Source: Bacteroidota bacterium | Lineage (GTDB): Bacteria; Bacteroidota; Bacteroidia; Flavobacteriales_D; Crocinitomicaceae | Assembly (NCBI GenBank): GCA_016192075.1 | Contig: JACPUU010000012.1 | Coordinates: forward strand, 124,001 to 188,000 | Length of the DNA stretch: 64,000 nt | Reading direction: 5' to 3' | Shown: positions 1-64,000 of the stretch, piece after piece | Layout of the letters: each line of letters starts with the position of its first letter | How positions within the stretch are numbered: position 1 is the stretch's first letter | Program-made: the position numbers and the translations under genes | Notes under the pieces: generated by a model | Database searches by the model: none | What the model saw: only the letters and a program-made list of their open reading frames with translations | Told to the model about the DNA's origin: nothing

Positions 1-46
1 CGGCGCATAACACACCTAACCCCATTTATTTCTTTGGGGCCCTTGT

Positions 47-84
47 CTTTCTGAGCGGAGTGTAACGGAGCGAAGAAACCCTCC
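47..84 (+). repeat. short interspersed element, copy 1
   Basis: The sequence reads CTTTCTGAGCGGAG, then a ten-base insertion that duplicates CGGAG, then CGAAGAAAC and CCTCC. A second copy lies in reverse orientation at 57543-57574 without the ten-base insertion. Both are intergenic, so this looks like a genome-wide short repeat rather than part of a gene. Confidence 0.5.
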
Positions 85-211
85 AAACTCAACACTTGGT
101 AAGTTAGTGTATTTAAACAGTTTCGAACCTTTTGCGCGGCAAAAACTAAAAGAAACATTGCGTAAAACAACAGGCAGATCCTGCCTTCCGCTGCGCTCCA
201 GTCAGGATTTT

Positions 212-250
212 ATGGCTCTAAGCTTTTGCGCGGCAAAAACTAAGAGCCAT
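212..250. repeat. long imperfect hairpin containing a duplicated TTTTGC...GCAAAA core
   Basis: ATGGCTCTAAG at the left pairs with CTAAGAGCCAT at the right with one mismatch, and between them TTTTGC pairs with GCAAAA around a GCG loop. The inner core with its 3' flank (CTTTTGCGCGGCAAAAACTAA) also occurs at 129-149. It sits just beyond the T-run of the operon terminator, so it may strengthen termination or be an unrelated repeat. Confidence 0.5.
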
Positions 251-282
251 AAAAAAAAGAGGCCACCTCCTCAGGTGACCTC
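251..282 (-). terminator. intrinsic terminator of the lpxK-lpxH operon
   Basis: On the minus strand GAGGTCACCT pairs with AGGTGGCCTC (one mismatch, loop GAGG) and is followed directly by eight T residues (A-run at 251-258 on the plus strand). It lies about 140 bases after the lpxH stop codon and is the first strong terminator met by leftward transcription from 6.9 kb. Confidence 0.75.
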
Positions 283-418
283 TAACCCTTAACCTGTAAT
301 CGTATAATTGATCCGTTTACACCTAATTTAACGGGAGGTGTTTCAAAAGGTTTCATAAAAACAATCAGAATAATCGTTTTAATATGATAATCAGATGTTT
401 ATCAATATTTTTTTTTTT

Positions 419-1183
419 CTACAAGGATGCCTTTGGGGTGTAATTGCGAATGAGTTCCAGCTTTTCTCCGTCAAATACGGCATAACTGAAATACCTGATC
501 CAGTCACCGGTGTTAATGTATTTGGCATTACCCGGGAGGTCAAACGCAATGGGCAGGTGCCGGTGACCAAAAACAAAGTAGTCAAAATGAGAATCTTTCA
601 GTTTGGTTTTACAATATTGAATCAGCATTTCTTTTTCTTCACCATAGAATTTGGCATCGTCATCACCTGTTGCTATGCGGCTTTTGCGTGAAAAGAAATT
701 GGCCAGCCCAATTCCAAAGTTGGGGTGAAACCGGGCAAAAAGCCATTGACAAAGGCGGTTTCGGAATACTTTTTTAATGAACTTATAACCGTGATCGCCA
801 GGGCCAAGACCATCTCCATGCCCTATAAAAAACGTTTTTCCATCAAACTCACGGACAATTTCAGTGCGATGCATTTGTACGCCCAGCTCTTTTGGGATAT
901 AATCAAAAATCCACATGTCGTGATTACCGATAAACCAGTGAACCGGAATTCCGCTGTCGGTTATTTCGGCAATTTTACCCTGTAATCGTACAAAACCTTT
1001 TGGAATAGCACGTTTGTATTCAAACCAGAAATCAAAGACATCTCCCAGCAAAAAAATCTCTTTTGCATCATGACGCATTTCTTCAAGCCATTGAACGACT
1101 TTTTTTTCACGCTCCAGGGAGGCCTCATAAGATGGAGCCCCGAGGTGAAAATCAGAAATAAAATAGATTTTCTTTTTTGTCAT
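419..1183 (-). CDS. lpxH: UDP-2,3-diacylglucosamine diphosphatase (LpxH-type)
   Basis: Calcineurin-like metallophosphoesterase of 254 residues that should cleave UDP-2,3-diacylglucosamine to lipid X and UMP on the cytoplasmic face of the inner membrane, a step of lipid A synthesis. All metal-binding blocks are visible: D11-F-H13, G47-D48, GNHD at 86-89, GHGDG at 121-125 and GHRH at 206-209. The length fits the family. It is the last gene of a leftward operon that begins with lpxK, which supports the lipid A role. It starts 11 bases after the preceding TlpA-like gene. The exact paralogue class (LpxH versus the related LpxH2/YbbF-like enzymes) cannot be settled by eye. Confidence 0.88.
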   Translation of the reverse strand: MTKKKIYFISDFHLGAPSYEASLEREKKVVQWLEEMRHDAKEIFLLGDVFDFWFEYKRAIPKGFVRLQGKIAEITDSGIPVHWFIGNHDMWIFDYIPKELGVQMHRTEIVREFDGKTFFIGHGDGLGPGDHGYKFIKKVFRNRLCQWLFARFHPNFGIGLANFFSRKSRIATGDDDAKFYGEEKEMLIQYCKTKLKDSHFDYFVFGHRHLPIAFDLPGNAKYINTGDWIRYFSYAVFDGEKLELIRNYTPKASL

Positions 1184-1194
1184 GCATGAATCTG

Positions 1195-2328
1195 CTAATG
1201 ACCAAAGATACGAGACAGCTGGTTTTGAAGTTCCACTCCCCGCACATTGGTAGCAATAATTTTGCCTTCAGCATCAATGAGTACGGTAAACGGAATGCTC
1301 TTAACACCATAATCCATAGCTGCAGCACATTGCCAGCCCCTGAGGTCTGACACATGGTTTGGCCAGATCAGTCCGTCTGCTTCAATTGCTGCTTTCCATT
1401 TGGCGGCATCGGTTGATTTATCCAATGAAACGCTGAAAACTTCAAAACCGTCAGCATTGTATTTTTTATACATCGCCACCACGTTTGGATTTTCACGCCG
1501 GCATGGGCCGCACCACGACGCCCAGAAATCAATCAGTACCACTTTTCCTTTCAGATCAGATAAACGCAATGTATCTCCGTTCACACCCGGCAATGCTATT
1601 TCTTTAGCCGGATTACCGGGTTGTAAAAATGCTTTGGCTTCACGTTCACGTTGTAATTGTGCACCGTGCGTCACCGCATTTTGGACAGACGGTGAGGTAG
1701 GAAATGCCAGCGCAAGTAAATCAATCACGCCTTTGTACAAGTCCCATTCTTTTTCAGGATCAATAGCACTGAGTGTTACAATAAGTGCTGCTGATCGCTG
1801 ATAGGTGCTGATGAATGCATTGCGGTATCCGTAAAACAATTCTGCTTTTGGTTTAAAAACGGCATCTACCTCGGCCTGTTTGGTGGGGTCTGCCATAATC
1901 ACATTGCGTAGTGAATCTTCAAAACTTTTGAAATCATAAAACTGACGCAGAAATTCATTCATAGCTACCGACTGCGGTGAATTGATAATGCTTGAAAACT
2001 GGGTGACGTTGCGCGTATCGGTATAAATACGAATACTGTCTGCCCCAAAAAGAATTATGTTCAGAATTTGTCCGTTGTCAAAACGCAGGAAATAATAATC
2101 CTGGAAAGGAATAGGGGAGTCAAATGAAAATTTACCCAGGGAATCGGTGGTTACAATGTACAACGGACTTGAAATGCCTCCAAGATTCTGATTGGCCAGC
2201 ATAACTTTTTGATTTTTTCCATTGATGACCTGTCCTTCAATATGCACATCACCCAGTGCCGGAAAGTTAGCCTGAGCAAAAGACAGGATAGTACCAAAAA
2301 GTAAAAGTGAACAAACAATAAGTTTCAT
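1195..2328 (-). CDS. periplasmic TlpA-like thiol-disulfide oxidoreductase
   Basis: A 377-residue exported protein: a signal peptide (about 1-19, ending FAQA), an N-terminal beta-rich region of the DUF4369 kind (about 28-120), a helical middle, and a C-terminal thioredoxin/AhpC-TSA fold from about 237. The active site WCGPC is at 272-276 and the cis-proline is in KSIPF near 346. Such proteins reduce or exchange disulfides in the periplasm of Bacteroidota; substrates are unknown. A paralogue with the same architecture lies 12 bases upstream, so the pair came from tandem duplication. Translation is likely coupled within the lpxK-lpxH operon. Confidence 0.85.
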   Translation of the reverse strand: MKLIVCSLLLFGTILSFAQANFPALGDVHIEGQVINGKNQKVMLANQNLGGISSPLYIVTTDSLGKFSFDSPIPFQDYYFLRFDNGQILNIILFGADSIRIYTDTRNVTQFSSIINSPQSVAMNEFLRQFYDFKSFEDSLRNVIMADPTKQAEVDAVFKPKAELFYGYRNAFISTYQRSAALIVTLSAIDPEKEWDLYKGVIDLLALAFPTSPSVQNAVTHGAQLQREREAKAFLQPGNPAKEIALPGVNGDTLRLSDLKGKVVLIDFWASWCGPCRRENPNVVAMYKKYNADGFEVFSVSLDKSTDAAKWKAAIEADGLIWPNHVSDLRGWQCAAAMDYGVKSIPFTVLIDAEGKIIATNVRGVELQNQLSRIFGH

Positions 2329-2340
2329 AGTTTTTTCCGG

Positions 2341-3555
2341 TTATTCCAAAATTTCCTGCAATTTCTGTTCCAACTCCTGACCGCGCAGGTTTTGCGCAAT
2401 GATGTTTCCTTCTTTATCAATCAGAAAGGTAGCCGGAATAGAAGTTACGTTGTAAAGCGCTGCCCCTTCTGAAGCCCACCCTTTCAGATCAGAGACGTGA
2501 TTAGGCCATGAAAGGTTGTCATCTTTAATGGCTTTTGTCCAGGCATCTTTCTGTTCGTCCAGTGAAACGCTGTAAACGGTAAAGCCTTTGTTTTTGTATT
2601 TCTCATACATTTTTACCACGTTTGGATTTTCCTGGCGGCAGGGTACACACCACGATGCCCAAAAATCAAGCAGTACCACTTTGCCGCGCAGTGATGACAA
2701 CGCCAGCTCTTTTCCGTTCACATCTTTCAGTTTAAGATCAGGCGCCAGTGAAGGCGGGGCATTTTTTTGTGCCAGCTGTGACTGAATACTGGTAATATCG
2801 TTTTCAATGTATGTTACATATTCGGTATACGGGTATTTTGCACGCATACCGTTGGCAACCATTTGGAAATAACGCAGGTCAGTAGAATCCATTTTTGTAA
2901 TACCGCTGGCCGGCACAAGTTCGCGCAGCAGCATCCAGCTAACCGGTGAAGCGGAGTCTTTCATAATTTCATTTATGGCATAATCACGCTGCAAAAGAGA
3001 AATGCTGTCCAGGCGCGCCATCAGTGATTCAATAAGTTCTTTATCTTCCGGATTGGTGGTATTAACCTGGTTAATCAGTTCCATTTCCAGGTCGTAGTGT
3101 TGTTTGATGAAAAGCATATACCGGTGAATGCCTTCACTGTGTTCAGAACCTGTAACGGTATAATTTTCTCCAACGCCGGGTGCTGATCCGGAAACGGTTA
3201 CATCGTTTGAACTCTCATCGAGAAACAGAATAATCGGAACATCTTTTCCAACAAACAGAATGTACTCACGCAGCTCATCTGTTTTTGTATGAACGATATA
3301 AGAACCGTCTACAATAATGCATGAGTCAATGAATTTTTCCTGACCGTCTTCAAAAACCATCAGCCTCACTTTTTCTCCTTCAGCTCCCTGAATTTTACCA
3401 GAGATCTCATGCCCCGGAATATCAGATTCAGCAGACTGGTCGTCTGAATTACCACCACATGAAACCAGCAGCGCCATTGCTGTGATTGAAAAAAGTAAGC
3501 GTTTGAAGCGGGCAGGCATAGCTAAGGCTGGTTTTGAATATACGGTTTGAGTCAT
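2341..3555 (-). CDS. TlpA-like thioredoxin-fold lipoprotein
   Basis: Paralogue of the next gene in the operon. It has a hydrophobic leader with lipobox LVSC (Cys33), an acidic linker, a DUF4369-like N-terminal domain and a C-terminal thioredoxin domain with CVPC at 303-306 and the cis-proline motif TSIPA near 372. It is probably anchored to a membrane and acts as a thiol oxidoreductase. The start shown lies five bases after the gatB stop; an internal Met13 at 3519 would leave a more typical lipoprotein leader and cannot be excluded. The active-site variant CVPC differs from the CGPC of its neighbour, which suggests a different redox potential or partner. Confidence 0.85.
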   Translation of the reverse strand: MTQTVYSKPALAMPARFKRLLFSITAMALLVSCGGNSDDQSAESDIPGHEISGKIQGAEGEKVRLMVFEDGQEKFIDSCIIVDGSYIVHTKTDELREYILFVGKDVPIILFLDESSNDVTVSGSAPGVGENYTVTGSEHSEGIHRYMLFIKQHYDLEMELINQVNTTNPEDKELIESLMARLDSISLLQRDYAINEIMKDSASPVSWMLLRELVPASGITKMDSTDLRYFQMVANGMRAKYPYTEYVTYIENDITSIQSQLAQKNAPPSLAPDLKLKDVNGKELALSSLRGKVVLLDFWASWCVPCRQENPNVVKMYEKYKNKGFTVYSVSLDEQKDAWTKAIKDDNLSWPNHVSDLKGWASEGAALYNVTSIPATFLIDKEGNIIAQNLRGQELEQKLQEILE

Positions 3556-3560
3556 GACGT

Positions 3561-5024
3561 TTAGTTTTCAGATAACATTTCAGTAAGTAATTTTCCGGCA
3601 GATTTCGGATCTGCTTTTCCGGCACTTTTTTTCATAAGCTGACCCATAATGAAACCCATCAGTTTGGTTTCACCGGCTCTGTAACGGGCAATTTCAGAAG
3701 GGTTTTCAGCAATCACTGCGGCAATCAGTTTTTTAATTTCACCTTCATCTGAGGTTTGAATCCAGTTGTTGCTTTCGGCTATTTTGAGTGGTGATTCATC
3801 TGCCTTTAACATTTCAGGGAATACTTTCTGAGATGCCAGCGAGTGAGACAATTTTCCGGAATCAATCAGTGAAATTAATTCGGCCACGTGATTTGGTGAC
3901 AGCTTTAATTCAGTAATGTCAAGCGCTTTGGCGTTCAGGTGTGATTTAATATCACCCATTACCCAGTTGGCAGCGGCTTTATAATTTTTAGTGTACCTGA
4001 TAATTTCTTCAAAATAAAGTGCAATCTCTTTTTGATCGGTAATTACACCGGCATCGTATTCAGACAAACCAAGTTCAGTGGTGTATTTAGTGTGCAGAAA
4101 ATTGGGCAGGGGAGGCATTGCTTCCCTGATTTTTTGAACATGTTGCTGCGTTACACGGATTGGCTGCAGGTCAGGCTCCGGAAAGTAGCGGTAATCATTA
4201 GCCGCTTCTTTGGAACGCATGGCAGTGGTGGTTCCGTTCAATGCATTAAAATTACGGGTTTCCTGTACCAGTTTTTCTCCTTTTTCGATGGCTTCAATCT
4301 GCCGTTCAATTTCATATTCAATGGCGCGCTGTACATTGCGCATGGAGTTCATGTTCTTGACCTCTACCTTCACGCCAAATTCCTTGGCATCTTTTAGCAT
4401 CACAGAAATGTTGGCGTCACAGCGCAAACTTCCTTCTTCCATGTTTCCGTCGCAAATATCCAGGTAACGGACCAGCTTACGCACTTCGGTAACATAGTTA
4501 TAAGCCTGCTGTGATGAGGTAATATCGGGTTCTGATACAATCTCAATCAGCGGCACACCGGCACGGTTCAAATCAATCAGTGTATTAAACGGATCAATGT
4601 CGTGAATACTTTTTCCGGCATCTTCTTCCATGTGTATGCGCGTGAGTCCAACGCGTTTTTCGTTGCCGTTTTCATCTTTAATGAGAACTGAACCACCTGT
4701 ACAAATGGGAGTGGTGTCTTGTGTAATCTGGTACCCTTTTGGAAGATCGGGATAGAAATAATTTTTGCGGGCAAAATGCTGCAATTCGCTGATTTTACAA
4801 TCGCAGGCAATTCCCATGCGAATAGCAAAGTCAATGGTTTTACGGTTCATGCGCGGCAAGGTACCCGGGTGCCCCAGGGTAATAACACTCACGTTGGTGT
4901 TGGGTGCTGATCCGTATTCGTTTTTATCGTTGGAATAGGCTTTTGACCGGGTAAGCATCTGCGCGTGAATCTCCAGACCGATAACAGGTTTGTATTTAGC
5001 TCGTATTTCTTCTGTAATTGCCAT
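3561..5024 (-). CDS. gatB: aspartyl/glutamyl-tRNA amidotransferase subunit B
   Basis: GatB is the kinase/transfer subunit of GatCAB, which converts misacylated Glu-tRNA(Gln) or Asp-tRNA(Asn) to the amide forms in the cytoplasm. The 487-residue length is normal. The family signature GLEIHAQ is at the N-terminus, followed by conserved blocks such as DLPKGYQI, RIHMEEDAGK, DLNRAGVPLIEIVSEPD and YRYFPEPDL, and an alpha-helical YqeY-like tail. gatA and gatC are not in the window, so the subunits are unlinked. The start codon overlaps the punA stop by one base (TAATG), indicating coupled translation. Confidence 0.96.
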   Translation of the reverse strand: MAITEEIRAKYKPVIGLEIHAQMLTRSKAYSNDKNEYGSAPNTNVSVITLGHPGTLPRMNRKTIDFAIRMGIACDCKISELQHFARKNYFYPDLPKGYQITQDTTPICTGGSVLIKDENGNEKRVGLTRIHMEEDAGKSIHDIDPFNTLIDLNRAGVPLIEIVSEPDITSSQQAYNYVTEVRKLVRYLDICDGNMEEGSLRCDANISVMLKDAKEFGVKVEVKNMNSMRNVQRAIEYEIERQIEAIEKGEKLVQETRNFNALNGTTTAMRSKEAANDYRYFPEPDLQPIRVTQQHVQKIREAMPPLPNFLHTKYTTELGLSEYDAGVITDQKEIALYFEEIIRYTKNYKAAANWVMGDIKSHLNAKALDITELKLSPNHVAELISLIDSGKLSHSLASQKVFPEMLKADESPLKIAESNNWIQTSDEGEIKKLIAAVIAENPSEIARYRAGETKLMGFIMGQLMKKSAGKADPKSAGKLLTEMLSEN

Positions 5025-5836
5025 TAAATTCGTGAAATAAGTTCTTTCATAATGAAGGTCATTTTAGGCTCTTGCTGATTAGCCACGTCAATAACATCCT
5101 GCACGCTGACTTTTTTTATTTTTCCTTTTACCCCCAGATCAGTCACAATAGAAACTGCAAAAACGGGAATTTCCATGTGTCTTGCCACAATCACTTCCGG
5201 CACGGTAGACATGCCTACCGCATCTGCACCAATAACGCGCACGTAATGATATTCAGACGGGGTTTCAAGTGTTGGTCCGGTAAGGCCGGCATAAACACCC
5301 TCTGAAACGTCAATGCCATTTTCTTTGGCAATGGATTTAGCCAGGTCAATCAGTTTACGGTCGTAAGCATCACTCATATCCGGAAAGCGTGGCCCCAGCT
5401 GCTCCAGGTTTTTTCCAATCAGCGGGTTGCCGGGAAAAAGGTTGATGTGATCGTTCAGAATCATAATTTCACCAATCTTAAAATCAGGATTAACCCCGCC
5501 TGATGCATTGCTCAGAAAAAGATTTTTGATGCCCAGCATTTTCATGACACGAATTGGAAAGGTCACTTCCTGCAAGCTGTATCCCTCGTAATAGTGAAAG
5601 CGCCCCTGCATGGCAATAACCCGTTTACCGCCCAGTTCTCCAAAAATCAGTTTGCCTGAATGGCTTTCTACGGTTGAAAGGGGGAAATGCGGAATTTTGC
5701 CGTAATCAATGGAAAATTTAATGTCAATTTCTTTTACCAGTCCGCCTAAACCAGTTCCCAGCACAATTCCTACTTCCGGCGCAAAGGGGGCATTCTCGTG
5801 AATGTACTCAACGGCTTCAACTATTTTTTTCAGCAT
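5024..5836 (-). CDS. punA: purine nucleoside phosphorylase (trimeric PNP/MTAP family)
   Basis: Phosphorolyses purine (deoxy)nucleosides to base and (deoxy)ribose-1-phosphate in purine salvage. The 270 residues carry the trimeric-PNP hallmarks: GTGLGGL near 27, MQGRFHYYEGY near 95, SNASGGVN near 133, GPTLETPSEYHYVR and GMSTVPEVIVARH. Its start is embedded 20 bases inside the lpxK end and its stop overlaps the gatB start by one base, so it is co-transcribed and coupled with both. There is no metabolic link between PNP and its operon partners that I know of. Confidence 0.93.
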   Translation of the reverse strand: MLKKIVEAVEYIHENAPFAPEVGIVLGTGLGGLVKEIDIKFSIDYGKIPHFPLSTVESHSGKLIFGELGGKRVIAMQGRFHYYEGYSLQEVTFPIRVMKMLGIKNLFLSNASGGVNPDFKIGEIMILNDHINLFPGNPLIGKNLEQLGPRFPDMSDAYDRKLIDLAKSIAKENGIDVSEGVYAGLTGPTLETPSEYHYVRVIGADAVGMSTVPEVIVARHMEIPVFAVSIVTDLGVKGKIKKVSVQDVIDVANQQEPKMTFIMKELISRI

Positions 5837-6878
5837 ATTCTAAAATCAGTTTGTCAAATTCAGCCTGCTGATCCAGTTCCACTTCAATGGACTGGTAAAA
5901 CCAGGGATACTTTTTGGTTGTTATTTCAAATTCTGTTTTTTTCAAACGCATGGCATCTTTTTCAGTGGTTACCAGAATTGTTTGAGGACCGGCAAATTTA
6001 TCAAATAAATTGTGAATTTCTTCGAGATCTGACGCTGAAAAGGAATGGTGATCGCGGTAGTTGAAATGATGAATGATGGTGTTGTTCTCAGAAAGGTAAT
6101 CTTTGAGTGGTTGCGGATTGGCAATTCCGGTAACCAGGATAATCTGATTATTCCGTGTGTTTTCGCCAGCAGCAGCCTTGTCAAGTGAAATCAGCGGACC
6201 GTAGTTGATTTTTGAAAAGAAGAGTTTCTGATGCGCTTCTAATTTCAGTTTTGCAGCAATTCCGGCCTTGTTAATTTTTCCAAAATCAGGGCATTTGGTA
6301 ACAATAACAGCATGTGCCCGTTTTTTACCGGTTCTGAATTCCCGCAGGTTGCCTACAGGTACTACAAAGTCGGTATAAAAAGGATCGTCATACGCAGTCA
6401 GCAGCAGGTTCAGGCCTGCATGAATTGAGCGGTGCTGGAATGCGTCATCCAGCAAAATAAGGTTGGTTTCAGGCCGTTCACGGCAAATGTCCATAACACC
6501 GTGAACGCGGTTAGCTTCTACTGCCACGGTGATCTTGTTCTGATAGCTATCGGAATTGAATTTATGGTAATACTGCAGGGGTTCATCGCCCAGGTTGAGG
6601 GCTGTAGCAGAATGATCAGCTATCCGAAAGGTATGTTCTTTGCGTCCGAAACCACGGCTCAGGGTAGCAACGCGGTATTTGTTGTGAAGCAGCCTGATCA
6701 GGTATTCGGTATGCGGTGTTTTGCCGGTACCACCCATACTCAGGTTTCCAATACAAATTACCGGTATGCTGAAGTGTGATGATTTAAAGATGCCGCGGGC
6801 ATAGCAGAAATTACGCAGCCCAACAATCAGTCCGTACAATATGGCAAACGGGAAGAGTAAAAAACGCAGCGTTTTCAT
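5817..6878 (-). CDS. lpxK: tetraacyldisaccharide 4'-kinase
   Basis: LpxK phosphorylates the 4' position of the tetraacyldisaccharide lipid A precursor at the inner membrane. From the chosen start the protein has 353 residues: a hydrophobic N-terminal helix (LRFLLFPFAILYGL), then the Walker A-like GNLSMGGTGKTP, and DDAFQHR and VTGIANP blocks of the family. The open frame continues upstream to 6941, but a -7 box (TATTTTTG, minus strand) sits at 6886-6893, inside that extension, and the internal Met gives a family-like N-terminus, so the start is placed at 6878. It is the first gene of the operon ending with lpxH. Confidence 0.92.
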   Translation of the reverse strand: MKTLRFLLFPFAILYGLIVGLRNFCYARGIFKSSHFSIPVICIGNLSMGGTGKTPHTEYLIRLLHNKYRVATLSRGFGRKEHTFRIADHSATALNLGDEPLQYYHKFNSDSYQNKITVAVEANRVHGVMDICRERPETNLILLDDAFQHRSIHAGLNLLLTAYDDPFYTDFVVPVGNLREFRTGKKRAHAVIVTKCPDFGKINKAGIAAKLKLEAHQKLFFSKINYGPLISLDKAAAGENTRNNQIILVTGIANPQPLKDYLSENNTIIHHFNYRDHHSFSASDLEEIHNLFDKFAGPQTILVTTEKDAMRLKKTEFEITTKKYPWFYQSIEVELDQQAEFDKLILEYAEKNS

Positions 6879-6885
6879 CAGTATA

Positions 6886-6893
6886 CAAAAATA
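6886..6893 (-). promoter_or_regulatory. -7 box TATTTTTG of the lpxK operon
   Basis: It matches the Bacteroidota consensus TAnnTTTG and lies seven bases upstream of the chosen lpxK start, so the mRNA would be leaderless or nearly so. No well-spaced -33 TTTG was found (a CAAA at 6918-6921 is about five bases too far). Confidence 0.5.
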
Positions 6894-7024
6894 GTGGGAT
6901 AATTGAGATTTCAGGCTCAAAAAATAGCTGAATCCAACCACTTAATCAGACCCGTTTAGTTAGCAGCACTGTTTGTGCATTTCTGAAACCTGATTTGTTA
7001 CCTTCACCCTAAAAGAGAACCACT

Positions 7025-7960
7025 ATGCCTTATTTCTGTTTTAGTTTGCTGATTTTAATGGTTGTTTCCTGCGCCGGGAACCCCGAAACGGTTCATGTAC
7101 CGGCAGACTCAATGTCTATAGCGGCAGATACAACGGTTTCAGAATCTGTTGATACGATTGATACACTTGTTCCGGCACCGGTTGATTCACTCTACCGTTT
7201 TTCGAAATACAAAGAAGGGGGCCTGATTTACGGGTATAAAAACCGGGCAGGTGAGGTGGTGATCAAACCGCAATTTGAGGTAGCTGGTGAATTTTACCGG
7301 GGACTGGCACCCGTCGTTAAGGGAACAAAGCATGGACTTTGCGATACAAGTGGAAAATGGGCGGTGGTGTTTGACGATTTTAAATTTGCCGTGTGGAGCA
7401 ACGACCCCGCTGGTTGTTATGAATTTGAAGGAATAGATGAAGGGTTTTATGCAGTGGTTAATGAAGAGGGAAAATATGCGTATGCCAATGCCCGGGCTGA
7501 ACTGATTACTTCGTTTGAGTATACGGATGTGACGCGCTTTTCAGAAGGTAAAGCAGTTGTTTACAAAAATGAACGGGCCGGGTTTATTGATACCAATGGA
7601 GCAGAGGTTATTGACCTTGACTATGAGTATGCACTGCCTTTTTCAGAAGGATTGGCCGCAGTACGCCTGAAAGGCAAAATGGGATTTATTGATCACTCCG
7701 GCAAGCTTGTCATTCCAGCCATTTACCAGGAGGCCTATTATTTTTCTGAAGGGTTTTGTGCGGTCACCAAATCAACCAATTATTCCAACTATTTTTACAT
7801 TGATAAAACCGGTAAAACAGTCATTCCAGGGCCCTACGAAGATGCCGGGAATTTTGAAAACGGCGAAGCTTTGGTGCAGAAAAGAGGAATTTGCAGGGTT
7901 ATTGATGCATCCGGTAAAGAATTGCGCAAGTTGGATTACGATTGTTTTGGCGGGTGTTAG
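7025..7960 (+). CDS. WG-repeat lipoprotein
   Basis: A 311-residue predicted lipoprotein: hydrophobic leader with lipobox VVSC (Cys16), a Thr/Ser/Asp-rich linker to about residue 55, then about five WG-like beta repeats of roughly 45 residues with the pattern G-[FY]-I-D/N-x-x-G-x-x-V-I-x-x-x-Y followed by F-S/N-E-G-x-A-x-V. WG-repeat proteins are common on the Bacteroidota cell surface or in the periplasm and their ligands are mostly unknown. It stands alone between divergent lpxK and a convergent amidohydrolase. A larger WG protein is at 18367-20478, so the genome carries at least two. Confidence 0.82.
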   Translation: MPYFCFSLLILMVVSCAGNPETVHVPADSMSIAADTTVSESVDTIDTLVPAPVDSLYRFSKYKEGGLIYGYKNRAGEVVIKPQFEVAGEFYRGLAPVVKGTKHGLCDTSGKWAVVFDDFKFAVWSNDPAGCYEFEGIDEGFYAVVNEEGKYAYANARAELITSFEYTDVTRFSEGKAVVYKNERAGFIDTNGAEVIDLDYEYALPFSEGLAAVRLKGKMGFIDHSGKLVIPAIYQEAYYFSEGFCAVTKSTNYSNYFYIDKTGKTVIPGPYEDAGNFENGEALVQKRGICRVIDASGKELRKLDYDCFGGC

Positions 7961-7972
7961 CTTAGTAATCGC

Positions 7973-7997
7973 GTCACCAACTGGTGACCTTATTTTA
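7973..7997 (+). terminator. probable terminator after the WG-repeat lipoprotein gene
   Basis: GTCACCA (7973-7979) pairs with TGGTGAC (7982-7988) around two bases and is followed by CTTATTTTAT. It lies 13 bases after the stop codon and overlaps the last codon of the convergent gene. Confidence 0.5.
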
Positions 7998-8787
7998 TAA
8001 GAGCCTCAATCAGTTCTCCAAAATTCTGTTTCAGAACAGATCTCATTTTAGTTGCCCGGGTTGTATCGAATTTTCGTTCGCTGTCATCCATGTACAAATT
8101 TTTGTTGCGTTCTAACTGCAGTGCATGTATGTCGTTTGCCGGATTTCCGAAATAGCGGGTAATGTGTCCGCCTTTGAACGGATCGTTGTGATTAACCTGG
8201 TAACCTTTTCCAAGGTTTTTCAGGGTGATGTCAATCAGTTTTTTATCAGCTGATTTTTCATCGTTGTCGCCCAGAATCATTTCAGGAAAGGGCTCTTTAC
8301 GAATAGTAGGTACCATGCGCCTGATAGAGTGTGCATCCCATAAAAGTACTTTGCCGAATTGTTTTTTGCGTTCATCCAAAAGTTCCTGCACTTTTTGGTA
8401 ATAGGGCCAGAAATACGTGTTCAGCCTGCGTTCGACTTCCTGCTGATTAGGTTCTTTCCCCGTTTTGTAAATAGGATTTCCAATAAAATCAGTAGTTGTA
8501 GTGAGCCCGGTAATCAGGCGTCCGTCATTATACAACGGCGCGCTTTGTGGATCACGGTTCAGATCAATAACCCAGCGGCTGTAACGGGCATAAACAACAG
8601 TAATACCCAGTGACGGTGCAAAATCATTTAAGTCCTGAAGAAACCAATCGGTGTCATCAATCATCGCAACCTGTTCTTCCAGGTAGTCATTTCGTAATTC
8701 ATCGGGAAATTCAGTACCGCAATGTGGAATGCTGATAATTAGAGGCACTTTTGCTGCTGTTGCTTCAATAATTTGGAACGGATTCAT
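7990..8787 (-). CDS. N-formylglutamate amidohydrolase family protein
   Basis: A 265-residue FGase-family hydrolase. Conserved features are SIPHCGTEFP near 18-27, DLNRDP near 134 and WDAHSIR, with later HNDPFKGGHITRYFG; these carry the metal and substrate residues in the family. The classical reaction is hydrolysis of N-formylglutamate at the end of one histidine degradation route, but family members also act on other N-acyl amino acids and no hut genes are adjacent. It is monocistronic and cytosolic with no signal peptide. Confidence 0.85.
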   Translation of the reverse strand: MNPFQIIEATAAKVPLIISIPHCGTEFPDELRNDYLEEQVAMIDDTDWFLQDLNDFAPSLGITVVYARYSRWVIDLNRDPQSAPLYNDGRLITGLTTTTDFIGNPIYKTGKEPNQQEVERRLNTYFWPYYQKVQELLDERKKQFGKVLLWDAHSIRRMVPTIRKEPFPEMILGDNDEKSADKKLIDITLKNLGKGYQVNHNDPFKGGHITRYFGNPANDIHALQLERNKNLYMDDSERKFDTTRATKMRSVLKQNFGELIEALIK

Positions 8788-8806
8788 AAGTACGTTGATT
8801 TAAAAT

Positions 8807-8837
8807 CAAAACTATTGTTTTTAGATGAGAATGCAAG
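8807..8837 (-). promoter_or_regulatory. promoter of the amidohydrolase gene
   Basis: On the minus strand TAGTTTTG (8807-8814) matches TAnnTTTG, with CTTG at 8834-8837 placed 19 bases upstream as a one-off match to the -33 TTTG. The start codon is 19 bases downstream. Confidence 0.5.
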
Positions 8838-8851
8838 CGTGTTTCTGCCGG

Positions 8852-9421
8852 TTAATTGAGTCCTTTTAAAAACGCGTTAATACTGGTTGGAACCTGGTCA
8901 AGCCATTCCAGGCAATACGTTTTCGGGTTCAGGTCAAGAATGTATTTCCGCGTTCCGGCCTCTGCAATAATTAATGGCTCTACAATGTCAAAACTAATTA
9001 CGGCCCAGTAATATTCCAGCTCACTGTAAGTTGGCTTGCGAAGTCTCATCGGCACATTGTTGAACTCACTTCTGATCTGATCCCAGATTAATTTACCATC
9101 GGCATCAGACTGAATGTACTTACCGTTATATTTCTTCTTGTCAACGTGAAATGTCACTTTTCCTCCTTCAATTTCATGAATGGGTTCCAGGCTGTCAAGC
9201 CGCTCCCACAAGATAGGACCAATGATAAAACTTTCAGCTACCAGTGTATATTTCGGATCATTTTTAACCAGTTCATTCAGCACTAATTCTTTGGCTGCTT
9301 CGTACACTTTGGGTTTGCAGTATTTATAGTTTACATACTGCGGTATGCTGATGGTTTCTTTTTCTTGCGCAATTCCATAAACAGCGGTAAGCAGAAGTGT
9401 AAGGCAGAGCATGTGTTTCAT
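8852..9421 (-). CDS. exported protein of unknown function
   Basis: A 189-residue protein with a clear signal peptide (MKHMLCLTLLLTAVYGIAQ) and no recognised domain. The mature part has two cysteines (about residues 34 and 169), an acidic composition and several Tyr/Trp-rich stretches (SELEYYWAVISFDIVEPLI). It is probably periplasmic. It is divergent from the amino acid permease gene with only about 170 bases between the start codons. No function is proposed. Confidence 0.7.
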   Translation of the reverse strand: MKHMLCLTLLLTAVYGIAQEKETISIPQYVNYKYCKPKVYEAAKELVLNELVKNDPKYTLVAESFIIGPILWERLDSLEPIHEIEGGKVTFHVDKKKYNGKYIQSDADGKLIWDQIRSEFNNVPMRLRKPTYSELEYYWAVISFDIVEPLIIAEAGTRKYILDLNPKTYCLEWLDQVPTSINAFLKGLN

Positions 9422-9588
9422 AATAAAACAGATTTAAAAGAATTCTAAAAATAGTGTTTCCCTGGAGACTTGAGAGAATAAACTTGTTTGTTGTGAGAAG
9501 GTATCAGACCATGCAGGATGTTTGGCAATACCCTGATTTGTCAGAAGAAATACTACCTTTAAACGCAAATTTTCAATTTCAGAAAACA

Positions 9589-10902
9589 ATGAGTGAGCCA
9601 AAAGAACCTGCAAAAATTGGATTATGGACCAGCACCTCGCTGGTGATTGGCAACATGGTTGGATCAGGTGTTTTTTTGCTGCCTGCCGGAATTGCGGCTT
9701 TTGGCGGAATAGGATTGTTTGGCTGGATTGGTTCATCCATTGGTGCTATAATTCTCGCACTTCTTTTCGGACGGTTAAGCAAATTGCTGAAGAACTCATT
9801 GGGCGGCCCTTATGCCTACACCCGTGAAGGGTTGGGTGATTTTGCTGCATTTCTGGTAGCCTGGGGATACTGGATTTCAATCTGGTGTACCAACGCGGCA
9901 ATCACCGTTGCCATGATCAGTTACCTGACGGTTTTTTTTCCAATCCTGGAAACTGACCCGGTGGTGGCAATTGTAACCGGACTGGGAATTATCTGGTTTT
10001 TGACCTGGATTAATACCCGCGGTGTAAAAAATGCCGGGTATGTTCAGGTAATCACAACCATCTTAAAACTCATACCGCTTATTGCCGTTTCGTTTGCAGG
10101 TTTGTTTTACATCGATTTTGACAATTACAGTCCCTTCAACCTGAAAGGTGAATCGTACTTTGCAGCCATCAGCACAACTGTGACACTGACCCTGTTTGCA
10201 TTTTTGGGTCTTGAAAGTGCCACCATTCCATCAGGCGATATTCATGAGCCTGAAAAAACCATTCCGCGTGCTACCATGATCGGCACCCTGTTTACCATTT
10301 TGTTGTATGTGGTTGGTTCATTTGCCGTGATGGGAATGATACCGGCAGCTGTGCTGAAAGATTCAAATGCACCTTTTGCTGATGCTGCGGCAATAATGTG
10401 GGGTGAAAGTGCGCGTTATTGGGTTGCTGCCGGTGCGGTAATTTCTACGTTTGGTGCACTCAACGGCTGGATTTTATTGCAGGGACAAATGCCAATGGCA
10501 GCCGCGCGTGATAAATTATTTCCGGGTATTTTCAAAAGAGAAAACAGCAAACGAACCCCTGCTGCAGGTATTGTTATTTCAAGTATTCTGATCTCATTGC
10601 TGATGATGATGAATTACCGTGAAGGGTTAACAGATACCTTTAATTTTATGGTATTACTCACCACGCTGACAGTTCTGGTTCCCTATCTTTTTTCGGCTAC
10701 AGCGTATGGCGTTTTGCTGCTCCAGGATAAATACTGGAAACGAAATTCAATCAGCAACCTGCTTATTGCCGGGCTGGCATTTGTTTTTTCACTGTGGGCC
10801 ATTTTAGGGTCTGGCCAGGAAACTGTTTACTGGGGCTTTATCGCCATTCTGGCAGGAATTCCATTCTATGTCTGGATGAAACGGAAACAGGATCCGAACT
10901 GA
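9589..10902 (+). CDS. APC-family amino acid permease/antiporter (AdiC-like)
   Basis: A 437-residue integral membrane transporter with about twelve hydrophobic segments. GNMVGSGVFLLPA in the first helix is the unwound substrate-binding motif of APC transporters, and GGPYAYTREGLGD plus FLGLESATIPSGDIHEP resemble the arginine/agmatine and cadaverine/putrescine exchanger branch (AdiC, CadB, PotE). Substrate cannot be read from sequence. The open frame extends 45 codons upstream to 9454, but that part is low in hydrophobicity and the family N-terminus starts at the ATG used here. A box TACCTTTA at 9554-9561 may be its promoter. The gene is monocistronic. Confidence 0.88.
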   Translation: MSEPKEPAKIGLWTSTSLVIGNMVGSGVFLLPAGIAAFGGIGLFGWIGSSIGAIILALLFGRLSKLLKNSLGGPYAYTREGLGDFAAFLVAWGYWISIWCTNAAITVAMISYLTVFFPILETDPVVAIVTGLGIIWFLTWINTRGVKNAGYVQVITTILKLIPLIAVSFAGLFYIDFDNYSPFNLKGESYFAAISTTVTLTLFAFLGLESATIPSGDIHEPEKTIPRATMIGTLFTILLYVVGSFAVMGMIPAAVLKDSNAPFADAAAIMWGESARYWVAAGAVISTFGALNGWILLQGQMPMAAARDKLFPGIFKRENSKRTPAAGIVISSILISLLMMMNYREGLTDTFNFMVLLTTLTVLVPYLFSATAYGVLLLQDKYWKRNSISNLLIAGLAFVFSLWAILGSGQETVYWGFIAILAGIPFYVWMKRKQDPN

Positions 10903-10938
10903 TTTTTTAACTCCGGAATAACTGCATGCCGCGGTACG

Positions 10939-11466
10939 TTACCGGGCAGCAAGAATTGGCAGAAATGCTTTCCATGGACCAACTGCATCGGTGTATTGTT
11001 TGGCCATAACACGGGCAATTTGCCCCAGGTGTCCCAGGTCATGTGCAGTCCAGGTTGCAAGTAGATTTTCAAGTGTTACTTCACCAAAAACCGGGTGAAT
11101 TCCCTTTTTTGAAAAATCAGCTTCAGTAATGTTTTTGGATTTGAGAATGGCCATGTTTTTCTGGCGGATTAGTTTAAATTCCTGCAGCAGCTGTTGTATG
11201 GTTTTTCCTTTACTTTCGTCAAACTGGGCAAACCGGTCGAAGGGCTTGAAATGTTTAGCTACATTGTCTGAAAGTACAATTTCAAGACGCGTAATCCAAT
11301 CTGTTTTTTCACCGTGAATCAGGTGGCCGATCACGTCATACGGGCTCCAGGTTTCAGCGCCCTCGTTCTGATGAATCCAGTCTTCGTGAATACCATCAAG
11401 CATCATTTCCAGCACCGCCGGTGTGCGGGTGAGAATGTCAAAGGATTTGTCCAGGTTAAATTGCAT
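10939..11466 (-). CDS. DinB-fold (four-helix) protein
   Basis: A 175-residue member of the DinB/YfiT-like four-helix-bundle superfamily. The metal triad is visible as His in GHLIHGEK and the pair His-x-x-x-His in WTAHDLGHLGQI. These proteins bind a divalent metal, and some are thiol-dependent transferases, but most have no known substrate. The open frame begins nine codons upstream at 11493; the Met used here starts the conserved first helix. A second family member is at 12612-13112 and a third at 47530-48030. Confidence 0.8.
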   Translation of the reverse strand: MQFNLDKSFDILTRTPAVLEMMLDGIHEDWIHQNEGAETWSPYDVIGHLIHGEKTDWITRLEIVLSDNVAKHFKPFDRFAQFDESKGKTIQQLLQEFKLIRQKNMAILKSKNITEADFSKKGIHPVFGEVTLENLLATWTAHDLGHLGQIARVMAKQYTDAVGPWKAFLPILAAR

Positions 11467-11520
11467 AAGAGATAGTTTTGAGTCGTTATACAAAATGTAA
11501 AAAGAATTAATTTTCAGGTA

Positions 11521-11931
11521 TTACATTTTCTGCATCCATACGAATAACAGGGAAAGCAAAAAACAGCAGAATACTACCAGAAAGATAGCAAGCATGGCGT
11601 ATTGGAGCACGGGATTCTGAGAACCCTGCGGATAGATAAATTGCAGCGCAGTGCGTGTGGCCCATAAAATAACCGAGACAGACAACATCACCATCAGCGA
11701 AAATTTATCGGGTGAATTTTTAAATACAATCAGAAGATTTGCAATACCCAGCAATACAAGTGATAATGAAAAGAAAATATTGATTGCACGCACGGCAATG
11801 ACCAGTTCAGTTGCTGTAGGTTCAATGTATGAATACCAGTTCCAGATCCGCGGCACAAAAAAATGCCAGATTCCAAAACCTATGGAAACAATGCTGCCGA
11901 ATGAGGTGAGAATGGTGACCAGTAATTTCAT
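11521..11931 (-). CDS. small four-helix membrane protein
   Basis: A 136-residue hydrophobic protein with four predicted membrane helices (about 5-27, 40-65, 78-97, 108-133). No family was recognised. It lies between a DinB-fold gene and a GNAT gene on the same strand with gaps of roughly 55-120 bases, so operon membership is possible. Confidence 0.7.
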   Translation of the reverse strand: MKLLVTILTSFGSIVSIGFGIWHFFVPRIWNWYSYIEPTATELVIAVRAINIFFSLSLVLLGIANLLIVFKNSPDKFSLMVMLSVSVILWATRTALQFIYPQGSQNPVLQYAMLAIFLVVFCCFLLSLLFVWMQKM

Positions 11932-12051
11932 CGTATTTTTTCAGAATTCAAAACCTGTTTTTCAGGAAAAATGTATGCCTCTTTATTAAACGAATGTAAG
12001 GACTTTTTTTCACCGGATAGAGAAACCTTTTGCCTGGTATGGTTGCCGTGT

Positions 12052-12576
12052 TCAAAGTACCAGCCGGAACCCGAACACCGGAAGTTCACCCTGCATAAAA
12101 TCCAGGTCTTCTGATCGTTTGAACCCTGACTTTTCATACATGCTCCAGGCAGTTTGCATGGCTTTGGTGCTGTGAATAATAACCTGGTTCAGTTGTTTTG
12201 CTTTGGCCCGGTTGATGCATGCAGCAGTCAGTAATTTTCCAATGCCCTGACCCCGGGCGTTATTTTTTACGGCTAGTAACCGGAAACCTGCTGCATTTTT
12301 TTCCTGCGTGGCAGTTCCTCCCGAACCGTAGTATTGCATATCGGTAAAAAACACAACGGCGCCAACAATTTCCTCGTCGGGAGAAAGGGCAACCAGCAAT
12401 TCAGTGGCTGGCTTTTGCGTAAAGGCACCAACATTAGCAAGCATGGCGTAATAGGCAGGTTGTTCATCAGGCTTTGGAAAGCCATCCAGCTGCGCGTAGA
12501 CCTGCACCATCAGTTGCCCGATCTGTTCAAATTCTGCCGGCATTGCGTTTCGAACCGTAAATTCTTTTTTGTTCAT
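12052..12576 (-). CDS. GNAT-family N-acetyltransferase
   Basis: A 174-residue acetyl-CoA-dependent acetyltransferase. The CoA pyrophosphate-binding loop is RGQGIGK within the motif-A strand FRLLAVKNNARGQGIGKLL, and the C-terminal WSMYEKSGF is the usual motif-B segment. The acceptor substrate is unknown. It is cytosolic. The gene follows the second DinB-fold gene on the same strand by about 35 bases. Confidence 0.88.
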   Translation of the reverse strand: MNKKEFTVRNAMPAEFEQIGQLMVQVYAQLDGFPKPDEQPAYYAMLANVGAFTQKPATELLVALSPDEEIVGAVVFFTDMQYYGSGGTATQEKNAAGFRLLAVKNNARGQGIGKLLTAACINRAKAKQLNQVIIHSTKAMQTAWSMYEKSGFKRSEDLDFMQGELPVFGFRLVL

Positions 12577-12611
12577 ACCCTTTAAACGGTTTTTTAGTTA
12601 TCATCTTATTC

Positions 12612-13112
12612 TTAGCTATTGGCTTTTTGACCAGCTGAATTTTCAGGCAGGGTTCGAAGCAACTTTTTAATCAGCGCAATTTGCCCCAGGTGATAATGCA
12701 AGTGTTCAATGATGCCGTGAATATTGCGGTAGTAGTTGCCGTATTTTTTATCGGTAAAATCTTCCCAGAGTTTTTCTTCGGGCAGCTGTTCAATCAGTTT
12801 GGCAACCTGCTCAGCATCGGCCCCTAGTTTGTGCTGAAATTTTTCCCAGTCGTCCTGAGATTGAATGGGTGGATGATCAAAACTGTATTTGTCGTTTGCA
12901 TTGAGCGGTTTTCCCTGTAGAACATCCTGCGCTGCAACTACAAAATAGTTTACGTGAAAAGCAAGCGTCGCAATGGTGTTAAACCCGTATATTTTTGTGG
13001 TTGCCTGCTGCCAGGTAACATCAGCCAGGGTGTCTTTGAGATTGGCACAGGTCCAGTTTCCGCCAAAGTGTATTTCGCGGAAATGTTTAGCCAGTTGGGA
13101 GGTTAATTGCAT
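12612..13112 (-). CDS. DinB-fold protein
   Basis: A 166-residue DUF1572-like/DinB four-helix-bundle protein. Candidate metal ligands are His52-53 in the LAFHVNYFV segment and His-x-x-x-His in IIEHLHYHLGQIALIKK. The family is expanded in Bacteroidota and sits in many cases beside GNAT and VOC genes, as here. Substrate unknown. Confidence 0.8.
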   Translation of the reverse strand: MQLTSQLAKHFREIHFGGNWTCANLKDTLADVTWQQATTKIYGFNTIATLAFHVNYFVVAAQDVLQGKPLNANDKYSFDHPPIQSQDDWEKFQHKLGADAEQVAKLIEQLPEEKLWEDFTDKKYGNYYRNIHGIIEHLHYHLGQIALIKKLLRTLPENSAGQKANS

Positions 13113-13154
13113 AACGTTATTTTTAGTATACCCGCAGCAGGGATCAGTATTAAA

Positions 13155-13391
13155 TCATGCACCTGTTTTTTTCCTGTTTTTAAAAAAGGCAATGAGTCCG
13201 GAAATTTGTGCAGCAAAAATCAGAGCGAGCAGTATGTACGCGATTCTGACAAGAAAGAGACGAACAGAACCGTCCATTTCTTTTCCAAACAGGTACAGGA
13301 TCGCAAGAGAAACCAAAAGTGTTTTATAGAGTGGGGCTGTGACTCTTGAAATACCGTTTTCTTTTGCTTCGTTTTCTTTTTTATTGGTCAT
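13155..13391 (-). CDS. small two-helix membrane protein
   Basis: A 78-residue protein with a charged N-terminus and two hydrophobic segments (about 22-37 and 44-68) ending in a Lys/Arg-rich tail. No family was recognised. Its position in a same-strand run and a clean ATG favour a real gene, but short length leaves some doubt. Confidence 0.55.
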   Translation of the reverse strand: MTNKKENEAKENGISRVTAPLYKTLLVSLAILYLFGKEMDGSVRLFLVRIAYILLALIFAAQISGLIAFFKNRKKTGA

Positions 13392-13472
13392 GATGAGGGA
13401 GATAAATCAGATCTGCTGACAGATCAAGATACGGAAATTTTTGTGCGTTACATGGTCTCAGGAATGTGTGTT

Positions 13473-13850
13473 TTAGTTAGAAGCAGGTTCCCACTTTCCG
13501 GTTTGCTTTGCAATATCAATGAGTTTTTGTCCGTGTTCTGTCATTAATCCCTCTTTTACCAGCTTTTCAACCCGTTCCCGGTTAATTTTACTCCAGTTGC
13601 TTTTAGGGTTGCGTGGGGTAAAGGTCAGATAGAAACTCTCAGCATCGCGCTTTTTTGCCTTGCTGTCAATCCAGCCAAAACACAAAGCTTCTTCCATCGC
13701 TTCACTCATGCTAACACTTGATACGGTACTTTTTTTATGGTAGAGTATTAACCAGATTGATGTTACCGATTGGCAGTTTTTTTGCAGCCATTTTCGCCAT
13801 GCCTGCCGGTTTTTGGCATATACAGCAGGTTTTCCATCTTTCAGTTCCAT
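13473..13850 (-). CDS. YdeI-like protein, short form
   Basis: The N-terminal 115 residues match the YdeI/OmdA-type family: YAKNRQAWRKWLQKN, IWLILYHKKS, EAMEEALCFGWIDSKAKK, FTPRNPKSNWSKINRERVEKL. Full-length relatives usually run to about 190 residues with a second conserved segment after the equivalent of residue 120; here a stop follows KWEPASN. It is either a genuine short form or a 3'-truncated gene. Its first ten bases overlap the upstream VOC-like fragment. The biochemical role is unknown. Confidence 0.7.
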   Translation of the reverse strand: MELKDGKPAVYAKNRQAWRKWLQKNCQSVTSIWLILYHKKSTVSSVSMSEAMEEALCFGWIDSKAKKRDAESFYLTFTPRNPKSNWSKINRERVEKLVKEGLMTEHGQKLIDIAKQTGKWEPASN

Positions 13851-14080
13851 ACTAAACCGATGTGTTTTTTGTTTAAAAATTCAAGGTAATAAATGTTGGT
13901 CATAACTCCAAGGATATTTCCAAAAGGATCAACTACGGATACTTCGGTTAATAGGAAGTTCATGTACGGTTGCGTCCATAGAAACGTGAAATTTTGTCCG
14001 TCCCTTTTAGTCAGCACATAAAATCCGGAGCTCTCAGGTACATGGTGTTTGTCTGCTGAACACGGTGGGGTTAAAAGCAC
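13841..14080 (-). pseudogene. fragment of a VOC/glyoxalase-like gene
   Basis: The 79-residue frame has no ATG (its first usable codon is GTG) and its latter part, EVSVVDPFGNILGVMTN, resembles the last strand of vicinal-oxygen-chelate proteins, where a DP-x-GN motif precedes the final metal-binding turn. The preceding paired beta modules are missing, and the nadB end lies only 25 bases upstream. The best reading is a decayed 3' remnant. The assignment rests on one motif. Confidence 0.4.
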
Positions 14081-14104
14081 ACAATAGCTTCTGGCGCCTC
14101 TCCC

Positions 14105-15664
14105 TCACCCCAAATCCACATTATAAAACGCTCCCTTATTTTCTGTCCGCGCCATTGACTGCGTTACAATCAAATAGGCAATGGTAATCAGGTTGCGCAG
14201 CTCACACAACTGGGGAGAAATTTTGGTGGTTTTGTAAAGCTCTTCGGTTTCTTCGTAGTGAATTTTCAACCGGCTCAGTGCACGTTTTAAACGAATGTTA
14301 GAACGTACTATGGCTACATAGTCAGACATAATTGTCTGCAATTCTTTGCGGGAGTGGGTGATTAGAATGAGCTCATCCGGGTCAGTGGTTCCCTCTGCAT
14401 TCCAGGCCGGAATTTTTTCGTTGAATGAAATGGAATTGATTTTTTTGGTGACACTTTCTGCTGCGTGATGCGCAAAAACAAGTGCTTCTAAAAGTGAGTT
14501 GGATGCCAATCGGTTGGCGCCGTGCAGGCCGGTGCGTGAACACTCGCCGGCAGCATACAGGTTTGAAATACTGGTTTCACTGTTCAGGTCCACATTAATT
14601 CCGCCGCACGTATAATGCGCCGCCGGTACAATCGGAATCCAGTCTTTGGAAACATCTATGCCAATTTTTTTACAGTAATCGGTAATGTTTGGAAAGTGCT
14701 GATAAAAGGCATCCATTTCCAGGTGTGTACAATCCAGGTAAACATGATTTTCTCCGGTCACTTTTAATTCTTTGTCAATGGCTTTGGAAACAATATCACG
14801 TGATGCCAGTTCACCGCGTTCATCTGTTTTTAAAACAAACCGTTCGCCTTTTTTGTTGCGGATATAGGCACCAAATCCACGCACCGCTTCTGAGATTAAG
14901 AAAGAAGGACTTTTACCCGGTTCAAATAAAGCAGTAGGGTGGAACTGCACAAATTCCATATCACTCACCAGGGCTTTGGCGCGGTGTGCCATGGCAATTC
15001 CGTCACCGGTTGCAATAATAGGGTTGGTGGTATGGCTGTATACTTGTCCGGCACCGCCTGAACAGAGCATGGTAATTTTTGCCAGTACACGTTCAATTTC
15101 TTTGGTTTTGCTGTTGAGCGCATAGGTACCGTAGCAGGTTTTTTCAGTGCGGCGTGTAACCAGTTTTCCCAGGTGGTGATCTGTAATAAGATCAATGGCA
15201 AAATGGTGGGTGAGTACTTCAACATTCCGGCACTCGGCAATTTTTTCAAGCAGGGCTCGCTCAATTTCAAAACCGGTAATGTCTTTGTGATGTAAGATAC
15301 GGTTTAGTGAATGTCCTCCTTCTTTTCCCAAATCATATTCACCGGTATTGTCACGGTCAAAACGGGTTCCCCAGCTGATGATTTCCTGCAGGCGTTCAGG
15401 CGCCTCTTTGACTACCCGGGTGACAACTTCTTTATCATTGATAAAGTCTCCGGCGCGCAGTGTATCGGTAATGTGGTTTTCAAATGAGTCGTGCTCGTCC
15501 AGCACAACGGCAATTCCACCCTGGGCATATTTGGTATTGGATTCGCCTTTGTCTGCTTTGGTGATAATGGTAATGGATTTATCAGGGTTGGCTTTGGCCA
15601 CTTTAATGGCGTAGGTCAAACCCGCAATTCCGGAACCGATGATGAGGAAGTCTGTTTTTAACAT
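14105..15664 (-). CDS. nadB: L-aspartate oxidase
   Basis: A 519-residue FAD enzyme that oxidises L-aspartate to iminoaspartate in de novo NAD synthesis. The FAD-binding GSGIAGLTYAIK is at 8-19, followed by KYAQGGIA, the HPTAL and SEAVRGFGA active-site blocks, and the C-terminal dinucleotide motif AAGECSRTGLHGANRLASNSLLEAL. The length is normal. nadA and nadC are not in the window. A -7 box overlaps the region five bases before the ATG (15670-15677), implying a leaderless message. Confidence 0.95.
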   Translation of the reverse strand: MLKTDFLIIGSGIAGLTYAIKVAKANPDKSITIITKADKGESNTKYAQGGIAVVLDEHDSFENHITDTLRAGDFINDKEVVTRVVKEAPERLQEIISWGTRFDRDNTGEYDLGKEGGHSLNRILHHKDITGFEIERALLEKIAECRNVEVLTHHFAIDLITDHHLGKLVTRRTEKTCYGTYALNSKTKEIERVLAKITMLCSGGAGQVYSHTTNPIIATGDGIAMAHRAKALVSDMEFVQFHPTALFEPGKSPSFLISEAVRGFGAYIRNKKGERFVLKTDERGELASRDIVSKAIDKELKVTGENHVYLDCTHLEMDAFYQHFPNITDYCKKIGIDVSKDWIPIVPAAHYTCGGINVDLNSETSISNLYAAGECSRTGLHGANRLASNSLLEALVFAHHAAESVTKKINSISFNEKIPAWNAEGTTDPDELILITHSRKELQTIMSDYVAIVRSNIRLKRALSRLKIHYEETEELYKTTKISPQLCELRNLITIAYLIVTQSMARTENKGAFYNVDLG

Positions 15665-15669
15665 TTGAA

Positions 15670-15677
15670 CAAATTTA
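15670..15677 (-). promoter_or_regulatory. -7 box TAAATTTG of nadB
   Basis: An exact TAnnTTTG match on the minus strand, five bases upstream of the nadB ATG. No -33 box was found at the expected distance. Confidence 0.45.
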
Positions 15678-15755
15678 AGGATTTAGCTCATAGGATTCAG
15701 GAGTTAGTGGGTAACTGTTGTAATATACCATACTCCTCCTCTTTACGTGCTCCCA

Positions 15756-15856
15756 ACTCCTAAGATCCAACTCCCTAACTCCTAACTCCTAACTCCCTAA
15801 CTCCTAATTCCTAACTCCCTAACTCCTAACTCCCTAACTCCTAATTCCTAACTCCT
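15756..15856. repeat. CTAACTCC satellite array
   Basis: About 100 bases of uninterrupted short repeats built from CTAACTCC and CTAATTCC units, arranged in a higher-order pattern of alternating 'CCTAACTCC' and 'CTAACTCCTAATTC' blocks. It lies between rarA and nadB. A reverse copy of the unit (AGGAGTTAG, 15698-15706) lies about 50 bases before the array and could fold back on it. It encodes nothing. Confidence 0.8.
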
Positions 15857-17130
15857 TATTTATACTTCTCTCCCCACAAATTCTTAATGGTTTCCCAAAT
15901 TTCTTTTTCACGCGTTGCGCTGCCATGTTCATAGAAATTGGTTCCGCTGATCTCTCCCGGCAAAAATTCCTGGTTTACAAAATTGTTGGTGAAGTTGTGT
16001 GAATATTTGTATTCTTCACCATATCCCAGTTCTTTCATGAGTTTGGTGGGCGCGTTTCTTAACGGCAAAGGTACACTGAGGTTACCGGTTTTCCGTACCA
16101 GTTCCTGCGCTTTGTTAATTGCCATATAAGCAGCATTCCCTTTGGGCGATGTGGCCAGGTAAATAACGCATTGTGCCAGAATAATGCGTCCCTCAGGCCA
16201 GCCAATCACATCAATAGCCTGGAAAGCAGCGTTGGCCATAATAATGCCGTTTGGATTCGCAAGCCCGATGTCTTCAGATGCTAAAATAACCAGCCGGCGT
16301 GCAATAAATTTCGGATCTTCACCGCCTTCAATCATTCGGGCAAGCCAGTAAATAGCTGCATTCGGGTCCGAACCGCGAACTGATTTGATGAACGCTGAAA
16401 TGATGTCATAATGCATTTCACCGTCCTTGTCGTAATTGGGTAAATTTTCCTGCAGAATTTGGGTCACCAGGTCGTTGGTGATGACTACGGGGTCGCTTTC
16501 AGTTTGTGTAACCACCATTTCCAGCGCGTTCAATAATTTGCGCGCATCACCGCCTGAAATCTGGAGCAGGGCAGAGGTTTCGTTTAATTCAATTTGCCGT
16601 TTTGAAAGATCCGCATCCTGTTTAATGGCCCGCTGCATCAGGCTGATCAGTTCATCTTTTGAATGATGCTGTAAGGTATACACCTGGCAGCGTGAAAGCA
16701 AGGCGGATATGACTTCAAACGACGGATTTTCAGTTGTTGCACCAATCAGTGTAATGGTTCCTTTTTCAACGGCGCCTAAAAGGGAGTCCTGTTGTGATTT
16801 GCTGAAACGGTGAATCTCATCAATGAATAAAATGGCATTTGCATTTCCAAAGAGCCCGGTGTTATTTACTTTTTCAATGATTTCCCGAATGTCTTTAACG
16901 CCTGAATTAACAGCACTTAAAGCATGAAAAGGTCGTTTGACTGTGTTGGCAATAATTTGGGCCAGGGTTGTTTTACCTACGCCTGGCGGTCCCCACAAAA
17001 TCATGGATGGAATAGTACCTGTCTGAATGGCTTTTCGCAGTCCGCTGTTTTCACCCAATATATGCTGCTGGCCCATATAGTCGGCCAATGTTCTCGGCCG
17101 CATTCGCTCTGCCAAAGGAATCAGGTTCAT
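15856..17130 (-). CDS. rarA: replication-associated recombination ATPase RarA (MgsA/WRNIP1 family)
   Basis: A 424-residue AAA+ ATPase acting at stalled replication forks. Walker [10 protein letters not shown] is at 47-55, Walker B LFIDEIH at 101-107, sensor 1 [11 protein letters not shown] near 130-140, and the C-terminal part ([32 protein letters not shown]) is the tetramerisation/MgsA domain. Length and motifs are normal. The start overlaps the acyltransferase stop by four bases (ATGA), so both are translated from one message. A repeat array follows its stop directly. Confidence 0.95.
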
Positions 17131-18044
17131 GAAGCAATCTGTTGACTAACCGGCAACGGTTTTTCCTGTTTCAGGGGTTGTGGATGTTTCCAGCGCTTGT
17201 GTGACCACAGCCAGAAACGCGGATTGGAAATAATCAGATCTTCCAGAATTTTGGAGTAGGCATTGGTTATTGTGCCGTCCGGCATGGCGGTTGGATTCTC
17301 AGAAATGGTTGAAAACTCCACTTCGTAATACCCGCGGCGCACGCGTTTGGAATAACCAAAAAGTACCGCATAATCGTATTTTTTGGCCAGTTTTTCAGGG
17401 CCTATGTTCCAGCCTGTAGGCTGATTCAGAAAGGTGTTCCAGTGAGCGGTTTGAATATTGGAAGGTGATTGATCATTCACAATAATCACCATGCGTTTTT
17501 CATTTTTTTGTTCAGAAAAAAACGGAAGCAGGTCACGTGTTTTAATCAGTGTCATGCCATTGCGGATGCGTGAATTGTAGAGAATGGTATCGTAAAACGT
17601 ATTTTTAAGGGGCTGGTAAACCGAATAGGTCTTGTACTTCAGTAATTTTGGCAGACTTAAAGCGTAAAACTCCCAGTTATTGTAATGTCCGCAGGTAACA
17701 ATCAGGTTTTTGTTGGCAGCGTAAAATTTCTCAATCAATTCCGGATTTTTGATGGAAGTGCGTTTGGCCAGTTGTTTTTCAGAAATGCTGATGGCCTTAA
17801 TACTTTCCATGATAAAGTCACAGAAATGTTTGTAAAAACCAACTTCAATGGCTTTGATTTCTTTGTCTGATTTTTCCGGAAAGGCCGCTTTCAGGTTCTG
17901 GCGAACCACCTTGCGGCGGTAACGAACCACGTGATAGGTCAGAAAAGCAATCACTGATGAAATGAAATACAAAACCCCCAGCGGAAGAAAGGATACAGGC
18001 TTAAGTATTAAATAAAACAGTATGCGATCGGCAATTTTAACCAT
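17127..18044 (-). CDS. lysophospholipid/lipid A acyltransferase (LpxL/HtrB family)
   Basis: A 305-residue inner-membrane acyltransferase that adds a secondary acyl chain to lipid A or a related lipid. After an N-terminal membrane helix (about 10-37) and the RYRRKVVRQNLKAAFPEKS segment, the catalytic H-x4-E is H120-YNNW-E125, within TCGHYNNWEF. The C-terminal KRVRRGYYEVEF and NPRFWLWSHKRWK are typical of LpxL-like enzymes. Bacteroidota often make penta-acyl lipid A with few such enzymes, so the exact position acylated is open. It heads a two-gene unit with rarA. Confidence 0.9.
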   Translation of the reverse strand: MVKIADRILFYLILKPVSFLPLGVLYFISSVIAFLTYHVVRYRRKVVRQNLKAAFPEKSDKEIKAIEVGFYKHFCDFIMESIKAISISEKQLAKRTSIKNPELIEKFYAANKNLIVTCGHYNNWEFYALSLPKLLKYKTYSVYQPLKNTFYDTILYNSRIRNGMTLIKTRDLLPFFSEQKNEKRMVIIVNDQSPSNIQTAHWNTFLNQPTGWNIGPEKLAKKYDYAVLFGYSKRVRRGYYEVEFSTISENPTAMPDGTITNAYSKILEDLIISNPRFWLWSHKRWKHPQPLKQEKPLPVSQQIAS

Positions 18045-18052
18045 TAACGGCT

Positions 18053-18060
18053 CAAAAATA
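18053..18060 (-). promoter_or_regulatory. -7 box TATTTTTG of the acyltransferase-rarA unit
   Basis: TAnnTTTG match on the minus strand ending eight bases before the ATG, the same arrangement and the same eight bases as the lpxK box at 6886. The -33 element is not clear (CTTG at 18076-18079 is only 15 bases away). Confidence 0.5.
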
Positions 18061-18347
18061 AAGGTTGCAAATTTACAAGTATAAGGTAATACTATAACAC
18101 GTTTAATTGCTTTTTATTGTAAACTGTGAAAGAAAGTTAAAAGCCCAAGAGTATCAGGGGTTTGTGAAATGCTCAAACAATCCTCTTACGTATATACGCA
18201 AAAAGGAACAAAACCGTTGAGGACGGGCTTGTTTTTGAAAAGTGCCCCATTTTGGTTCGGGGCTTTATTGCGGCAGGACTTTTGCGGTGAAGCGTGAAAA
18301 GAACCATTTTAAGCGGACTGGTAGTGATCAAACCTTTTGAATTGTGC
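18061..18347. other. divergent intergenic region
   Basis: About 290 bases between two divergent operons with no credible open frame. It holds a GCCCC...GGGGC hairpin at 18244-18263 followed by TTTATT, which could end a short transcript started within the region, and a palindromic TACGTATATACG stretch near 18189. A small RNA is possible but I see no direct evidence for one. Confidence 0.4.
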
Positions 18348-18355
18348 TAATTTTG
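18348..18355 (+). promoter_or_regulatory. -7 box TAATTTTG of the WG-repeat/TonB operon
   Basis: Exact TAnnTTTG match 11 bases before the chosen ATG at 18367 and inside the longer open frame that begins at 18337, which is why the shorter start is preferred. Confidence 0.5.
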
Positions 18356-18366
18356 TAACAGAACGT

Positions 18367-20478
18367 ATGCATCGGATTGCGCTTATTCTCTGTCTACTGG
18401 CAGCAATGCCTGCTTCTACATTTGCCGGAAAAATCAAAAAAGGTTACCAGGCATTGGAGATGTATAACTACTTTGAAGCTAAAAGGTTGTTTGAAAAATC
18501 ATTGAAAAAGCAACCGGTTCCGGCTTCTTATGGCTTGAGTATCATTTATTTCAGAACCGATAATCCGTTTCACAACATCGACTCGGCCTATAATTTTGTG
18601 GTAAAGGCCCACAGTGCTTACACGCAGCTGGATGATAAGCAGAAACTGCAATGCGCCCTGTATGGAATTAACCCGTCGTCGTTGGATTATCACCGTGAAC
18701 TGATATCGGGCCAGCTCTTCAGGCGAGCGGTTGAAACCGGTTCGGTAGCCGGCTTTGATGCATTTATTCAAAAAAACTACTGGAGCACGCGGATTGATTC
18801 TGCCGTGTTTATGAGAGATAGTCTGGCGTTTGACCTGGCCGAAAAAAACGGCACCAGTTCAGATTATGCCGGTTTTATGGAAAACTATCCCACATCGGTT
18901 TATGCTGATCAGGCACGGGCACGCTTTGACCAGAAACTGTACCTTGAGTCTACCGCATCCAATACCCTCATTTCATACCTTGAATTTGTAAAAAAATATC
19001 CTGAAAATCCATACCGGACGGATGCTGAAGACCGCATTTTTGAAATTTATACACAAACCGGTACCGTGCAGTCGTATGAAAAATTTATTCAGGATTCCCC
19101 TTCAAATCACAACGTAGACATTGCCTGGCGAAAATTATACAATGCCCATGTTCAAAGCAATTCCTACTCTGAAAACAGCCTGGTTGAGTTTACCAATACC
19201 TTTCCTGAATACCCGTTTATGAAAGAGCTGGAGCATGAAATGGAACTGGCTAACGCGGTGTTTTACCCGGTTAAAGCAGGCGAATTCTGGGGATTTATTG
19301 ATGAAAATGCAAACGAGGTAATTCCGTTCATTTATGAAGAGGCTGAGGCTTTTAAAGAAGGCCTGGCCCTGGTGAAAACCAACGGTAAATATGGCTATAT
19401 CAACAAGGCCGGCAAGCTGCTGATTCAGCCCATCTATGATGATGCCCTGGCGTTTAATGAGGGGCATGCGGTTGTTGAGTATCGGGGTAAACTGGGAATG
19501 ATTAACCGAAACGGGGAATTTATTATTTCACCGCGCTATGAAGATCTGGGCAATCTCAATAACGGTCTGGCCTATTTTCTGCTCGATAGTTTATACGGCT
19601 ATTTTGATTCCAAGGGAATTCAGCGCATTCCGCCCAAATTTACCGAGGCCTTTGATTACATGGACGGCAAGGCCATTGTCAGCCAGAATCATTATTACGG
19701 ACTCATTGATGCATTTGGAACAACCTTTATTCCCATGAAATATGAAGAACTGCGCAAATACCGCGGAGATGTTTACCTGGCCCTTTTTAACGGGCATTGG
19801 GGCCTGATAACCGTGAAGGGCGATACTCTTTTGCCGTTTGCGTATGATTATATTGGAGAAACAACCTGCAACAGGGCTATTGTAGAAAAAGACAATCAGT
19901 TTAATTACATCACTCCGAAAGGGGCACTGGTATTGACCACCTGGCTACCTGTTTATGCTGAATACCGCCAATTGGCGCAGTTTAAAAACGGTTATGCAAA
20001 AATTGAGTTTGAGGGAAAATACAATCTGGTGGATACTACCGGCAAAAAATTATTTGCCCAGCCCAAAGAAAACCTGGGTGATTATTCCAGCCTCATAGCT
20101 GTGAGTAAAGCCGGTAAATGGGGCTACCTGAATGCTGCCGGCGCGCAGGTAATACCTTACAATTTTACGCTGGCAAATTCGTTTAATGGAAACTATGCCA
20201 TAGCGGGCAGTGATCCGTTTTACGGGTTAATTAACAAAGCCGGCCAGTATGTTATTCAGCCTTTTTACGAAGAACTGACTTACCTGAATGATACCCTGTT
20301 AATAGCAAAAAGCCTTGGTAATTTTGGCGTGTTGAATCAACAAGGCGACACTTTGCTTAACTTTGTGTATCTGAAAATTGAACCAATTAGCGATACAGTC
20401 GTAAAGATAGAACAGGGGACTGCAGTTTTTTATTACGATCTGCGGCACAATAAAATTTTGCGGAAAGAAGAGAATTAA
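18367..20478 (+). CDS. large exported WG-repeat protein
   Basis: A 703-residue protein with a signal peptide (MHRIALILCLLAAMPASTFAG), an N-terminal alpha-helical half of TPR-like character (about 25-300: ALEMYNYFEAKRLFEKSL, YLEFVKKYPENPY) and a C-terminal half of about eight WG-like repeats (pattern G-[YF]-[IL]-[ND]-x-x-G-x-x-[IVL]-I-P-x-x-Y then F-x-[ENG]-G-x-A). It is likely periplasmic or surface-exposed. It is followed after one base by a TonB-like gene and then an acetyltransferase gene, so it belongs to a three-gene unit. The function is unknown; the TPR plus WG layout suggests protein or peptidoglycan binding. Confidence 0.85.
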   Translation: MHRIALILCLLAAMPASTFAGKIKKGYQALEMYNYFEAKRLFEKSLKKQPVPASYGLSIIYFRTDNPFHNIDSAYNFVVKAHSAYTQLDDKQKLQCALYGINPSSLDYHRELISGQLFRRAVETGSVAGFDAFIQKNYWSTRIDSAVFMRDSLAFDLAEKNGTSSDYAGFMENYPTSVYADQARARFDQKLYLESTASNTLISYLEFVKKYPENPYRTDAEDRIFEIYTQTGTVQSYEKFIQDSPSNHNVDIAWRKLYNAHVQSNSYSENSLVEFTNTFPEYPFMKELEHEMELANAVFYPVKAGEFWGFIDENANEVIPFIYEEAEAFKEGLALVKTNGKYGYINKAGKLLIQPIYDDALAFNEGHAVVEYRGKLGMINRNGEFIISPRYEDLGNLNNGLAYFLLDSLYGYFDSKGIQRIPPKFTEAFDYMDGKAIVSQNHYYGLIDAFGTTFIPMKYEELRKYRGDVYLALFNGHWGLITVKGDTLLPFAYDYIGETTCNRAIVEKDNQFNYITPKGALVLTTWLPVYAEYRQLAQFKNGYAKIEFEGKYNLVDTTGKKLFAQPKENLGDYSSLIAVSKAGKWGYLNAAGAQVIPYNFTLANSFNGNYAIAGSDPFYGLINKAGQYVIQPFYEELTYLNDTLLIAKSLGNFGVLNQQGDTLLNFVYLKIEPISDTVVKIEQGTAVFYYDLRHNKILRKEEN

Positions 20479-20479
20479 G

Positions 20480-21256
20480 ATGGTATTAGACTTTATTGAA
20501 AGATACAAGTTTGCGATTTTGGGGACTGTTCTCGTACACGTCTTCATTTTTATATATGCCAATTTTGTTACCATTAAACGCCCCTATGCGTTGGTTGAAC
20601 CCCAGGTAGAAATGGATATTCCGCTCGATGATATTCCGCTTGATCCTGAAATGATGAAGCTGCTTGAAATAAAACAAAATCAGGGGCAGGATCAGAATCA
20701 GCAGGTGTATAACGTAACCAGTGATGCCAATGACACCCGCGACAAATCGTACGAAGATTTTTCAACCCAGGAGATCGATCAGCAGGTACTTGAAAACACA
20801 AAAGCACTGGAGCAGCAGTATTTTAATGAGTGGGAGAGTACACATGGCGGTAATGGCGGTCAAAAAAATGAAAATTCGTCCATGGATATTCAGGACCGCA
20901 ATGAACAGGTCAACAAACAAAATTCAAACACAACGGATAAAAGCATAGACACGCAGGGTTCCAATTCATTTGCCGGTGATGTAATGGCTTCGTTTAACCT
21001 GAAAGACCGCAAGGCACATGCACTCGAAAAACCAGGGTATACCTGTAATACGGCCGGAACCGTAACCCTTGAAATTAAAGTGGGCAAAGACGGCGATGTG
21101 CAGAATGTTACCTACTTGCCGGGTGCATCATCCAATGCTACCGATTGTATGATTCAGCAATCCATCAAATACGCCAAGCGGTCACGCTTTAATTACAGTT
21201 CAACCGCACCGGCCATTCAAACCGGTACCATCACGTATAAGTTTGTCAGCAGATGA
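20480..21256 (+). CDS. TonB-like energy-transducer protein
   Basis: A 258-residue protein with one N-terminal membrane helix (about 10-30, FAILGTVLVHVFIFIYANF), an acidic then Gln/Asn/Ser-rich periplasmic linker (about 45-170) and a C-terminal domain of TonB type: GTVTLEIKVGKDGDVQNVTYLPGAS, two cysteines, and QTGTITYKF at the end. The classical proline-rich linker is replaced by a polar one. It probably spans the periplasm from the inner membrane. It starts one base after the WG-repeat stop and overlaps the next gene by four bases (ATGA), suggesting a shared complex or pathway with its neighbours. Confidence 0.8.
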   Translation: MVLDFIERYKFAILGTVLVHVFIFIYANFVTIKRPYALVEPQVEMDIPLDDIPLDPEMMKLLEIKQNQGQDQNQQVYNVTSDANDTRDKSYEDFSTQEIDQQVLENTKALEQQYFNEWESTHGGNGGQKNENSSMDIQDRNEQVNKQNSNTTDKSIDTQGSNSFAGDVMASFNLKDRKAHALEKPGYTCNTAGTVTLEIKVGKDGDVQNVTYLPGASSNATDCMIQQSIKYAKRSRFNYSSTAPAIQTGTITYKFVSR

Positions 21257-22149
21257 GTCTGAAAGATTTCATTCGCAAAAACACCCCCTCGTTTTTGCTT
21301 GAGATGAACCGGCGCCGCAAAAAAAAACGCCGCAACCAGGAGCTTAGTACCATGGCTCAATCAGGCCACAGTATTACCCAGCAACAGCTTGAGCAGGATT
21401 TTAAAAATGCCGGAATTGTAGAAGGAGATGTGGTACTTGTGCATTCATCCCTGAGCAGAATCGGTCACCTGCAAAATGGTCCGCAAACGTTTACCGATGC
21501 ACTGAAAAAAGTGGTTGGCACGTCCGGCACTATTCTGATGCCAACATCGCCGAATGCCGTTTATCAGTATGATTATATTCACACCCACAAAACATTTGAT
21601 GTACTGAATACACCCTCAGCAACCGGAAAAATTACCGAATATTTCAGAACCCTGCCTGGTGTAAAACGCAGCTGGCATCCAACTGAACCTGTTTCAGCAT
21701 GGGGAGCAAATGCTGATTTTTTTCTGAATGAACATTTTGGTCAGCTAACGCCATACAATTCCAAAAGTCCGTTTTACAAAGTATCTGAAAAGAACGGTAA
21801 ATTGCTTTATGTGGGCGTTACACTTTCCATGGCAGGTACCAATTTGCATACGCTTGAAGATGCTGTGGATTTTAAATTTCCGGTTTACGCCAATGAAATT
21901 TTTGAGGTGGAGGTTATTGACCCCGACGGAAAAAAACACATGGTAAAAACCAAAGTACACAATCCTGAATTTTCTAAAAAGCGAAAATGCGATGAGCTCA
22001 TTCCAATGTTTGAAAAAGAAGGAGTCATGCGAAAAGTAAAAATAGGGCAGGCTGATACGCTGGTGGCCGATGCTGAAAAATTTCTGCAGGTAATGATCAA
22101 AGCCTATCGTGAGAGGGGAGTGACCATGTATACACCGCTTGGGAGTTAA
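21253..22149 (+). CDS. AAC(3)-fold acyltransferase
   Basis: A 298-residue member of the aminoglycoside N3-acetyltransferase family (Antibiotic_NAT fold). VHSSLSRIG near 63, GTILMPTSPN, WHPTEPVSAWG with the catalytic-type His, and LLYVGVTLSMAGTNLHTLED are all family blocks. Many members are not resistance enzymes but acetylate sugar amines in cell-surface glycan synthesis (for example FdtC/YokD-like proteins). The operon context with exported WG and TonB-like proteins favours an envelope role over drug resistance. The start overlaps the upstream stop by four bases. Confidence 0.82.
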   Translation: MSLKDFIRKNTPSFLLEMNRRRKKKRRNQELSTMAQSGHSITQQQLEQDFKNAGIVEGDVVLVHSSLSRIGHLQNGPQTFTDALKKVVGTSGTILMPTSPNAVYQYDYIHTHKTFDVLNTPSATGKITEYFRTLPGVKRSWHPTEPVSAWGANADFFLNEHFGQLTPYNSKSPFYKVSEKNGKLLYVGVTLSMAGTNLHTLEDAVDFKFPVYANEIFEVEVIDPDGKKHMVKTKVHNPEFSKKRKCDELIPMFEKEGVMRKVKIGQADTLVADAEKFLQVMIKAYRERGVTMYTPLGS

Positions 22150-22172
22150 AGAGTGAGCGGCAATCAGGGGCT

Positions 22173-22190
22173 TCTCCCCTTGAGGGGAGA
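22173..22190. repeat. C/G-run hairpin
   Basis: TCTCCCCT pairs with AGGGGAGA around TG; a further GAGAGGGG follows. It lies 24 bases after the acetyltransferase stop and could end that operon, but no T-run follows on the plus strand. Similar CTCCCCT-type hairpins are common interspersed elements. Confidence 0.5.
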
Positions 22191-22329
22191 TTGAGAGGGG
22201 TGACCGTAAATCTTAGTATGATATAGGATACCTCCTCCTAACACTATATGTAACTGTAACCCTCTTCGCTTTCGCATAGTTTCAGGGAAACGCAGTCAAG
22301 GGAAGAAACGAAATAAGCATTTTTGAATT

Positions 22330-23247
22330 TTGAACCTGAATCTTAACATACCCTCTCCGCTTCAGAAACTGGATGACCCGCTTTTTACAGCGCATCAACT
22401 AAGCGTTTACCTCAAGCGTGATGATTTGATTGATGCTGAAATATCCGGTAACAAATGGCGAAAACTAAAATTCAACCTGGAGAAATTCAGGGTTATGAAA
22501 TACGATGCCATACTGACTTTTGGCGGAGCCTATTCGAATCACATAGCAGCAACCGCTGCAGCCGGCAGAATGCTCAAAATACCTACGCTTGGCATTATAC
22601 GGGGTGATGAACTAACCATTGAAAGCAATAAAACACTTTCCAAAGCACATGCTGATGGTATGCAGCTTGAATTTGTTCCGCGTGCGGTTTACGAGCAGCG
22701 TTATGAGCGTATTTACCATGAAGAGCTTCGTGCAAAATATGGCAATGTATTGATTATTGAAGAGGGAGGCGCCAATCACTTAGGTGTATTTGGTGTTGGT
22801 GAATTGCTGGCTGAACTGCCCTTTGAACCAGATCATTTGTATGTTGCTGCCGGCACAGGTACTACCGCTGCCGGACTCCTGTATGCTTCTGAAACAGTAC
22901 AGGTGAATGCTGTGGCGGCATTAAAAGGCGGTGATTTTTTGAAAGCCGATATTCAGAAACTGCTATACTATGCCATGCTTGATGAAGCAGATTCAGCCGA
23001 AAAAATGAAGCGCCTTGTTTTACGAACCGAATTCCACTTTGGTGGTTATGGAAAATATACACCCGAACTGCTGCGCTTTATGAAAAACTGCGCATTGCAG
23101 CACCAGGTACCGTTAGACCAGGTATACACCGCTAAAATGATGTATGCTTTTTATGCTGATTTACGTGCCGGCAAATTTGAACCGCAAAGCAGCATTGTTC
23201 TAGTTCACACGGGGGGTATCCAGGGGGCTCAGCTGCAGGGTATCTGA
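22330..23247 (+). CDS. PLP-dependent ACC deaminase/D-cysteine desulfhydrase family protein
   Basis: A 305-residue fold-type II PLP enzyme. SGNKWRKL (39-46) holds the probable PLP lysine K42; GGAYSNHIAATAAAG is the substrate-binding loop and AAGTGTTAAGLL the phosphate-binding loop. The family splits into 1-aminocyclopropane-1-carboxylate deaminases and D-cysteine desulfhydrases; without the diagnostic residues aligned, D-cysteine desulfhydrase is the commoner activity in bacteria. It starts with TTG: no in-frame ATG occurs before residue 55, which is past the PLP lysine. Its last 48 bases overlap the end of the convergent lipoprotein gene. Confidence 0.82.
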   Translation: MNLNLNIPSPLQKLDDPLFTAHQLSVYLKRDDLIDAEISGNKWRKLKFNLEKFRVMKYDAILTFGGAYSNHIAATAAAGRMLKIPTLGIIRGDELTIESNKTLSKAHADGMQLEFVPRAVYEQRYERIYHEELRAKYGNVLIIEEGGANHLGVFGVGELLAELPFEPDHLYVAAGTGTTAAGLLYASETVQVNAVAALKGGDFLKADIQKLLYYAMLDEADSAEKMKRLVLRTEFHFGGYGKYTPELLRFMKNCALQHQVPLDQVYTAKMMYAFYADLRAGKFEPQSSIVLVHTGGIQGAQLQGI

Positions 23248-23940
23248 CTGTGCTGTCCAGCCTGACCAGCCGGGGACGCGGTTGTCTTCACGCAGGTGAA
23301 AAACCGGCAGAAACTTCTGGGTGTCAAAAAAAGTGGAGAACATCAGCATGTAGGACTTGTGTTGTTTTTTTACCTCAAACACGTTCTCTCCCTGGTTCAC
23401 TTCTTTAAAAATATAGAAAAGCAATTCAGAGCAGTAGAGCCTGTCAGACGTAAATAAACTGAAAGCATGGTCAAAGGGAACTCTTTGCTCCAGGTAAGCA
23501 TAGGCTCTTTCGGGTATTTTGATATCCAGAGAATCAGCAAATACCGGGCGGCAGATGAACAGCATGGAGTCAGCCCCGTGTTTTACAAATTCTACCAGGT
23601 CCATTTTCTGAACACCATCCTGCGCATCTTCACTGGCTGAACCGCCAATGGTGTGAATCACTTTCCACTGGTCTCCTTCTTTGACAATAATGCCGCAATG
23701 CGAATACTCTTCTTTGGTATTCACCATAATGTGAGCAGACAGCGGGCCATTGCCTTTGCGGATAATAATATCACCCGGGCGCAGGTGATTGTAGACCGAA
23801 TCAGGTAATGCCGGTGGAATGTGTACGTATTGTTTGGTTGAGTCGCTTGATCCCGATGATTCTGAATCACCTGAGCACGATTGGATGGCAGCAATTCCGG
23901 CTGCAATCAGTAAAAAATAAAAAGGTCTTCTGAAACGCAT
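23200..23940 (-). CDS. YiiX/YebB-like NlpC/P60-superfamily lipoprotein
   Basis: A 246-residue lipoprotein (leader RFRRPFYFLLIAAGIAAIQSC) with a permuted papain-like fold: LRPGDIIIRKG, then YSHCGIIVKEGDQW with catalytic His/Cys-type residues, and a C-terminal LYCSELLFYIF holding the probable nucleophile Cys. Relatives are YiiX/YaeF amidases of unknown cell-wall or lipid substrate. The frame is open to 24009, but a strong terminator (23964-24000) lies in that extension, so translation must begin at the Met used here or three codons earlier at 23949. The 3' end overlaps a convergent gene by 48 bases. Confidence 0.8.
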   Translation of the reverse strand: MRFRRPFYFLLIAAGIAAIQSCSGDSESSGSSDSTKQYVHIPPALPDSVYNHLRPGDIIIRKGNGPLSAHIMVNTKEEYSHCGIIVKEGDQWKVIHTIGGSASEDAQDGVQKMDLVEFVKHGADSMLFICRPVFADSLDIKIPERAYAYLEQRVPFDHAFSLFTSDRLYCSELLFYIFKEVNQGENVFEVKKQHKSYMLMFSTFFDTQKFLPVFHLREDNRVPGWSGWTAQSDTLQLSPLDTPRVN

Positions 23941-23963
23941 AAGTGTCATTCTGTTAATTAAAC

Positions 23964-24000
23964 AAAAAACCCGCCTGAGCAAAGCCAAGGCGGGTTTTTT
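23964..24000 (-). terminator. strong intrinsic terminator
   Basis: A perfect 12-bp stem, AAAAAACCCGCC with GGCGGGTTTTTT, around a 13-base loop. It ends the small lipoprotein gene at 24024-24392 on the minus strand (T-run from the A-run at 23964-23969) and by symmetry could work on the plus strand too. It also fixes the start of the next leftward gene at or below 23949. Confidence 0.85.
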
Positions 24001-24023
24001 GAAATCCATGAGGATTGGAAATC

Positions 24024-24392
24024 TTACATTTCCATTCCAAGATCTTTTTGGTAGTTAGAAACTTTCCAAGCACCGTCAACTTTTTTAAGATCGTATTTGA
24101 AAGTCATTTCCATACCATCTCTTTTTTCTTTACATGTACAGTTTGCAGTTTCACCTGACTCAGTACACTCAGTAGAAACGATTTCAGTAGCGTATTTAGC
24201 GCATCCTGCATCGATAGATCCTTGTACGTTTTCAGCAGCAGTTTCAACAGCCATTCCTTTTGCTTCGTCACATTTTCCGTCAGCCAAAGCTTGAACGAAT
24301 TTGTTTGTAACATCTTTTGGAGTTGAACCTCCACCGCAAGCAGTCAACAACAATCCTGCAACTGCTCCTACTAATAAAGTTCTTAATTTCAT
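24024..24392 (-). CDS. DUF4878-like lipoprotein
   Basis: A 122-residue lipoprotein: leader MKLRTLLVGAVAGLLLTAC, then GGGSTPKDVTNKFVQALADGKCDEAKGM, a cystatin/NTF2-like small fold typical of DUF4878, four further cysteines in the middle (DAGC, STEC, NCTC) and a final strand pattern DGAWKVSNYQKD. It is monocistronic, with its own promoter and a perfect terminator, and its codons look biased toward frequent ones, which hints at high expression. Function unknown. Confidence 0.78.
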   Translation of the reverse strand: MKLRTLLVGAVAGLLLTACGGGSTPKDVTNKFVQALADGKCDEAKGMAVETAAENVQGSIDAGCAKYATEIVSTECTESGETANCTCKEKRDGMEMTFKYDLKKVDGAWKVSNYQKDLGMEM

Positions 24393-24429
24393 AACTTGGT
24401 TTTACTTACTTAAATAATTAATTAATTAA

Positions 24430-26160
<1,731 letters not shown>

Positions 26161-26214
26161 TTGCCGGATACAATCAGGTAAACCGGATGAGCCATGGCTT
26201 AACTGACAAGCTGA

Positions 26215-26325
26215 ATGAAAAAAATTATTGCCGCATTAAATAAGTACATCCCTTTCTTTGCTGACATCTGGCAGTACCTGGTGATTATTCTCATCTTCAT
26301 CATTGCCCTGATTTTCTTTTTGTAA
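26215..26325 (+). CDS. 36-residue single-span membrane peptide
   Basis: A short gene 54 bases after the ABC-F stop. The peptide begins MKKIIAALNKYIPFF and continues with a single hydrophobic segment (about 18-36: WQYLVIILIFIIALIFFL) ending at the stop. A basic N-terminus and one membrane helix are typical of small membrane proteins. It has an ATG, lies before the probable terminator at 26345 and is on the ABC-F strand, so it may be co-transcribed with it. Function unknown. Confidence 0.5.
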   Translation: MKKIIAALNKYIPFFADIWQYLVIILIFIIALIFFL

Positions 26326-26344
26326 CAGCAAGGTTCGTGTGTGC

Positions 26345-26377
26345 TTACCGGGGAAAGCCCGGTAAAACTCCTTTTTT
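26345..26377 (+). terminator. probable terminator of the ABC-F unit
   Basis: TTACCGGG pairs with CCCGGTAA around GAAAG, with a six-T run (26372-26377) beginning six bases after the stem. The delayed T-run lowers certainty. Confidence 0.5.
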
Positions 26378-26490
26378 CTGCTTAAAAGCGGCTTCTTTGC
26401 TGACAAACTTCATTTTTTGATTGTTCCAAGGGTTGTTCCTTTGCAATGAATACCTCTTTTGCGGTATTGTTTAGAATCATTATAAATAGC

Positions 26491-26498
26491 TATATTTG
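26491..26498 (+). promoter_or_regulatory. -7 box TATATTTG of the six-cysteine peptide gene
   Basis: Exact TAnnTTTG match 17 bases before the ATG at 26516. It makes the earlier in-frame GTG at 26504 an unlikely start. Confidence 0.45.
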
Positions 26499-26515
26499 TA
26501 TCCGTGAAACAAGAA

Positions 26516-26653
26516 ATGACATACCCAATCCAGCCTCAATCCTTTGAGCAAATGGGCTGTACCTGTGCACTTGGCGCCATTGATAGTAAAAAGAGCTGCT
26601 GTAAAAAGTACAAGAAGAAAGGTAAATTCTGCGGCAGTTGTCCTAAGAAGTAG
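26516..26653 (+). CDS. 45-residue six-cysteine, lysine-rich peptide
   Basis: A short gene with its own -7 box. The peptide has Cys at 15, 17, 28, 29, 39 and 42 arranged as C-x-C, CC and C-x-x-C, and a very basic C-terminal third (KKYKKKGKFCGSCPKK). The pattern suggests a small metal-binding protein, perhaps binding zinc or iron through four of the cysteines, with affinity for nucleic acid from its lysines. It has no signal peptide. It is convergent with the DCC gene. No function is proposed beyond this. Confidence 0.55.
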   Translation: MTYPIQPQSFEQMGCTCALGAIDSKKSCCKKYKKKGKFCGSCPKK

Positions 26654-26763
26654 AAAATCTCCGTGTCTGTCAACAGACAATTTTAAGCAGCAAAGTCCCG
26701 CACATAAAATTCCAGGTACGTGTATGAATTTTTTCGGTTTTGACCTGAAAACCGGTTCAGGGT

Positions 26764-27192
26764 TCATTTCAAAAAATACTTCGTATCCTCCGGCAGCGGC
26801 ATCATACAATAACCTGCCCGCAATTTATGCCTGCGTCTGGCTACAAAATTGTAAAACGGATCACGCAAAAATTTAGGAATCATGTAAAAGCCAAAAAGCA
26901 ACGGATAACCGCCTTTAAGACCTCTGCAAATTTGCAGCGCAGCGCTGGACCGGTTGTAGAGTTTTCCGTTTTTGAGCAGGTAAATGGTATCCAGGTTGAT
27001 AATCACCCGGTGTTTTGCCAGAAGATTTTTTGCCAGGTCTGATTGAAGGGCCATAAAGTAGAACTCCGTTTTCTTTTTGTTGAGAATAAACTGCACGGCC
27101 GAATTGCAGAAGCCGCAATCTCCGTCATAAAAGACAATGGGGTTGTATTTGATTTCTGAGTCCAGCTGAAAAGGATTAACTTTACCCTGCAA
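26764..27192 (-). CDS. DCC-family thiol-disulfide oxidoreductase-like protein (DUF393)
   Basis: A protein of up to 142 residues with the DCC hallmark FYDGDCGFCNSAVQFIL (D-x-x-C-x-x-C) near the N-terminus, a thioredoxin-like core and the family tail FLRDPFYNFVARRRHKL. It is thought to act as a thiol oxidoreductase, substrate unknown. The start is a problem: no ATG precedes the motif, and the only conventional start, a TTG at 27192, overlaps a TAAATTTG -7 box (27190-27197). A rare start codon closer to residue 10-17, or an upstream promoter, must be used. It is divergent from elbB with 11 bases between the frames. Confidence 0.75.
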   Translation of the reverse strand: MQGKVNPFQLDSEIKYNPIVFYDGDCGFCNSAVQFILNKKKTEFYFMALQSDLAKNLLAKHRVIINLDTIYLLKNGKLYNRSSAALQICRGLKGGYPLLFGFYMIPKFLRDPFYNFVARRRHKLRAGYCMMPLPEDTKYFLK

Positions 27193-27203
27193 ATTTACAC
27201 AAA

Positions 27204-27884
27204 ATGAAGATTGGTATTTTACTTTCAGGCTGCGGGGTTTATGACGGCGCAGAAATTCAGGAGGCTGTTTTAACCATGCTGGCCATTAAAGAGTCAGGGC
27301 ATGATTATGTCTGCATCAGCATTGACAAACCACAGCACCATGTCATCAATCACCTTACCGGGGACGAGATGAACGAAAGCCGCAACATGCTGACAGAAGC
27401 AGCGCGTATTGCCCGCGGTGATGTGAAAGACATCATGAAAGTAGATCCGGCAGATATTGATGCGCTTGTCATTCCGGGTGGTTTTGGTTCGGCCAAAAAC
27501 TTTACCAAATGGGCCTTTGCCGGACCCGACGGAGAAATTTTACCCGAAGTAAAACTGTTTATTGTAAACCTTGTTAATGTGGGCAAACCCATTTGTGCAC
27601 TTTGCGTGAGTCCGGTTGTCATTGCCAAAGCATTAGAGGGGTCAACGGTTCATGCCAGCCTGACGCTGGGTACTGATAAAGAATCATCACCGTATGATAT
27701 TCCCGCTTTTGCAGCAGGCCTTGAAAAAACCGGCGCCAAAGCAAGCATGAAAACCATTCGTGAAGTGCTGGTTGATACGCAAAACAAAATTGTTACGGCC
27801 CCCTGTTACATGATGGATGCTACCATCGTAGAAATTCGCAACAACATTAAGGCTGCACTTGCAGAGATGATCATGCTGGTGTGA
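27204..27884 (+). CDS. elbB: glyoxalase ElbB (DJ-1/PfpI superfamily)
   Basis: A 226-residue ElbB/SCRP-27A-type protein (GATase1-like fold). The family start KIGILLSGCGVYDGAEIQEAV, RIARGDVKDI, VIPGGFGSAKNF and the nucleophile elbow ICALCVSP (Cys134) are all present. Relatives show glyoxalase activity, and the older link to isoprenoid synthesis is weak. Cytosolic, single gene. Confidence 0.92.
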   Translation: MKIGILLSGCGVYDGAEIQEAVLTMLAIKESGHDYVCISIDKPQHHVINHLTGDEMNESRNMLTEAARIARGDVKDIMKVDPADIDALVIPGGFGSAKNFTKWAFAGPDGEILPEVKLFIVNLVNVGKPICALCVSPVVIAKALEGSTVHASLTLGTDKESSPYDIPAFAAGLEKTGAKASMKTIREVLVDTQNKIVTAPCYMMDATIVEIRNNIKAALAEMIMLV

Positions 27885-27986
27885 TAAACCTGATTCTGGG
27901 CACTGCAGGTATCTGTGATAGTGCATTGGTTCAGGACAAAAAAGGTTACTTTTTAAACTGTCATACATTAGTCATAAAACAAGTGT

Positions 27987-28400
27987 ATGAAACCAGCTGC
28001 CTGTAAGTTAATAATCGCTTTTCTATTTATTTGTACTAATTCCAGTGCACAAGGGCCCACCTATCCTGATGGAAATTCGTACGCCGTCAGTTTAACACCT
28101 ACCAATGCTGACATCCTAAGTTTCTCCTGGAAAGAAGATACCTTCATTTTTGATGCAGGCGAAATGCATAGCGCAATAATGCGAAAGAGGGAAGGCTTTA
28201 AAGCTGCGCCGTATAATCCATTAAACAGTAATACACAGCAAGATCCTGTTATAAAATTCAGGTACGAGACGGCTAACAAGTATGGCTCTACACTCAAAAT
28301 TGAAGGAACAGCGCAAGGCAATGTCATTGAAGGAACAGTAATATGGACGAACGACAATGGTGAGCACGCCTACACCTTTACGGGAACATTGATACAATGA
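27987..28400 (+). CDS. exported protein of unknown function
   Basis: A 137-residue protein with a signal peptide (about 1-21, ending NSSAQ) and a mature beta-rich domain with alternating hydrophobic residues (FSWKEDTFIFDAGEMHSAIM; GNVIEGTVIWTNDNGEHAYTFTGTLI). The last part looks like a lipocalin- or DUF-type beta barrel ending, but no family was identified. It precedes the choice-of-anchor-L gene by 51 bases on the same strand. Confidence 0.65.
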   Translation: MKPAACKLIIAFLFICTNSSAQGPTYPDGNSYAVSLTPTNADILSFSWKEDTFIFDAGEMHSAIMRKREGFKAAPYNPLNSNTQQDPVIKFRYETANKYGSTLKIEGTAQGNVIEGTVIWTNDNGEHAYTFTGTLIQ

Positions 28401-28451
28401 ACCCGTTTTTTAATTGAAGCGATTCAAAACAATCCTATAACCTAAACAGAC

Positions 28452-29753
28452 ATGAAAGGTGCAATTTTAATTTTTTCGTCTATGGTGTTTTTTTGTTCAT
28501 CCGGATACGGCCAGATAATTGTGGATGACTCGTTACTTGCAGAATTTTATGTAAGAAATGTGTTGTTGGGTTCCGGTGTCGAAGTAGCCAATATTAAACA
28601 CGTGGGTATGGTTGGGGGCCTGGGACAGTTTAATGCCGATCCCGGAATCATCGGTGTTGGATCAGGTCTTGTTCTTTCAACAGGAAGTGTTGACAGCATC
28701 GGAGGGCCGAACAATGCCAGGGGTTTTACCAGCCTGGGAACGTTACCTGAATCAAGGCGATTAATATCGCAACTTAGCAGAGGAGACAAAGATTTAAATA
28801 GGCTCTGCCATGGAAGAACAATAGATATTACGGTTATCGAATTTGATTTTGTTCCGCTTAAAAATGTACTTGAGTTCAATTACGTTTTTGCTTCTGAAGA
28901 ATACACAGAATTTGTTGGAAGCCCTTTCAATGATGTGTTCGGCTTTTTCTTAAGTGGGCCGGGTATCAAGAAAAAAGTCAACCTCGCTGTTTTGCCGGAT
29001 GGAAAAACGCCCGTTTCAGTTAATACGGTCAATCACAGAAAGAATAAAAACTATTTCCGAAAAAACGGAAAACGAATAGGTCTTGTCAGGAGAATATTTA
29101 AATCAAAAAAGAAACTAAAAGAAATGATTGAATTAAGAAAGTACATTCAATTTGATGGTTTGACAACCGTCCTGAAAGTGCATTGTGATGTTGTTCCGTA
29201 TCAAAAATACCACATTAAAATTGCAATCGGAGACGTTGCAGATGGATTATATGACTCGGCTGTTTTTTTAGAGGCAGGATCATTCGTAAGCATAAAAGAT
29301 ACGAGTGGAAAATATTTTGAAAAATTAGAAGTGCTTTCTGAAAATCCCCCTGACATTGATAGTATATTCGGAATTAAAGTAATTGCTGAAGAAGAAATTC
29401 CTTTGGCAATAGATGACAAATTCGAAATTACCAATGTCTATTTTGATCATGACTCTTATTCGGTGCCGGACTCGGCTAAAAATCAACTGGATTACCTGGC
29501 CGGATATCTGCTTGAAAATCCAGGTTACACGTGTGTTTTATACGGTTATACAGATAATCTGGGATCAAAAAACTACAATCAAACACTGTCTGAAAGAAGA
29601 GCTAAAACGATCTTAGACTATTTAGTTACAAAAGGAGTTGATAGCTCCAGGCTGGTCTATTTCGGCCTGAACTTTGAGCAGCCGAATGATGACAATTCAA
29701 CCGAAAGCGGCCGGGCAAAAAATCGAAGGGTAGAAATTGTACTTGAAGAATAA
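28452..29753 (+). CDS. choice-of-anchor-L domain protein fused to OmpA C-terminal domain
   Basis: A 433-residue exported protein (signal peptide about 1-20). Residues about 25-275 form the choice-of-anchor-L domain, with VGMVGGLGQFNADPGIIGVGSGLVLSTG in pieces, FNYVFASEEYTEFVGSPFNDVFGFFLSGPGI and an IAIGDVADGLYDSAVFLEAGSF ending. In most proteins this domain is followed by a T9SS sorting signal; here it is followed by an OmpA-like peptidoglycan-binding domain (about 320-433) with YGYTDNLGSKNYNQTLSERRA and NRRVEIVL. The protein is therefore likely tied to the cell wall on the periplasmic side rather than exported through T9SS. Confidence 0.85.
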   Translation: MKGAILIFSSMVFFCSSGYGQIIVDDSLLAEFYVRNVLLGSGVEVANIKHVGMVGGLGQFNADPGIIGVGSGLVLSTGSVDSIGGPNNARGFTSLGTLPESRRLISQLSRGDKDLNRLCHGRTIDITVIEFDFVPLKNVLEFNYVFASEEYTEFVGSPFNDVFGFFLSGPGIKKKVNLAVLPDGKTPVSVNTVNHRKNKNYFRKNGKRIGLVRRIFKSKKKLKEMIELRKYIQFDGLTTVLKVHCDVVPYQKYHIKIAIGDVADGLYDSAVFLEAGSFVSIKDTSGKYFEKLEVLSENPPDIDSIFGIKVIAEEEIPLAIDDKFEITNVYFDHDSYSVPDSAKNQLDYLAGYLLENPGYTCVLYGYTDNLGSKNYNQTLSERRAKTILDYLVTKGVDSSRLVYFGLNFEQPNDDNSTESGRAKNRRVEIVLEE

Positions 29754-29801
29754 CGCATTTTTAATTCGTACAATTCAAGGTGAATGCAATTTATGTTTCC
29801 T

Positions 29802-31685
29802 TTATTCAGCATTAAGATACAGTTTGCTTTTCACCGCCTTTTCATATTCTTCAATTCCACCAACAACAGGTAATGCAATGCTTGTGGAATTAGGGTCAAT
29901 GGTCAGCTGCGTTCCGGGCTTAGGCCAAAGTGTAAATTCCTGGTCACTTGAAAACACCATTAATGCTATTTGTTTTCCTTTTGGTATAATTTGATCATCG
30001 GGCATTAAATCAAACGAAACCTGCACAAACTCTCCCGGTCTAAGTGCTTCACCTTTTCTCAGTGAACTGTGATTTTGAGGGTCGGCCCATCCGCGTGTGA
30101 TGATGTTTTTGTAAATGCTGACATGTTTGCCTTCTACCCAGGGAAGCGTAATCAGGTAAACTGAAAGATTCGCTGCTGATTTATTGCACGCAAGTCTCAG
30201 GGTAACACGGGTAACGCCTGATATCCGGATCTCTTTTTCTAAAACAGGTGAAACATAAAGCAGTCTGTGTTTTGCATTTTTGCTTTCATGCAGCTTACTG
30301 TAATTAACCGAATAATCGTCCAGCAACGTTTCCGTTTTTTGATCAGCCGGTTTTTCCGTGCTTAAATGACCCGGACCGTTGTTGCCTGATTCAAGGTGAA
30401 GAATCACATCGGATGCATTTGAATCAGGAAAGCTGTGATAGGCTGTAGGCGTATTTTTATTCTCCCTGACAATCCAAACCGGCGCATCATTTTCGACACC
30501 ATTTTCAATTCCGTGCAGGTAGCGTGTAAACCATCTGTTCATCATTTTTAACGGAGGATCACCTCCATGTCCATTCTGATGGTAATAAAGTTGAACGGGC
30601 AATCCTTTTTCCTGTGCTGCTTTGTAAAACCGGTAACTTTGTTCCGGCATTACATTCCAGTCATTTAAACCGTGTGCCATAAGCATGGCGGCATGCATGT
30701 TGTCAATTTTTTTCAGATAATCCCGGCTTTCCCAAAAATCATTGTAGTCGCCCGTAATTCTATCCAGGCCCGGAACCAACAGGCTATCGCGGATAGCTGC
30801 ATTGTTCCGCTTACGGTTTGATTTATCCCCCGTGTTTATAAAATCATACAGCACATCCATGTCCTCTCCTAAATATCCTCCGGGTGAGCGTACTAAGCCG
30901 TTTGACCGGTAATAAAGATAATACGAAGATATCGGGGCAACCGGAATGATTGCTTCCAGGCCTTCAACACCTGTTGTAGCTGCTGCCAGGCAAAGTGTTC
31001 CATCGTAGGATGTACCTGTCATTCCAACCTTGCCGGTGCTCCAATACGCAGCCACTTCTTCATTCCCTTCGCGTGTTTTGTATCCTTTGGCACGGCCGCA
31101 AAGCCAATCAATGACAGCCTTTGGAGCAAGCGCTTCATTTTCGCCGCCAATCGTTGGTGCACCATCTGATAATCCCGTACCCGGTGATGATGAATACACC
31201 ATGATATAGCCTCTTGAAACCCAGGTTTTATCCATGTAGAAAGACATGAACGGTCTTTTAACCCGTGTTTTAAAGTTTGTATGTTTATGTGATTTCGGTG
31301 TTTCACCAAGCTCATGCTTTACATTCCAAAAAAGTTTTTTCGGACTTCTGATCAAGGACATTATTTTCAATCCGTAATACGGACTGGTCATGTAAATAAC
31401 CGGAAGCTTCAGATCGTGTGATGCCGTTTGACCGGGTCTGGTGACATAAACATGCATTCGGTCCAATTTGCCGTCGTTGTCTGAATCAAACGAGGTTTCA
31501 ACCCACAGTTCTTCTCTGATCCAATTGTCCTGTAAACTGAATTCTGGAACCAGTTGTGCCTCTCCATTTTTAAAAACCGGCCCCGGTACAGCGTTGCTGA
31601 TTGAGTCCGTTTGCTGAGCGGTTACAGGCGAAAAACTCAGTCCTAAAAGGAAAAGAAATAGCGTAAAGGCAAATTTTGGGTTCAT
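29802..31685 (-). CDS. exported S15-family (CocE/X-Pro dipeptidyl-peptidase-like) hydrolase
   Basis: A 627-residue serine hydrolase with a signal peptide (MNPKFAFTLFLFLLGLSFSPVTAQ). The nucleophile is in GMTGTSYDGTL, the acid in HGLNDWNVMPEQS and the histidine in HQNGHGGDP; the C-terminal jelly-roll domain ends with ALRPGEFVQVSFDLMPDDQIIPKG. It should cleave Xaa-Pro peptides or act as an acyl esterase in the periplasm. The frame extends eight codons to 31709, but the Met used here begins a normal signal peptide. Monocistronic. Confidence 0.88.
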   Translation of the reverse strand: MNPKFAFTLFLFLLGLSFSPVTAQQTDSISNAVPGPVFKNGEAQLVPEFSLQDNWIREELWVETSFDSDNDGKLDRMHVYVTRPGQTASHDLKLPVIYMTSPYYGLKIMSLIRSPKKLFWNVKHELGETPKSHKHTNFKTRVKRPFMSFYMDKTWVSRGYIMVYSSSPGTGLSDGAPTIGGENEALAPKAVIDWLCGRAKGYKTREGNEEVAAYWSTGKVGMTGTSYDGTLCLAAATTGVEGLEAIIPVAPISSYYLYYRSNGLVRSPGGYLGEDMDVLYDFINTGDKSNRKRNNAAIRDSLLVPGLDRITGDYNDFWESRDYLKKIDNMHAAMLMAHGLNDWNVMPEQSYRFYKAAQEKGLPVQLYYHQNGHGGDPPLKMMNRWFTRYLHGIENGVENDAPVWIVRENKNTPTAYHSFPDSNASDVILHLESGNNGPGHLSTEKPADQKTETLLDDYSVNYSKLHESKNAKHRLLYVSPVLEKEIRISGVTRVTLRLACNKSAANLSVYLITLPWVEGKHVSIYKNIITRGWADPQNHSSLRKGEALRPGEFVQVSFDLMPDDQIIPKGKQIALMVFSSDQEFTLWPKPGTQLTIDPNSTSIALPVVGGIEEYEKAVKSKLYLNAE

Positions 31686-31760
31686 GGATTTGTATTTGGA
31701 ATGGGGCATCGTTTAAACTCTTTTATTCTGTAACGAAAGGTTTTGTGATGGAGTGGGGAG

Positions 31761-32069
31761 TTAGAGTTTAATAGAAAGATCAAGTCTTCCACCTAAACCG
31801 AGTTCAATTATTTTCTTGAGTGTAGATAGCCGGACTTCTTTCAGGTTGTTTTCAATTTTGGAAATATAGGATTTAGTCGTTCCGACTTTTTCTGCTAATT
31901 CTTCCTGCGTGAGTCCTTTTTCAATCCGGGCTTCATGAATCATTGCGCCAATTTTGAAATTTTCATAACCCGCTTCAAGTTTGTCCCGTTTTGCTGTTCC
32001 GCGTTTGCCGTAGTGTTTGTCCTTGAATTGCTCAAGTGTCATCACGTTATTTTTTTTTGCTTTGCTCAT
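31761..32069 (-). CDS. HigA-like XRE-family antitoxin
   Basis: A 102-residue protein with an N-terminal KDKHYGKRGTAKRDKLEAGYENFKIG segment and a helix-turn-helix (about 50-95: GLTQEELAEKVGTTKSYISKIE, then EVRLSTLKKIIELGLGG). Both parts match antitoxins of HigBA-type loci, which bind their toxin and repress the operon. The frame is open upstream to 32195 but the Met used here follows the toxin remnant at 32081-32149 by 11 bases. No full toxin gene is present, so this is an orphan antitoxin or regulator at the edge of the cassette block. Confidence 0.8.
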   Translation of the reverse strand: MSKAKKNNVMTLEQFKDKHYGKRGTAKRDKLEAGYENFKIGAMIHEARIEKGLTQEELAEKVGTTKSYISKIENNLKEVRLSTLKKIIELGLGGRLDLSIKL

Positions 32070-32080
32070 ATCGTCTGATC

Positions 32081-32149
32081 TTATTTTTTGGAATGCGAAA
32101 TTTCGGACTCGTATTCTTTGAAAAAAATAATAGTCCGGTGTTTTTGCAT
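32081..32149 (-). pseudogene. truncated HigB/RelE-type toxin gene
   Basis: A 22-codon frame beginning MQKHRTIIFFKEYESEI and stopping 11 bases before the antitoxin start. Its first residues resemble the N-terminus of phage-derived HigB-like toxins, where a short basic start is followed by IIFYKDYF-type strand; the remaining 80-90 residues are missing. It lies at the normal toxin position, directly after a -7 box. The assignment rests on position and a short similarity. Confidence 0.45.
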
Positions 32150-32162
32150 TGAGCTCACCAGG

Positions 32163-32170
32163 CAAAGATA
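32163..32170 (-). promoter_or_regulatory. -7 box TATCTTTG of the decayed toxin-antitoxin operon
   Basis: Exact TAnnTTTG match on the minus strand, 13 bases before the toxin-remnant ATG. It would still drive the antitoxin. Confidence 0.45.
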
Positions 32171-32322
32171 TAAAAGTTGCCCTAAAGTGAAACATTTGGG
32201 TGTGTTTTTGTTTTGATTATCAGGATGTATGGGAGTGGTACTGCAAGTGCCCGTGATAGTCATTAGCTCAGAACAGCTTGTTTTGAGTAGAAGGATCAAT
32301 TTCTTCAAATTCTACCAAAAAC

Positions 32323-32625
32323 TTAAATTCCATTTTCAGTATCCGTTTCCCAGTTGAAATTTAATGATCCACACTTCGGACATTTTATATATTCCCCATC
32401 AAGCTTGTCGAAAGCACATCGATTACATTGTCCATAAGTCTTGTTTATATGAGTTACAATATATTTAGCGTCTCCATGACTTATCGTATAATTGTCTATG
32501 ATATATTTTACTGACTTAATAGGTGATTGGATAGTCAATTCTGATAATTTGTTTTTCTCTGAATGATTAAAATCGGGAATCTCAATTCCTTCTTTGGGCA
32601 AACAATTTTTACATTGAACTTTCAT
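32323..32625 (-). CDS. zinc-ribbon protein of unknown function (cassette D)
   Basis: A 100-residue protein with Cys at 5 and 8 (CKNC) and, at the other end, CNRC near 67-70 and CPKCGSLNF near 83-86, giving three C-x-x-C knuckles and thus one or more zinc sites. The middle, ITHGDAKYIV-like, is short and AT-rich in coding sequence. No family was named. Its start lies eight bases after a copy of the sequence AGCCAATTTAG that also precedes the DUF7660-like gene, which places it in the cassette array. Likely cytosolic. Confidence 0.65.
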   Translation of the reverse strand: MKVQCKNCLPKEGIEIPDFNHSEKNKLSELTIQSPIKSVKYIIDNYTISHGDAKYIVTHINKTYGQCNRCAFDKLDGEYIKCPKCGSLNFNWETDTENGI

Positions 32626-32634
32626 GTCTGTCTA

Positions 32635-32672
32635 AATTGGCTATGGTGGTTTATGTGTTGTCGCAGTTATGC
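32635..32672 (-). repeat. degenerate attC-like junction between cassettes C and D
   Basis: On the minus strand GCATAAC (32666-32672), a possible first box, is followed after about 20 bases by CATAGCCAATTTAG, which repeats the leader of cassette C (TATAGCCAATTTATG). It is far shorter than the other two junctions and the boxes do not pair well, so it is called with low certainty. Confidence 0.35.
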
Positions 32673-32685
32673 TGTCATACTTTTT

Positions 32686-33054
32686 TCATAGTTCAATATT
32701 CTCATTTCCATCATCGTCTTCCTCCAAATATAGATTCCAATTCAATTTATTAGCAATTTGCTTGAACGCGTCAATATATATTTGTTGGTCTATATTTTGT
32801 CCCTTTGAACAAACAATTACCACCAAGGTTACGAATTGATTTTCTTCGTTAGATGAGATAAAATTTCCGTCATAGGTTTCTACCAATGTGATGTCAACCC
32901 AAGGGAATTTATCAGTGTTTGTAAAAGACTGGTGATTTGTCTGCTTAAAGAGTTTTGTTTCTAATAGATGCTTAACTACAACTGATTTGTCAAGTTTCTG
33001 ACTAAAGTGCTCATCACATTGAATATTATAGTAATTGTATCTGTCGCTCCACAT
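32686..33054 (-). CDS. unknown protein, second gene of cassette C
   Basis: A 122-residue acidic protein (YNYYNIQCDEHFSQKLDKS at the start; EEDDDGNENIEL at the end) with a central beta-strand pattern FVTLVVIVCSKG. The frame is open to 33120, but the upstream gene stops at 33056 and the Met used here follows it by a single base (TAAGATG), so coupled translation fixes this start. No family was recognised. Small acidic proteins next to DUF7660-like genes are reminiscent of immunity proteins, but that is only an impression. Confidence 0.65.
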   Translation of the reverse strand: MWSDRYNYYNIQCDEHFSQKLDKSVVVKHLLETKLFKQTNHQSFTNTDKFPWVDITLVETYDGNFISSNEENQFVTLVVIVCSKGQNIDQQIYIDAFKQIANKLNWNLYLEEDDDGNENIEL

Positions 33055-33055
33055 C

Positions 33056-33313
33056 TTATTCGTAAATTTTTGCCCCTCTAAAAATGTCAGCAAATGTTGC
33101 CCAGTCTGGTTTGTCAGCATTTACACTTAATTTCATGTTGTCATAATAGCCTTGAATGTCTTCTGTATATGAACTCAAACCTTCTAAAAAGTCGGGCAAT
33201 GTTTTGTTTTTCCAACTTTCAGGATTATCTACAAAGTCCTTGAGTAATAAGTCAAGAAACTTAATGAAAGTTTGTCTGTCTGTTACTTTAAAGTCGTTAA
33301 GTGTGTCGTTCAT
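33056..33313 (-). CDS. DUF7660-like protein, first gene of cassette C
   Basis: An 85-residue protein with the pattern W-x-N-x-T-L-x-D-F-L-E-x-L ... D-x-x-G-Y-Y-D-N ... P-x-W-x-x-F-A-D-I-x-x-x-A-x-x-Y-E, which I associate with the DUF7660 family, a group of small unknowns common in genomic islands. The frame is open to 33418, but the extra 35 codons are made by the right half of an attC-like palindrome (33319-33458), so they are not coding. The start used here follows that site by five bases. The next gene follows after one base. Confidence 0.7.
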   Translation of the reverse strand: MNDTLNDFKVTDRQTFIKFLDLLLKDFVDNPESWKNKTLPDFLEGLSSYTEDIQGYYDNMKLSVNADKPDWATFADIFRGAKIYE

Positions 33314-33318
33314 AAATT

Positions 33319-33458
33319 GGCTATAACGGTTTCTAGCTTTGCGTTGGTGGGCTTTTGAAACCGAAAACTGTCTGCCAGCATCAACGTTTATTAATTGCTC
33401 AAATGTTTCTATTAACACTGTCCGCCCACTAACGCAAAACCCGTGTTAGCAAACATTC
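33319..33458 (-). repeat. attC-like site between cassette B and cassette C
   Basis: On the minus strand GAATGTTTGCTAAC (33458-33445) opens the site just after the STAS gene stop, then GCGTTAGTGGGC, and about 70 bases later GCCCACCAACGC and CCGTTATAGCC (to 33319). The inner arms pair over 15 bases with one mismatch (33339-33353 with 33424-33438) and the outer boxes GCTAACACGG and CCGTTATAGC pair with one gap. This nested, imperfect palindrome of about 140 bases with boxes ending in AAC and beginning GTT is the layout of integron attC sites, although the boxes are not the exact textbook consensus. Confidence 0.6.
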
Positions 33459-33741
33459 ATTCAAGCGAATAATTAATTACTGTTGTGATTAAAGTCTTTA
33501 CCGGTTTGTTACAGTTTTTAAATTCAAATATTGACAGAGCTTTTTCTCCATTGTCTTGAAAAAATTGGCTTATCAGGGCATGAACAAACGATTGTGTGGT
33601 GGAATCCACGCTCTTAAAATCAAGACATATTTTTTCACCTTTATCTACTAATGGTTTCAAAGTGTTTAACCTAATGTCGCGCGCATCATCCTTATTTTCG
33701 GCGAAGTTCCCTACTAATTCTGATATTAACAAAGTTTTCAT
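33457..33741 (-). CDS. STAS-like domain protein (DUF4325)
   Basis: A 94-residue protein matching the STAS-like DUF4325 pattern: LISELVGNFAENKDDARDIRL at the start, the strand-turn ICLDFKSVDSTTQSFVHALI (38-57) and FEFKNCNKPVKTLI near the end. In STAS proteins the turn after the DF/DL strand carries a regulated Ser; here S47, T48, T49 and S51 are candidates. DUF4325 proteins are commonly encoded next to GHKL ATPases, as here, suggesting an anti-sigma/anti-anti-sigma-like kinase-substrate pair. The ATPase stop overlaps this start by one base (TAATG). Confidence 0.8.
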   Translation of the reverse strand: MKTLLISELVGNFAENKDDARDIRLNTLKPLVDKGEKICLDFKSVDSTTQSFVHALISQFFQDNGEKALSIFEFKNCNKPVKTLITTVINYSLE

Positions 33742-34718
33742 TATGTGAATTTTATTTTTTTATAATAATCTTTTGATTCTTTTTTTACACCAAGCCTATA
33801 TGCTGTGCCAATTCTTTCAATTAAATTATTAAAGGCTTTGTCGTCTTTTATATTTATATCGATACCTACCACGGTACCTGGGAAATAAGGAAGGCCTTCC
33901 TTTATTGTGCAGAAGTCATCGAATGGTTTTGGATTAAATTCTTTATATTTTTGATTCTTTCTATACTTTAACTTATAGTAAGAAGACCCAGAATAAATTA
34001 AAAAATGGTTGTGTGTCGCTTGAGCAATACACTTAGTAAAAAAAAGTCCGGCTCCAGCATTTTCATAATTACCACCAATTCGTTTTGTAGCTCCAGAAAT
34101 CCCTGGAGTTAATGCCAATTCTATTGCCCTTTTGTCTGAATCAGGGTGGTGATATTTAGTTAATGCCTTTTTCAAACCATCTCCAATGTCACTTATCCCA
34201 ATTGAAATTTTTTCTCTTCGTTTATTGTAAGTGGCGCAAACATTTCCTCCATAAGGGCTATTAGAGTGTTCTATTACGTTTCTTAATATTTCACTGAATA
34301 CATGTTTTATTGTCCGAGAATTTTCTCTAGTTGTATGTAGAATTGGATCAATCGTTTTAATGAAGGAGGTTAATTCCTCACCGTTTCTAATCTTAGTTAA
34401 TGGAATAAATCTTCCGGTCTCATCATGTATCTCAGTAGTCCTGATATCACTAAATCCAAGAGATCCGAATAATTTCATCCTTTGCAAGTAGGGTATTGAT
34501 TTTATACTATGGTTCATGGATGCCGCCTTAGTGTAATTGTTTTTGTTGATTAAATCACCAATAGCCGCATAAAATGCTAACCCCACTGGAGCCATTGCAA
34601 CATATTGAGGATGAAAAGAAATTGTTATGTCCCCATCATTAAAATCAAAATCGTTACCCTTAAAAATATTATCAAAATTTCTAAGTGAAATACTATTTGG
34701 TATGTATAATTTTCCCAT
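33741..34718 (-). CDS. GHKL-type ATPase, partner of the STAS-like protein
   Basis: A 325-residue protein. Residues about 25-110 look like a degenerate STAS-like region (ISFHPQYVAMAPVGLAFYAAIGDLI, then LQRMKLFGSLGFSDI). From about 125 comes a GHKL ATP-binding fold: N box E143-ILRN147-VIEHS151, G1 box D177-IGDG181, G2 box GGNYENAGAGLF (215-226) and a G3-like FPGTVVGIDI (279-288). No membrane segment, receiver or DHp domain is seen, so it is not a classical sensor kinase; an RsbW/SpoIIAB-like protein kinase or an ATP-driven conformational switch is more likely. It is the first gene of cassette B. Its target beyond the STAS partner is unknown. Confidence 0.82.
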   Translation of the reverse strand: MGKLYIPNSISLRNFDNIFKGNDFDFNDGDITISFHPQYVAMAPVGLAFYAAIGDLINKNNYTKAASMNHSIKSIPYLQRMKLFGSLGFSDIRTTEIHDETGRFIPLTKIRNGEELTSFIKTIDPILHTTRENSRTIKHVFSEILRNVIEHSNSPYGGNVCATYNKRREKISIGISDIGDGLKKALTKYHHPDSDKRAIELALTPGISGATKRIGGNYENAGAGLFFTKCIAQATHNHFLIYSGSSYYKLKYRKNQKYKEFNPKPFDDFCTIKEGLPYFPGTVVGIDINIKDDKAFNNLIERIGTAYRLGVKKESKDYYKKIKFT

Positions 34719-34732
34719 CTTTCTGAATGTTT

Positions 34733-34862
34733 GCTAACGTTTTGCAGCTACCCGCATGCAGGTTATTCACTGGCCTGGCCACAAAGACCGCAATTTAAAT
34801 GTAGTGATTTATTTGATTAAGTGATCTGCAAACCTGCTTGCGGGTAGGTGCTGTTATGTTTA
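34733..34862 (-). repeat. attC-like site between cassette A and cassette B
   Basis: On the minus strand TAAACATAAC (34862-34853) opens the site directly after the 390-residue gene, then CTACCCGCAAGCAGGTT (34847-34831), a spacer of 66 bases, AACCTGCATGCGGGTAG (34764-34748), and CTGCAAAACGTTAGCA closing at about 34733. The 17-bp arms differ at one base. Size (about 130 bases), nested arms, and an opening AAC box plus a closing GTT box are as in attC sites. Confidence 0.65.
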
Positions 34863-36054
34863 GTTTAACTGTTTTTCGCAACGAATTTTTCGAGTTCTCC
34901 ATTCACAAAAGAATCCGGTTTCCAACCTTTAATTATTTTGTCCAATAAAAAAGTGTCTCCAGCCCCTAGAGCGACACCGGTGAGAGTGCCAACACCACCG
35001 CCGATAACCGCGTCGATTACTAGACCCGCACCGGTAAAAAATGACCATCTAAAGGTCTTTCCTGGCAATTTATCGACCCAGGTTTCTTCGGTCACGGCTT
35101 TATGGTATTCTGATAATAGTCCATCATTATTATCGAGCTTTTTTAACCAATCTTTAAATTTATCCGCTTTTTCAAGTACAGATAAGAAATCAGAAAACTT
35201 ACGTTCACCGCTACTAATAACTTCTCTGATTTTATGCCCCTCTTTCAAAACGACTTGTGCAAACAATTCTATCTGCTCTTGATTCGTAATAGACGACTGA
35301 ACAAAGGAGTTAATTTTTTCATTCATTAAAACCGAATTTATTCTACTTGAAACTATGTCCGAATTTAACGTACTCGCTAGCATCAAATCCTGTCGAGTGT
35401 TCATGACATTAAATAATACTGTTTCTAAAGAGATGGGGTATTCGTTCGTTTTCGTTTTATTAATTGAGTCAAAATCAATATTCGAATCCAATATTAATCC
35501 CTGCTGTATCTTATTAACCACCACTTTAATTTCCTCAGGATTGACTTCGTAGTCGGGATTAAATAATTTTATTGTGTGAGCAATGGCCTTTTTCAGATAT
35601 ACTTGATTGTCTATATCTTCTTCAACAAAGTCAATAAGGTTTCCCGGATGAAGGTGAATTTCAGAGTGAGTTAAAATGCGATTTGCAAGCCTCTTACTGT
35701 ATCCCATTCTCCCCGTGTTTTCTAAAATTGCTTTCAACAACCTGTCAGATAGACTTACATTCTTTCCTTGCATTAATACAGGTCTTTGCCACAGAAATTT
35801 TCCATCAGCGACTGGTTTGCGCATGCTGCCTAGAAAATTGTCCTCAAGATGAACTTTGATTTTGCCTGACTTCATCAACTCTAAAAAGGCATCGGTTTGA
35901 TCAGTTTGAGTCAAACCGTGAAAAAAGCTCACACCACAAACCAACTTTACCTCTTTATAGAAGAGTAATGATTCTGCGATTTGACCTAAATCAAAGTGTA
36001 CATTCTTGGACGGTCTTATCGAAACTCTATCGAACATTTTAAATTAAACATAAC
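34853..36054 (-). mobile_element. integron-like gene cassette A (390-residue unknown)
   Basis: A 1.2-kb unit with one gene, bounded by GTTATGTTTAGTTTAA (34853-34868) and TTAAATTAAACATAAC (36039-36054), an inverted repeat with 15 of 16 bases pairing. These ends differ from those of cassette B, as expected for cassettes whose start pairs only with their own attC box. The right end is 1 base before the gene start and the left end overlaps the region just after its stop. Confidence 0.58.
34865..36037 (-). CDS. unknown 390-residue protein with glycine-rich hydrophobic C-terminus (cassette A)
   Basis: The N-terminus (SIRPSKNVHFDLGQIAESLLFYKEVKLVCG) and an alpha-helical middle (about 100-320) lack a recognised enzyme motif. 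Near the C-terminus, about 330-365, lies a Gly/Ala-rich hydrophobic stretch (FFTGAGLVIDAVIGGGVGTL, then TGVALGAGDTF) that could insert into a membrane as a helical hairpin, followed by LLDKIIKGWKPDSF, a tail I have the impression of having seen in other unknown proteins from genomic islands. No signal peptide. Coding sequence is AT-rich compared with flanking genes. A membrane-acting effector is possible but unproven. Confidence 0.65.
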   Translation of the reverse strand: MFDRVSIRPSKNVHFDLGQIAESLLFYKEVKLVCGVSFFHGLTQTDQTDAFLELMKSGKIKVHLEDNFLGSMRKPVADGKFLWQRPVLMQGKNVSLSDRLLKAILENTGRMGYSKRLANRILTHSEIHLHPGNLIDFVEEDIDNQVYLKKAIAHTIKLFNPDYEVNPEEIKVVVNKIQQGLILDSNIDFDSINKTKTNEYPISLETVLFNVMNTRQDLMLASTLNSDIVSSRINSVLMNEKINSFVQSSITNQEQIELFAQVVLKEGHKIREVISSGERKFSDFLSVLEKADKFKDWLKKLDNNDGLLSEYHKAVTEETWVDKLPGKTFRWSFFTGAGLVIDAVIGGGVGTLTGVALGAGDTFLLDKIIKGWKPDSFVNGELEKFVAKNS

Positions 36055-36162
36055 TAGTTTATATCAGTACCTTTCATCATCCCATACAACCAAATCAGTT
36101 GTATACCATCACTTTGGGCAACCAATCAAATATACTTATTTCTCCGCAGATGTAGTAATGCT

Positions 36163-36178
36163 GAATGTTAACACGGGC
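36163..36178 (+). repeat. partial copy of an attC-like arm at the right edge of the cassette block
   Basis: GAATGTTAACACGGG on the plus strand resembles the opening of the site at 33458 (GAATGTTTGCTAACACGGG) with three bases missing, in inverted orientation. It could be a relic of a recombination site at the array boundary. Confidence 0.35.
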
Positions 36179-36252
36179 AGATTTCTCCCTTCATTCCATT
36201 CCGTTCGAAATGACTGTTCCTGACTGGTCATTTCGAACGCAGAGAGAAATCT
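36179..36252. repeat. interspersed inverted repeat (TTTCGAAC type)
   Basis: CGTTCGAAATGAC (36202-36214) pairs perfectly with GTCATTTCGAACG (36227-36239); outside these, AGATTTCTC (36179-36187) pairs with GAGAAATCT (36244-36252). It lies in the gap between the cassette block and the RNA methyltransferase gene. Such CATTTCGAACG/GAGAAATCT elements are common dispersed repeats in Bacteroidota genomes as far as I know. Confidence 0.65.
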
Positions 36253-36273
36253 CATCGTTGTAACGCCGGAAAC

Positions 36274-37620
36274 TTACCCCACCTGCTTACTCAAAATCCG
36301 CCAGTTTTTCGGGAACAAATTGTTGGTGCGGTTACCCAGGTTTTTGACAAATCCCAGCGGGTGATTCTGATAGGTTACTAATTCAATTCCTTTTTCTGAG
36401 TGTGCGGAATGAATGGCTTCTTTTTGGAGAAAACGAATGGCGTCGGCCAGGGTCAGTTCTGATTTTCGGAAGGTTTCTGCGTTCAGGTGATTGGATTGGG
36501 CCAGGGCCTGTGACGGAATAAAATCGGTACCTTTCACTTCGCCAATTTCTGTTCCGAAATAGCGCACATACAATTCGTGTTGGCAGGTGGCCAGAAAATC
36601 GATGTACTTTTTGGGGAAGATGTATTGCTGCTGCTTGAATTCGATTCCTGAAAAATCAGCTGGATTCAGTATAAATTCGTTCCAGTTCAATAAATCTTTG
36701 GGTTTGATCTGATTCCTGATTTTTCCTTCTCTTTCTGCTGTTTCTGTTTTGCGAATGACGGACAGGAAAAATCCTTCTGATTTTGTCAGATGCGGCATCA
36801 TGCGGTAACCAAAAACACCTTCGTAATTCAGTTCTTTGATCTTCCAGTCTGGTGTTAATTCCAGGCGGAGTGAATCACCCGCATGTTCGTTCAGAAACTG
36901 CCGGATATTTTGTTCATTCTCCTGCAGGTTAAAGGTACAGGTGGAGTAGAGCAGCAGCCCGTTTTCTTTCAGCGCCGGCCACACATTTTCCAGTATTCGC
37001 TGCTGCCGTACACTGCAGAGGTTCACGTTGTCAGGACTCCATTCATTCACCGCGTGATCGTGCTTGCGGAACATGCCTTCACCCGAGCAGGGAGCGTCAA
37101 TTACAATCACATCAAATTTCTGGCTGAAATCTTCAAAAGCTTCCGGATCATTCTGCGTAATAATGCAATTAGCGGTTCCCCATTTAATTACATTTTGTTC
37201 CAGGGCAGGAATACGGGACCCGATCACTTCATTGCTTACAAGTAAACTTTCTTCTGAAATTAGCGAAAGCAAATGGGTTGTTTTACCACCGGGTGAGGCA
37301 CAAAGATCCAGTACTTTCAGTGGTTGTGTAAGGTCTGCATGTTGTTTCAGTGCCTGTTCAATGAGCATACTTCCGGCTTCCTGTACATAATAGGTTCCGG
37401 CATGAAAAAGCGGATCAAACGTGAATTTTTTGCGCTCCGGTAAATAATAACCGGTCTCACACCAGGGAACGCGTACTGAATTTCCGGCAGTTGTTTTTTT
37501 GAATGGATTGAGGCGGATGCTCACCGGAATATCATCTTCCAGCGCCTGTACAAAAACTGTTCGTTCTTCGTCAGAAAGAAGTTGTTTTAATTGATCCAGA
37601 AAGGGCTGGGGTAGATTCAT
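36274..37620 (-). CDS. NOP2/RsmF-type rRNA (cytosine-C5) methyltransferase
   Basis: A 448-residue SAM-dependent m5C RNA methyltransferase. Motif I DLCASPGGKTTHL, motif IV DAPCSGEGMFRK with one catalytic Cys and motif VI STCTFNLQENEQNI with the second Cys are present, and the C-terminal 130 residues form the RsmF-type extension (RYFGTEIGEVKGTDFIPSQALA). The target is most likely 16S rRNA (C1407-type) but may differ. The open frame reaches 37824, but the extra 68 codons run through an interspersed repeat (37676-37763); the Met used here starts the conserved domain. An alternative Met is at 37632. Confidence 0.88.
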   Translation of the reverse strand: MNLPQPFLDQLKQLLSDEERTVFVQALEDDIPVSIRLNPFKKTTAGNSVRVPWCETGYYLPERKKFTFDPLFHAGTYYVQEAGSMLIEQALKQHADLTQPLKVLDLCASPGGKTTHLLSLISEESLLVSNEVIGSRIPALEQNVIKWGTANCIITQNDPEAFEDFSQKFDVIVIDAPCSGEGMFRKHDHAVNEWSPDNVNLCSVRQQRILENVWPALKENGLLLYSTCTFNLQENEQNIRQFLNEHAGDSLRLELTPDWKIKELNYEGVFGYRMMPHLTKSEGFFLSVIRKTETAEREGKIRNQIKPKDLLNWNEFILNPADFSGIEFKQQQYIFPKKYIDFLATCQHELYVRYFGTEIGEVKGTDFIPSQALAQSNHLNAETFRKSELTLADAIRFLQKEAIHSAHSEKGIELVTYQNHPLGFVKNLGNRTNNLFPKNWRILSKQVG

Positions 37621-37675
37621 GCAGTTAAACATTGGACTGCGAAAATAGTGTAATTCCCTTGAAAGCGGATGAATT

Positions 37676-37763
37676 GAACACGGATTTGACGGATAAAACG
37701 GATCAACACCGATCTGAGCCGAAAAATCCGTTTTAATCTGCCGGATCCGTGTCATCCGTGTTC
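37676..37763. repeat. interspersed inverted repeat (ACACGGAT/ATCCGTGT type)
   Basis: GAACACGGAT (37676-37685) pairs with ATCCGTGTTC (37754-37763). Inside, GGATAAAACGGAT and ATCCGTTTTAATC also pair over ten bases, and several GACGGAT/ATCCG units repeat. It fills the divergent gap between two methyltransferase genes and accounts for the false N-terminal extension of the leftward one. Confidence 0.7.
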
Positions 37764-37808
37764 TATTCCTTATTAGCAAAGGCTTCAACCGTAAGAAGAA
37801 TAAATTTC

Positions 37809-37816
37809 TATCTTTG
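37809..37816 (+). promoter_or_regulatory. -7 box TATCTTTG
   Basis: Exact TAnnTTTG match nine bases before the ATG at 37826, overlapping the TTG at 37814 that opens the longer frame, which rules that start out. Confidence 0.5.
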
Positions 37817-37825
37817 CGAAGCAAA

Positions 37826-38599
37826 ATGAAAAAGCTTTACAAATTCCTGCTCAACAAACTGCCGCGCCCGCTTCTGATCCGGCTGAGTTATGTGTTTCGC
37901 CTGTTTGCACCACTGGTGTACAGGGGTAATAATGTGGAATGCCCGGTTTGTGAACGTTCATTTCGCAAATTTTTATCGTACGGTTCCAATGTTGCGCATC
38001 GTGAAAATGTATTGTGTCCGTACGATCTGACACTGGAAAGGCACCGTTTGATGTGGCTTTACCTGAAACAAAAAACAAATTTCTTTACCCGGGAAAATCT
38101 GGCGGTAATGCACATTGCGCCGGAACAGTGTTTTCATAAAAAATTCAAAAAGCAGAAAAACCTGAAATACGTAACCGGTGATTTGCTTTCACCCATTGCT
38201 GATCTTCATTTTGATTTGCACAACATTCCGCTGGAAGACAACCAGTATGAAGTTATTTTTTGCAACCACGTGATGGAACATGTGAAAGATGACCTGCAGT
38301 GTATGAAAGAGCTGTATCGTATTATGAAACCCGGCGGATGGGGTATTATGCAGGTACCTATTGATTCTACCCGCACAGAAACTTACGAAGACTGGAGCAT
38401 CACCACACCCGAAGAGCGTGAGAAACATTTCTGGCAATACGATCACGTCCGGTTGTACGGACTCAATTATCCGAAACGATTGGCTGAGGCAGGTTTCCAG
38501 GTTGAAACCGTTGATTTCAGCAAAGAGATGCCGCAGGCTCAGTTTGAGCGGTACCGCATTCCAAAAGAAGAGCTGCTTTACGTGGTTCGCAAGCCCTGA
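37826..38599 (+). CDS. class I SAM-dependent methyltransferase
   Basis: A 257-residue protein: a basic N-terminal amphipathic region, then CPVCERSF and LCPYDLTLERHRLMWLYL (cysteines that may bind zinc), and a methyltransferase core with VMHIAPEQCF, YVTGDLLSP, a post-I acidic strand, EVIFCNHVMEHVKDDLQCMKELYRIMKPGGWGIMQVP and a C-terminal GLNYPKRLAEAGF. The HVMEHV and LKPGG-like blocks are typical of small-molecule or lipid/sugar methyltransferases. Substrate unknown. Convergent with the nitroreductase gene with no gap. Confidence 0.8.
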   Translation: MKKLYKFLLNKLPRPLLIRLSYVFRLFAPLVYRGNNVECPVCERSFRKFLSYGSNVAHRENVLCPYDLTLERHRLMWLYLKQKTNFFTRENLAVMHIAPEQCFHKKFKKQKNLKYVTGDLLSPIADLHFDLHNIPLEDNQYEVIFCNHVMEHVKDDLQCMKELYRIMKPGGWGIMQVPIDSTRTETYEDWSITTPEEREKHFWQYDHVRLYGLNYPKRLAEAGFQVETVDFSKEMPQAQFERYRIPKEELLYVVRKP

Positions 38600-39193
38600 T
38601 TATTGATTTAATTCCAGCAGCAGATCGCTGATTTCTTTTCGTGATCGCGGTGTAATTTCACGCGTTCTGTAGGGTTCTTCCAGTTTTTCATGATCGTCAA
38701 GGTAGCCCAGTGCAATCAGGTAAACAGGCACCAGGTCTCCTCCCAGGTTAAACAGTTCAGCCATTTTCACGGCGTCATATCCGCCCAATACGTGCGTGTA
38801 AATGCCAAGCGCGTTTGCCTGAAGTGTAAACAACATGTTGGCCGCTCCTACATCGTGTAACATGGCTGTATTTGTATTCCCGTTGGCGGTATAGGTCTTT
38901 TTGCCGAGCGATAAAACCAATGCTCCGGCATTTTTACACCAGGGCCGGTTGCCGCCTGACAACAAATTTAAAAACGTGTCAAAAAGCGGCGTTCCCCTAT
39001 AGGCAACGGCATACCTCCAGGGCTGTTCATTGTTGGCACTAAAAGCCCACGATGCTGCCTCAATAAGGGTATGCATGGTTTCTTCAGAAATTGGTTTTTC
39101 TGAAAAACTGCGCGCGCTCCACCGGTCCCTGATGATTTCAAGGACCGGGTTTTGCGTTTGTGCTTTTTTTGTTTTATTCATAAATAATGTCAT
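38600..39193 (-). CDS. nitroreductase family protein
   Basis: A 197-residue FMN-dependent NAD(P)H oxidoreductase. IIRDRWSARSFSEKPI near the N-terminus binds FMN, ASWAFSANNEQPWRYAV is the second FMN block, and GAANMLFTLQANALGIYTHVLGGYD is the core helix region. Substrates of this group are varied. A second Met at residue 5 (39181) is an equally good start. Confidence 0.9.
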   Translation of the reverse strand: MTLFMNKTKKAQTQNPVLEIIRDRWSARSFSEKPISEETMHTLIEAASWAFSANNEQPWRYAVAYRGTPLFDTFLNLLSGGNRPWCKNAGALVLSLGKKTYTANGNTNTAMLHDVGAANMLFTLQANALGIYTHVLGGYDAVKMAELFNLGGDLVPVYLIALGYLDDHEKLEEPYRTREITPRSRKEISDLLLELNQ

Positions 39194-39225
39194 ACTGTCG
39201 GGTCAGGCCGCGACCTGACCATACG

Positions 39226-39756
39226 TTATACCTGTTTTACCAATTGTATTTCACAGGCAATTTTCACTTCATCGCTTACCAGTACACCTCCTGTTTCAAG
39301 CGCAGCATTCCAAGTCAGTCCCCAGTCCTTCCGGTTTATTTTGCCGCTCAGGCTGAATCCTGCTTTCAGGTTTCCCCACGGATCTTTTGCTACACCGCCG
39401 TTTTCAACATCCAGGGTAATGGATTTTGTCACGCTGCGAATGGTCAGGTCGCCGGTTAGTTTATCCGTGCCATTGCCTTTTTCGTATTTCGTAGCTGCAA
39501 ATTTAAGGGTTGGATGATTGGCTGCGTCAAAAAAATCGGCGCTCTTCAAATGGTTATCCCTGTCTGCAGCTCCGGTTGAAATGGAATCTACATCTGCTGT
39601 GAATTCAATAACTGATTTGGAAAAATCGTCACCATCCGTCGTTGCAGTTACATTGAATTTTCCGAATGATCCGGAAACGTTGGTAAACATCATGTGTTTT
39701 ACTTTGAACGTAACTTCGCTGTGTGTTGGGTCAAGTGCCCATTTGGTTGTAGTCAT
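39226..39756 (-). CDS. YceI-family lipocalin-like protein
   Basis: A 176-residue YceI protein (WALDPTHSEVTFKVKHMMFTNVSGSF, FDAANHPTLKFAATKYEKG, LTGDLTIRSVTKSITLDVE, GFSLSGKINRKDWGL). Family members bind polyisoprenoid-type lipids or are stress-induced. Unlike many it has no signal peptide, so it is cytosolic. It lies 51 bases downstream of the pirin gene on the same strand. Confidence 0.92.
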   Translation of the reverse strand: MTTTKWALDPTHSEVTFKVKHMMFTNVSGSFGKFNVTATTDGDDFSKSVIEFTADVDSISTGAADRDNHLKSADFFDAANHPTLKFAATKYEKGNGTDKLTGDLTIRSVTKSITLDVENGGVAKDPWGNLKAGFSLSGKINRKDWGLTWNAALETGGVLVSDEVKIACEIQLVKQV

Positions 39757-39807
39757 AACTTATGTTGGTTTAAAAATTACATTTTGCAAGGGAGGAATCA
39801 TGAACGC

Positions 39808-40527
39808 TTAAATAACCATCGGAACTTCCATCAGCAGAATTTCTGCTCCCTCTGAAGTAGCTTTCAGGCTGAACTGGTTTGTGTTCCAGATTCCCAATCC
39901 GTCACGCTTGTTTAATTCTGTTTCATTCAGGGTAAATGATCCGCTCAGAACAAATGCGTAAACCCCGTTTGTTTCTTTTTTCAGTGTATAAGCTGTTGTC
40001 TGGTCTTTGTCAAATTTCCCAAGGTGGAACCACGCTTCCTGGTGTATCCAAACGCCGTTGTCTGCTTTGTCTGGTGAAAGAATCTGGTGTAATTTGTTTT
40101 GTCTGTCTGTTGCTTTCAGTGTAATCTGATCGTAACGTGGTTCCACATTTTGTTTATTCGGGAAAATCCAGATCTGTAAAAATTTTACAGGCCTGTCTGT
40201 ATTTTTATTGTACTCGCTGTGCGTGATTCCGCTTCCTGCGCTCATTACCTGTATGTCTCCGTTTTTGATAACAGCCGTGGTATTCATGCTGTCACGGTGT
40301 TCAAGATCACCTTCCAGCGGAATAGAGATAATTTCCATGTTACTGTGTGGGTGTGTGCCAAAACCCATTCCTGCTTCTACGGTGTCGTCATTCAAAACAC
40401 GTAGCGCTCCAAAATGCATCCGCTCAGGGTTGTAATAACCGGCAAAGCTGAAGGTGTGATAAGAGTTAAGCCAGCCGTGATGTGCATGTCCCCGGCTTTC
40501 GGCTTTATGTAAAATGGTGTTTGCCAT
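39808..40527 (-). CDS. pirin-family cupin protein
   Basis: A 239-residue bicupin. The metal site in the N-terminal cupin is H59, H61, H103 and E105 (GTHPHSNMEI and GITHSEYN). Bacterial pirins include quercetin dioxygenases (YhhW-like) and regulators. It likely forms a short operon with yceI, preceded by the divergent or upstream Crp/Fnr gene. Confidence 0.92.
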   Translation of the reverse strand: MANTILHKAESRGHAHHGWLNSYHTFSFAGYYNPERMHFGALRVLNDDTVEAGMGFGTHPHSNMEIISIPLEGDLEHRDSMNTTAVIKNGDIQVMSAGSGITHSEYNKNTDRPVKFLQIWIFPNKQNVEPRYDQITLKATDRQNKLHQILSPDKADNGVWIHQEAWFHLGKFDKDQTTAYTLKKETNGVYAFVLSGSFTLNETELNKRDGLGIWNTNQFSLKATSEGAEILLMEVPMVI

Positions 40528-40677
40528 AGATCTGACTTTTAACAGGACAAAGTTCAGGCAAAGTCAAAGGGTGTGCATTGAACTAGATTAAGAAATCAGG
40601 TTTGGGTGAATATCCTGCTGAATGCAGAGAAACGGAATAATCAGGTTTCAGATCTTACTTCGTGCGGTTGCAATGAA

Positions 40678-41256
40678 TTATTTCTTCGCAATCTTCCCGC
40701 GAATCTTACTTAAAAATTCCGGTGAAATACCGAGATAGGAAGCGATGTAATGCTGCGGAACCCGTTGCGGAATGGAAGGGTATTTTTCAATAAATTCCAG
40801 GTACCGTTCCTGCGCGGGTTGTGAAATAGATTTAAACAAACGGTTTTGAGTGGCGGCTAAATTGCGCTGAATCAGCAGCCGGAAAACGCGTTCAAATTTG
40901 GGAACCCTGAAAAGCAGTTCTTCTTTGGTTTGTGGTGAAAACACAAAGAGTTCAGTATCTTCAATGGTCTCTATAAAAAGTTTAGACGGTTTTTGCTCGT
41001 GAAAACTGGCTACGTCACCCAGCCACCAATCTTCAATTCCAAACTGGAGTATGACTTCAAAACCGTTTTCATCAATGTAATAGGTCCGGGTGCAGCCTTT
41101 GATAATGTAGCCTTCAAAATTGCAGATTTCGCCATCCTGCAGCAGCAATGTTTTTTTGGGTACGGCTTTGTGTTCAAGCAGGGAGTGAAAAATGTCCAGC
41201 TCTTCTTTCAGAAAAGTAACACTTCGGTTGACATTTTTGTCGATGGATTCATACAT
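40678..41256 (-). CDS. Crp/Fnr-family transcription regulator
   Basis: A 192-residue regulator: cyclic-nucleotide-binding-like beta barrel (about 25-115; GYIIKGCTRTYYIDENGFEVILQFGIEDWWLGD) and a C-terminal winged helix (QHYIASYLGISPEFLSKIRGKI). The cNMP-binding residues are not conserved as in Crp, and there are no Fnr-type cysteines. Such regulators are common in Flavobacteriia. Adjacent pirin and yceI genes are plausible targets. Confidence 0.88.
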   Translation of the reverse strand: MYESIDKNVNRSVTFLKEELDIFHSLLEHKAVPKKTLLLQDGEICNFEGYIIKGCTRTYYIDENGFEVILQFGIEDWWLGDVASFHEQKPSKLFIETIEDTELFVFSPQTKEELLFRVPKFERVFRLLIQRNLAATQNRLFKSISQPAQERYLEFIEKYPSIPQRVPQHYIASYLGISPEFLSKIRGKIAKK

Positions 41257-41273
41257 AAGCCGCGCCCTTGTGG

Positions 41274-41717
41274 TTACCCGTTTAATCGAATGTTCAGGTC
41301 CATTTCGGTTTTTTCTTTGGTGGGTCTTGCCGTCATAAAAAACAAAATGATGAAACCTGAAATGAATAGGTAAAAAAGGTTTCCCTGTAAAAAGTAAGCT
41401 ACAATTCCCAGCAGTGAAGGGGCTTCCATGAGAGCATAGCGTACAATCAGGGCTGAGCGGTAGGCACTTATTTTTTCATCGTCGGTAGTTTTTTGTTTAG
41501 CCTGGTCGAGCAGCTTTTTAAAGATCATGTTACTGCCAATCAATCCAAAAACAGCTACGGCAGGCACAAGAATGAAGAAAATATCACCCTCCGGATTCAG
41601 AATGATTTCTGTTTTGCCGGTAAGGGCAATACAAACAGCTGCAAAAAATACCTGCCCGGCAATCAGTGCCAGATGTATAATGGAAAGAGATTTGATTTGG
41701 GAAGAAGAACCAGTCAT
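41274..41717 (-). CDS. four-helix membrane protein of unknown function
   Basis: A 147-residue hydrophobic protein with four membrane segments (about 10-30, 42-63, 90-112, 114-131) and charged loops. No family recognised. It precedes the Crp/Fnr gene by 17 bases on the same strand and so may share its mRNA. Confidence 0.7.
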   Translation of the reverse strand: MTGSSSQIKSLSIIHLALIAGQVFFAAVCIALTGKTEIILNPEGDIFFILVPAVAVFGLIGSNMIFKKLLDQAKQKTTDDEKISAYRSALIVRYALMEAPSLLGIVAYFLQGNLFYLFISGFIILFFMTARPTKEKTEMDLNIRLNG

Positions 41718-41826
41718 ACCGAATTTGCTTTGGTATAAAGATAAAAAATAGTTGAAACACCTGCATCAATCTCTTCGGGCAGATATCAGCCAGTTGGTAT
41801 CAGGGGCGGGGGAATCGTTTTTCCCG

Positions 41827-41834
41827 TATCTTTG
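41827..41834 (+). promoter_or_regulatory. -7 box TATCTTTG of the RlmD-type gene
   Basis: Exact TAnnTTTG match 17 bases before the GTG start at 41852. No clear -33 element. Confidence 0.45.
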
Positions 41835-41851
41835 CAACCCAAATTAAACAT

Positions 41852-43282
41852 GTGAAGCGCGCAGATACCATTGAACTGGAGATTACCGATTTTGCCTTTG
41901 GCGGAATGGGGATAGGAAAAGTTGAAACCAACGAAGGGCAGTTTATTGTCTTTGTGGAAAATGCCCTTCCGGGTCAGAAAGTGCTGACGCGGATTGCTAA
42001 AAAACGCAAAAAATACGCTGAGGGAAAATTGCTGGAAGTGCTGGAACGTTCTAAGGATGAAGTAACCGTACCGTATCAGCCGGTATCGGGGGCGCCCTAC
42101 ATTGCCCTGCCTATTGAAAAACAACGTGACTATAAAAAGACCAGTACGCTGGAACAGTATAAACGCATTGGCGGCATTCAGCAAATTGATGCCTTGTTTG
42201 ATGAATACATTGCCTCACCGGCTGATTTTAATTACCGGAATAAAATGGAGTATTCGTTTTCAACCATCCGGCAGGATCTCGAAACCGGGGCAGAACTGGA
42301 CGACCAGTTTGCACTTGGGTTTAAAACACGCGGCACCTGGTGGAAAGTAGAAAACCTGGACAAAGAAAGCGGATTGTTTGATGCCGATTTTGAAAACAAA
42401 CTCAAAGAGGTACGGATGTTCCTTGAAAAGACAGGTTTGCCGGCCTGGCATCCGCCTAAAAAAATCGGATTTTTCCGCCACCTGGTGGTACGCAAATCAT
42501 TCGATAAAAATCAATTACTCATTAACCTGGTTACCTCTTCACAAGATCTGAACCAGTTTGACCGCAAGGCTTTCACGGCATTTATGACCGCTCTTTTTGG
42601 TCCACGGCTGGCAGGTTTGCAGCATACCATCAACGATGATGTGGCCGATCGTTCCAAAATTGAAAACGGATTAAATCAGCTGCTTTACGGTGAGCCGGTT
42701 GTTCTTGAAAAATTGCTTGGGCTGCAGTTTGAAATCAGCATGGAAAGTTTTTTTCAGACCAACCCCAAAAGTGCCGAACTGCTTTATGCCAAAGCCATTC
42801 AGTATGCCCGGCAGGGTGATGATCTGAAAGGGGCTGTGTTGATGGATTTATTTTGCGGTACCGGTACCATTGGTCAGATTATGGCCTCACAAATAGAAAA
42901 CGTGAAAGTGGTTGGTGTGGATATTGTGCCTGAAGCCATTGAAGATGCCAAACGAAATGCTAAACGAAACGGTATTTCAAACATTGATTTTTTTGCGGCA
43001 GATGTCGGTAAATTTTTGGTGCAGTATCCCAACTATACCGGCAAAATTCACACCATTATGCTTGATCCGCCGCGGGCGGGGATTGCTCCAAAAACATTGC
43101 AGAAGGTGATTGATCTCAATGCCCGCCAGATTGTTTATGTGTCGTGCAATCCGGCAACACAGGCGCGTGATGCACAAACGCTGGCCGCTGCCGGGTATGA
43201 ATTAAAACGCATTTCGCTGGTTGATCAGTTTCCACATACGTCACACATTGAGGCGGTGGGATTATTTGTGAAAAACAACTGA
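41852..43282 (+). CDS. rlmD: RlmD/TrmA-family RNA (uracil-C5) methyltransferase lacking Fe-S cysteines
   Basis: A 476-residue m5U methyltransferase: TRAM domain (about 1-60), central recognition domain, and a C-terminal catalytic domain with LMDLFCGTGTIG, LDPPRAG and VSCNPAT (catalytic Cys). The family normally binds a [4Fe-4S] cluster through four cysteines, three of them in a CGGC-type motif near residue 80; here that stretch reads YQPVSGAPYIALPIEKQRDYK and the only cysteines in the whole protein are in the LFCGTG and SCNPAT motifs. The cluster is therefore absent. The target is likely U1939 or U747 of 23S rRNA. It starts with GTG. Confidence 0.88.
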   Translation: MKRADTIELEITDFAFGGMGIGKVETNEGQFIVFVENALPGQKVLTRIAKKRKKYAEGKLLEVLERSKDEVTVPYQPVSGAPYIALPIEKQRDYKKTSTLEQYKRIGGIQQIDALFDEYIASPADFNYRNKMEYSFSTIRQDLETGAELDDQFALGFKTRGTWWKVENLDKESGLFDADFENKLKEVRMFLEKTGLPAWHPPKKIGFFRHLVVRKSFDKNQLLINLVTSSQDLNQFDRKAFTAFMTALFGPRLAGLQHTINDDVADRSKIENGLNQLLYGEPVVLEKLLGLQFEISMESFFQTNPKSAELLYAKAIQYARQGDDLKGAVLMDLFCGTGTIGQIMASQIENVKVVGVDIVPEAIEDAKRNAKRNGISNIDFFAADVGKFLVQYPNYTGKIHTIMLDPPRAGIAPKTLQKVIDLNARQIVYVSCNPATQARDAQTLAAAGYELKRISLVDQFPHTSHIEAVGLFVKNN

Positions 43283-43421
43283 TTCTGTTTGCTGCAAATT
43301 CAAACCGGTTTATCTGAATTAGTTTTTAAATTTGAGTAGCAACCGGCCTCAGGGTTCAGGTGTTGAAACATGGCACAAAATCTGCTGGGTTTTTTGCCTG
43401 ATTGTATTAAATCGAAGTCTT

Positions 43422-44087
43422 ATGAAAAAACTGGTTACGCCCTTTTTATTTATCAGTCCGTTTGTGTTTGGCCAGATGGCCCTGACAGAAGCACAGGAAA
43501 TTGCCTACAAATACGAAGTAGGGTCATACAGCTACATGGAAGCGTTTAAAGGCCATGCCGGATACGGGGCGCCTCTTATACTCACTGCTGATGGCGGTGC
43601 CGCTTTTTTTGGTGATTTTTCAGATGAGCAGGGCAGCATGGGCTTGCTGGTAAAGGTTGACAAAAAGGGGCGGGAAGAATGGAAATTACAGGTACGGCCA
43701 GAGTTTGATGAACTGGAATCGCAGGCTGTTGTGCAGGATAAAAACGGAAATTATTTTGTGTTTATGCTTTCATACAATTCTGCCAAATACCGTGGCGGCT
43801 GTGAACGCGTGGTCTATGTTGATAAAACCGGAATCATTTTATGGGACAAAACGTTTGGCAGTTATGAATTGATCAATAGTCCCACCTTTTCTTACAGCCG
43901 TATTCTGGAAGATGGCCGGCTATACCTGCGTGGTCACATTGTGACAGAAAAACCGGCTGAAGGCAAAGACCCGTCTTACCTTTTCTGGGAAGGCTGGATC
44001 AGTACTACCGGTGAGTTAACGCAAAAAACCGGCGTGGTGATCGATTGGGCAAACAGTAACTGGCAGGACTGGTATAACGTGGAGTGA
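43422..44087 (+). CDS. exported protein of unknown function
   Basis: A 221-residue protein with a signal peptide (MKKLVTPFLFISPFVFGQ) and a beta-rich mature part in which phrases like LLVKVDKKGREEWKLQVRPEFDE and VVYVDKTGIILWDKTFG suggest two or three beta-propeller/PQQ-like blades. The frame is open to 43332, where the TTG lies within a TAAATTTG box (43327-43334), so the internal ATG is used. Function unknown. Confidence 0.65.
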   Translation: MKKLVTPFLFISPFVFGQMALTEAQEIAYKYEVGSYSYMEAFKGHAGYGAPLILTADGGAAFFGDFSDEQGSMGLLVKVDKKGREEWKLQVRPEFDELESQAVVQDKNGNYFVFMLSYNSAKYRGGCERVVYVDKTGIILWDKTFGSYELINSPTFSYSRILEDGRLYLRGHIVTEKPAEGKDPSYLFWEGWISTTGELTQKTGVVIDWANSNWQDWYNVE

Positions 44088-44103
44088 GGTTTTACTCGTC
44101 AGA

Positions 44104-44484
44104 TTAAGATTTAGGTTCCTTTTTTTTACCAGCTTGTTTTGCCAGCAACGTTGCAAAAATTCCAACAACCAACACAAGCACGAAAAATATAACAAGCATA
44201 GAAGCCGGAATCCATAGTCCGTTTTGCTCGTACAGTTTATGGAAATAGTCAAATTTGTTGAGGTAATTGTTGGGCAGAACAAATGCTGTAACGATCGATC
44301 CAAAAACATGAATGGTTGTAAGCGTTGCTTTGAATGTATTACCAATCGGAATTTTTTGATAGCCAAAACTCAATCCGTTCGTAATTATGTTTGCAACGTA
44401 ACCAAGTCCTACGGCAATGAGTACTGCAAAACACACCCAAAGATCATGTGGGCCATGGCTACCGGTTAATCTGAGTAATTCCAA
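44104..44484 (-). CDS. small membrane protein of unknown function
   Basis: A 126-residue protein with three membrane segments (about 14-36, 50-70, 92-115) and a basic C-terminus (KQAGKKKEPKS). No family recognised. It is convergent with the previous gene, with 16 bases between. Confidence 0.65.
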   Translation of the reverse strand: MELLRLTGSHGPHDLWVCFAVLIAVGLGYVANIITNGLSFGYQKIPIGNTFKATLTTIHVFGSIVTAFVLPNNYLNKFDYFHKLYEQNGLWIPASMLVIFFVLVLVVGIFATLLAKQAGKKKEPKS

Positions 44485-44634
44485 TTTATTTTTTGGTGTT
44501 AAAGGTAAGAGTTGGGTTGTTTTTACACGCCTTTCATAGCATTTAATTGAAAACTGTGATTGTCATTTAGTGTGTTTTGAAACTGCCTACTATACGATTT
44601 ATTGGTTCTTGACAGCTCTTCCATTTTTTAACCG

Positions 44635-44650
44635 GACCAAATTTTTGGTC
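44635..44650. repeat. GACCAAA/TTTGGTC hairpin
   Basis: A perfect 7-bp stem around two bases in the 200-base gap between two leftward genes. On the minus strand it is not followed by T residues, so I do not call it a terminator; on the plus strand TTTATACC follows. Confidence 0.4.
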
Positions 44651-44685
44651 TTTATACCTTTAATGTTTCACTAAATCCAATCCCC

Positions 44686-45672
44686 CTAAAGCATCACCAA
44701 TTCAATTTCAACCAGCGTACGGTTTTTAAATTTGTACCGCAGGTTGGCGTCTTTGTAGTTGACAACAATGGAGGCTGGCCAGGCAATACCGTCCCAAACG
44801 ACAAACGTGCTCTGCACCTGCTCCAGACTCATACCCACAGAAATGCCATTTGGCAGGCGAATTTCCGGATCACGGATCACAACTTCCTGCAAGGCTGATT
44901 CAACCGTGGTACCGCTGAACGTGATTTTTGTACCGCTGTTGCTGGTAAGTACCAGGTAATCCCAGCTGTGGGTATCGCCTTCACGCTGTGAAAAAGTAGT
45001 TTCAGTACTTTCTTTGAGTTTGAAATCAGGGTTCAGTATCCAGCTTTTAAATTCGGTAACGTTAACGTAGCGCTGCCCGAAAGCCGATGTTTTGGTATAA
45101 TCAAAGATTATTTCGCCGTTGTTGGAATAGCTGGAATCTGCTTTGGCAATAAGGTCGGTATACTGCGCTGTATTTTTAAAAACCGGAATGTTGTTTTTTA
45201 CCAGTAAATTTTCCAGTTCGGCCATTTGCTTTTCTGCTCTTGGAATCTCTTTTTCTGAAAGATTGGTTGAAAATTCGGGCAGTTTTTGAATGCTCCAGAA
45301 AACAATGCGCTGGCATTCAAAACAAATGGAGACAGACGCAACGGGTTTGCCGGTTTTGTCAAAATAAATAATACCGTGCCGCGGAATGTAACAGCCTGAA
45401 AGGCCTGCGGCGAGCATGTCAACCCCTTTTGCAAAAATGGCATTCATTTGAGAATTCAGTTCCGCTGAAAACTCCCAGCCGTCACCCAGCTTACTGGCGG
45501 CATAAATACCCTCGCGGTAAATACTGAATTCAGGTCTGTCACGCGCAGCCTCTTCACCGGTATTGAAAAGATACACCCGGGCATAGCTGTATTCAACATT
45601 CGGAAAAGTAAAACTGCCGGCATGCAGGTGTCCGGCAAGTGCCAGAATAAGGGTAATGAGAATTGGTTTCAT
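44686..45672 (-). CDS. exported protein of unknown function
   Basis: A 328-residue protein with a signal peptide (MKPILITLILALAGHLHA) and a mature region of mixed alpha/beta type with five cysteines. A C-terminal DPEIRLPNGISVGMSLEQV is reminiscent of a domain in unknown Bacteroidota proteins. Probably periplasmic. Monocistronic. Confidence 0.65.
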   Translation of the reverse strand: MKPILITLILALAGHLHAGSFTFPNVEYSYARVYLFNTGEEAARDRPEFSIYREGIYAASKLGDGWEFSAELNSQMNAIFAKGVDMLAAGLSGCYIPRHGIIYFDKTGKPVASVSICFECQRIVFWSIQKLPEFSTNLSEKEIPRAEKQMAELENLLVKNNIPVFKNTAQYTDLIAKADSSYSNNGEIIFDYTKTSAFGQRYVNVTEFKSWILNPDFKLKESTETTFSQREGDTHSWDYLVLTSNSGTKITFSGTTVESALQEVVIRDPEIRLPNGISVGMSLEQVQSTFVVWDGIAWPASIVVNYKDANLRYKFKNRTLVEIELVML

Positions 45673-45801
45673 ACATTTCGTTCGTGATCTAAATATAGTA
45701 AATTAACCCGCACCCGGGATTGAAAAACAGAAACGCCGGTAGGACTGCTATTTCAGGCTTCATTGCGTTTCTTTCAGAATGGAAATTGAAGAACGCACAA
45801 T

Positions 45802-45832
45802 TTTGAATTTAATGAAGTTGGCGTTACCTTTG
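45802..45832 (+). promoter_or_regulatory. promoter of the TPMT-like gene
   Basis: TTTG (45802-45805) and TACCTTTG (45825-45832) are 19 bases apart, a full Bacteroidota consensus. The ATG follows only four bases after the -7 box, so the transcript should be leaderless. Confidence 0.65.
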
Positions 45833-45836
45833 CTGC

Positions 45837-46409
45837 ATGCAAAAAGAATACTGGGACAAACGCTGGCAAAATCAGCAAACAGGGTGGGATGTAGGTCATA
45901 TTTCAACTCCGCTGAAAGACTATTTTGATCAGCTGACGGATAAAAAACTGAAAATTCTGATTCCAGGCTGTGGCAATGCCTATGAAGCTGAATACCTTTG
46001 GGAGCAAGGTTTTCACAACACGTTTATTGTTGAAATTTCTGAACTTGCTGTTGCTTCTTTTTTAAAGCGGTACCCCGGCTTTCCAAAGGAGCACATTTTC
46101 ACAACCGATTTTTTTAAGTTGGAAGGCCAGTTTGACCTGGTTGTTGAACAGACCTTTTTTTGTGCCATTGACCCGAAACTGAGAACGGCGTACGCACAAA
46201 AAGTGGCGCAATTATTAAAACCCGGCGGCAAACTGGTGGGGGTACTTTTTAACCGTGATTTTGAAGGCGGTCCCCCGTTTGGCGGGTGGCGTGACGAATA
46301 TATTCAGACATTCAATCCCTATTTTGAACTGAAAGTGATTGAAACAGCTTACAATTCAATTCCTCCCCGGGCGGGCACTGAATTATTTATAAAATTTCTA
46401 AAAAAGTAA
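45837..46409 (+). CDS. TPMT-family SAM-dependent methyltransferase
   Basis: A 190-residue methyltransferase of the thiopurine S-methyltransferase family. YWDKRWQNQQTGWDVGHIS at the N-terminus, motif I LIPGCGNAYEAEYLWEQG and FDLVVEQTFFCAIDP are characteristic; PPFGGWRDEYIQTF lies in the C-terminal half. Bacterial members methylate sulfur, selenium or tellurium compounds or thiocyanate-type substrates. Cytosolic. Confidence 0.88.
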   Translation: MQKEYWDKRWQNQQTGWDVGHISTPLKDYFDQLTDKKLKILIPGCGNAYEAEYLWEQGFHNTFIVEISELAVASFLKRYPGFPKEHIFTTDFFKLEGQFDLVVEQTFFCAIDPKLRTAYAQKVAQLLKPGGKLVGVLFNRDFEGGPPFGGWRDEYIQTFNPYFELKVIETAYNSIPPRAGTELFIKFLKK

Positions 46410-46437
46410 ATTCCGGCGGTATGGTCGGTTGATTTAT

Positions 46438-46445
46438 TAAATTTG
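46438..46445 (+). promoter_or_regulatory. -7 box TAAATTTG
   Basis: Exact TAnnTTTG match nine bases before the ATG at 46455. The TTG opening the longer frame at 46443 lies inside the box. Confidence 0.4.
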
Positions 46446-46454
46446 CAGCCAGTT

Positions 46455-46886
46455 ATGCCCCGAAAATTAAATCTTACCCGTTATCTCTGGTTCTGCCGGA
46501 TCTCTTTTTTCGTGGTGTATTTCTGGTTTGGAATTCTGAAATTTTTTCACGGCCTTAGTCCTGCTGAAGGGCTTGCAATGAATACGCTTGAAGAAATTAC
46601 GTTTCACACCATTCCCTGTTCGGTTTCCATCTACATTCTGGCCTCGTGGGAAGTGCTTATTGCCATCGGATTCCTGGTTAAAAAGCTGGTACGCATCACA
46701 ACCTGGCTCATGATCATTCACATGATTCTGACCTTCTCTACATTTATTTTCTTTCCCGATGAAATGTTTACCACAGCGCCTTACGGTCTGACACTGGTGA
46801 GTCAATACGTGATTAAAAACCTGGTTTTTATAAGCACCGGCCTGCTCATTCTTAAGCTGCCGCTGGAGCCGGAGAAAGAAGCCTGA
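46455..46886 (+). CDS. DoxX-like four-helix membrane protein
   Basis: A 143-residue protein with four membrane helices (about 12-32, 60-80, 86-106, 112-132) and the pattern RISFFVVYFWFGILKFFHG at the start, as in DoxX/DUF417-like proteins. Function unknown; relatives are linked to thiosulfate:quinone oxidoreductase-like or stress roles. Convergent with the GyrI-like gene. Confidence 0.65.
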   Translation: MPRKLNLTRYLWFCRISFFVVYFWFGILKFFHGLSPAEGLAMNTLEEITFHTIPCSVSIYILASWEVLIAIGFLVKKLVRITTWLMIIHMILTFSTFIFFPDEMFTTAPYGLTLVSQYVIKNLVFISTGLLILKLPLEPEKEA

Positions 46887-46890
46887 CAGG

Positions 46891-47517
46891 TCAGCAAACC
46901 GGTTCGCGAAGAATGGTTTTTAATTTTTCAGGGGCCGTTTTACGAAAATCAGAAAGGTAAATTTCATGGTGAAGACCATTTTTTACAAATTCTTTTTCAT
47001 CCATAAACGCTTTCAGTTTTTTCAGGGTATCCGGTTCTTTTTCAAAGGCACCCAGGTGAAGAATCTGTACAAAATAACTTTCAGGCAATTCAAAAAAATG
47101 TACTTTTTCTGCAGCCGGAATGTCTTTTTTGGCAAGCACCTGTGACACGGCTTCGCGCACTGATTTTGCACTTACAAATTCCGGCAGGCGGATGAGACTT
47201 CGGTAAATCCATTCGCTGCGCGGAATCAGAAGCGGTGCGGCATCCATTTGCGGATACCCGTATTTTTTTTCATCAAAACTCCATTGTCCCTCCAGTTTGG
47301 CCACTACAAAATCCTGCTGCTGTTCTTTGTGTTTGAACTTCAGTGCATAAGCTACAGCATAAAGTGCGCGCAGGTCATTGGCATATTCGGCTCCCGAAGG
47401 GTCTCCCTTTCCATCAATGGCCAGGTAACAGGCCTTGTCAAAATGAATTATCTCAGGACTGGTACTTGCCTTGTACCATTTTTTATCTGTTTTGGTAAGG
47501 TCTGTTTTGGAGGTCAT
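46891..47517 (-). CDS. GyrI-like ligand-binding protein
   Basis: A 208-residue stand-alone GyrI-like (SHS2-fold) protein: KACYLAIDGKGDPSGAEYANDLRALYAVAYALK, PLLIPRSEWIYRSLIRLPEFV, YFVQILHLGAFEKEPDTLKKLKAFMDE and LHHEIYLSDFRKTAPEKLKTILREPV match the family, including the C-terminal conserved tail. Such proteins bind hydrophobic small molecules and some are cyclopropanoid hydrolases. It follows the DinB gene at 47530 on the same strand by 12 bases and is likely co-transcribed with it. Confidence 0.85.
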   Translation of the reverse strand: MTSKTDLTKTDKKWYKASTSPEIIHFDKACYLAIDGKGDPSGAEYANDLRALYAVAYALKFKHKEQQQDFVVAKLEGQWSFDEKKYGYPQMDAAPLLIPRSEWIYRSLIRLPEFVSAKSVREAVSQVLAKKDIPAAEKVHFFELPESYFVQILHLGAFEKEPDTLKKLKAFMDEKEFVKNGLHHEIYLSDFRKTAPEKLKTILREPVC

Positions 47518-47529
47518 GGAGTTGCTGTT

Positions 47530-48030
47530 TTAAGGTTGTTGTTCGTCTGCACTTGGTCCGTAAACGCCCGGAATCGGAATATTCAGGAGGCGCAGATAAA
47601 CGCCTAATTGTGCACGGTGATGGGTGATCTGGCTGAACGCGTGACGAACGGTTTCTTGTTTGGTGTTTACAGCGTAAATCGTTTCACCTGCACGAAGGGT
47701 CCATTTTCCTTCCAGCACTTCTTCTTTGGCATTCGCCAGGTCTTCCATTGCTTTTTTCTTACAGCGATCATAAAGCGCCACCATTTCTTGTGAATTTTTG
47801 CAGTCTTCAGGATTATACGGTGAGGCATTGAAGTCGAGTTCATCGGTTGTCAGTCCCAATGAAATCCAGCCTGGCAGCTCAGCAATGTGTGTTGCCAGCA
47901 TTTTCATTTTCATACTTTTTGGATGCGGCGCCCAGTCCATTTTGTCAGCAGGCACAAGGGCCAGCATTTTACGTGTACCAACAGATTCTGCTTCGAGTTC
48001 TTTTTGAAAGGTCTCTAAAAATGTGATCAT
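47530..48030 (-). CDS. DinB-fold protein
   Basis: A 166-residue DinB-superfamily protein with candidate metal ligands His48 (LATHIAEL), and His-His in SQITHHRAQLGVYLRLLNIPIPGVYGPSADE. The C-terminal IPGVYGPSADE is typical of the DinB/YfiT proteins of Bacteroidota. It is the first gene of a pair with the GyrI-like gene, downstream of a WYL regulator on the same strand. Confidence 0.85.
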   Translation of the reverse strand: MITFLETFQKELEAESVGTRKMLALVPADKMDWAPHPKSMKMKMLATHIAELPGWISLGLTTDELDFNASPYNPEDCKNSQEMVALYDRCKKKAMEDLANAKEEVLEGKWTLRAGETIYAVNTKQETVRHAFSQITHHRAQLGVYLRLLNIPIPGVYGPSADEQQP

Positions 48031-48105
48031 AATTCTTACGATTTAAAGTTTATGACACAAAGAAAAAGAGGGGAAGTGACAACAGTATGTCAGCAGTGTT
48101 TCAGA

Positions 48106-49053
48106 TCAGCCGATTCTTTTTTTTAATTCGTTGTGGAGAACCTTTACACGGGCCTTTAGTTCGGGCGGAGAAATAATTACGGCAGAATCGCCAATCATCA
48201 GGTACCAGCGCGCCATTCCTTCAACCGATGCAGTGAGAAAGGTCATTTGTGTGGTGGTTTTTCCTTTTTTCTCTGACACAAAACCGTTGTAGTATTTTTG
48301 TTCTCCCAAATACCTGACAACCTTGTTGTCAATTTCCAGGATAATTTCAATGAGCGCTTCCTGTTGTTTTGTTTTTTGAAGAAACGACTTCAGGCTTGGA
48401 TGATTTTTTTGAAAATTGTCCGGGGTTCTTTTCAGGCTTCTGATCCGGTCTAGTCTGAAATTGCGGTAATCATTCCGCAACCGGCAATAAGCAATCAGGT
48501 GCCATCTGCCCGAACTGAAAAAAACGCCCACCGGTTCCACCTGCCGGGTTGTTAGTTCTTCAGAATGTTGCGCAAAATAGGCCATTTCAAGAATGATGGC
48601 AGAAGAAATAGCATCAATCAGCTGCTGTAAAAAAGCCACTTTGCCGGAACTATCGGGCAAAAACTGATTTTGAAGTACTTCAATGTTATTTTCAATAGTT
48701 TCCAGGTAGTTTTTTTCGGTGGCCCGTAAGATTGATTTGATTTTGAACAAGGCAGATTTATATTCGCGTTCAATACCCGTATCGGTTAGCTTTTCAATCA
48801 GTTTTTCAGCGGTCAGAAAGGCTGTGGCTTCGGGAATGGTAAATTGAACCGGTGGCAATTTGTAGCCGTCTACAATGGAGTATCCGATACCGGCCTCTGC
48901 TGAAATGGGCACACCGGTTTCTTCCAGTGCCCGTATATCCCGGTAAACGGTGCGCAGGCTGATTTCAAAACGATCTGCAATTTCTTTGGCCGTGACAATT
49001 TTTTTGGACTGTAATTGAATTAATATGGCAGAAATGCGTTCGATCCGGTTCAT
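48106..49053 (-). CDS. YafY-type HTH/WYL transcription regulator
   Basis: A 315-residue regulator: an N-terminal HTH_11 winged helix (about 4-60, IVTAKEIADRFEISLRTVYRDIRALEETGVPI), a short linker helix and a WYL domain (about 145-225) with GRWHLIAYCRLRNDYRNFRLDRIRSL, then a WCX-type C-terminal part. WYL domains sense nucleic acid or nucleotide ligands. The adjacent DinB and GyrI-like genes are plausible targets. A -7 box four bases upstream of the ATG implies a leaderless message. Confidence 0.9.
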   Translation of the reverse strand: MNRIERISAILIQLQSKKIVTAKEIADRFEISLRTVYRDIRALEETGVPISAEAGIGYSIVDGYKLPPVQFTIPEATAFLTAEKLIEKLTDTGIEREYKSALFKIKSILRATEKNYLETIENNIEVLQNQFLPDSSGKVAFLQQLIDAISSAIILEMAYFAQHSEELTTRQVEPVGVFFSSGRWHLIAYCRLRNDYRNFRLDRIRSLKRTPDNFQKNHPSLKSFLQKTKQQEALIEIILEIDNKVVRYLGEQKYYNGFVSEKKGKTTTQMTFLTASVEGMARWYLMIGDSAVIISPPELKARVKVLHNELKKRIG

Positions 49054-49057
49054 ATCC

Positions 49058-49065
49058 CAAAAATA
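49058..49065 (-). promoter_or_regulatory. -7 box TATTTTTG of the WYL regulator
   Basis: TAnnTTTG match on the minus strand ending four bases before the ATG; identical to the boxes at 6886 and 18053. Confidence 0.5.
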
Positions 49066-49192
49066 GTGTAAAAAGCAAGACCTTAATATGCATTGATCTG
49101 GTTGTATTTAGCGGTTACTTTTACAAAAAGCAGACATAAAAAGGTACTATTAAGCCAACGGTGGAATAGTTTTTGTCGTCTTTTAATAAAAG

Positions 49193-49200
49193 AAAGGAGG
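49193..49200 (+). promoter_or_regulatory. strong Shine-Dalgarno sequence AAAGGAGG
   Basis: A full anti-16S match five bases before the ATG at 49206. This is unusual in the window, where nearly all starts lack one, and it decides the start over the ATG at 49173. Confidence 0.7.
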
Positions 49201-49205
49201 TTTGT

Positions 49206-49550
49206 ATGACTTTTGGAGAAAGAGTAGCTGCCGTCCATCTCATGCAGCGGTTTGTGAGAATGAGCAGAATTTTGCTTCCGCTCTATTCAAGTCTGGTTTA
49301 TAAAAATAACCTGACCCGTTCAGAAAAACGGAAACTGGACCGTATTCAATCGGTCTATGAAAATTTCCATGCGAATCCTGAGGCATCTCAATACCTGATT
49401 GATTCCGATATTCTTCGTTTGATTCAACAGGTTTATACAACGCTTGTGTCCAAAGAGGGTGAATCACCCGAAAGTTTTTTTGCCTACAATGCGTTTATCA
49501 AAGAGAGTGACCGCCTGATTGCTGCGTGGGACCGTCAGCAGATGAACTGA
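49206..49550 (+). CDS. small helical protein of unknown function
   Basis: A 114-residue, mostly alpha-helical protein (VAAVHLMQRFVRMSRILLPLY, RSEKRKLDRIQSVYENFH, DSDILRLIQQVYTTLVSKEG) with no recognised domain or export signal. A consensus Shine-Dalgarno fixes its start and suggests strong translation. It is divergent from the WYL regulator, which could control it. Confidence 0.65.
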   Translation: MTFGERVAAVHLMQRFVRMSRILLPLYSSLVYKNNLTRSEKRKLDRIQSVYENFHANPEASQYLIDSDILRLIQQVYTTLVSKEGESPESFFAYNAFIKESDRLIAAWDRQQMN

Positions 49551-49552
49551 TT

Positions 49553-49774
49553 TTAACCAATTAGATTACACCGGTATCCTGATTGCAGCAAGTAATCCTG
49601 AATGCGTTCAACATCGGGTTCAAACCCTTCTACACGCAAAATGTGGTCACAATCATCCAGGTCAAAATTAATGCGAAGTGCCGGATAAATTTCCTGAAGT
49701 TCAGACAGAATCCGGGTTGCATCAGTGATGTTTTCTACGTTGGTTTTAAATATTTCAACGGTTTGTCTGATCAT
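49553..49774 (-). CDS. small HMA-like/ferredoxin-fold protein of unknown function
   Basis: A 73-residue protein with a beta-alpha-beta-beta-alpha-beta hydrophobic pattern (VEIFKTNV, ATRILSELQEIYPAL, RINFDLDDCDHILRVEGF, RIQDYLLQSGYRCNLI) like heavy-metal-associated or ACT-like folds, but the CxxC metal motif is absent. It ends two bases from the convergent helical protein gene. Confidence 0.55.
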   Translation of the reverse strand: MIRQTVEIFKTNVENITDATRILSELQEIYPALRINFDLDDCDHILRVEGFEPDVERIQDYLLQSGYRCNLIG

Positions 49775-49831
49775 GTATTGGTGGGGGTGAATAAGTGATT
49801 GACGTTGATTTTTCAGGGTTGTAAATTCAAT

Positions 49832-50236
49832 TCAGATGTGGCAATGCAGCAGCCAGTTTTTTCCAAATTTATCGGTCAGGTTTCCTACCAGTACGCCGGG
49901 CAATCCAGGCTCTGGGTTTTTTAGCTGAGCAGCCGGATCGGCCAGTTTTTTAATGAACTGATTCATTTCATCAGGGTCACTGCAGTGGATCAGCAAGGCA
50001 ACTGAATTTCCTTCAATTAAGCCGTGATCCGGCACCAGGTCTGTTGCCATCAGGGTAAACTTTTCGGTTGTCAGTGAAGCATGCAGAATGTAGTTTTTAA
50101 CTTCGTCCGGCATTGTGCGGCTAAGTGGCGAATCAGCCAGTGTTTGCAGATACAGTTCTCCCCCAAGGCAGTCACGGTAAAAAAGCATGGCCTCACGGCA
50201 ATTGCCGTTAAATGTAAGATAGGGTGTTACGTACAT
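49832..50236 (-). CDS. PhnB-like VOC family protein
   Basis: A 134-residue vicinal-oxygen-chelate protein of the PhnB/3-demethylubiquinone methyltransferase-like subfamily: YLTFNGNCREAMLFYRDCLGGELYL, LMATDLVPDHGLIEGNSVALLIHCSDPDE and LTDKFGKNWLLHCH. Start choice: Met13 of the longer frame, which leaves a 7-base gap to the upstream VOC gene instead of a 29-base overlap and matches family N-termini. Substrate unknown. Confidence 0.82.
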   Translation of the reverse strand: MYVTPYLTFNGNCREAMLFYRDCLGGELYLQTLADSPLSRTMPDEVKNYILHASLTTEKFTLMATDLVPDHGLIEGNSVALLIHCSDPDEMNQFIKKLADPAAQLKNPEPGLPGVLVGNLTDKFGKNWLLHCHI

Positions 50237-50243
50237 GGAGCTG

Positions 50244-50669
50244 TCAGGCATTTTCCAATGTCTTGATGTCAAATTTTTTCATTTGCATAAAGGCCTGCAT
50301 CACACGCTGACTTTTTTCAGGATTACTCATCAGTTTACCCAAAACAGCCGGTACAATTTGCCACGACAAACCAAATTTATCTTTCAGCCAGCCGCATCTG
50401 CCTTCTGAACCTCCATCTTTGGTAAGGCTGTTCCAGTAGTAGTCAATTTCATCCTGGGTATCGCATTCAACAACAAAAGACACAGACTCGTTGAACTTAA
50501 AATCCGGTCCGCCGTTCAGGCACATAAATTTCTGGCCGTTTATTTCAAAAATCACCACCATGGGATTTTCAGAAGTAATGCGGGCATTTTTAAAAACAGA
50601 ACAGTAATAGGTTGCTGCTTCTTTTGCTTTGGCATCAAACCAAAAGCAGGGATAAATTTCTTTTTTCAT
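50244..50669 (-). CDS. PhnB-like VOC family protein
   Basis: A 141-residue VOC protein (EIYPCFWFDAKAKEAATYYCSVF, FMCLNGGPDFKFNESVSFVVECDTQDEIDYYWNSL, GWLKDKFGLSWQIVPAVLGKLM) of the 3-demethylubiquinone-9 3-methyltransferase-like group. It is followed closely by a second VOC gene, so the two are likely co-transcribed. No catalytic role is known for most members. Confidence 0.87.
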   Translation of the reverse strand: MKKEIYPCFWFDAKAKEAATYYCSVFKNARITSENPMVVIFEINGQKFMCLNGGPDFKFNESVSFVVECDTQDEIDYYWNSLTKDGGSEGRCGWLKDKFGLSWQIVPAVLGKLMSNPEKSQRVMQAFMQMKKFDIKTLENA

Positions 50670-50768
50670 TGTGTTGATTTTTAAGCGTGCATTTATTTGA
50701 TCGTAAATACAAACAATACAATCATTGCGCTTGTATAAACGGCAATTGGTTTTTTAAATTTCAAATTT

Positions 50769-51158
50769 TCAGTTACCGGCAGGTATCTGCGGCGCAGCAT
50801 TTTGAATTTTGTGATAACAGAAATAGGATGCGGCTAAAATGCCCAGCGCAATTAACGGAAACATCGTCTGTCCGCCAAAGCCATCCACCGCCCAATGTGA
50901 AACAAAGGCTGAAATAAACGTAAAGGTAAAACCGGCGTATGCCCATTCTTTTAACCGTCCTTTAATAAAGGGCAGCATAAGTGCCAGGGCACCGGAAACT
51001 TTAAATACCGCAACCAGGTACCTGAAATAATCAGGATAGCCCAGGTGCCGGGTTCCTTCAACGGCCATTTGTGTATGGCTGGTGAGGGCAGGCATCACCC
51101 CTTCAAAAATAAAGAGGATGGTGGTGGTAATCCAGAAAGTGATTTTTATTGTTTTCAT
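50769..51158 (-). CDS. DoxX-family membrane protein
   Basis: A 129-residue protein with four membrane helices (about 5-25, 44-66, 74-93, 95-115) and GTRHLGYPDYFRYLVAVFKVSGALALMLP, the signature of the DoxX-like group. Function unknown. It lies between VOC genes on the same strand (31 bases after the upstream one). Confidence 0.8.
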   Translation of the reverse strand: MKTIKITFWITTTILFIFEGVMPALTSHTQMAVEGTRHLGYPDYFRYLVAVFKVSGALALMLPFIKGRLKEWAYAGFTFTFISAFVSHWAVDGFGGQTMFPLIALGILAASYFCYHKIQNAAPQIPAGN

Positions 51159-51189
51159 AAAAACAGGGTTTAAAAATTAATTCGTGTGG

Positions 51190-51636
51190 TTAAAGATTAC
51201 TTTTTGCGGTGCAGTTAACCATCCATTGTACACCAAATTTGTCCGTACAACTTCCGTAATAAGCTCCCCAGAAAGTATCCTGCAATTCCATGGTTATTTT
51301 GCCGCCTTTGGACAAGGCATCAAACAGTTTTTTTGTTTCAGTCCGCGTATCGGGCTGCAGGCTTATGTGAACATTGTTGCCCATGTTCACTTTAAATCCC
51401 ATAGATTCCGGTGCATCGGTGCCCATCAGAAGGTGACCGCCCAGAATCGGAAGTTCAATGTGCATAACCAGGTTTCCGTCAGCGGGTGAAAGTGGTGGCA
51501 TTCCATCTGCCGGTGGAGCGTCTTTGAAACGGGAAATGCCCATTCCGCCAAATTCGCCGCCAAAAACAGATTTGTAAAAGAGGAACGCTTCTTCGGTTTG
51601 ATTTTTAAAGTTCAGGTAGGTGCTTACGTGTGACAT
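51190..51636 (-). CDS. PhnB-like VOC family protein
   Basis: A 148-residue VOC protein (STYLNFKNQTEEAFLFYKSVFGGEF, LVMHIELPILGGHLLMGTDAPE, HISLQPDTRTETKKLFDALSKGGKI, FWGAYYGSCTDKFGVQWMVNC). Third intact VOC gene within 2 kb, followed by the DoxX gene after 31 bases. Confidence 0.87.
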   Translation of the reverse strand: MSHVSTYLNFKNQTEEAFLFYKSVFGGEFGGMGISRFKDAPPADGMPPLSPADGNLVMHIELPILGGHLLMGTDAPESMGFKVNMGNNVHISLQPDTRTETKKLFDALSKGGKITMELQDTFWGAYYGSCTDKFGVQWMVNCTAKSNL

Positions 51637-51730
51637 ACTATTTTTTTTATAAGGTCAGATTTATTTTCCGGTGAAGAAACAGGTTCTTCCGGTGTTAATT
51701 TAGCAGGTGTTTATTGAGCGGATACCGCGA

Positions 51731-52603
51731 TTATTTTTCGCAGATATCTTTTAATGTTTTAAGCGCTTTTGGCCAGATAGTTTCAAACATGCTTTTAAAC
51801 TCATCACTGGAATCCATTTCAACGGTTAACAGCGTTCCGTTGTTGTGAGATTTGAACGTGTAGTTTTCATGTGCACCTGCCCAATCTTCAACTTCTTGTC
51901 CTGAAGTAATTTCCTGCCCGGCGTTGACAATGCCCAGGTGTTCAATGGAAATGAACTGGTTTGGAATGTTTTCTTCAATCCGCGCCACCATACCGCCCAT
52001 GTTTCCGTTTTTATCTGGTCCCAGGAAAAGAATTTTTGATCCTTTTTGCCATGATCCCTGGTAATGTGATCCGGGGTTGAACGCCGCGGTCCAGGTTCTG
52101 TAATGTGCATCATCGATCATGTTTTTATAAACCAATTCCACAGGGGCATTAATCTGAATTTCAAATTTCAGCTTTTCTGTTTTTGGGAGTGACTCTGTGT
52201 ATTTTTTGAAATTGGTCATAATAGCCTGCCATCCGCTGCGCTGAAGTTCAATAGGGTTGGCATTTTCAGCATCAAACGTTTCTGTGATTTTTGTTTTAGC
52301 GCCGTGATCAGCAAATTCAACGTGTACTTGTCTTCCGTCATCCAGGGTGTAGGCAATGTGTTTATGTTGTTCCACTTTTGAATACGTGCCGCCAAAATCG
52401 AACGATGCACTGCCGTCTTTGGCTGCCATGGTTGATTTGAATGAACCACCGACGCGCAGATCATTTTCTGCCGCAGGTGTGTGCCAGTCTTCTGAAGCAT
52501 TGTTCCATTTCATAATGTGGTGCGGGTTGGTCCATACTTCCCATACTTTTTGAACCGGTACGTTAACGGTTGTTTCAACCGTGATTTGTGTTTTTGTTTC
52601 CAT
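51731..52603 (-). CDS. tandem SRPBCC (AHSA1/START-like) domain protein
   Basis: A 290-residue protein made of two Bet v1-like SRPBCC domains: domain 1 about 5-135 (VPVQKVWEVWTNPHHIMKWNNASEDW, SGWQAIMTNFKKYTESL) and domain 2 about 145-290 (APVELVYKNMIDDAHYRTWTAAFNPGS, ETIWPKALKTLKDICEK). Single-domain AHSA1-like proteins are the norm, so this is a fused pair. They bind hydrophobic ligands or act as chaperone co-factors. The frame is open to 52699, but the additional 32 codons are translated from the palindromic 49-bp repeats and are not counted. Confidence 0.85.
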   Translation of the reverse strand: METKTQITVETTVNVPVQKVWEVWTNPHHIMKWNNASEDWHTPAAENDLRVGGSFKSTMAAKDGSASFDFGGTYSKVEQHKHIAYTLDDGRQVHVEFADHGAKTKITETFDAENANPIELQRSGWQAIMTNFKKYTESLPKTEKLKFEIQINAPVELVYKNMIDDAHYRTWTAAFNPGSHYQGSWQKGSKILFLGPDKNGNMGGMVARIEENIPNQFISIEHLGIVNAGQEITSGQEVEDWAGAHENYTFKSHNNGTLLTVEMDSSDEFKSMFETIWPKALKTLKDICEK

Positions 52604-52862
52604 ATTTTTTAGGTTTTGGTTATAGGGGCGGATAATTATCCGCCCTTTTTCATGGTTTAGGTTTTGGTTATAGGGGGCGGATATTATCCGCCCTTTCATT
52701 TTTTTGGCTTTTGGTTATGTTGGGGGCGGATATTATCCGCCCTTTCATTTTTTTTGCTTTTGGTTATGTTGGGGGCGGATAATTATCCGCCCTTTCATTT
52801 TTTGGTTTGGTTATGTTGGGGCGGATAATTATCCGCCCTTTCATCATTCATTCTCCCTTTCA
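52604..52862. repeat. five-copy 49-bp tandem repeat with perfect palindromes
   Basis: Five palindromes, GGGCGGATAATTATCCGCCC or its 19-base variant GGGCGGATATTATCCGCCC, start at 52626, 52675, 52724, 52773 and 52819, so the period is 49, 49, 49 and 46 bases. Each is followed by CTTTCATTTTTTT-type or similar T-rich sequence and then GGTTATGTTGG/GGTTATAGG. The array occupies the gap between the DUF1801 gene and the SRPBCC gene, both leftward. A T-rich run (52882-52899) follows inside the end of the DUF1801 gene. It could act as a transcript-stabilising or terminating series of hairpins. Confidence 0.85.
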
Positions 52863-53252
52863 TCATTCATCTTTCCTTTCATTTTTTTTTTTTTTTTTCG
52901 CTTTATCGGCGTTTTGTTTTATTCGTTCGTGGATGATTTTTTTGATCAGTGTTGCGGGTATTTTTTGTCCCAGGTTAATGTGAATGGTACTGCCTGAAAA
53001 TTTATAACCGGTCAGTTCTGATTTATGTGCAGCGGGTGTGGTGGTACTCATGGTATAAAAACTGATTCCCTTTTTCTGGACACCAAATCCAACCAGCATT
53101 CCATTGAGTTTATAGCAGGGCACTCCATAGCTCACCAGCTCTTCAGCACCGGGTGCGGTTTTCAGAATAATGCCGCGCAATTGTTCCAGCATTGCTATAA
53201 CGGCATCACTCTGAGTTGCAATAAAGTCATCTACATTTTTTGCGTTAATCAT
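52863..53252 (-). CDS. DUF1801 (YdhG-like) protein
   Basis: A 129-residue DUF1801 protein: NVDDFIATQSDAVIAMLEQLRGIILKTAPGAEELVSYGVPCYKLNG at the N-terminus and SGSTIHINLGQKIPATLIKKIIHERIKQN later. Members are thought to be iron chaperone-like or unknown. The C-terminus is a poly-lysine tail (ADKAKKKKKNERKDE) coded by a T-run on the plus strand, which may vary in length by slippage. The longer frame to 53315 is rejected because the ATG used overlaps the previous stop by four bases (ATGA). Confidence 0.82.
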   Translation of the reverse strand: MINAKNVDDFIATQSDAVIAMLEQLRGIILKTAPGAEELVSYGVPCYKLNGMLVGFGVQKKGISFYTMSTTTPAAHKSELTGYKFSGSTIHINLGQKIPATLIKKIIHERIKQNADKAKKKKKNERKDE

Positions 53253-53665
53253 ACGTTGTCGTTTAGTTTTACCAGGCACCTGCAGGTGGTTTGGCTGAGA
53301 TACCATTCCAGGCAATATCCTGCCGGGTCGAGCTGGGGATGTTTTAAAAGCTGCTCAAAAGTTTCACCAATTAACGGAATTTTTTGCATAAAATCATCAA
53401 TATCCTGGTATAAATAAATGCCTTTTTGAATCACAAATTTTGGTAAATCGTTTTTTTCCAGATCACCCGGTTCAAGTTCTGTCGCTGCAGCCATGTAATA
53501 GATTTTTCCCTGGGGTTCACCCTGTGAAATTCCAAAATAATTCCGGTCTTTGGAATAAGGAACCAGGGCGTGTAATATTTTGTGCGCCTGTTGAACACCG
53601 CCCGGAAAGGAAGTTGCCTTTACATAGAATGTGGTAATGTTATCGGGTAAATGAAGTGTGTTCAT
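53249..53665 (-). CDS. GyrI-like effector-binding protein
   Basis: A 138-residue protein. TTFYVKATSFPGGVQQAHKILHALV, NYFGISQGEPQGKIYYMAAATELEPGD and an ending with YCLEWYLSQTTC resemble GyrI-like/bacterial transcription activator effector-binding domains, though less clearly than the gene at 46891. The Met10 of the longer frame (to 53692) gives the likelier start. It overlaps the DUF1801 gene by four bases. Confidence 0.6.
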   Translation of the reverse strand: MNTLHLPDNITTFYVKATSFPGGVQQAHKILHALVPYSKDRNYFGISQGEPQGKIYYMAAATELEPGDLEKNDLPKFVIQKGIYLYQDIDDFMQKIPLIGETFEQLLKHPQLDPAGYCLEWYLSQTTCRCLVKLNDNV

Positions 53666-53744
53666 AGTGTGTGTGTTAGACAATGCAAACATACGGTGGT
53701 AAACGATCGGAAAAAAGTCTGAAAGCGACAGAGTAAAGGGTAAT

Positions 53745-53772
53745 TTGCGACAATGAATTTATATACCTTTGG
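53745..53772 (+). promoter_or_regulatory. promoter of the GlxA-type regulator
   Basis: TTTG (53745-53748) and TACCTTTG (53765-53772) lie 16 bases apart, slightly shorter than the usual 17-20. The ATG at 53808 follows after 35 bases, and the longer open frame from 53769 begins inside the box, so the shorter start is used. Confidence 0.55.
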
Positions 53773-53807
53773 TTCTCCCAAACATTACTAAAGACTTATT
53801 CCGCTAC

Positions 53808-54785
53808 ATGAAGACCGTTTCTATACTGGTGCCTGAATCTTCCGTGATACAGGCAATTTCTGATCCGCAATACCTTTTTTCTGCCGTAAATCAATTCATG
53901 ATTGTTTCAGGCCGAAAGCCGCTTTTTAAAGTAGAACTGGTTGGTGCGCGTAAAGAAATTAAACTGAATGGTGGTTCTTATTCCGTTCATGCTGACCGTA
54001 CCTTGGCAGAGGTAGAGCATACCGACGTGGTTTTTATTCCGGCCTTATTTGGTGACATGAAATCAGCGGTAGAAATGAATCAGGAACTGGTGCCCTGGAT
54101 TCAGAAACAGCACCAGCGCGGTGCAGAAGTGGCTTCGTTGTGTGTGGGTGCTTTTTTGCTGGCGTCTACCGGATTGTTGAACGGAAAAAAATGTTCAACC
54201 CACTGGGGATTTGGTTCTGAGTTCAGAGAAATGTACCCGGATGTAGAGTTGGTTGATGGCAGTATTATTACAGAAGAATCCGGCATCTATTCAAGCGGCG
54301 GTGCCAATTCATACTGGAACCTGTTATTGCATCTGGTAGAGAAATATACAGACCGGGAAACAGCTATCCTCGCATCCAAATATTTTGCAATTGACATTGA
54401 CCGCGACAGCCAGGCTGCTTTTGCCATGTTTAAGGGACAAAAAGATCACAACGATTCTGAAATAAAAAGAGCGCAGGAATTTATTGAAGGAAATTTCAGT
54501 GAAAAAATTTCAGTGGATGAACTGGCCGGAAAATTTGCCATTGGCCGCCGCAGTTTTGAACGCCGGTTTAAAAATGCAACCAATAATTCTGTTTTAGAAT
54601 ACATTCAGCGCATTAAAATAGAAGCGGCAAAACGCAGCTTTGAATCAAGCCGTAAAAATATTCATGAAGTGATGTTTGATGTTGGATATACGGATACCAA
54701 AGCCTTTCGAACGCTTTTCAAAAAAGTAACCGGTTTAACACCCATTGAATACCGGAATAAATATTCCAAGATCGGGGACAATTGA
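53808..54785 (+). CDS. GlxA-type transcription regulator (DJ-1/PfpI + AraC HTH)
   Basis: A 325-residue AraC-family regulator: N-terminal DJ-1/PfpI-like domain (about 5-190) with the nucleophile elbow-like SLCVGAFLLASTG and GLLNGKKCSTHWG, and a C-terminal double helix-turn-helix (about 230-315; FAIGRRSFERRFKNATNNSVLEYIQRIKIEAAKRSFESS, FDVGYTDTKAFRTLFKKVTGLTPIEYR). GlxA-like regulators respond to small metabolites. It is divergent from the GyrI/DUF1801/SRPBCC/VOC run, which it may control. Confidence 0.9.
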   Translation: MKTVSILVPESSVIQAISDPQYLFSAVNQFMIVSGRKPLFKVELVGARKEIKLNGGSYSVHADRTLAEVEHTDVVFIPALFGDMKSAVEMNQELVPWIQKQHQRGAEVASLCVGAFLLASTGLLNGKKCSTHWGFGSEFREMYPDVELVDGSIITEESGIYSSGGANSYWNLLLHLVEKYTDRETAILASKYFAIDIDRDSQAAFAMFKGQKDHNDSEIKRAQEFIEGNFSEKISVDELAGKFAIGRRSFERRFKNATNNSVLEYIQRIKIEAAKRSFESSRKNIHEVMFDVGYTDTKAFRTLFKKVTGLTPIEYRNKYSKIGDN

Positions 54786-54804
54786 TTTCAGCCAGGGCTG
54801 ATCG

Positions 54805-55533
54805 TCAGGCTGCCTTTTCTCCCAAGATCCAAACCATTCCACGAACAGTTTCCGAAAAGCGAATGATGATTCCGGCTTGCTCAAGACGGGCAGAAACAGT
54901 TGTTGGTGAAAGCCTCGTTTTTGTGTATGAACTCACTTTTTGTTTCCAGTTGCCGGCTTCTTTTTCATAGCATAAATCAGTTACGTGCACTTTGTCTGAC
55001 TTATATTCCAGAAAGCAGGTCAGTATTCGGGTATCATCACTTTTTACGGGAATAAACCGGGCATCTCCGCACAATGCGTCGGTATAATCACGAAAGGATA
55101 AAAGTAGTTTTCCTCCTTTTGTCAGTATGGAATAACAGTCTGTAAGAAAACTGCATACCTCTTCTTCTGATTCCAGGTGCGGCAACGTGTCTCCGCAACA
55201 GACAATAAGTTCCGGATTAAAATCAGCATGTTTCAGCACATGCCGCATATCGTCCGGTATGGTTGTAATGGGCAAGTCTGATTTGTTTTGGTTCAGTTCA
55301 TCCAGTAACTGTAGATTAAAATCAATGGCCCGTACGTTAAAACCGGTCTGTGCCAGCGGAATAGACTGCAAGCCATGTCCGGCTCCAAAATCAATAGCGT
55401 TAGCGGTATGTTGCGGACAAATTTCATGGCGTTGCAGAAAAGCGCTGAATTCCTGCTGGCGTGTTTGGCGGTCACCTGACATCCAGGCATAAAAATGAGC
55501 AAGGTGGTTGTCGTAATGGGCTTTGACTGACAT
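54805..55533 (-). CDS. class I SAM-dependent methyltransferase
   Basis: A 242-residue methyltransferase with motif I AIDFGAGHGLQSIPLAQTGF, post-I IDFN and LIVCCGDTLPHLESEEEVCSFLTDCYSILTKGGKLLLSFRDYTD. Substrate unknown. It is convergent with the GlxA-type regulator gene with 19 bases between the stops. Confidence 0.85.
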   Translation of the reverse strand: MSVKAHYDNHLAHFYAWMSGDRQTRQQEFSAFLQRHEICPQHTANAIDFGAGHGLQSIPLAQTGFNVRAIDFNLQLLDELNQNKSDLPITTIPDDMRHVLKHADFNPELIVCCGDTLPHLESEEEVCSFLTDCYSILTKGGKLLLSFRDYTDALCGDARFIPVKSDDTRILTCFLEYKSDKVHVTDLCYEKEAGNWKQKVSSYTKTRLSPTTVSARLEQAGIIIRFSETVRGMVWILGEKAA

Positions 55534-55591
55534 GGATTATTTTTTCTTTTTGGATTCTTCTGTTAGGGGTAATTCAATTTATTGAGTCCTG

Positions 55592-56074
55592 CTAAGGCTT
55601 ATCTCTTCCAATAAACCGTTCTTTACCCAGCAAAAATTCCAGGGCGCGTTTTACATTTTTATCAACGGACACTTCTGATTTCAAAAAGCTGATGTACCGG
55701 ATAATTTCTTTTTGCCGTGAGGGTGGAAGCGATTCAAATTTTGCGCGGGCTTCTTTGTTCTGTGTTAAAGCATTTTTTAATTTGGGGTGCATTTCCAGTT
55801 TGCGTTCAGCGGGATCAAAATCAATTTCAACCTGTGCCGTATCACCCACATCAATTCCTCCCTTTTTACGCATGGGAGTATTCAGGTAAAGTCGCCAGTG
55901 TCCGGCATATTTAACCAGATTCTGGATAAAATCATGCCCCTGAATTTTACCTTTTACCTGGATGGGGCCTTTGTCTCTGCCTGCTTTTTTAAACAGGTAG
56001 CGCAGTACGGTTTCAGGAGGAATGACGTACGGATTGATTCCAATAATTTCAATTTTTGCTGAAAAGGATTTCAT
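55592..56074 (-). CDS. YdeI/OmpD-associated-like protein (DUF1905)
   Basis: A 160-residue protein combining an N-terminal DUF1905-type beta domain (IQVKGKIQGHDFIQNLVKYAGHWRLYLNTPMRKKGGIDVGDTAQVEIDFDPAERKLEMHP) with a C-terminal OmdA/YdeI helical region (FESLPPSRQKEIIRYISFLKS). It is the same broad family as 13473-13850, but here the C-terminal domain is present. Function unknown; cytosolic. Confidence 0.82.
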   Translation of the reverse strand: MKSFSAKIEIIGINPYVIPPETVLRYLFKKAGRDKGPIQVKGKIQGHDFIQNLVKYAGHWRLYLNTPMRKKGGIDVGDTAQVEIDFDPAERKLEMHPKLKNALTQNKEARAKFESLPPSRQKEIIRYISFLKSEVSVDKNVKRALEFLLGKERFIGRDKP

Positions 56075-56134
56075 AGTTCCAAATTACGGAATTTGGTATT
56101 TTTTGCATGACAACAAAAAAATCAATTCATTGTT

Positions 56135-56773
56135 TTACGACAGTACATCGTCATCTTCATCAATTGTTTCATTGTTTTCGGTTCTTTCCCAAAGCCGGTT
56201 AATTTTTGGCTGAAGAATCCAGAAACCAACCAGGTAAAACCAGGCCAGGAAAAATTCGCCGGCAAAGTCTTCAAACTTTGCAGCACGTTTCAATTCAACG
56301 CTTTTGATTGTTTTACCAACACAATAAAACGTATGTCCAATGCAGAAAATCGAAAATAAATGAAGCGGCACAATCAGGATAACAAACGGGATAATAAACA
56401 TGGGAGACGGTTGTACATGACCCGCTAAATTGGTAATCATTAAAATCACAAAAAGAGCCATCAGACCAATATAGACCAATGGAAAATAGAAAAAGAGTTT
56501 AAACCGCTTCATATTAATTTTAAGATGAGCCGGCAGCCGGGTATCCAGCTTCACGACAATGGCGTAGTACCAGGCGAAGAGTATACTGGCAGCTGCAATA
56601 TAGACAATGAAGACGACCGGCATAAAAGCAAACATTGCTGTTGGATCAGGCATACGGCTGCTGCCAATAGATCCAAAGATAACCGTCATCAAAAAAAATT
56701 GAAAAAAGAGGGGAATGCCCACCACAATTACAAAGAGCTGCCAGTGTTTGGCTTTGAGAAGTTTTTCAAGCAT
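56135..56773 (-). CDS. multi-pass membrane protein of unknown function
   Basis: A 212-residue protein with about five membrane segments (about 12-34, 48-72, 88-111, 120-140, 170-190) and an acidic C-terminus (TENNETIDEDDDVLS). No family recognised. It lies 29 bases after the LURP-one-like gene on the same strand and is probably co-transcribed. Confidence 0.7.
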   Translation of the reverse strand: MLEKLLKAKHWQLFVIVVGIPLFFQFFLMTVIFGSIGSSRMPDPTAMFAFMPVVFIVYIAAASILFAWYYAIVVKLDTRLPAHLKINMKRFKLFFYFPLVYIGLMALFVILMITNLAGHVQPSPMFIIPFVILIVPLHLFSIFCIGHTFYCVGKTIKSVELKRAAKFEDFAGEFFLAWFYLVGFWILQPKINRLWERTENNETIDEDDDVLS

Positions 56774-56802
56774 AATTCAGTTTATAGGTTTTGTAAATGC
56801 AC

Positions 56803-57444
56803 TTAGCCTCTGCGTCTTTCAAGCAGCACCATCATCATTAAAGCAAGCATCATCCGTTCTCCGTCACCGGCTTCAAGGTTCTGTAGTTTTTCCAGCTTAA
56901 ATGTCCGGCCAAAGAATGATTTTTGTTTTGATAACCGCGCAACAAGCGTTCCGTCTGCAGTCTGAACAACATACCGCGGATTAAACATGTACCCGCTGAA
57001 CAAGCCTAAAAGCGGAACTTCACAGAGCAATGCATCAAACACCTTGCTCCAGGGATTTTCTTCGCGGATCGCATATTCGTGTTTACCTTCGTTGTCAAAA
57101 ATTTCATAATGCGCTTTTAAGAGCGAGCGCATTCCCTTGCGGCCAAGCTTTCCTACCGGGTTGCCGGCACCATCTGAAAAGGCATAGCAGGCATTAAAGT
57201 CAATAATACGGTCGGCATCAATTTTATAAAGCACATTGGTTTTTGATTCGTCTGAATAGATCAGAATGGCTTCTTTAAATTTAAACATTTTCTGCCGCAC
57301 ATAAGCAATCAATCCGCCGTTGGCGTCGTAAGCAGAAAAGTCATTGGCAAGTGTTGAAATTTTGAATTTGAAGGTTATTGGAAAATCAAATTCTTTGAAT
57401 TCGTGTTTGCTGGAAAAATTGGAATCTAAAACTTCGGTTGGCAT
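56803..57444 (-). CDS. LURP-one/tubby C-terminal-like protein
   Basis: A 213-residue protein with a 12-strand pattern resembling the LURP-one/scramblase tubby-like fold: FKFKISTLANDFSAYDANGGLIAYVRQKMFKFKEAILIY, then DADRIIDFNACYAFSDGAGNPVGKLGRKGMRSL, HYEIFDNEGKHEYAIREENPW and YVVQTADGTLVARLSKQKSFFGRTFKLEKL. Role unknown; such proteins may bind phospholipids. It is the first gene of a pair with a membrane protein. Confidence 0.68.
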   Translation of the reverse strand: MPTEVLDSNFSSKHEFKEFDFPITFKFKISTLANDFSAYDANGGLIAYVRQKMFKFKEAILIYSDESKTNVLYKIDADRIIDFNACYAFSDGAGNPVGKLGRKGMRSLLKAHYEIFDNEGKHEYAIREENPWSKVFDALLCEVPLLGLFSGYMFNPRYVVQTADGTLVARLSKQKSFFGRTFKLEKLQNLEAGDGERMMLALMMMVLLERRRG

Positions 57445-57542
57445 AGCTCAGGGAATTGTTTTTCAACCGCTAATTTGAGAATTATTTGACTTGAAAAGCT
57501 GCTTGCAGCAGATTAATTCTTAGAAGCGGCATAGATTTTAGC

Positions 57543-57574
57543 GGGAGTTTCTTCGCTCTGCTCAGAAAGCCTCC
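57543..57574 (-). repeat. short interspersed element, copy 2
   Basis: Reverse-orientation copy of the element at 47-84: on the minus strand CTTTCTGAGCAGAG followed directly by CGAAGAAACTCCC. It lies in a 187-base gap that otherwise shows nothing. Confidence 0.5.
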
Positions 57575-57631
57575 TATGTCAATGTCTGGTAAGTTCTGTT
57601 TTTAAACGGCAGCTTATATTCATCACGCAGC

Positions 57632-58453
57632 TTACTTTTTAGCGTTGGTTGTTTTGCTTTTTTTTAGGTATTTTCGAAGGAAAAACAGGCCAATGAGGAT
57701 TAAAATCAGGAATGGCCAAATGGTCGTAAGTCCGATGAAGAAATAAATCAGGTTATCCCATCCTTGCCCAAAGCTCTTTGAAAATTTAGCTCCCCAGCCT
57801 TTTGTCTCTTCATATTCCTCATAAAAAGTAACAGTTAGGGTTGAGAATTTAACCTGGCTGGTCAAAAACTTAAGTCTACCTTCAAGGGATTCAATTTCTG
57901 CGCGCAAATCACCAATCTGTTGTTCGATCTCAAGCATCTCAGATACTGATTTTGCTTCTTTTAGAAGCTCATGATACCTGATTTCCAGTTCTTTTTTTGT
58001 TTTGACGCGTGCTTCTGCATCCACAAATTCTTCAGTTACATCTTCTACAAGAATGTCTTTTTGATCAAATGCTTCAACACCTTCTGAAATTTCATTCAGA
58101 AGCGGGTCAAAATTGTTATTGGGAACACGTATTACAATAGTCGTCGAAAATTTGCCGTATGATTTGGTCTCGCTATCTGATGCAATGTACCCGTTGTGCC
58201 TCGTGGTGGCATCAAGCACCTTTTTGCGCGTTGAATCAACGCTGGCTGTTTTAAATGAAATGGTGCCGGTTTTGATGAGTTTACGCTCGGTTATTTCGAG
58301 GGGTTCATCAATGACGTCGTCTGCTTCTAAACCGCTTTCTATCGTATTTTCATACCCGGCATTAAAACTTTCTGATGATTCTGAGCCACCGCAGGAAAAA
58401 AGAATAAAGAGGCAGAGTAAACATACTGCGTGAATGAGGTTAGACAGATTCAT
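57632..58453 (-). CDS. DUF4349 lipoprotein
   Basis: A 273-residue lipoprotein: leader with lipobox LFSC (Cys21), then ERKLIKTGTISFKTASVDSTRKKVLDATTRHNGYIASDSET, the DUF4349 core, a coiled coil (about 150-200: LLKEAKSVSEMLEIEQQIGDLRAEIESLEGRL), LTVTFYEEYEE, and a C-terminal membrane helix (about 237-262) with basic tail. Such proteins are envelope-anchored of unknown function. Monocistronic. Confidence 0.87.
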   Translation of the reverse strand: MNLSNLIHAVCLLCLFILFSCGGSESSESFNAGYENTIESGLEADDVIDEPLEITERKLIKTGTISFKTASVDSTRKKVLDATTRHNGYIASDSETKSYGKFSTTIVIRVPNNNFDPLLNEISEGVEAFDQKDILVEDVTEEFVDAEARVKTKKELEIRYHELLKEAKSVSEMLEIEQQIGDLRAEIESLEGRLKFLTSQVKFSTLTVTFYEEYEETKGWGAKFSKSFGQGWDNLIYFFIGLTTIWPFLILILIGLFFLRKYLKKSKTTNAKK

Positions 58454-58588
58454 AGGTCAGGGAATTGGTTTGGGCTAAGGTGGAAAGATAGGGCGGTAAA
58501 GTCAATAGCGAAAATGCTAATATTTCCTAAAAAAATGAATACCTCTTCTGGTTAGCCGGAGACAAACTGCGTGGCTGAATCAACAAAA

Positions 58589-59983
58589 CTATTTCCCCTT
58601 TCCCTTAAAGATAATAGCAATGGTATAAAACATGATTTTGAAATCAAGTGCCAGGGACATGTTGCGAATGTACAACAGGTCATATTTCATACGCTGAATC
58701 ATTTGTTCCACATTTTCAGCGTAGCCGAATTTAACTTGGCCCCAACTGGTAATACCCGGCCTTACCTGGTGCAGGTATAAATACTGCGGATCGTGTTTTG
58801 CTATCTGGTCAATGTAAAACCTGCGTTCAGGCCGTGGCCCAACCAAAGACATGTCTCCTTTTAAAACATTCCAGAATTGTGGAAACTCATCCAGCCGTGT
58901 TTTACGCAGAAACTTACCAATGCCGGTAATACGCGGATCATTGGAACTGGAAAGCTGCGGCCCGCTTTTTTCAGAATCAATATACATGGTTCTGAACTTA
59001 ATAATCTGAAAAGGCTTTTGATGCAGTCCAATCCGTTCCTGCCGGAAAAAAATAGGGCCTTTGGATGAAAACCGAACCATCAGGGCAAGTACCAGGTACA
59101 ACGGTAGCAATACCAACAGTGCAAAAAGGGAACATACAATATCCAGTATCCGTTTCGTAGAAATCTGCCATTCAGGCATTACATTTTCATTTACACGAAT
59201 GAGCAGTGCACCAAAAATGCTGTTCATTTGCACCTGACCGGAGAGAATATCATAAGTGTCCGGAATAAGGCTGATGCGCAGGTCGTGACCCGTCAGGTTG
59301 GCAATAATTCCCTTCAGTTTTTCGTGATCCGTACTTTCAACCGCAATAATAACTTCCTTGATCCGGTAACTGCGTACAATTTCATTGATATCTGAGATGT
59401 TGCCCAGCAGCGGCATTTTTTCTTTCAGGGCAAAATCAGAACCGTTGATATTGACAAAACCGGCAAACTGATGGCCTGAACTTTGTTTTTGTTTCTGAAT
59501 TTCTTCTACGATTTCAATGGCTTTTGTACTGCCGCCAACAATGAGCGTTTTAAACCCGAACAAGCCCTTGTGAATGCGTTTTACATGAATGGTTGTGAGT
59601 ATAAAACGCGGTGTGAGTGTAATAAAAAAATGCAGCCCGAAAAGCACCAGCAGCATGGTATAAAACTGGGTGTAGGAATAAACAAAATCATTCAGCACAA
59701 GTGCGAAAAAAACCAGAACGGTTCCAAACAGGGAACCAAAAAAAGTCTGTTTAATTGTTTTGAGCCGGTAGTTGCGCTGCACATTCTGATAGGTACCCTG
59801 AACGGTATACAGAAAAAGCCAGCAGAGCGGAATTAAAATCATGCCGGCGTAAAAACTGCCTTTGTAGGTCAGGGGTGTGCTTTCAATTTCAGTTACACGG
59901 TAGGCATAGAATAAAAACCAGGCAAGAAGCGCAGTGAGATAATCAAAAACGACACTGAGTACAGCCAGTTTTTTAGGACTCAT
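58589..59983 (-). CDS. polyprenyl glycosylphosphotransferase (WcaJ-like initiating sugar transferase)
   Basis: A 464-residue inner-membrane enzyme that attaches the first sugar phosphate to undecaprenyl phosphate to start a surface polysaccharide. It has five N-terminal membrane helices, a CoA-binding/NAD-like domain (about 150-255; TLIVGGSTKAIEIVEEI, VIIAVESTDHEKL), a further membrane hairpin (KRILDIVCSLFALLVLLPLYLVLAL) and the catalytic domain with GPIFFRQERIGLHQKPFQIIKFRTMY, VGPRPERRFYI and RPGITSWGQVKFGY. It overlaps the upstream lipoprotein gene by four bases (ATGA). No further glycosyltransferases are in the window. Confidence 0.93.
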   Translation of the reverse strand: MSPKKLAVLSVVFDYLTALLAWFLFYAYRVTEIESTPLTYKGSFYAGMILIPLCWLFLYTVQGTYQNVQRNYRLKTIKQTFFGSLFGTVLVFFALVLNDFVYSYTQFYTMLLVLFGLHFFITLTPRFILTTIHVKRIHKGLFGFKTLIVGGSTKAIEIVEEIQKQKQSSGHQFAGFVNINGSDFALKEKMPLLGNISDINEIVRSYRIKEVIIAVESTDHEKLKGIIANLTGHDLRISLIPDTYDILSGQVQMNSIFGALLIRVNENVMPEWQISTKRILDIVCSLFALLVLLPLYLVLALMVRFSSKGPIFFRQERIGLHQKPFQIIKFRTMYIDSEKSGPQLSSSNDPRITGIGKFLRKTRLDEFPQFWNVLKGDMSLVGPRPERRFYIDQIAKHDPQYLYLHQVRPGITSWGQVKFGYAENVEQMIQRMKYDLLYIRNMSLALDFKIMFYTIAIIFKGKGK

Positions 59984-60846
59984 TGATAACGGATTACTTT
60001 GATATTATCGAGGTAAATTTTGCCAAGCGTATTCTCAGGGTCGAGTACCGACAAAAGATACAACTCGTAACTGGTTGCATAAATTTCATAGCTCACATCT
60101 TCTTTCAGGTCAATGTAGATTTTTTTCCAAACCCACGATGATTCACTTTGCGGATTCATTTGAACCAGCGGTGTATGTTCACTATAGTCAGTTGTATTTT
60201 GAGCAATAACTCCCATGCGAATGGAATTGTTGTTCAGAAAATCGAGTTCCATAAAAACATCTTCACTTTTAGGAAGGTCGAGGTAGGTGGCTGTTGCAGC
60301 CTTGAAAATGCTGTCGGTTTCAGTGAGAAAAATACCCCCGCAGCGCTGGCCGTATTTCACTATCTCCGGGTAATCTGTTTTATCAACAAAAACCATGGGT
60401 GTGTCTGAGATCAATGCGGCTGAAAAATCAATTCCGGTATCTTCAAAATCTTCAATCAGTTCAAACGTCAGGTTTGACTTATAGTTAACCACGGGGTTAA
60501 CGGTAATTTTTTCACCCTTTACCAGGTTGAGCGTTACTTCATACCGGTCGTAAAACGGATATTTGATACGTGTTGCTGAAATACCGTTGTTTTTGATTCC
60601 GGCATAAATCAGAAAATTATGTTCCCCTTCAGCCAGTACCGGTATTTTAGCAGGCAATTCAAAAACACCCAGGGCGGTACCATCCATATAGACCCAGGCA
60701 TCGGTAATTCCATGCGAGTCTGATCCTTCAACAGGTTCATCGGTTGTTAATTCAATAGACGGAATTTCAAGCCACGCGGGCGTAGTATCTTCTTTGCAGG
60801 AAAAAAGCACGGATGCTGTACAGATCAGGAGTAAACTTTTCTTCAT
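59980..60846 (-). CDS. lipoprotein of unknown function
   Basis: A 288-residue lipoprotein (leader MKKSLLLICTASVLFSC, Cys17) with a beta-sandwich-like mature part. DAWVYMDGTALGVFELPAKIPVLAEGEHNFLIYAGIKNNGI resembles a PEGA/carboxypeptidase-regulatory-like N-terminal domain; the rest resembles a carbohydrate-binding jelly roll (VFMELDFLNNNSIRMGVIA, WVWKKIYIDLKE, IYLDNIKVIRY). It lies between a Gfo/Idh gene and a sugar transferase gene in one operon, so an envelope polysaccharide role is likely. Confidence 0.75.
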   Translation of the reverse strand: MKKSLLLICTASVLFSCKEDTTPAWLEIPSIELTTDEPVEGSDSHGITDAWVYMDGTALGVFELPAKIPVLAEGEHNFLIYAGIKNNGISATRIKYPFYDRYEVTLNLVKGEKITVNPVVNYKSNLTFELIEDFEDTGIDFSAALISDTPMVFVDKTDYPEIVKYGQRCGGIFLTETDSIFKAATATYLDLPKSEDVFMELDFLNNNSIRMGVIAQNTTDYSEHTPLVQMNPQSESSWVWKKIYIDLKEDVSYEIYATSYELYLLSVLDPENTLGKIYLDNIKVIRYQ

Positions 60847-60882
60847 TCAGGTTGGGTGTGCATACCAAAACGCAAAAAAAGT

Positions 60883-61881
60883 CTAAATATTTTCTTTTAT
60901 CAAGTTTCCGCCTGATTTTAATTTTTCCATGATCTGGTGCGCAACTTCCAGTGCATAGGTGCCGTCATCAATGGAAACAATTGGAACTGTGTTGTTTTGA
61001 ATGGCTTCAGCAAAGGTATAAAGCTCTTCCCGTATAGCATTTGAGGCCACAATTTCAGGTTTAAAAATTTCAATCTTTTTTTTGGCTTTGCCTTCACCCA
61101 GGTCAAGAACAATGTCAAACGGGTCAGGTTCACCGTCTACCTGCGACATTTTAACAATCTCAGTCTCTTTGGTCAGAAAATCGACTGAAATGTAGGCGTC
61201 ACGCTGAAAAAAGCGCGTTTTTCGCATGTTTTTGAGTGAAATGCGTGAAGCGGTCAGGTTGGCCACACAACCGTTTTCAAACTCAATGCGGGCGTTGGTA
61301 ATATCCGGCGTTTCACTGACAATAGCCACTCCGCTGGCTGAAATGCGGCGAATGGGAGACTTTACCACGCTCAGTATAATGTCCAGGTCATGAATCATTA
61401 AATCCAGCACTACCGGAACATCTGTGCCTCTTGGATTGTATTGGGCAAGCCGGTGCGTTTCAATAAACATGGGTGAATTAATGTAACTGCGTGCTTCTTT
61501 AAAAGCCGGGTTGAACCGCTCTACATGCCCGATTTGTACTTTTACATCGGCCTCATGCGCCAGTTTACGCAGCTTAACAGCTTCACTAACAGTTTCTGTA
61601 ACCGGTTTTTCAATAAAGACATGTTTTGATTTACGCAGTGCCGCCTGGGCAATTTCATAATGTGAAAGGGTAGGTGTGACAATATCGACACAATCAACCT
61701 GGGCAATCAGATCTTCAATTTTCTCAAAGCGCTTTAAACCAAGTTCGCTGATGGCAAACGCCGCATTGGTTTCAGATGGGTCATAAAAGCCGGTAAATTC
61801 ATACACATCCCCCAGTTCTTTAATTAACCGGGCATGAATTTTACCGAGATGACCAACACCAAAGAGACCAATTTTAAGCAT
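60883..61881 (-). CDS. Gfo/Idh/MocA-family NAD(P)-dependent oxidoreductase
   Basis: A 332-residue dehydrogenase. Rossmann start KIGLFGVGHLGKIHARLI, the conserved EKP in HVFIEKPVTETVSEA, and the C-terminal domain LDLMIHDLDIILSVVKSPI with the D-x3-H catalytic signature. Such enzymes oxidise sugar nucleotides or inositol; the neighbouring sugar transferase and lipoprotein suggest a sugar-nucleotide substrate. The frame extends to 61914, but the Met used here starts the Rossmann fold directly. First gene of a three-gene operon. Confidence 0.87.
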   Translation of the reverse strand: MLKIGLFGVGHLGKIHARLIKELGDVYEFTGFYDPSETNAAFAISELGLKRFEKIEDLIAQVDCVDIVTPTLSHYEIAQAALRKSKHVFIEKPVTETVSEAVKLRKLAHEADVKVQIGHVERFNPAFKEARSYINSPMFIETHRLAQYNPRGTDVPVVLDLMIHDLDIILSVVKSPIRRISASGVAIVSETPDITNARIEFENGCVANLTASRISLKNMRKTRFFQRDAYISVDFLTKETEIVKMSQVDGEPDPFDIVLDLGEGKAKKKIEIFKPEIVASNAIREELYTFAEAIQNNTVPIVSIDDGTYALEVAHQIMEKLKSGGNLIKENI

Positions 61882-62090
61882 GGGAGTGAATTTTGACTGT
61901 AAAAGTAAGTCCAAAGTGAGGTGATTTTTAAACTGCGTCTGTGCATTTATTAACAGCCGGGTGATGATGGCAAATCAGGTATCTCACCATCTGGGTTAAC
62001 ATTTAGGTTACACAGTAAGGTTACTATTGCCGGCTCATACCATTGGGCAATATGGTCAGGCAAAAAAATCAACGTACATTTGGCATAACA

Positions 62091-63314
62091 ATGAATTGGA
62101 TGAAAAAAATTAGTTTACCGCTTTTACTGCTGCTTGGTATTCAGGCAGAGGCACAGCTGACAGATACGCTCAAAGTGATGTCCTATAACCTGTTGAATTT
62201 TCCCAGTGTTGATCCGGAGCGGATTGATACGCTGAAAGGAATTCTGACCTACGCCAAACCGGATATTCTGATGGTGTGTGAACTGACAAGTGCTGTCGGC
62301 GGTGATGATATTCTTTTCAACGCGCTGAATGTTGACGGGGAAACCAATTATGACATGGCCGTATTTTCAGATGGCCCTGATACCGATAACATGGTTTATT
62401 TTAATTCAGCCAAACTGGGATTAAAAGAACAGAATGTAATAACCACCGCGTTAAGAGACATCAACGAATATGTGCTTTATTATAAGAGCACAGACCTGGC
62501 AACAACAACAGACACCACCTTCTTTTACATTTATGTCTGCCATTTAAAGGCAAGCACCGGTTTTGAAGCAGAACGCAACGGTGAGGCACAACTGCTTAAA
62601 GCCTATATGGCCGGCCGCGCAAACCTGCAGAATGTGCTTATTGGCGGAGACTTTAATTTTTACGGCAGTGATACTGAACCAGCCTGGAATACTATTTTGA
62701 CCGGATCGGCGGTAACCATTGTTGACCCCATCAATTCACCCGGACACTGGAATTCCAATTCATCGTTTGCTGCCATTCACACGCAAAGCACACGTACAGC
62801 CAGTTTTGGAGGCGGCAGCACCGGTGGTATGGATGACCGGTTTGATTTTATTTTTATGTCGCCTGATCTGAACAGTTATGGAAACGATGCCAAATACGTA
62901 ACCGGTACCTATAAAGCATTTGGGCAGGACGGACTTCATTACAATGCCGCATTTATTGATGCCCCAACCAATACCACGGTGCCGCTTTCAGTGGTAAATA
63001 ACCTCTACCACATGTCTGATCATTTGCCGGTGTTTATGAAAATTGCAATCAATACGGTTTCAAATTCAATACCTGAAATACTGGCCGGTATGAAAATCTG
63101 GTACAGCAAAGACAGTCAGAAAATCATTTTTACGTTTGAAAATCCCTTACCGCAAACCGGCAGCTTTACCATTGTGGATCTTTCCGGCAAAGTAGTGAAG
63201 TCTTATGCACAGCTTGATGAAGGAAATGCCCTGAATGTTGCTGACCTGGATTCCGGCATGTACATTCTTCAGATGGAACAGTTTGAATATTCCATGAAAT
63301 TTGTGAAAGAATAA
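62091..63314 (+). CDS. secreted endonuclease/exonuclease/phosphatase-fold protein with T9SS sorting domain
   Basis: A 407-residue exported protein: signal peptide (about 1-21, LPLLLLLGIQAEAQ), an EEP-fold catalytic domain (about 25-330; KVMSYNLLNFP, DILMVCELT, VCHLKAS, LIGGDFNFYGSD, DDRFDFIFMSP, YHMSDHLPVFMKI, which carry the metal and catalytic residues) and a C-terminal T9SS type A sorting domain (about 335-407; GSFTIVDLSGKVVKSYAQLD, GMYILQM). It should be exported by the type IX system. An extra 16 codons upstream (from 62043) and Met20 (62100) are alternative starts. Substrate unknown (nucleic acid or phospholipid/sugar phosphate). Confidence 0.88.
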   Translation: MNWMKKISLPLLLLLGIQAEAQLTDTLKVMSYNLLNFPSVDPERIDTLKGILTYAKPDILMVCELTSAVGGDDILFNALNVDGETNYDMAVFSDGPDTDNMVYFNSAKLGLKEQNVITTALRDINEYVLYYKSTDLATTTDTTFFYIYVCHLKASTGFEAERNGEAQLLKAYMAGRANLQNVLIGGDFNFYGSDTEPAWNTILTGSAVTIVDPINSPGHWNSNSSFAAIHTQSTRTASFGGGSTGGMDDRFDFIFMSPDLNSYGNDAKYVTGTYKAFGQDGLHYNAAFIDAPTNTTVPLSVVNNLYHMSDHLPVFMKIAINTVSNSIPEILAGMKIWYSKDSQKIIFTFENPLPQTGSFTIVDLSGKVVKSYAQLDEGNALNVADLDSGMYILQMEQFEYSMKFVKE

Positions 63315-63321
63315 ATCCGGA

Positions 63322-64000
63322 TTAGTTGACAACAGGGGTGCCTGTTTTGTCTAAACCAAAGGTAACTGTATTGGATGTGTCTGAAATTTCTTTCACCCGG
63401 CTGGTTGCTTTCAAAAAGGCCGGCGATCCGTAAGAGTCCAGTGAGTCTTTGGCGTAAAGGTTCAGTGCAAATTCGTTTGGTGCCGTATAAAGCATCGTGT
63501 CCAAATGTGTTAGCAAAGAGTCACCGCTGTCCGAATTATAGATGTTATAGCCATTGATGCTGATGTAAATAAGGTAGTTTTTGTCCAGCAGTTCCCTGCC
63601 AATTTTCAGCGTTGTTTTTGTTTTCATGCTTTCAATTTTGTGCATGGCAAAGCTGTATATTTTTGTTTCTACGGCATAATATTCATCCACGTCACTTTCA
63701 TGCAAAAAAGTCATTCCGGAATTGTTTTTGTCAATGTATTTACCATCTGCAATCAACCGTATAGATGTTCCTCCACGATCATACACTTCCTGTTCTTCAA
63801 TCAGCCTGATTTTGTCAAAATTATTGTCGCGGCATACCTGGTAAATTTCGTTCAGTTCCTGTTCTGAGGTATTAAAATACAGCTTCTGGCGGGTTTGATC
63901 TTTCCACATGTAATAATACGAGCTGTCTGTTGAAAGATAAATGGTTTCTCCTTCAGGCAGCATACCGCCGCCCTCATTCCATTCGATCACTATTTTTTCA
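63322..64000 (-). CDS. partial protein of unknown function, cut by the right edge
   Basis: At least 225 residues of a leftward gene; the frame stays open through the window edge (beyond 63990 it reads ...EKIVIEW), so the start is not seen. The visible part has a beta-rich N-terminal half (TIYLSTDSSYYYMWKDQTRQKLYF), an acidic linker and a C-terminal EFALNLYAKDSL. No family recognised. Convergent with the T9SS enzyme gene. Confidence 0.6.
   Translation of the reverse strand, partial: EKIVIEWNEGGGMLPEGETIYLSTDSSYYYMWKDQTRQKLYFNTSEQELNEIYQVCRDNNFDKIRLIEEQEVYDRGGTSIRLIADGKYIDKNNSGMTFLHESDVDEYYAVETKIYSFAMHKIESMKTKTTLKIGRELLDKNYLIYISINGYNIYNSDSGDSLLTHLDTMLYTAPNEFALNLYAKDSLDSYGSPAFLKATSRVKEISDTSNTVTFGLDKTGTPVVN

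Follow-up and report, generated by a model that had tools for sequence, protein, structure and literature searches.

A cassette-borne kinase-STAS gene pair of the CapK/CapS-VapK/VapS superfamily, probably a switch without an effector of its own

What could a GHKL kinase and a small STAS-like protein control when their two genes are carried together in a mobile cassette? The question is raised by a gene pair of the window, i.e. the whole 64,000-nucleotide stretch of DNA analysed here, which the initial annotation had presented as a candidate for an undescribed two-protein switch of the anti-sigma type carried as cassette cargo. Both open reading frames were recovered where that annotation had placed them, on the minus strand:

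33741..34718, minus strand: P0001, STAS-like and GHKL ATPase/kinase, VapK/CapK-like, 325 aa (ORF, Pfam, VapK profile)
33457..33741, minus strand: P0002, DUF4325 STAS-like partner, 94 aa (ORF, Pfam, VapS profile)

The TAA stop codon of P0001 and the ATG start codon of P0002 overlap by one base (TAATG), so that the two genes are translationally coupled, as had been claimed. Their GC content is 33%, versus 44% for the flanking host-type genes, and no second DUF4325 protein was found in the host genome besides P0002. The flanking peptidase gene is sparse among relatives.

P0002 matched DUF4325 (PF14213) with an E-value of 4.7e-15 and 55.5 bits for a cut-off of 23, and P0001 matched HATPase_c with an E-value of 3.3e-4, under the curated cut-off (Pfam). 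The GHKL boxes of P0001 had been correctly placed by the initial annotation (E143/N147, 177-181 and 215-224): residues E143, N147, D177/G179/G181 and G222/G224 are invariant or nearly so among 17 to 28 aligned homologues, G281/T282 being likewise conserved. All the catalytic GHKL residues are kept, and E143, N147, H151, G179, G222, G224 and G281 are invariant in the family alignment. The STAS-like N-terminal region also proposed for the kinase yielded no Pfam match in P0001 itself; it is supported by a STAS_2 match (E=1.3e-4) in the N-terminus of a near relative and by a profile of PIN-linked VapK proteins, which covers residues 41-297 of P0001 with an E-value of 4e-18 and 61 bits. No HTH was detected by Pfam in P0001 or P0002. 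Single-sequence structure models were calculated for both proteins: that of P0001 had a pLDDT of 33 and was discarded, and that of P0002 (pLDDT 71) displayed a beta-alpha pattern, for which a fold search returned nothing significant. Close relatives of P0001 were found neither in plasmids, phages and genome contigs nor in 399 genomes of the order; viral contigs held no relative, and a DNA pattern search based on its ATP lid retrieved none either, with zero matches fitting the family profiles.

The vapKSC operon and the related regulators capKS were described in 2026 (PMC13373217). According to the available text of that article, VapS acts as antitoxin by binding the PIN toxin VapC, a function that needs VapS residues 94-116, and VapS alone suppresses VapC; replacing Ser48 by Glu, a mimic of phosphorylation, releases the toxin. 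F54 of VapK is a putative ssDNA site, with W68 as its counterpart in CapK. The operon confers a protection of about 2 log against phage Bas42, abolished by each of the substitutions VapC D28A, VapS S48A and VapK F54A. The counts given in the same text concern only loci holding all three vapKSC genes, and the name DUF4325 does not appear in it. An alignment of 20 DUF4325 proteins with P0002 as first sequence matched PDB entry 9z7o, the Escherichia VapS, with an E-value of 1.8e-27, and a single PIN-linked DUF4325 member from Bacteroidota matched the same entry with an E-value of 1.7e-9. As the VapS profile detected P0002 (E=7e-8) and the VapK profile detected P0001, the pair belongs to the VapK/VapS superfamily.

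Like VapKSC, the window pair consists of a STAS-GHKL kinase with intact catalytic boxes encoded directly ahead of a small DUF4325/STAS gene. Judged from its sequence, however, it is not a vapKSC. Its cassette contains no vapC, the next gene coding for a DUF7660 protein in a separate cassette, and no VapC of the VapKSC type was found in the host genome (best partial match E=0.04). Nor does the pair adjoin a restriction-modification (R-M) system. P0002 is devoid of the C-terminal region that blocks VapC: the number of residues following the invariant Phe is 58 to 67 in PIN-linked VapS proteins, 45 to 53 in pairs without PIN and 42 in P0002, from which the VapS-type extension is thus absent. The column of the phosphorylated S48 was set by an ungapped alignment on the invariant F52 with VapS (FASPF) and ordinary STAS proteins (SSG). 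It corresponds to Q50 in P0002, and not to S47 or S51, for which phosphorylation had been proposed; T49 and S51 only flank it. A Gln in this column is also found in the nearest relative, from the Pseudomonas plasmid pBYT1-1, which shares the motif TQSF with P0002, and in HTH-GHKL-DUF4325 fusion proteins (GQ[AS]F). Because of this recurrence, it looks like a trait of certain branches rather than damage. From the aligned residues, the phospho-acceptor of P0002 must be T49 or S51, or else be absent, and the Gln may mean that phosphorylation is unused.

Relative to VapK, the kinase is extended at its C-terminus and carries two inserts, one of 7 aa in the ATP lid and another ahead of the C-terminal GT motif. 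In the column that we equated by inference with VapK F54, the F or W of the relatives is replaced by A41 in P0001, with Y39 close by. With this column assignment, the ssDNA-binding aromatic residue of VapK and CapK is not clearly present, and the activating signal may therefore differ. The pair also recalls CapK/CapS (an HTH-STAS-GHKL kinase and a STAS-wHTH repressor, as presented in the available text of PMC13373217), being a kinase-STAS pair without its own toxin, but P0001 has no HTH, the 94-aa P0002 has no wHTH and the cassette holds no downstream immune operon. No PADLOC defence system was detected among the downstream neighbours, where gene 31761-32195 gives generic HTH matches only.

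The cassette residence proposed for the pair is real, and its limits are set by two attC-like sites:

33324..33448, minus strand: attC-like imperfect palindrome (TAAC...GTTA) at the 3' end of the cassette that carries the pair (covariance-model match 33314-33458)
34735..34856, minus strand: another attC-like hairpin, separating the pair's cassette from the upstream one, with stem AGCACCTACCCGC/GCGGGTAGCTGC (z = -3.2)
34724..34738, no strand assigned: perfect 15-nt inverted repeat, arm at the cassette start, TGAATGTTTGCTAAC (inverted-repeat listing)
33445..33459, no strand assigned: second arm of this 15-nt repeat, at the cassette end, GTTAGCAAACATTCA, overlapping the DUF4325 stop codon (inverted-repeat listing)

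The cassette extends from about 34737 to 33327, beginning with GTTAGCAAACATTCA; its body closes with the complement TGAATGTTTGCTAAC, and the attC-like palindrome follows. The 15-nt repeat alone is not significant, 32 of 300 shuffles holding one somewhere, and the cassette assignment is consequently carried by the attC-like family. Six genomic copies of the 33324-33448 site could be aligned on a common long stem, in which both partners of several pairs have changed, and the covariance model recovered 11 genomic sites at E<1e-3, with compensatory changes. They form clusters on two contigs other than that of the window (C1:343-355 kb and C22:48-63 kb). Small cargo genes lie in these clusters; by inspection, the cargo includes ParDE-like and restriction-endonuclease-like genes and a gene for a 1329-aa sacsin-like ATPase. 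The attC-like imperfect palindromes, the short promoterless cassette and the clusters elsewhere in the genome are those expected of integron cassettes or CALIN elements. Unlike an integron, the host genome encodes no integron integrase scoring over the curated cut-off (TIGR02249 reaching at best 70.6 of 265 bits), so that the array is best called CALIN-like.

Only about 16 nt separate the GTTA of the cassette start from the ATG of P0001, and the stop codon of P0002 touches the attC-like site, which leaves no room for a third gene. With such a short leader, expression of the pair would have to come from upstream. The pair fills one promoterless two-gene integron-like cassette. In the next cassette, the GTG start listed at 33418 for the DUF7660 gene (33056-33313) falls inside the attC-like site, and the ATG at 33313 is its likely start. 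The upstream cassette (34865-36037) is bounded by a near-perfect 16-nt inverted repeat of its own and encodes a 390-aa protein of no recognised family, with a Gly-rich hydrophobic C-terminus, for which only weak GerD-like coiled-coil matches were obtained.

DUF4325 is sparse near the host, being detected above cut-off in 6 of the 199 genomes of the order and in 61 of the 395 genomes of the phylum. A GHKL gene lies directly upstream of DUF4325 in most of the fetched loci. We classified 69 DUF4325 loci from Bacteroidota according to their gene arrangement. Kinase-STAS-PIN operons account for 25 of them, one with a decayed PIN gene (L154), the identity of the third gene being confirmed by Pfam in examples; 22 encode a fused kinase-DUF4325 protein, two of these being less certain; 10 are pairs without a recognised third gene, among which L067 has a membrane protein gene just upstream; 5 are kinase-STAS-membrane protein operons. 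One further locus is truncated by the end of its contig, and ordinary STAS proteins make up most of the remaining 6. Genes of type I, IIG and III R-M systems, Hma and PglX-like genes adjoin the kinase-STAS(-PIN) operons, and no sigma factor was found in the inspected homologous neighbourhoods. These results bear out the view of the pair as a kinase/STAS switch of anti-sigma type and, at the family level, its attribution to a stress or defence kind of module. They contradict its description as undescribed: the Bacteroidota homologues are mostly kinase-STAS-PIN operons located beside R-M genes, i.e. vapKSC (PMC13373217), so that at the family level the neighbourhoods link the pair to a characterised system. 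The term holds more narrowly for the effector-less branch, left untreated in the available text of that article.

A tree was built from 49 kinases. The PIN-linked kinases form one group (99/99) and the membrane-protein-linked kinases a separate one (99/99); a third group comprises seven pair-only kinases (98/94). In the best tree, P0001 is placed outside the PIN group, with the pair-only kinases of L056 and L129, weakly and with long branches. Placing it among the PIN-linked VapK proteins or within the membrane-protein clade was not rejected by the AU test (p=0.34 and p=0.30, respectively). Given this weak placement, the case for a separate P0001 is made by the gene features more than by its position in the tree. 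The third gene in L052 (6242-6862), L055, L066, L074, L077 and L078 codes for a small membrane protein with 1 to 2 predicted transmembrane segments, and the kinases of the membrane-protein-linked operons, which make up the single clade mentioned above, have a long basic N-terminus. This arrangement is possibly a second type of effector; it is not described in the available text of PMC13373217.

Our preferred reading, to which we assign a probability of about 0.6, is that the window pair, a member of the CapK/CapS-VapK/VapS superfamily, is an intact kinase-STAS switch that lacks an effector, travels in a cassette and works with a partner other than VapC. The profile matches, the conserved GHKL residues, the counts of gene arrangements among the 69 loci, the tail-length classes, the position of P0001 outside the PIN-linked clade in the best tree, the relatives on mobile elements with the TQSF motif shared by the nearest of them, the absence of room in the cassette and the low GC content of the pair argue for it. 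Counted against it are the long branch of P0001, the AU test values (0.34/0.30), a best identity of 21-28% to any collected relative, the Gln in the phosphosite column and the ssDNA aromatic residue that is not clearly present. In such a switch, the STAS-like front part of P0001 would perceive a signal, ssDNA or DNA damage by analogy with CapK, whereupon P0001 would bind and probably phosphorylate P0002 beside the usual site, at T49 or S51; alternatively, P0001 might act by ATP-dependent binding alone. P0002 would thereby free or capture a third protein, a partner provided in trans. As the absence of VapC and of the toxin-blocking tail indicates, this partner is not a VapC of the VapKSC type, and the lack of a wHTH makes DNA an improbable target. 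Nor is the partner a sigma factor with its gene in the vicinity of the cassette. The analogy with related pairs on other mobile elements suggests that a recombination/repair or phage protein may fill this role.

The family membership at profile level (VapK, VapS and 9z7o matches), the AU value of 0.34 for P0001 inside the PIN-linked clade and the decayed PIN gene of L154 would agree with a vapKSC operon that has lost vapC and is decaying or silent. We consider this unlikely: both ORFs are intact with all their GHKL residues, a further gene could not have fitted into the cassette, other pair-only or fused members share or parallel the absence of the tail and the Gln site, and P0001 falls outside the PIN clade in the best tree. 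The initial annotation had also suggested that the pair might act alone in defence. A self-sufficient defence or dormancy module would be in keeping with the phage protection conferred by VapKSC (about 2 log against Bas42, available text of PMC13373217) and with the ParDE-like, restriction-endonuclease-like and sacsin-like genes seen by inspection in the other cassette arrays of the genome. We found no evidence for it, neither protein having an effector domain, and the known protection needs the catalysis by VapC that D28A abolishes (same text); PADLOC defence families explain neither protein, a "DrmA" match being limited to the GHKL stretch. An autonomous module of this kind thus appears improbable.

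The anti-sigma kinases and anti-anti-sigma factors (SpoIIAB/SpoIIAA, RsbW/RsbV) share with the pair the fold logic of a GHKL kinase and its STAS substrate, and P0001 weakly matches the SpoIIAB (E=0.012) and RsbW (E=0.085) models. These scores are far under the family cut-offs (15.5 bits against 135 for spIIAB), but the VapK profile reaches 61 bits; moreover, P0002 lacks the DSSG phosphosite. Consistent with the earlier remark that no sigma factor is near, none was found in the 20 kb of listed ORFs around the pair or in the inspected homologous neighbourhoods, and control of a host sigma factor is very improbable. Other toxin-antitoxin families are known to include genes for an antitoxin alone. 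This precedent and the ability of VapS alone to suppress VapC (available text of PMC13373217) would suit a stray P0002 serving as antidote to a VapC or as a decoy interfering with a rival VapKSC. Such a role is hardly credible, since the neutralising region of VapS (residues 94-116, same text) is missing in P0002, no VapC of the VapKSC type was found in the genome (best partial match E=0.04), and a decoy would need no kinase.

Pairs comparable to that of the window were found on other mobile elements. Two tyrosine recombinase genes lie upstream of the pair-only loci L056 and L089; in both (L056:3274-6420 and L089:3711-6805) they are adjacent to each other, and the kinase-STAS pair follows within 9 to 38 nt. 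The occurrence of this arrangement in two different families suggests that the pairs may control the recombinases. Integrase, RadC and YqaJ genes neighbour the pair in L079, an integrase gene in L071 and a phage terminase small subunit gene in L076. L129, the nearest relative of the window pair, is on the conjugative Pseudomonas plasmid pBYT1-1. In the Francisella prophage KIRK, a 293-aa hypothetical protein precedes a DUF4325 protein (PMC7924643), and we infer that the former is a GHKL kinase. VapKSC and CapKS show that one kinase-STAS sensor can be wired to different outputs; the length of the STAS tail tells the presence of the toxin in this sample of loci, and short-tail pairs without a recognised effector recur in recombinase modules, in prophages, on plasmids and, in the present case, in an integron-like cassette. 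The resulting question is what the sensor controls when it travels without an effector. As a tentative answer, which we hold as a conjecture rather than the expected outcome, effector-less pairs might form a distinct class of switches used by mobile elements to couple a host signal, e.g. DNA damage, to their own recombination or induction, the small STAS protein of this branch functioning without a classical phospho-Ser/Thr.

Finally, two observations concern the annotation of related proteins. The first ~410 of the 1750 positions of the PADLOC model PDLC02567 ("DrmA") are a GHKL-DUF4325 region, and kinase-STAS proteins are consequently mislabelled as DrmA/DISARM. Identification of P0001 as a DISARM DrmA was rejected, as only positions 48-252 of 1750, the GHKL part, are matched; a GHKL-DUF4325 fusion matches the N-terminal part of the model too (E=1.7e-32). 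The HTH-GHKL-DUF4325 (e.g. L134, L158) and GHKL-DUF4325 (e.g. L086) fusions contain the same two domains as the window pair, but in a single polypeptide and, for the GQxF type, with an apparent N-terminal HTH. Fusions of the latter type, of ~340-350 aa and with the motif GQ[AS]FADE, were observed in L134, L156-L162, L165, L168, L169 and others, mostly from genus g125, and are a possible one-protein version of the switch.
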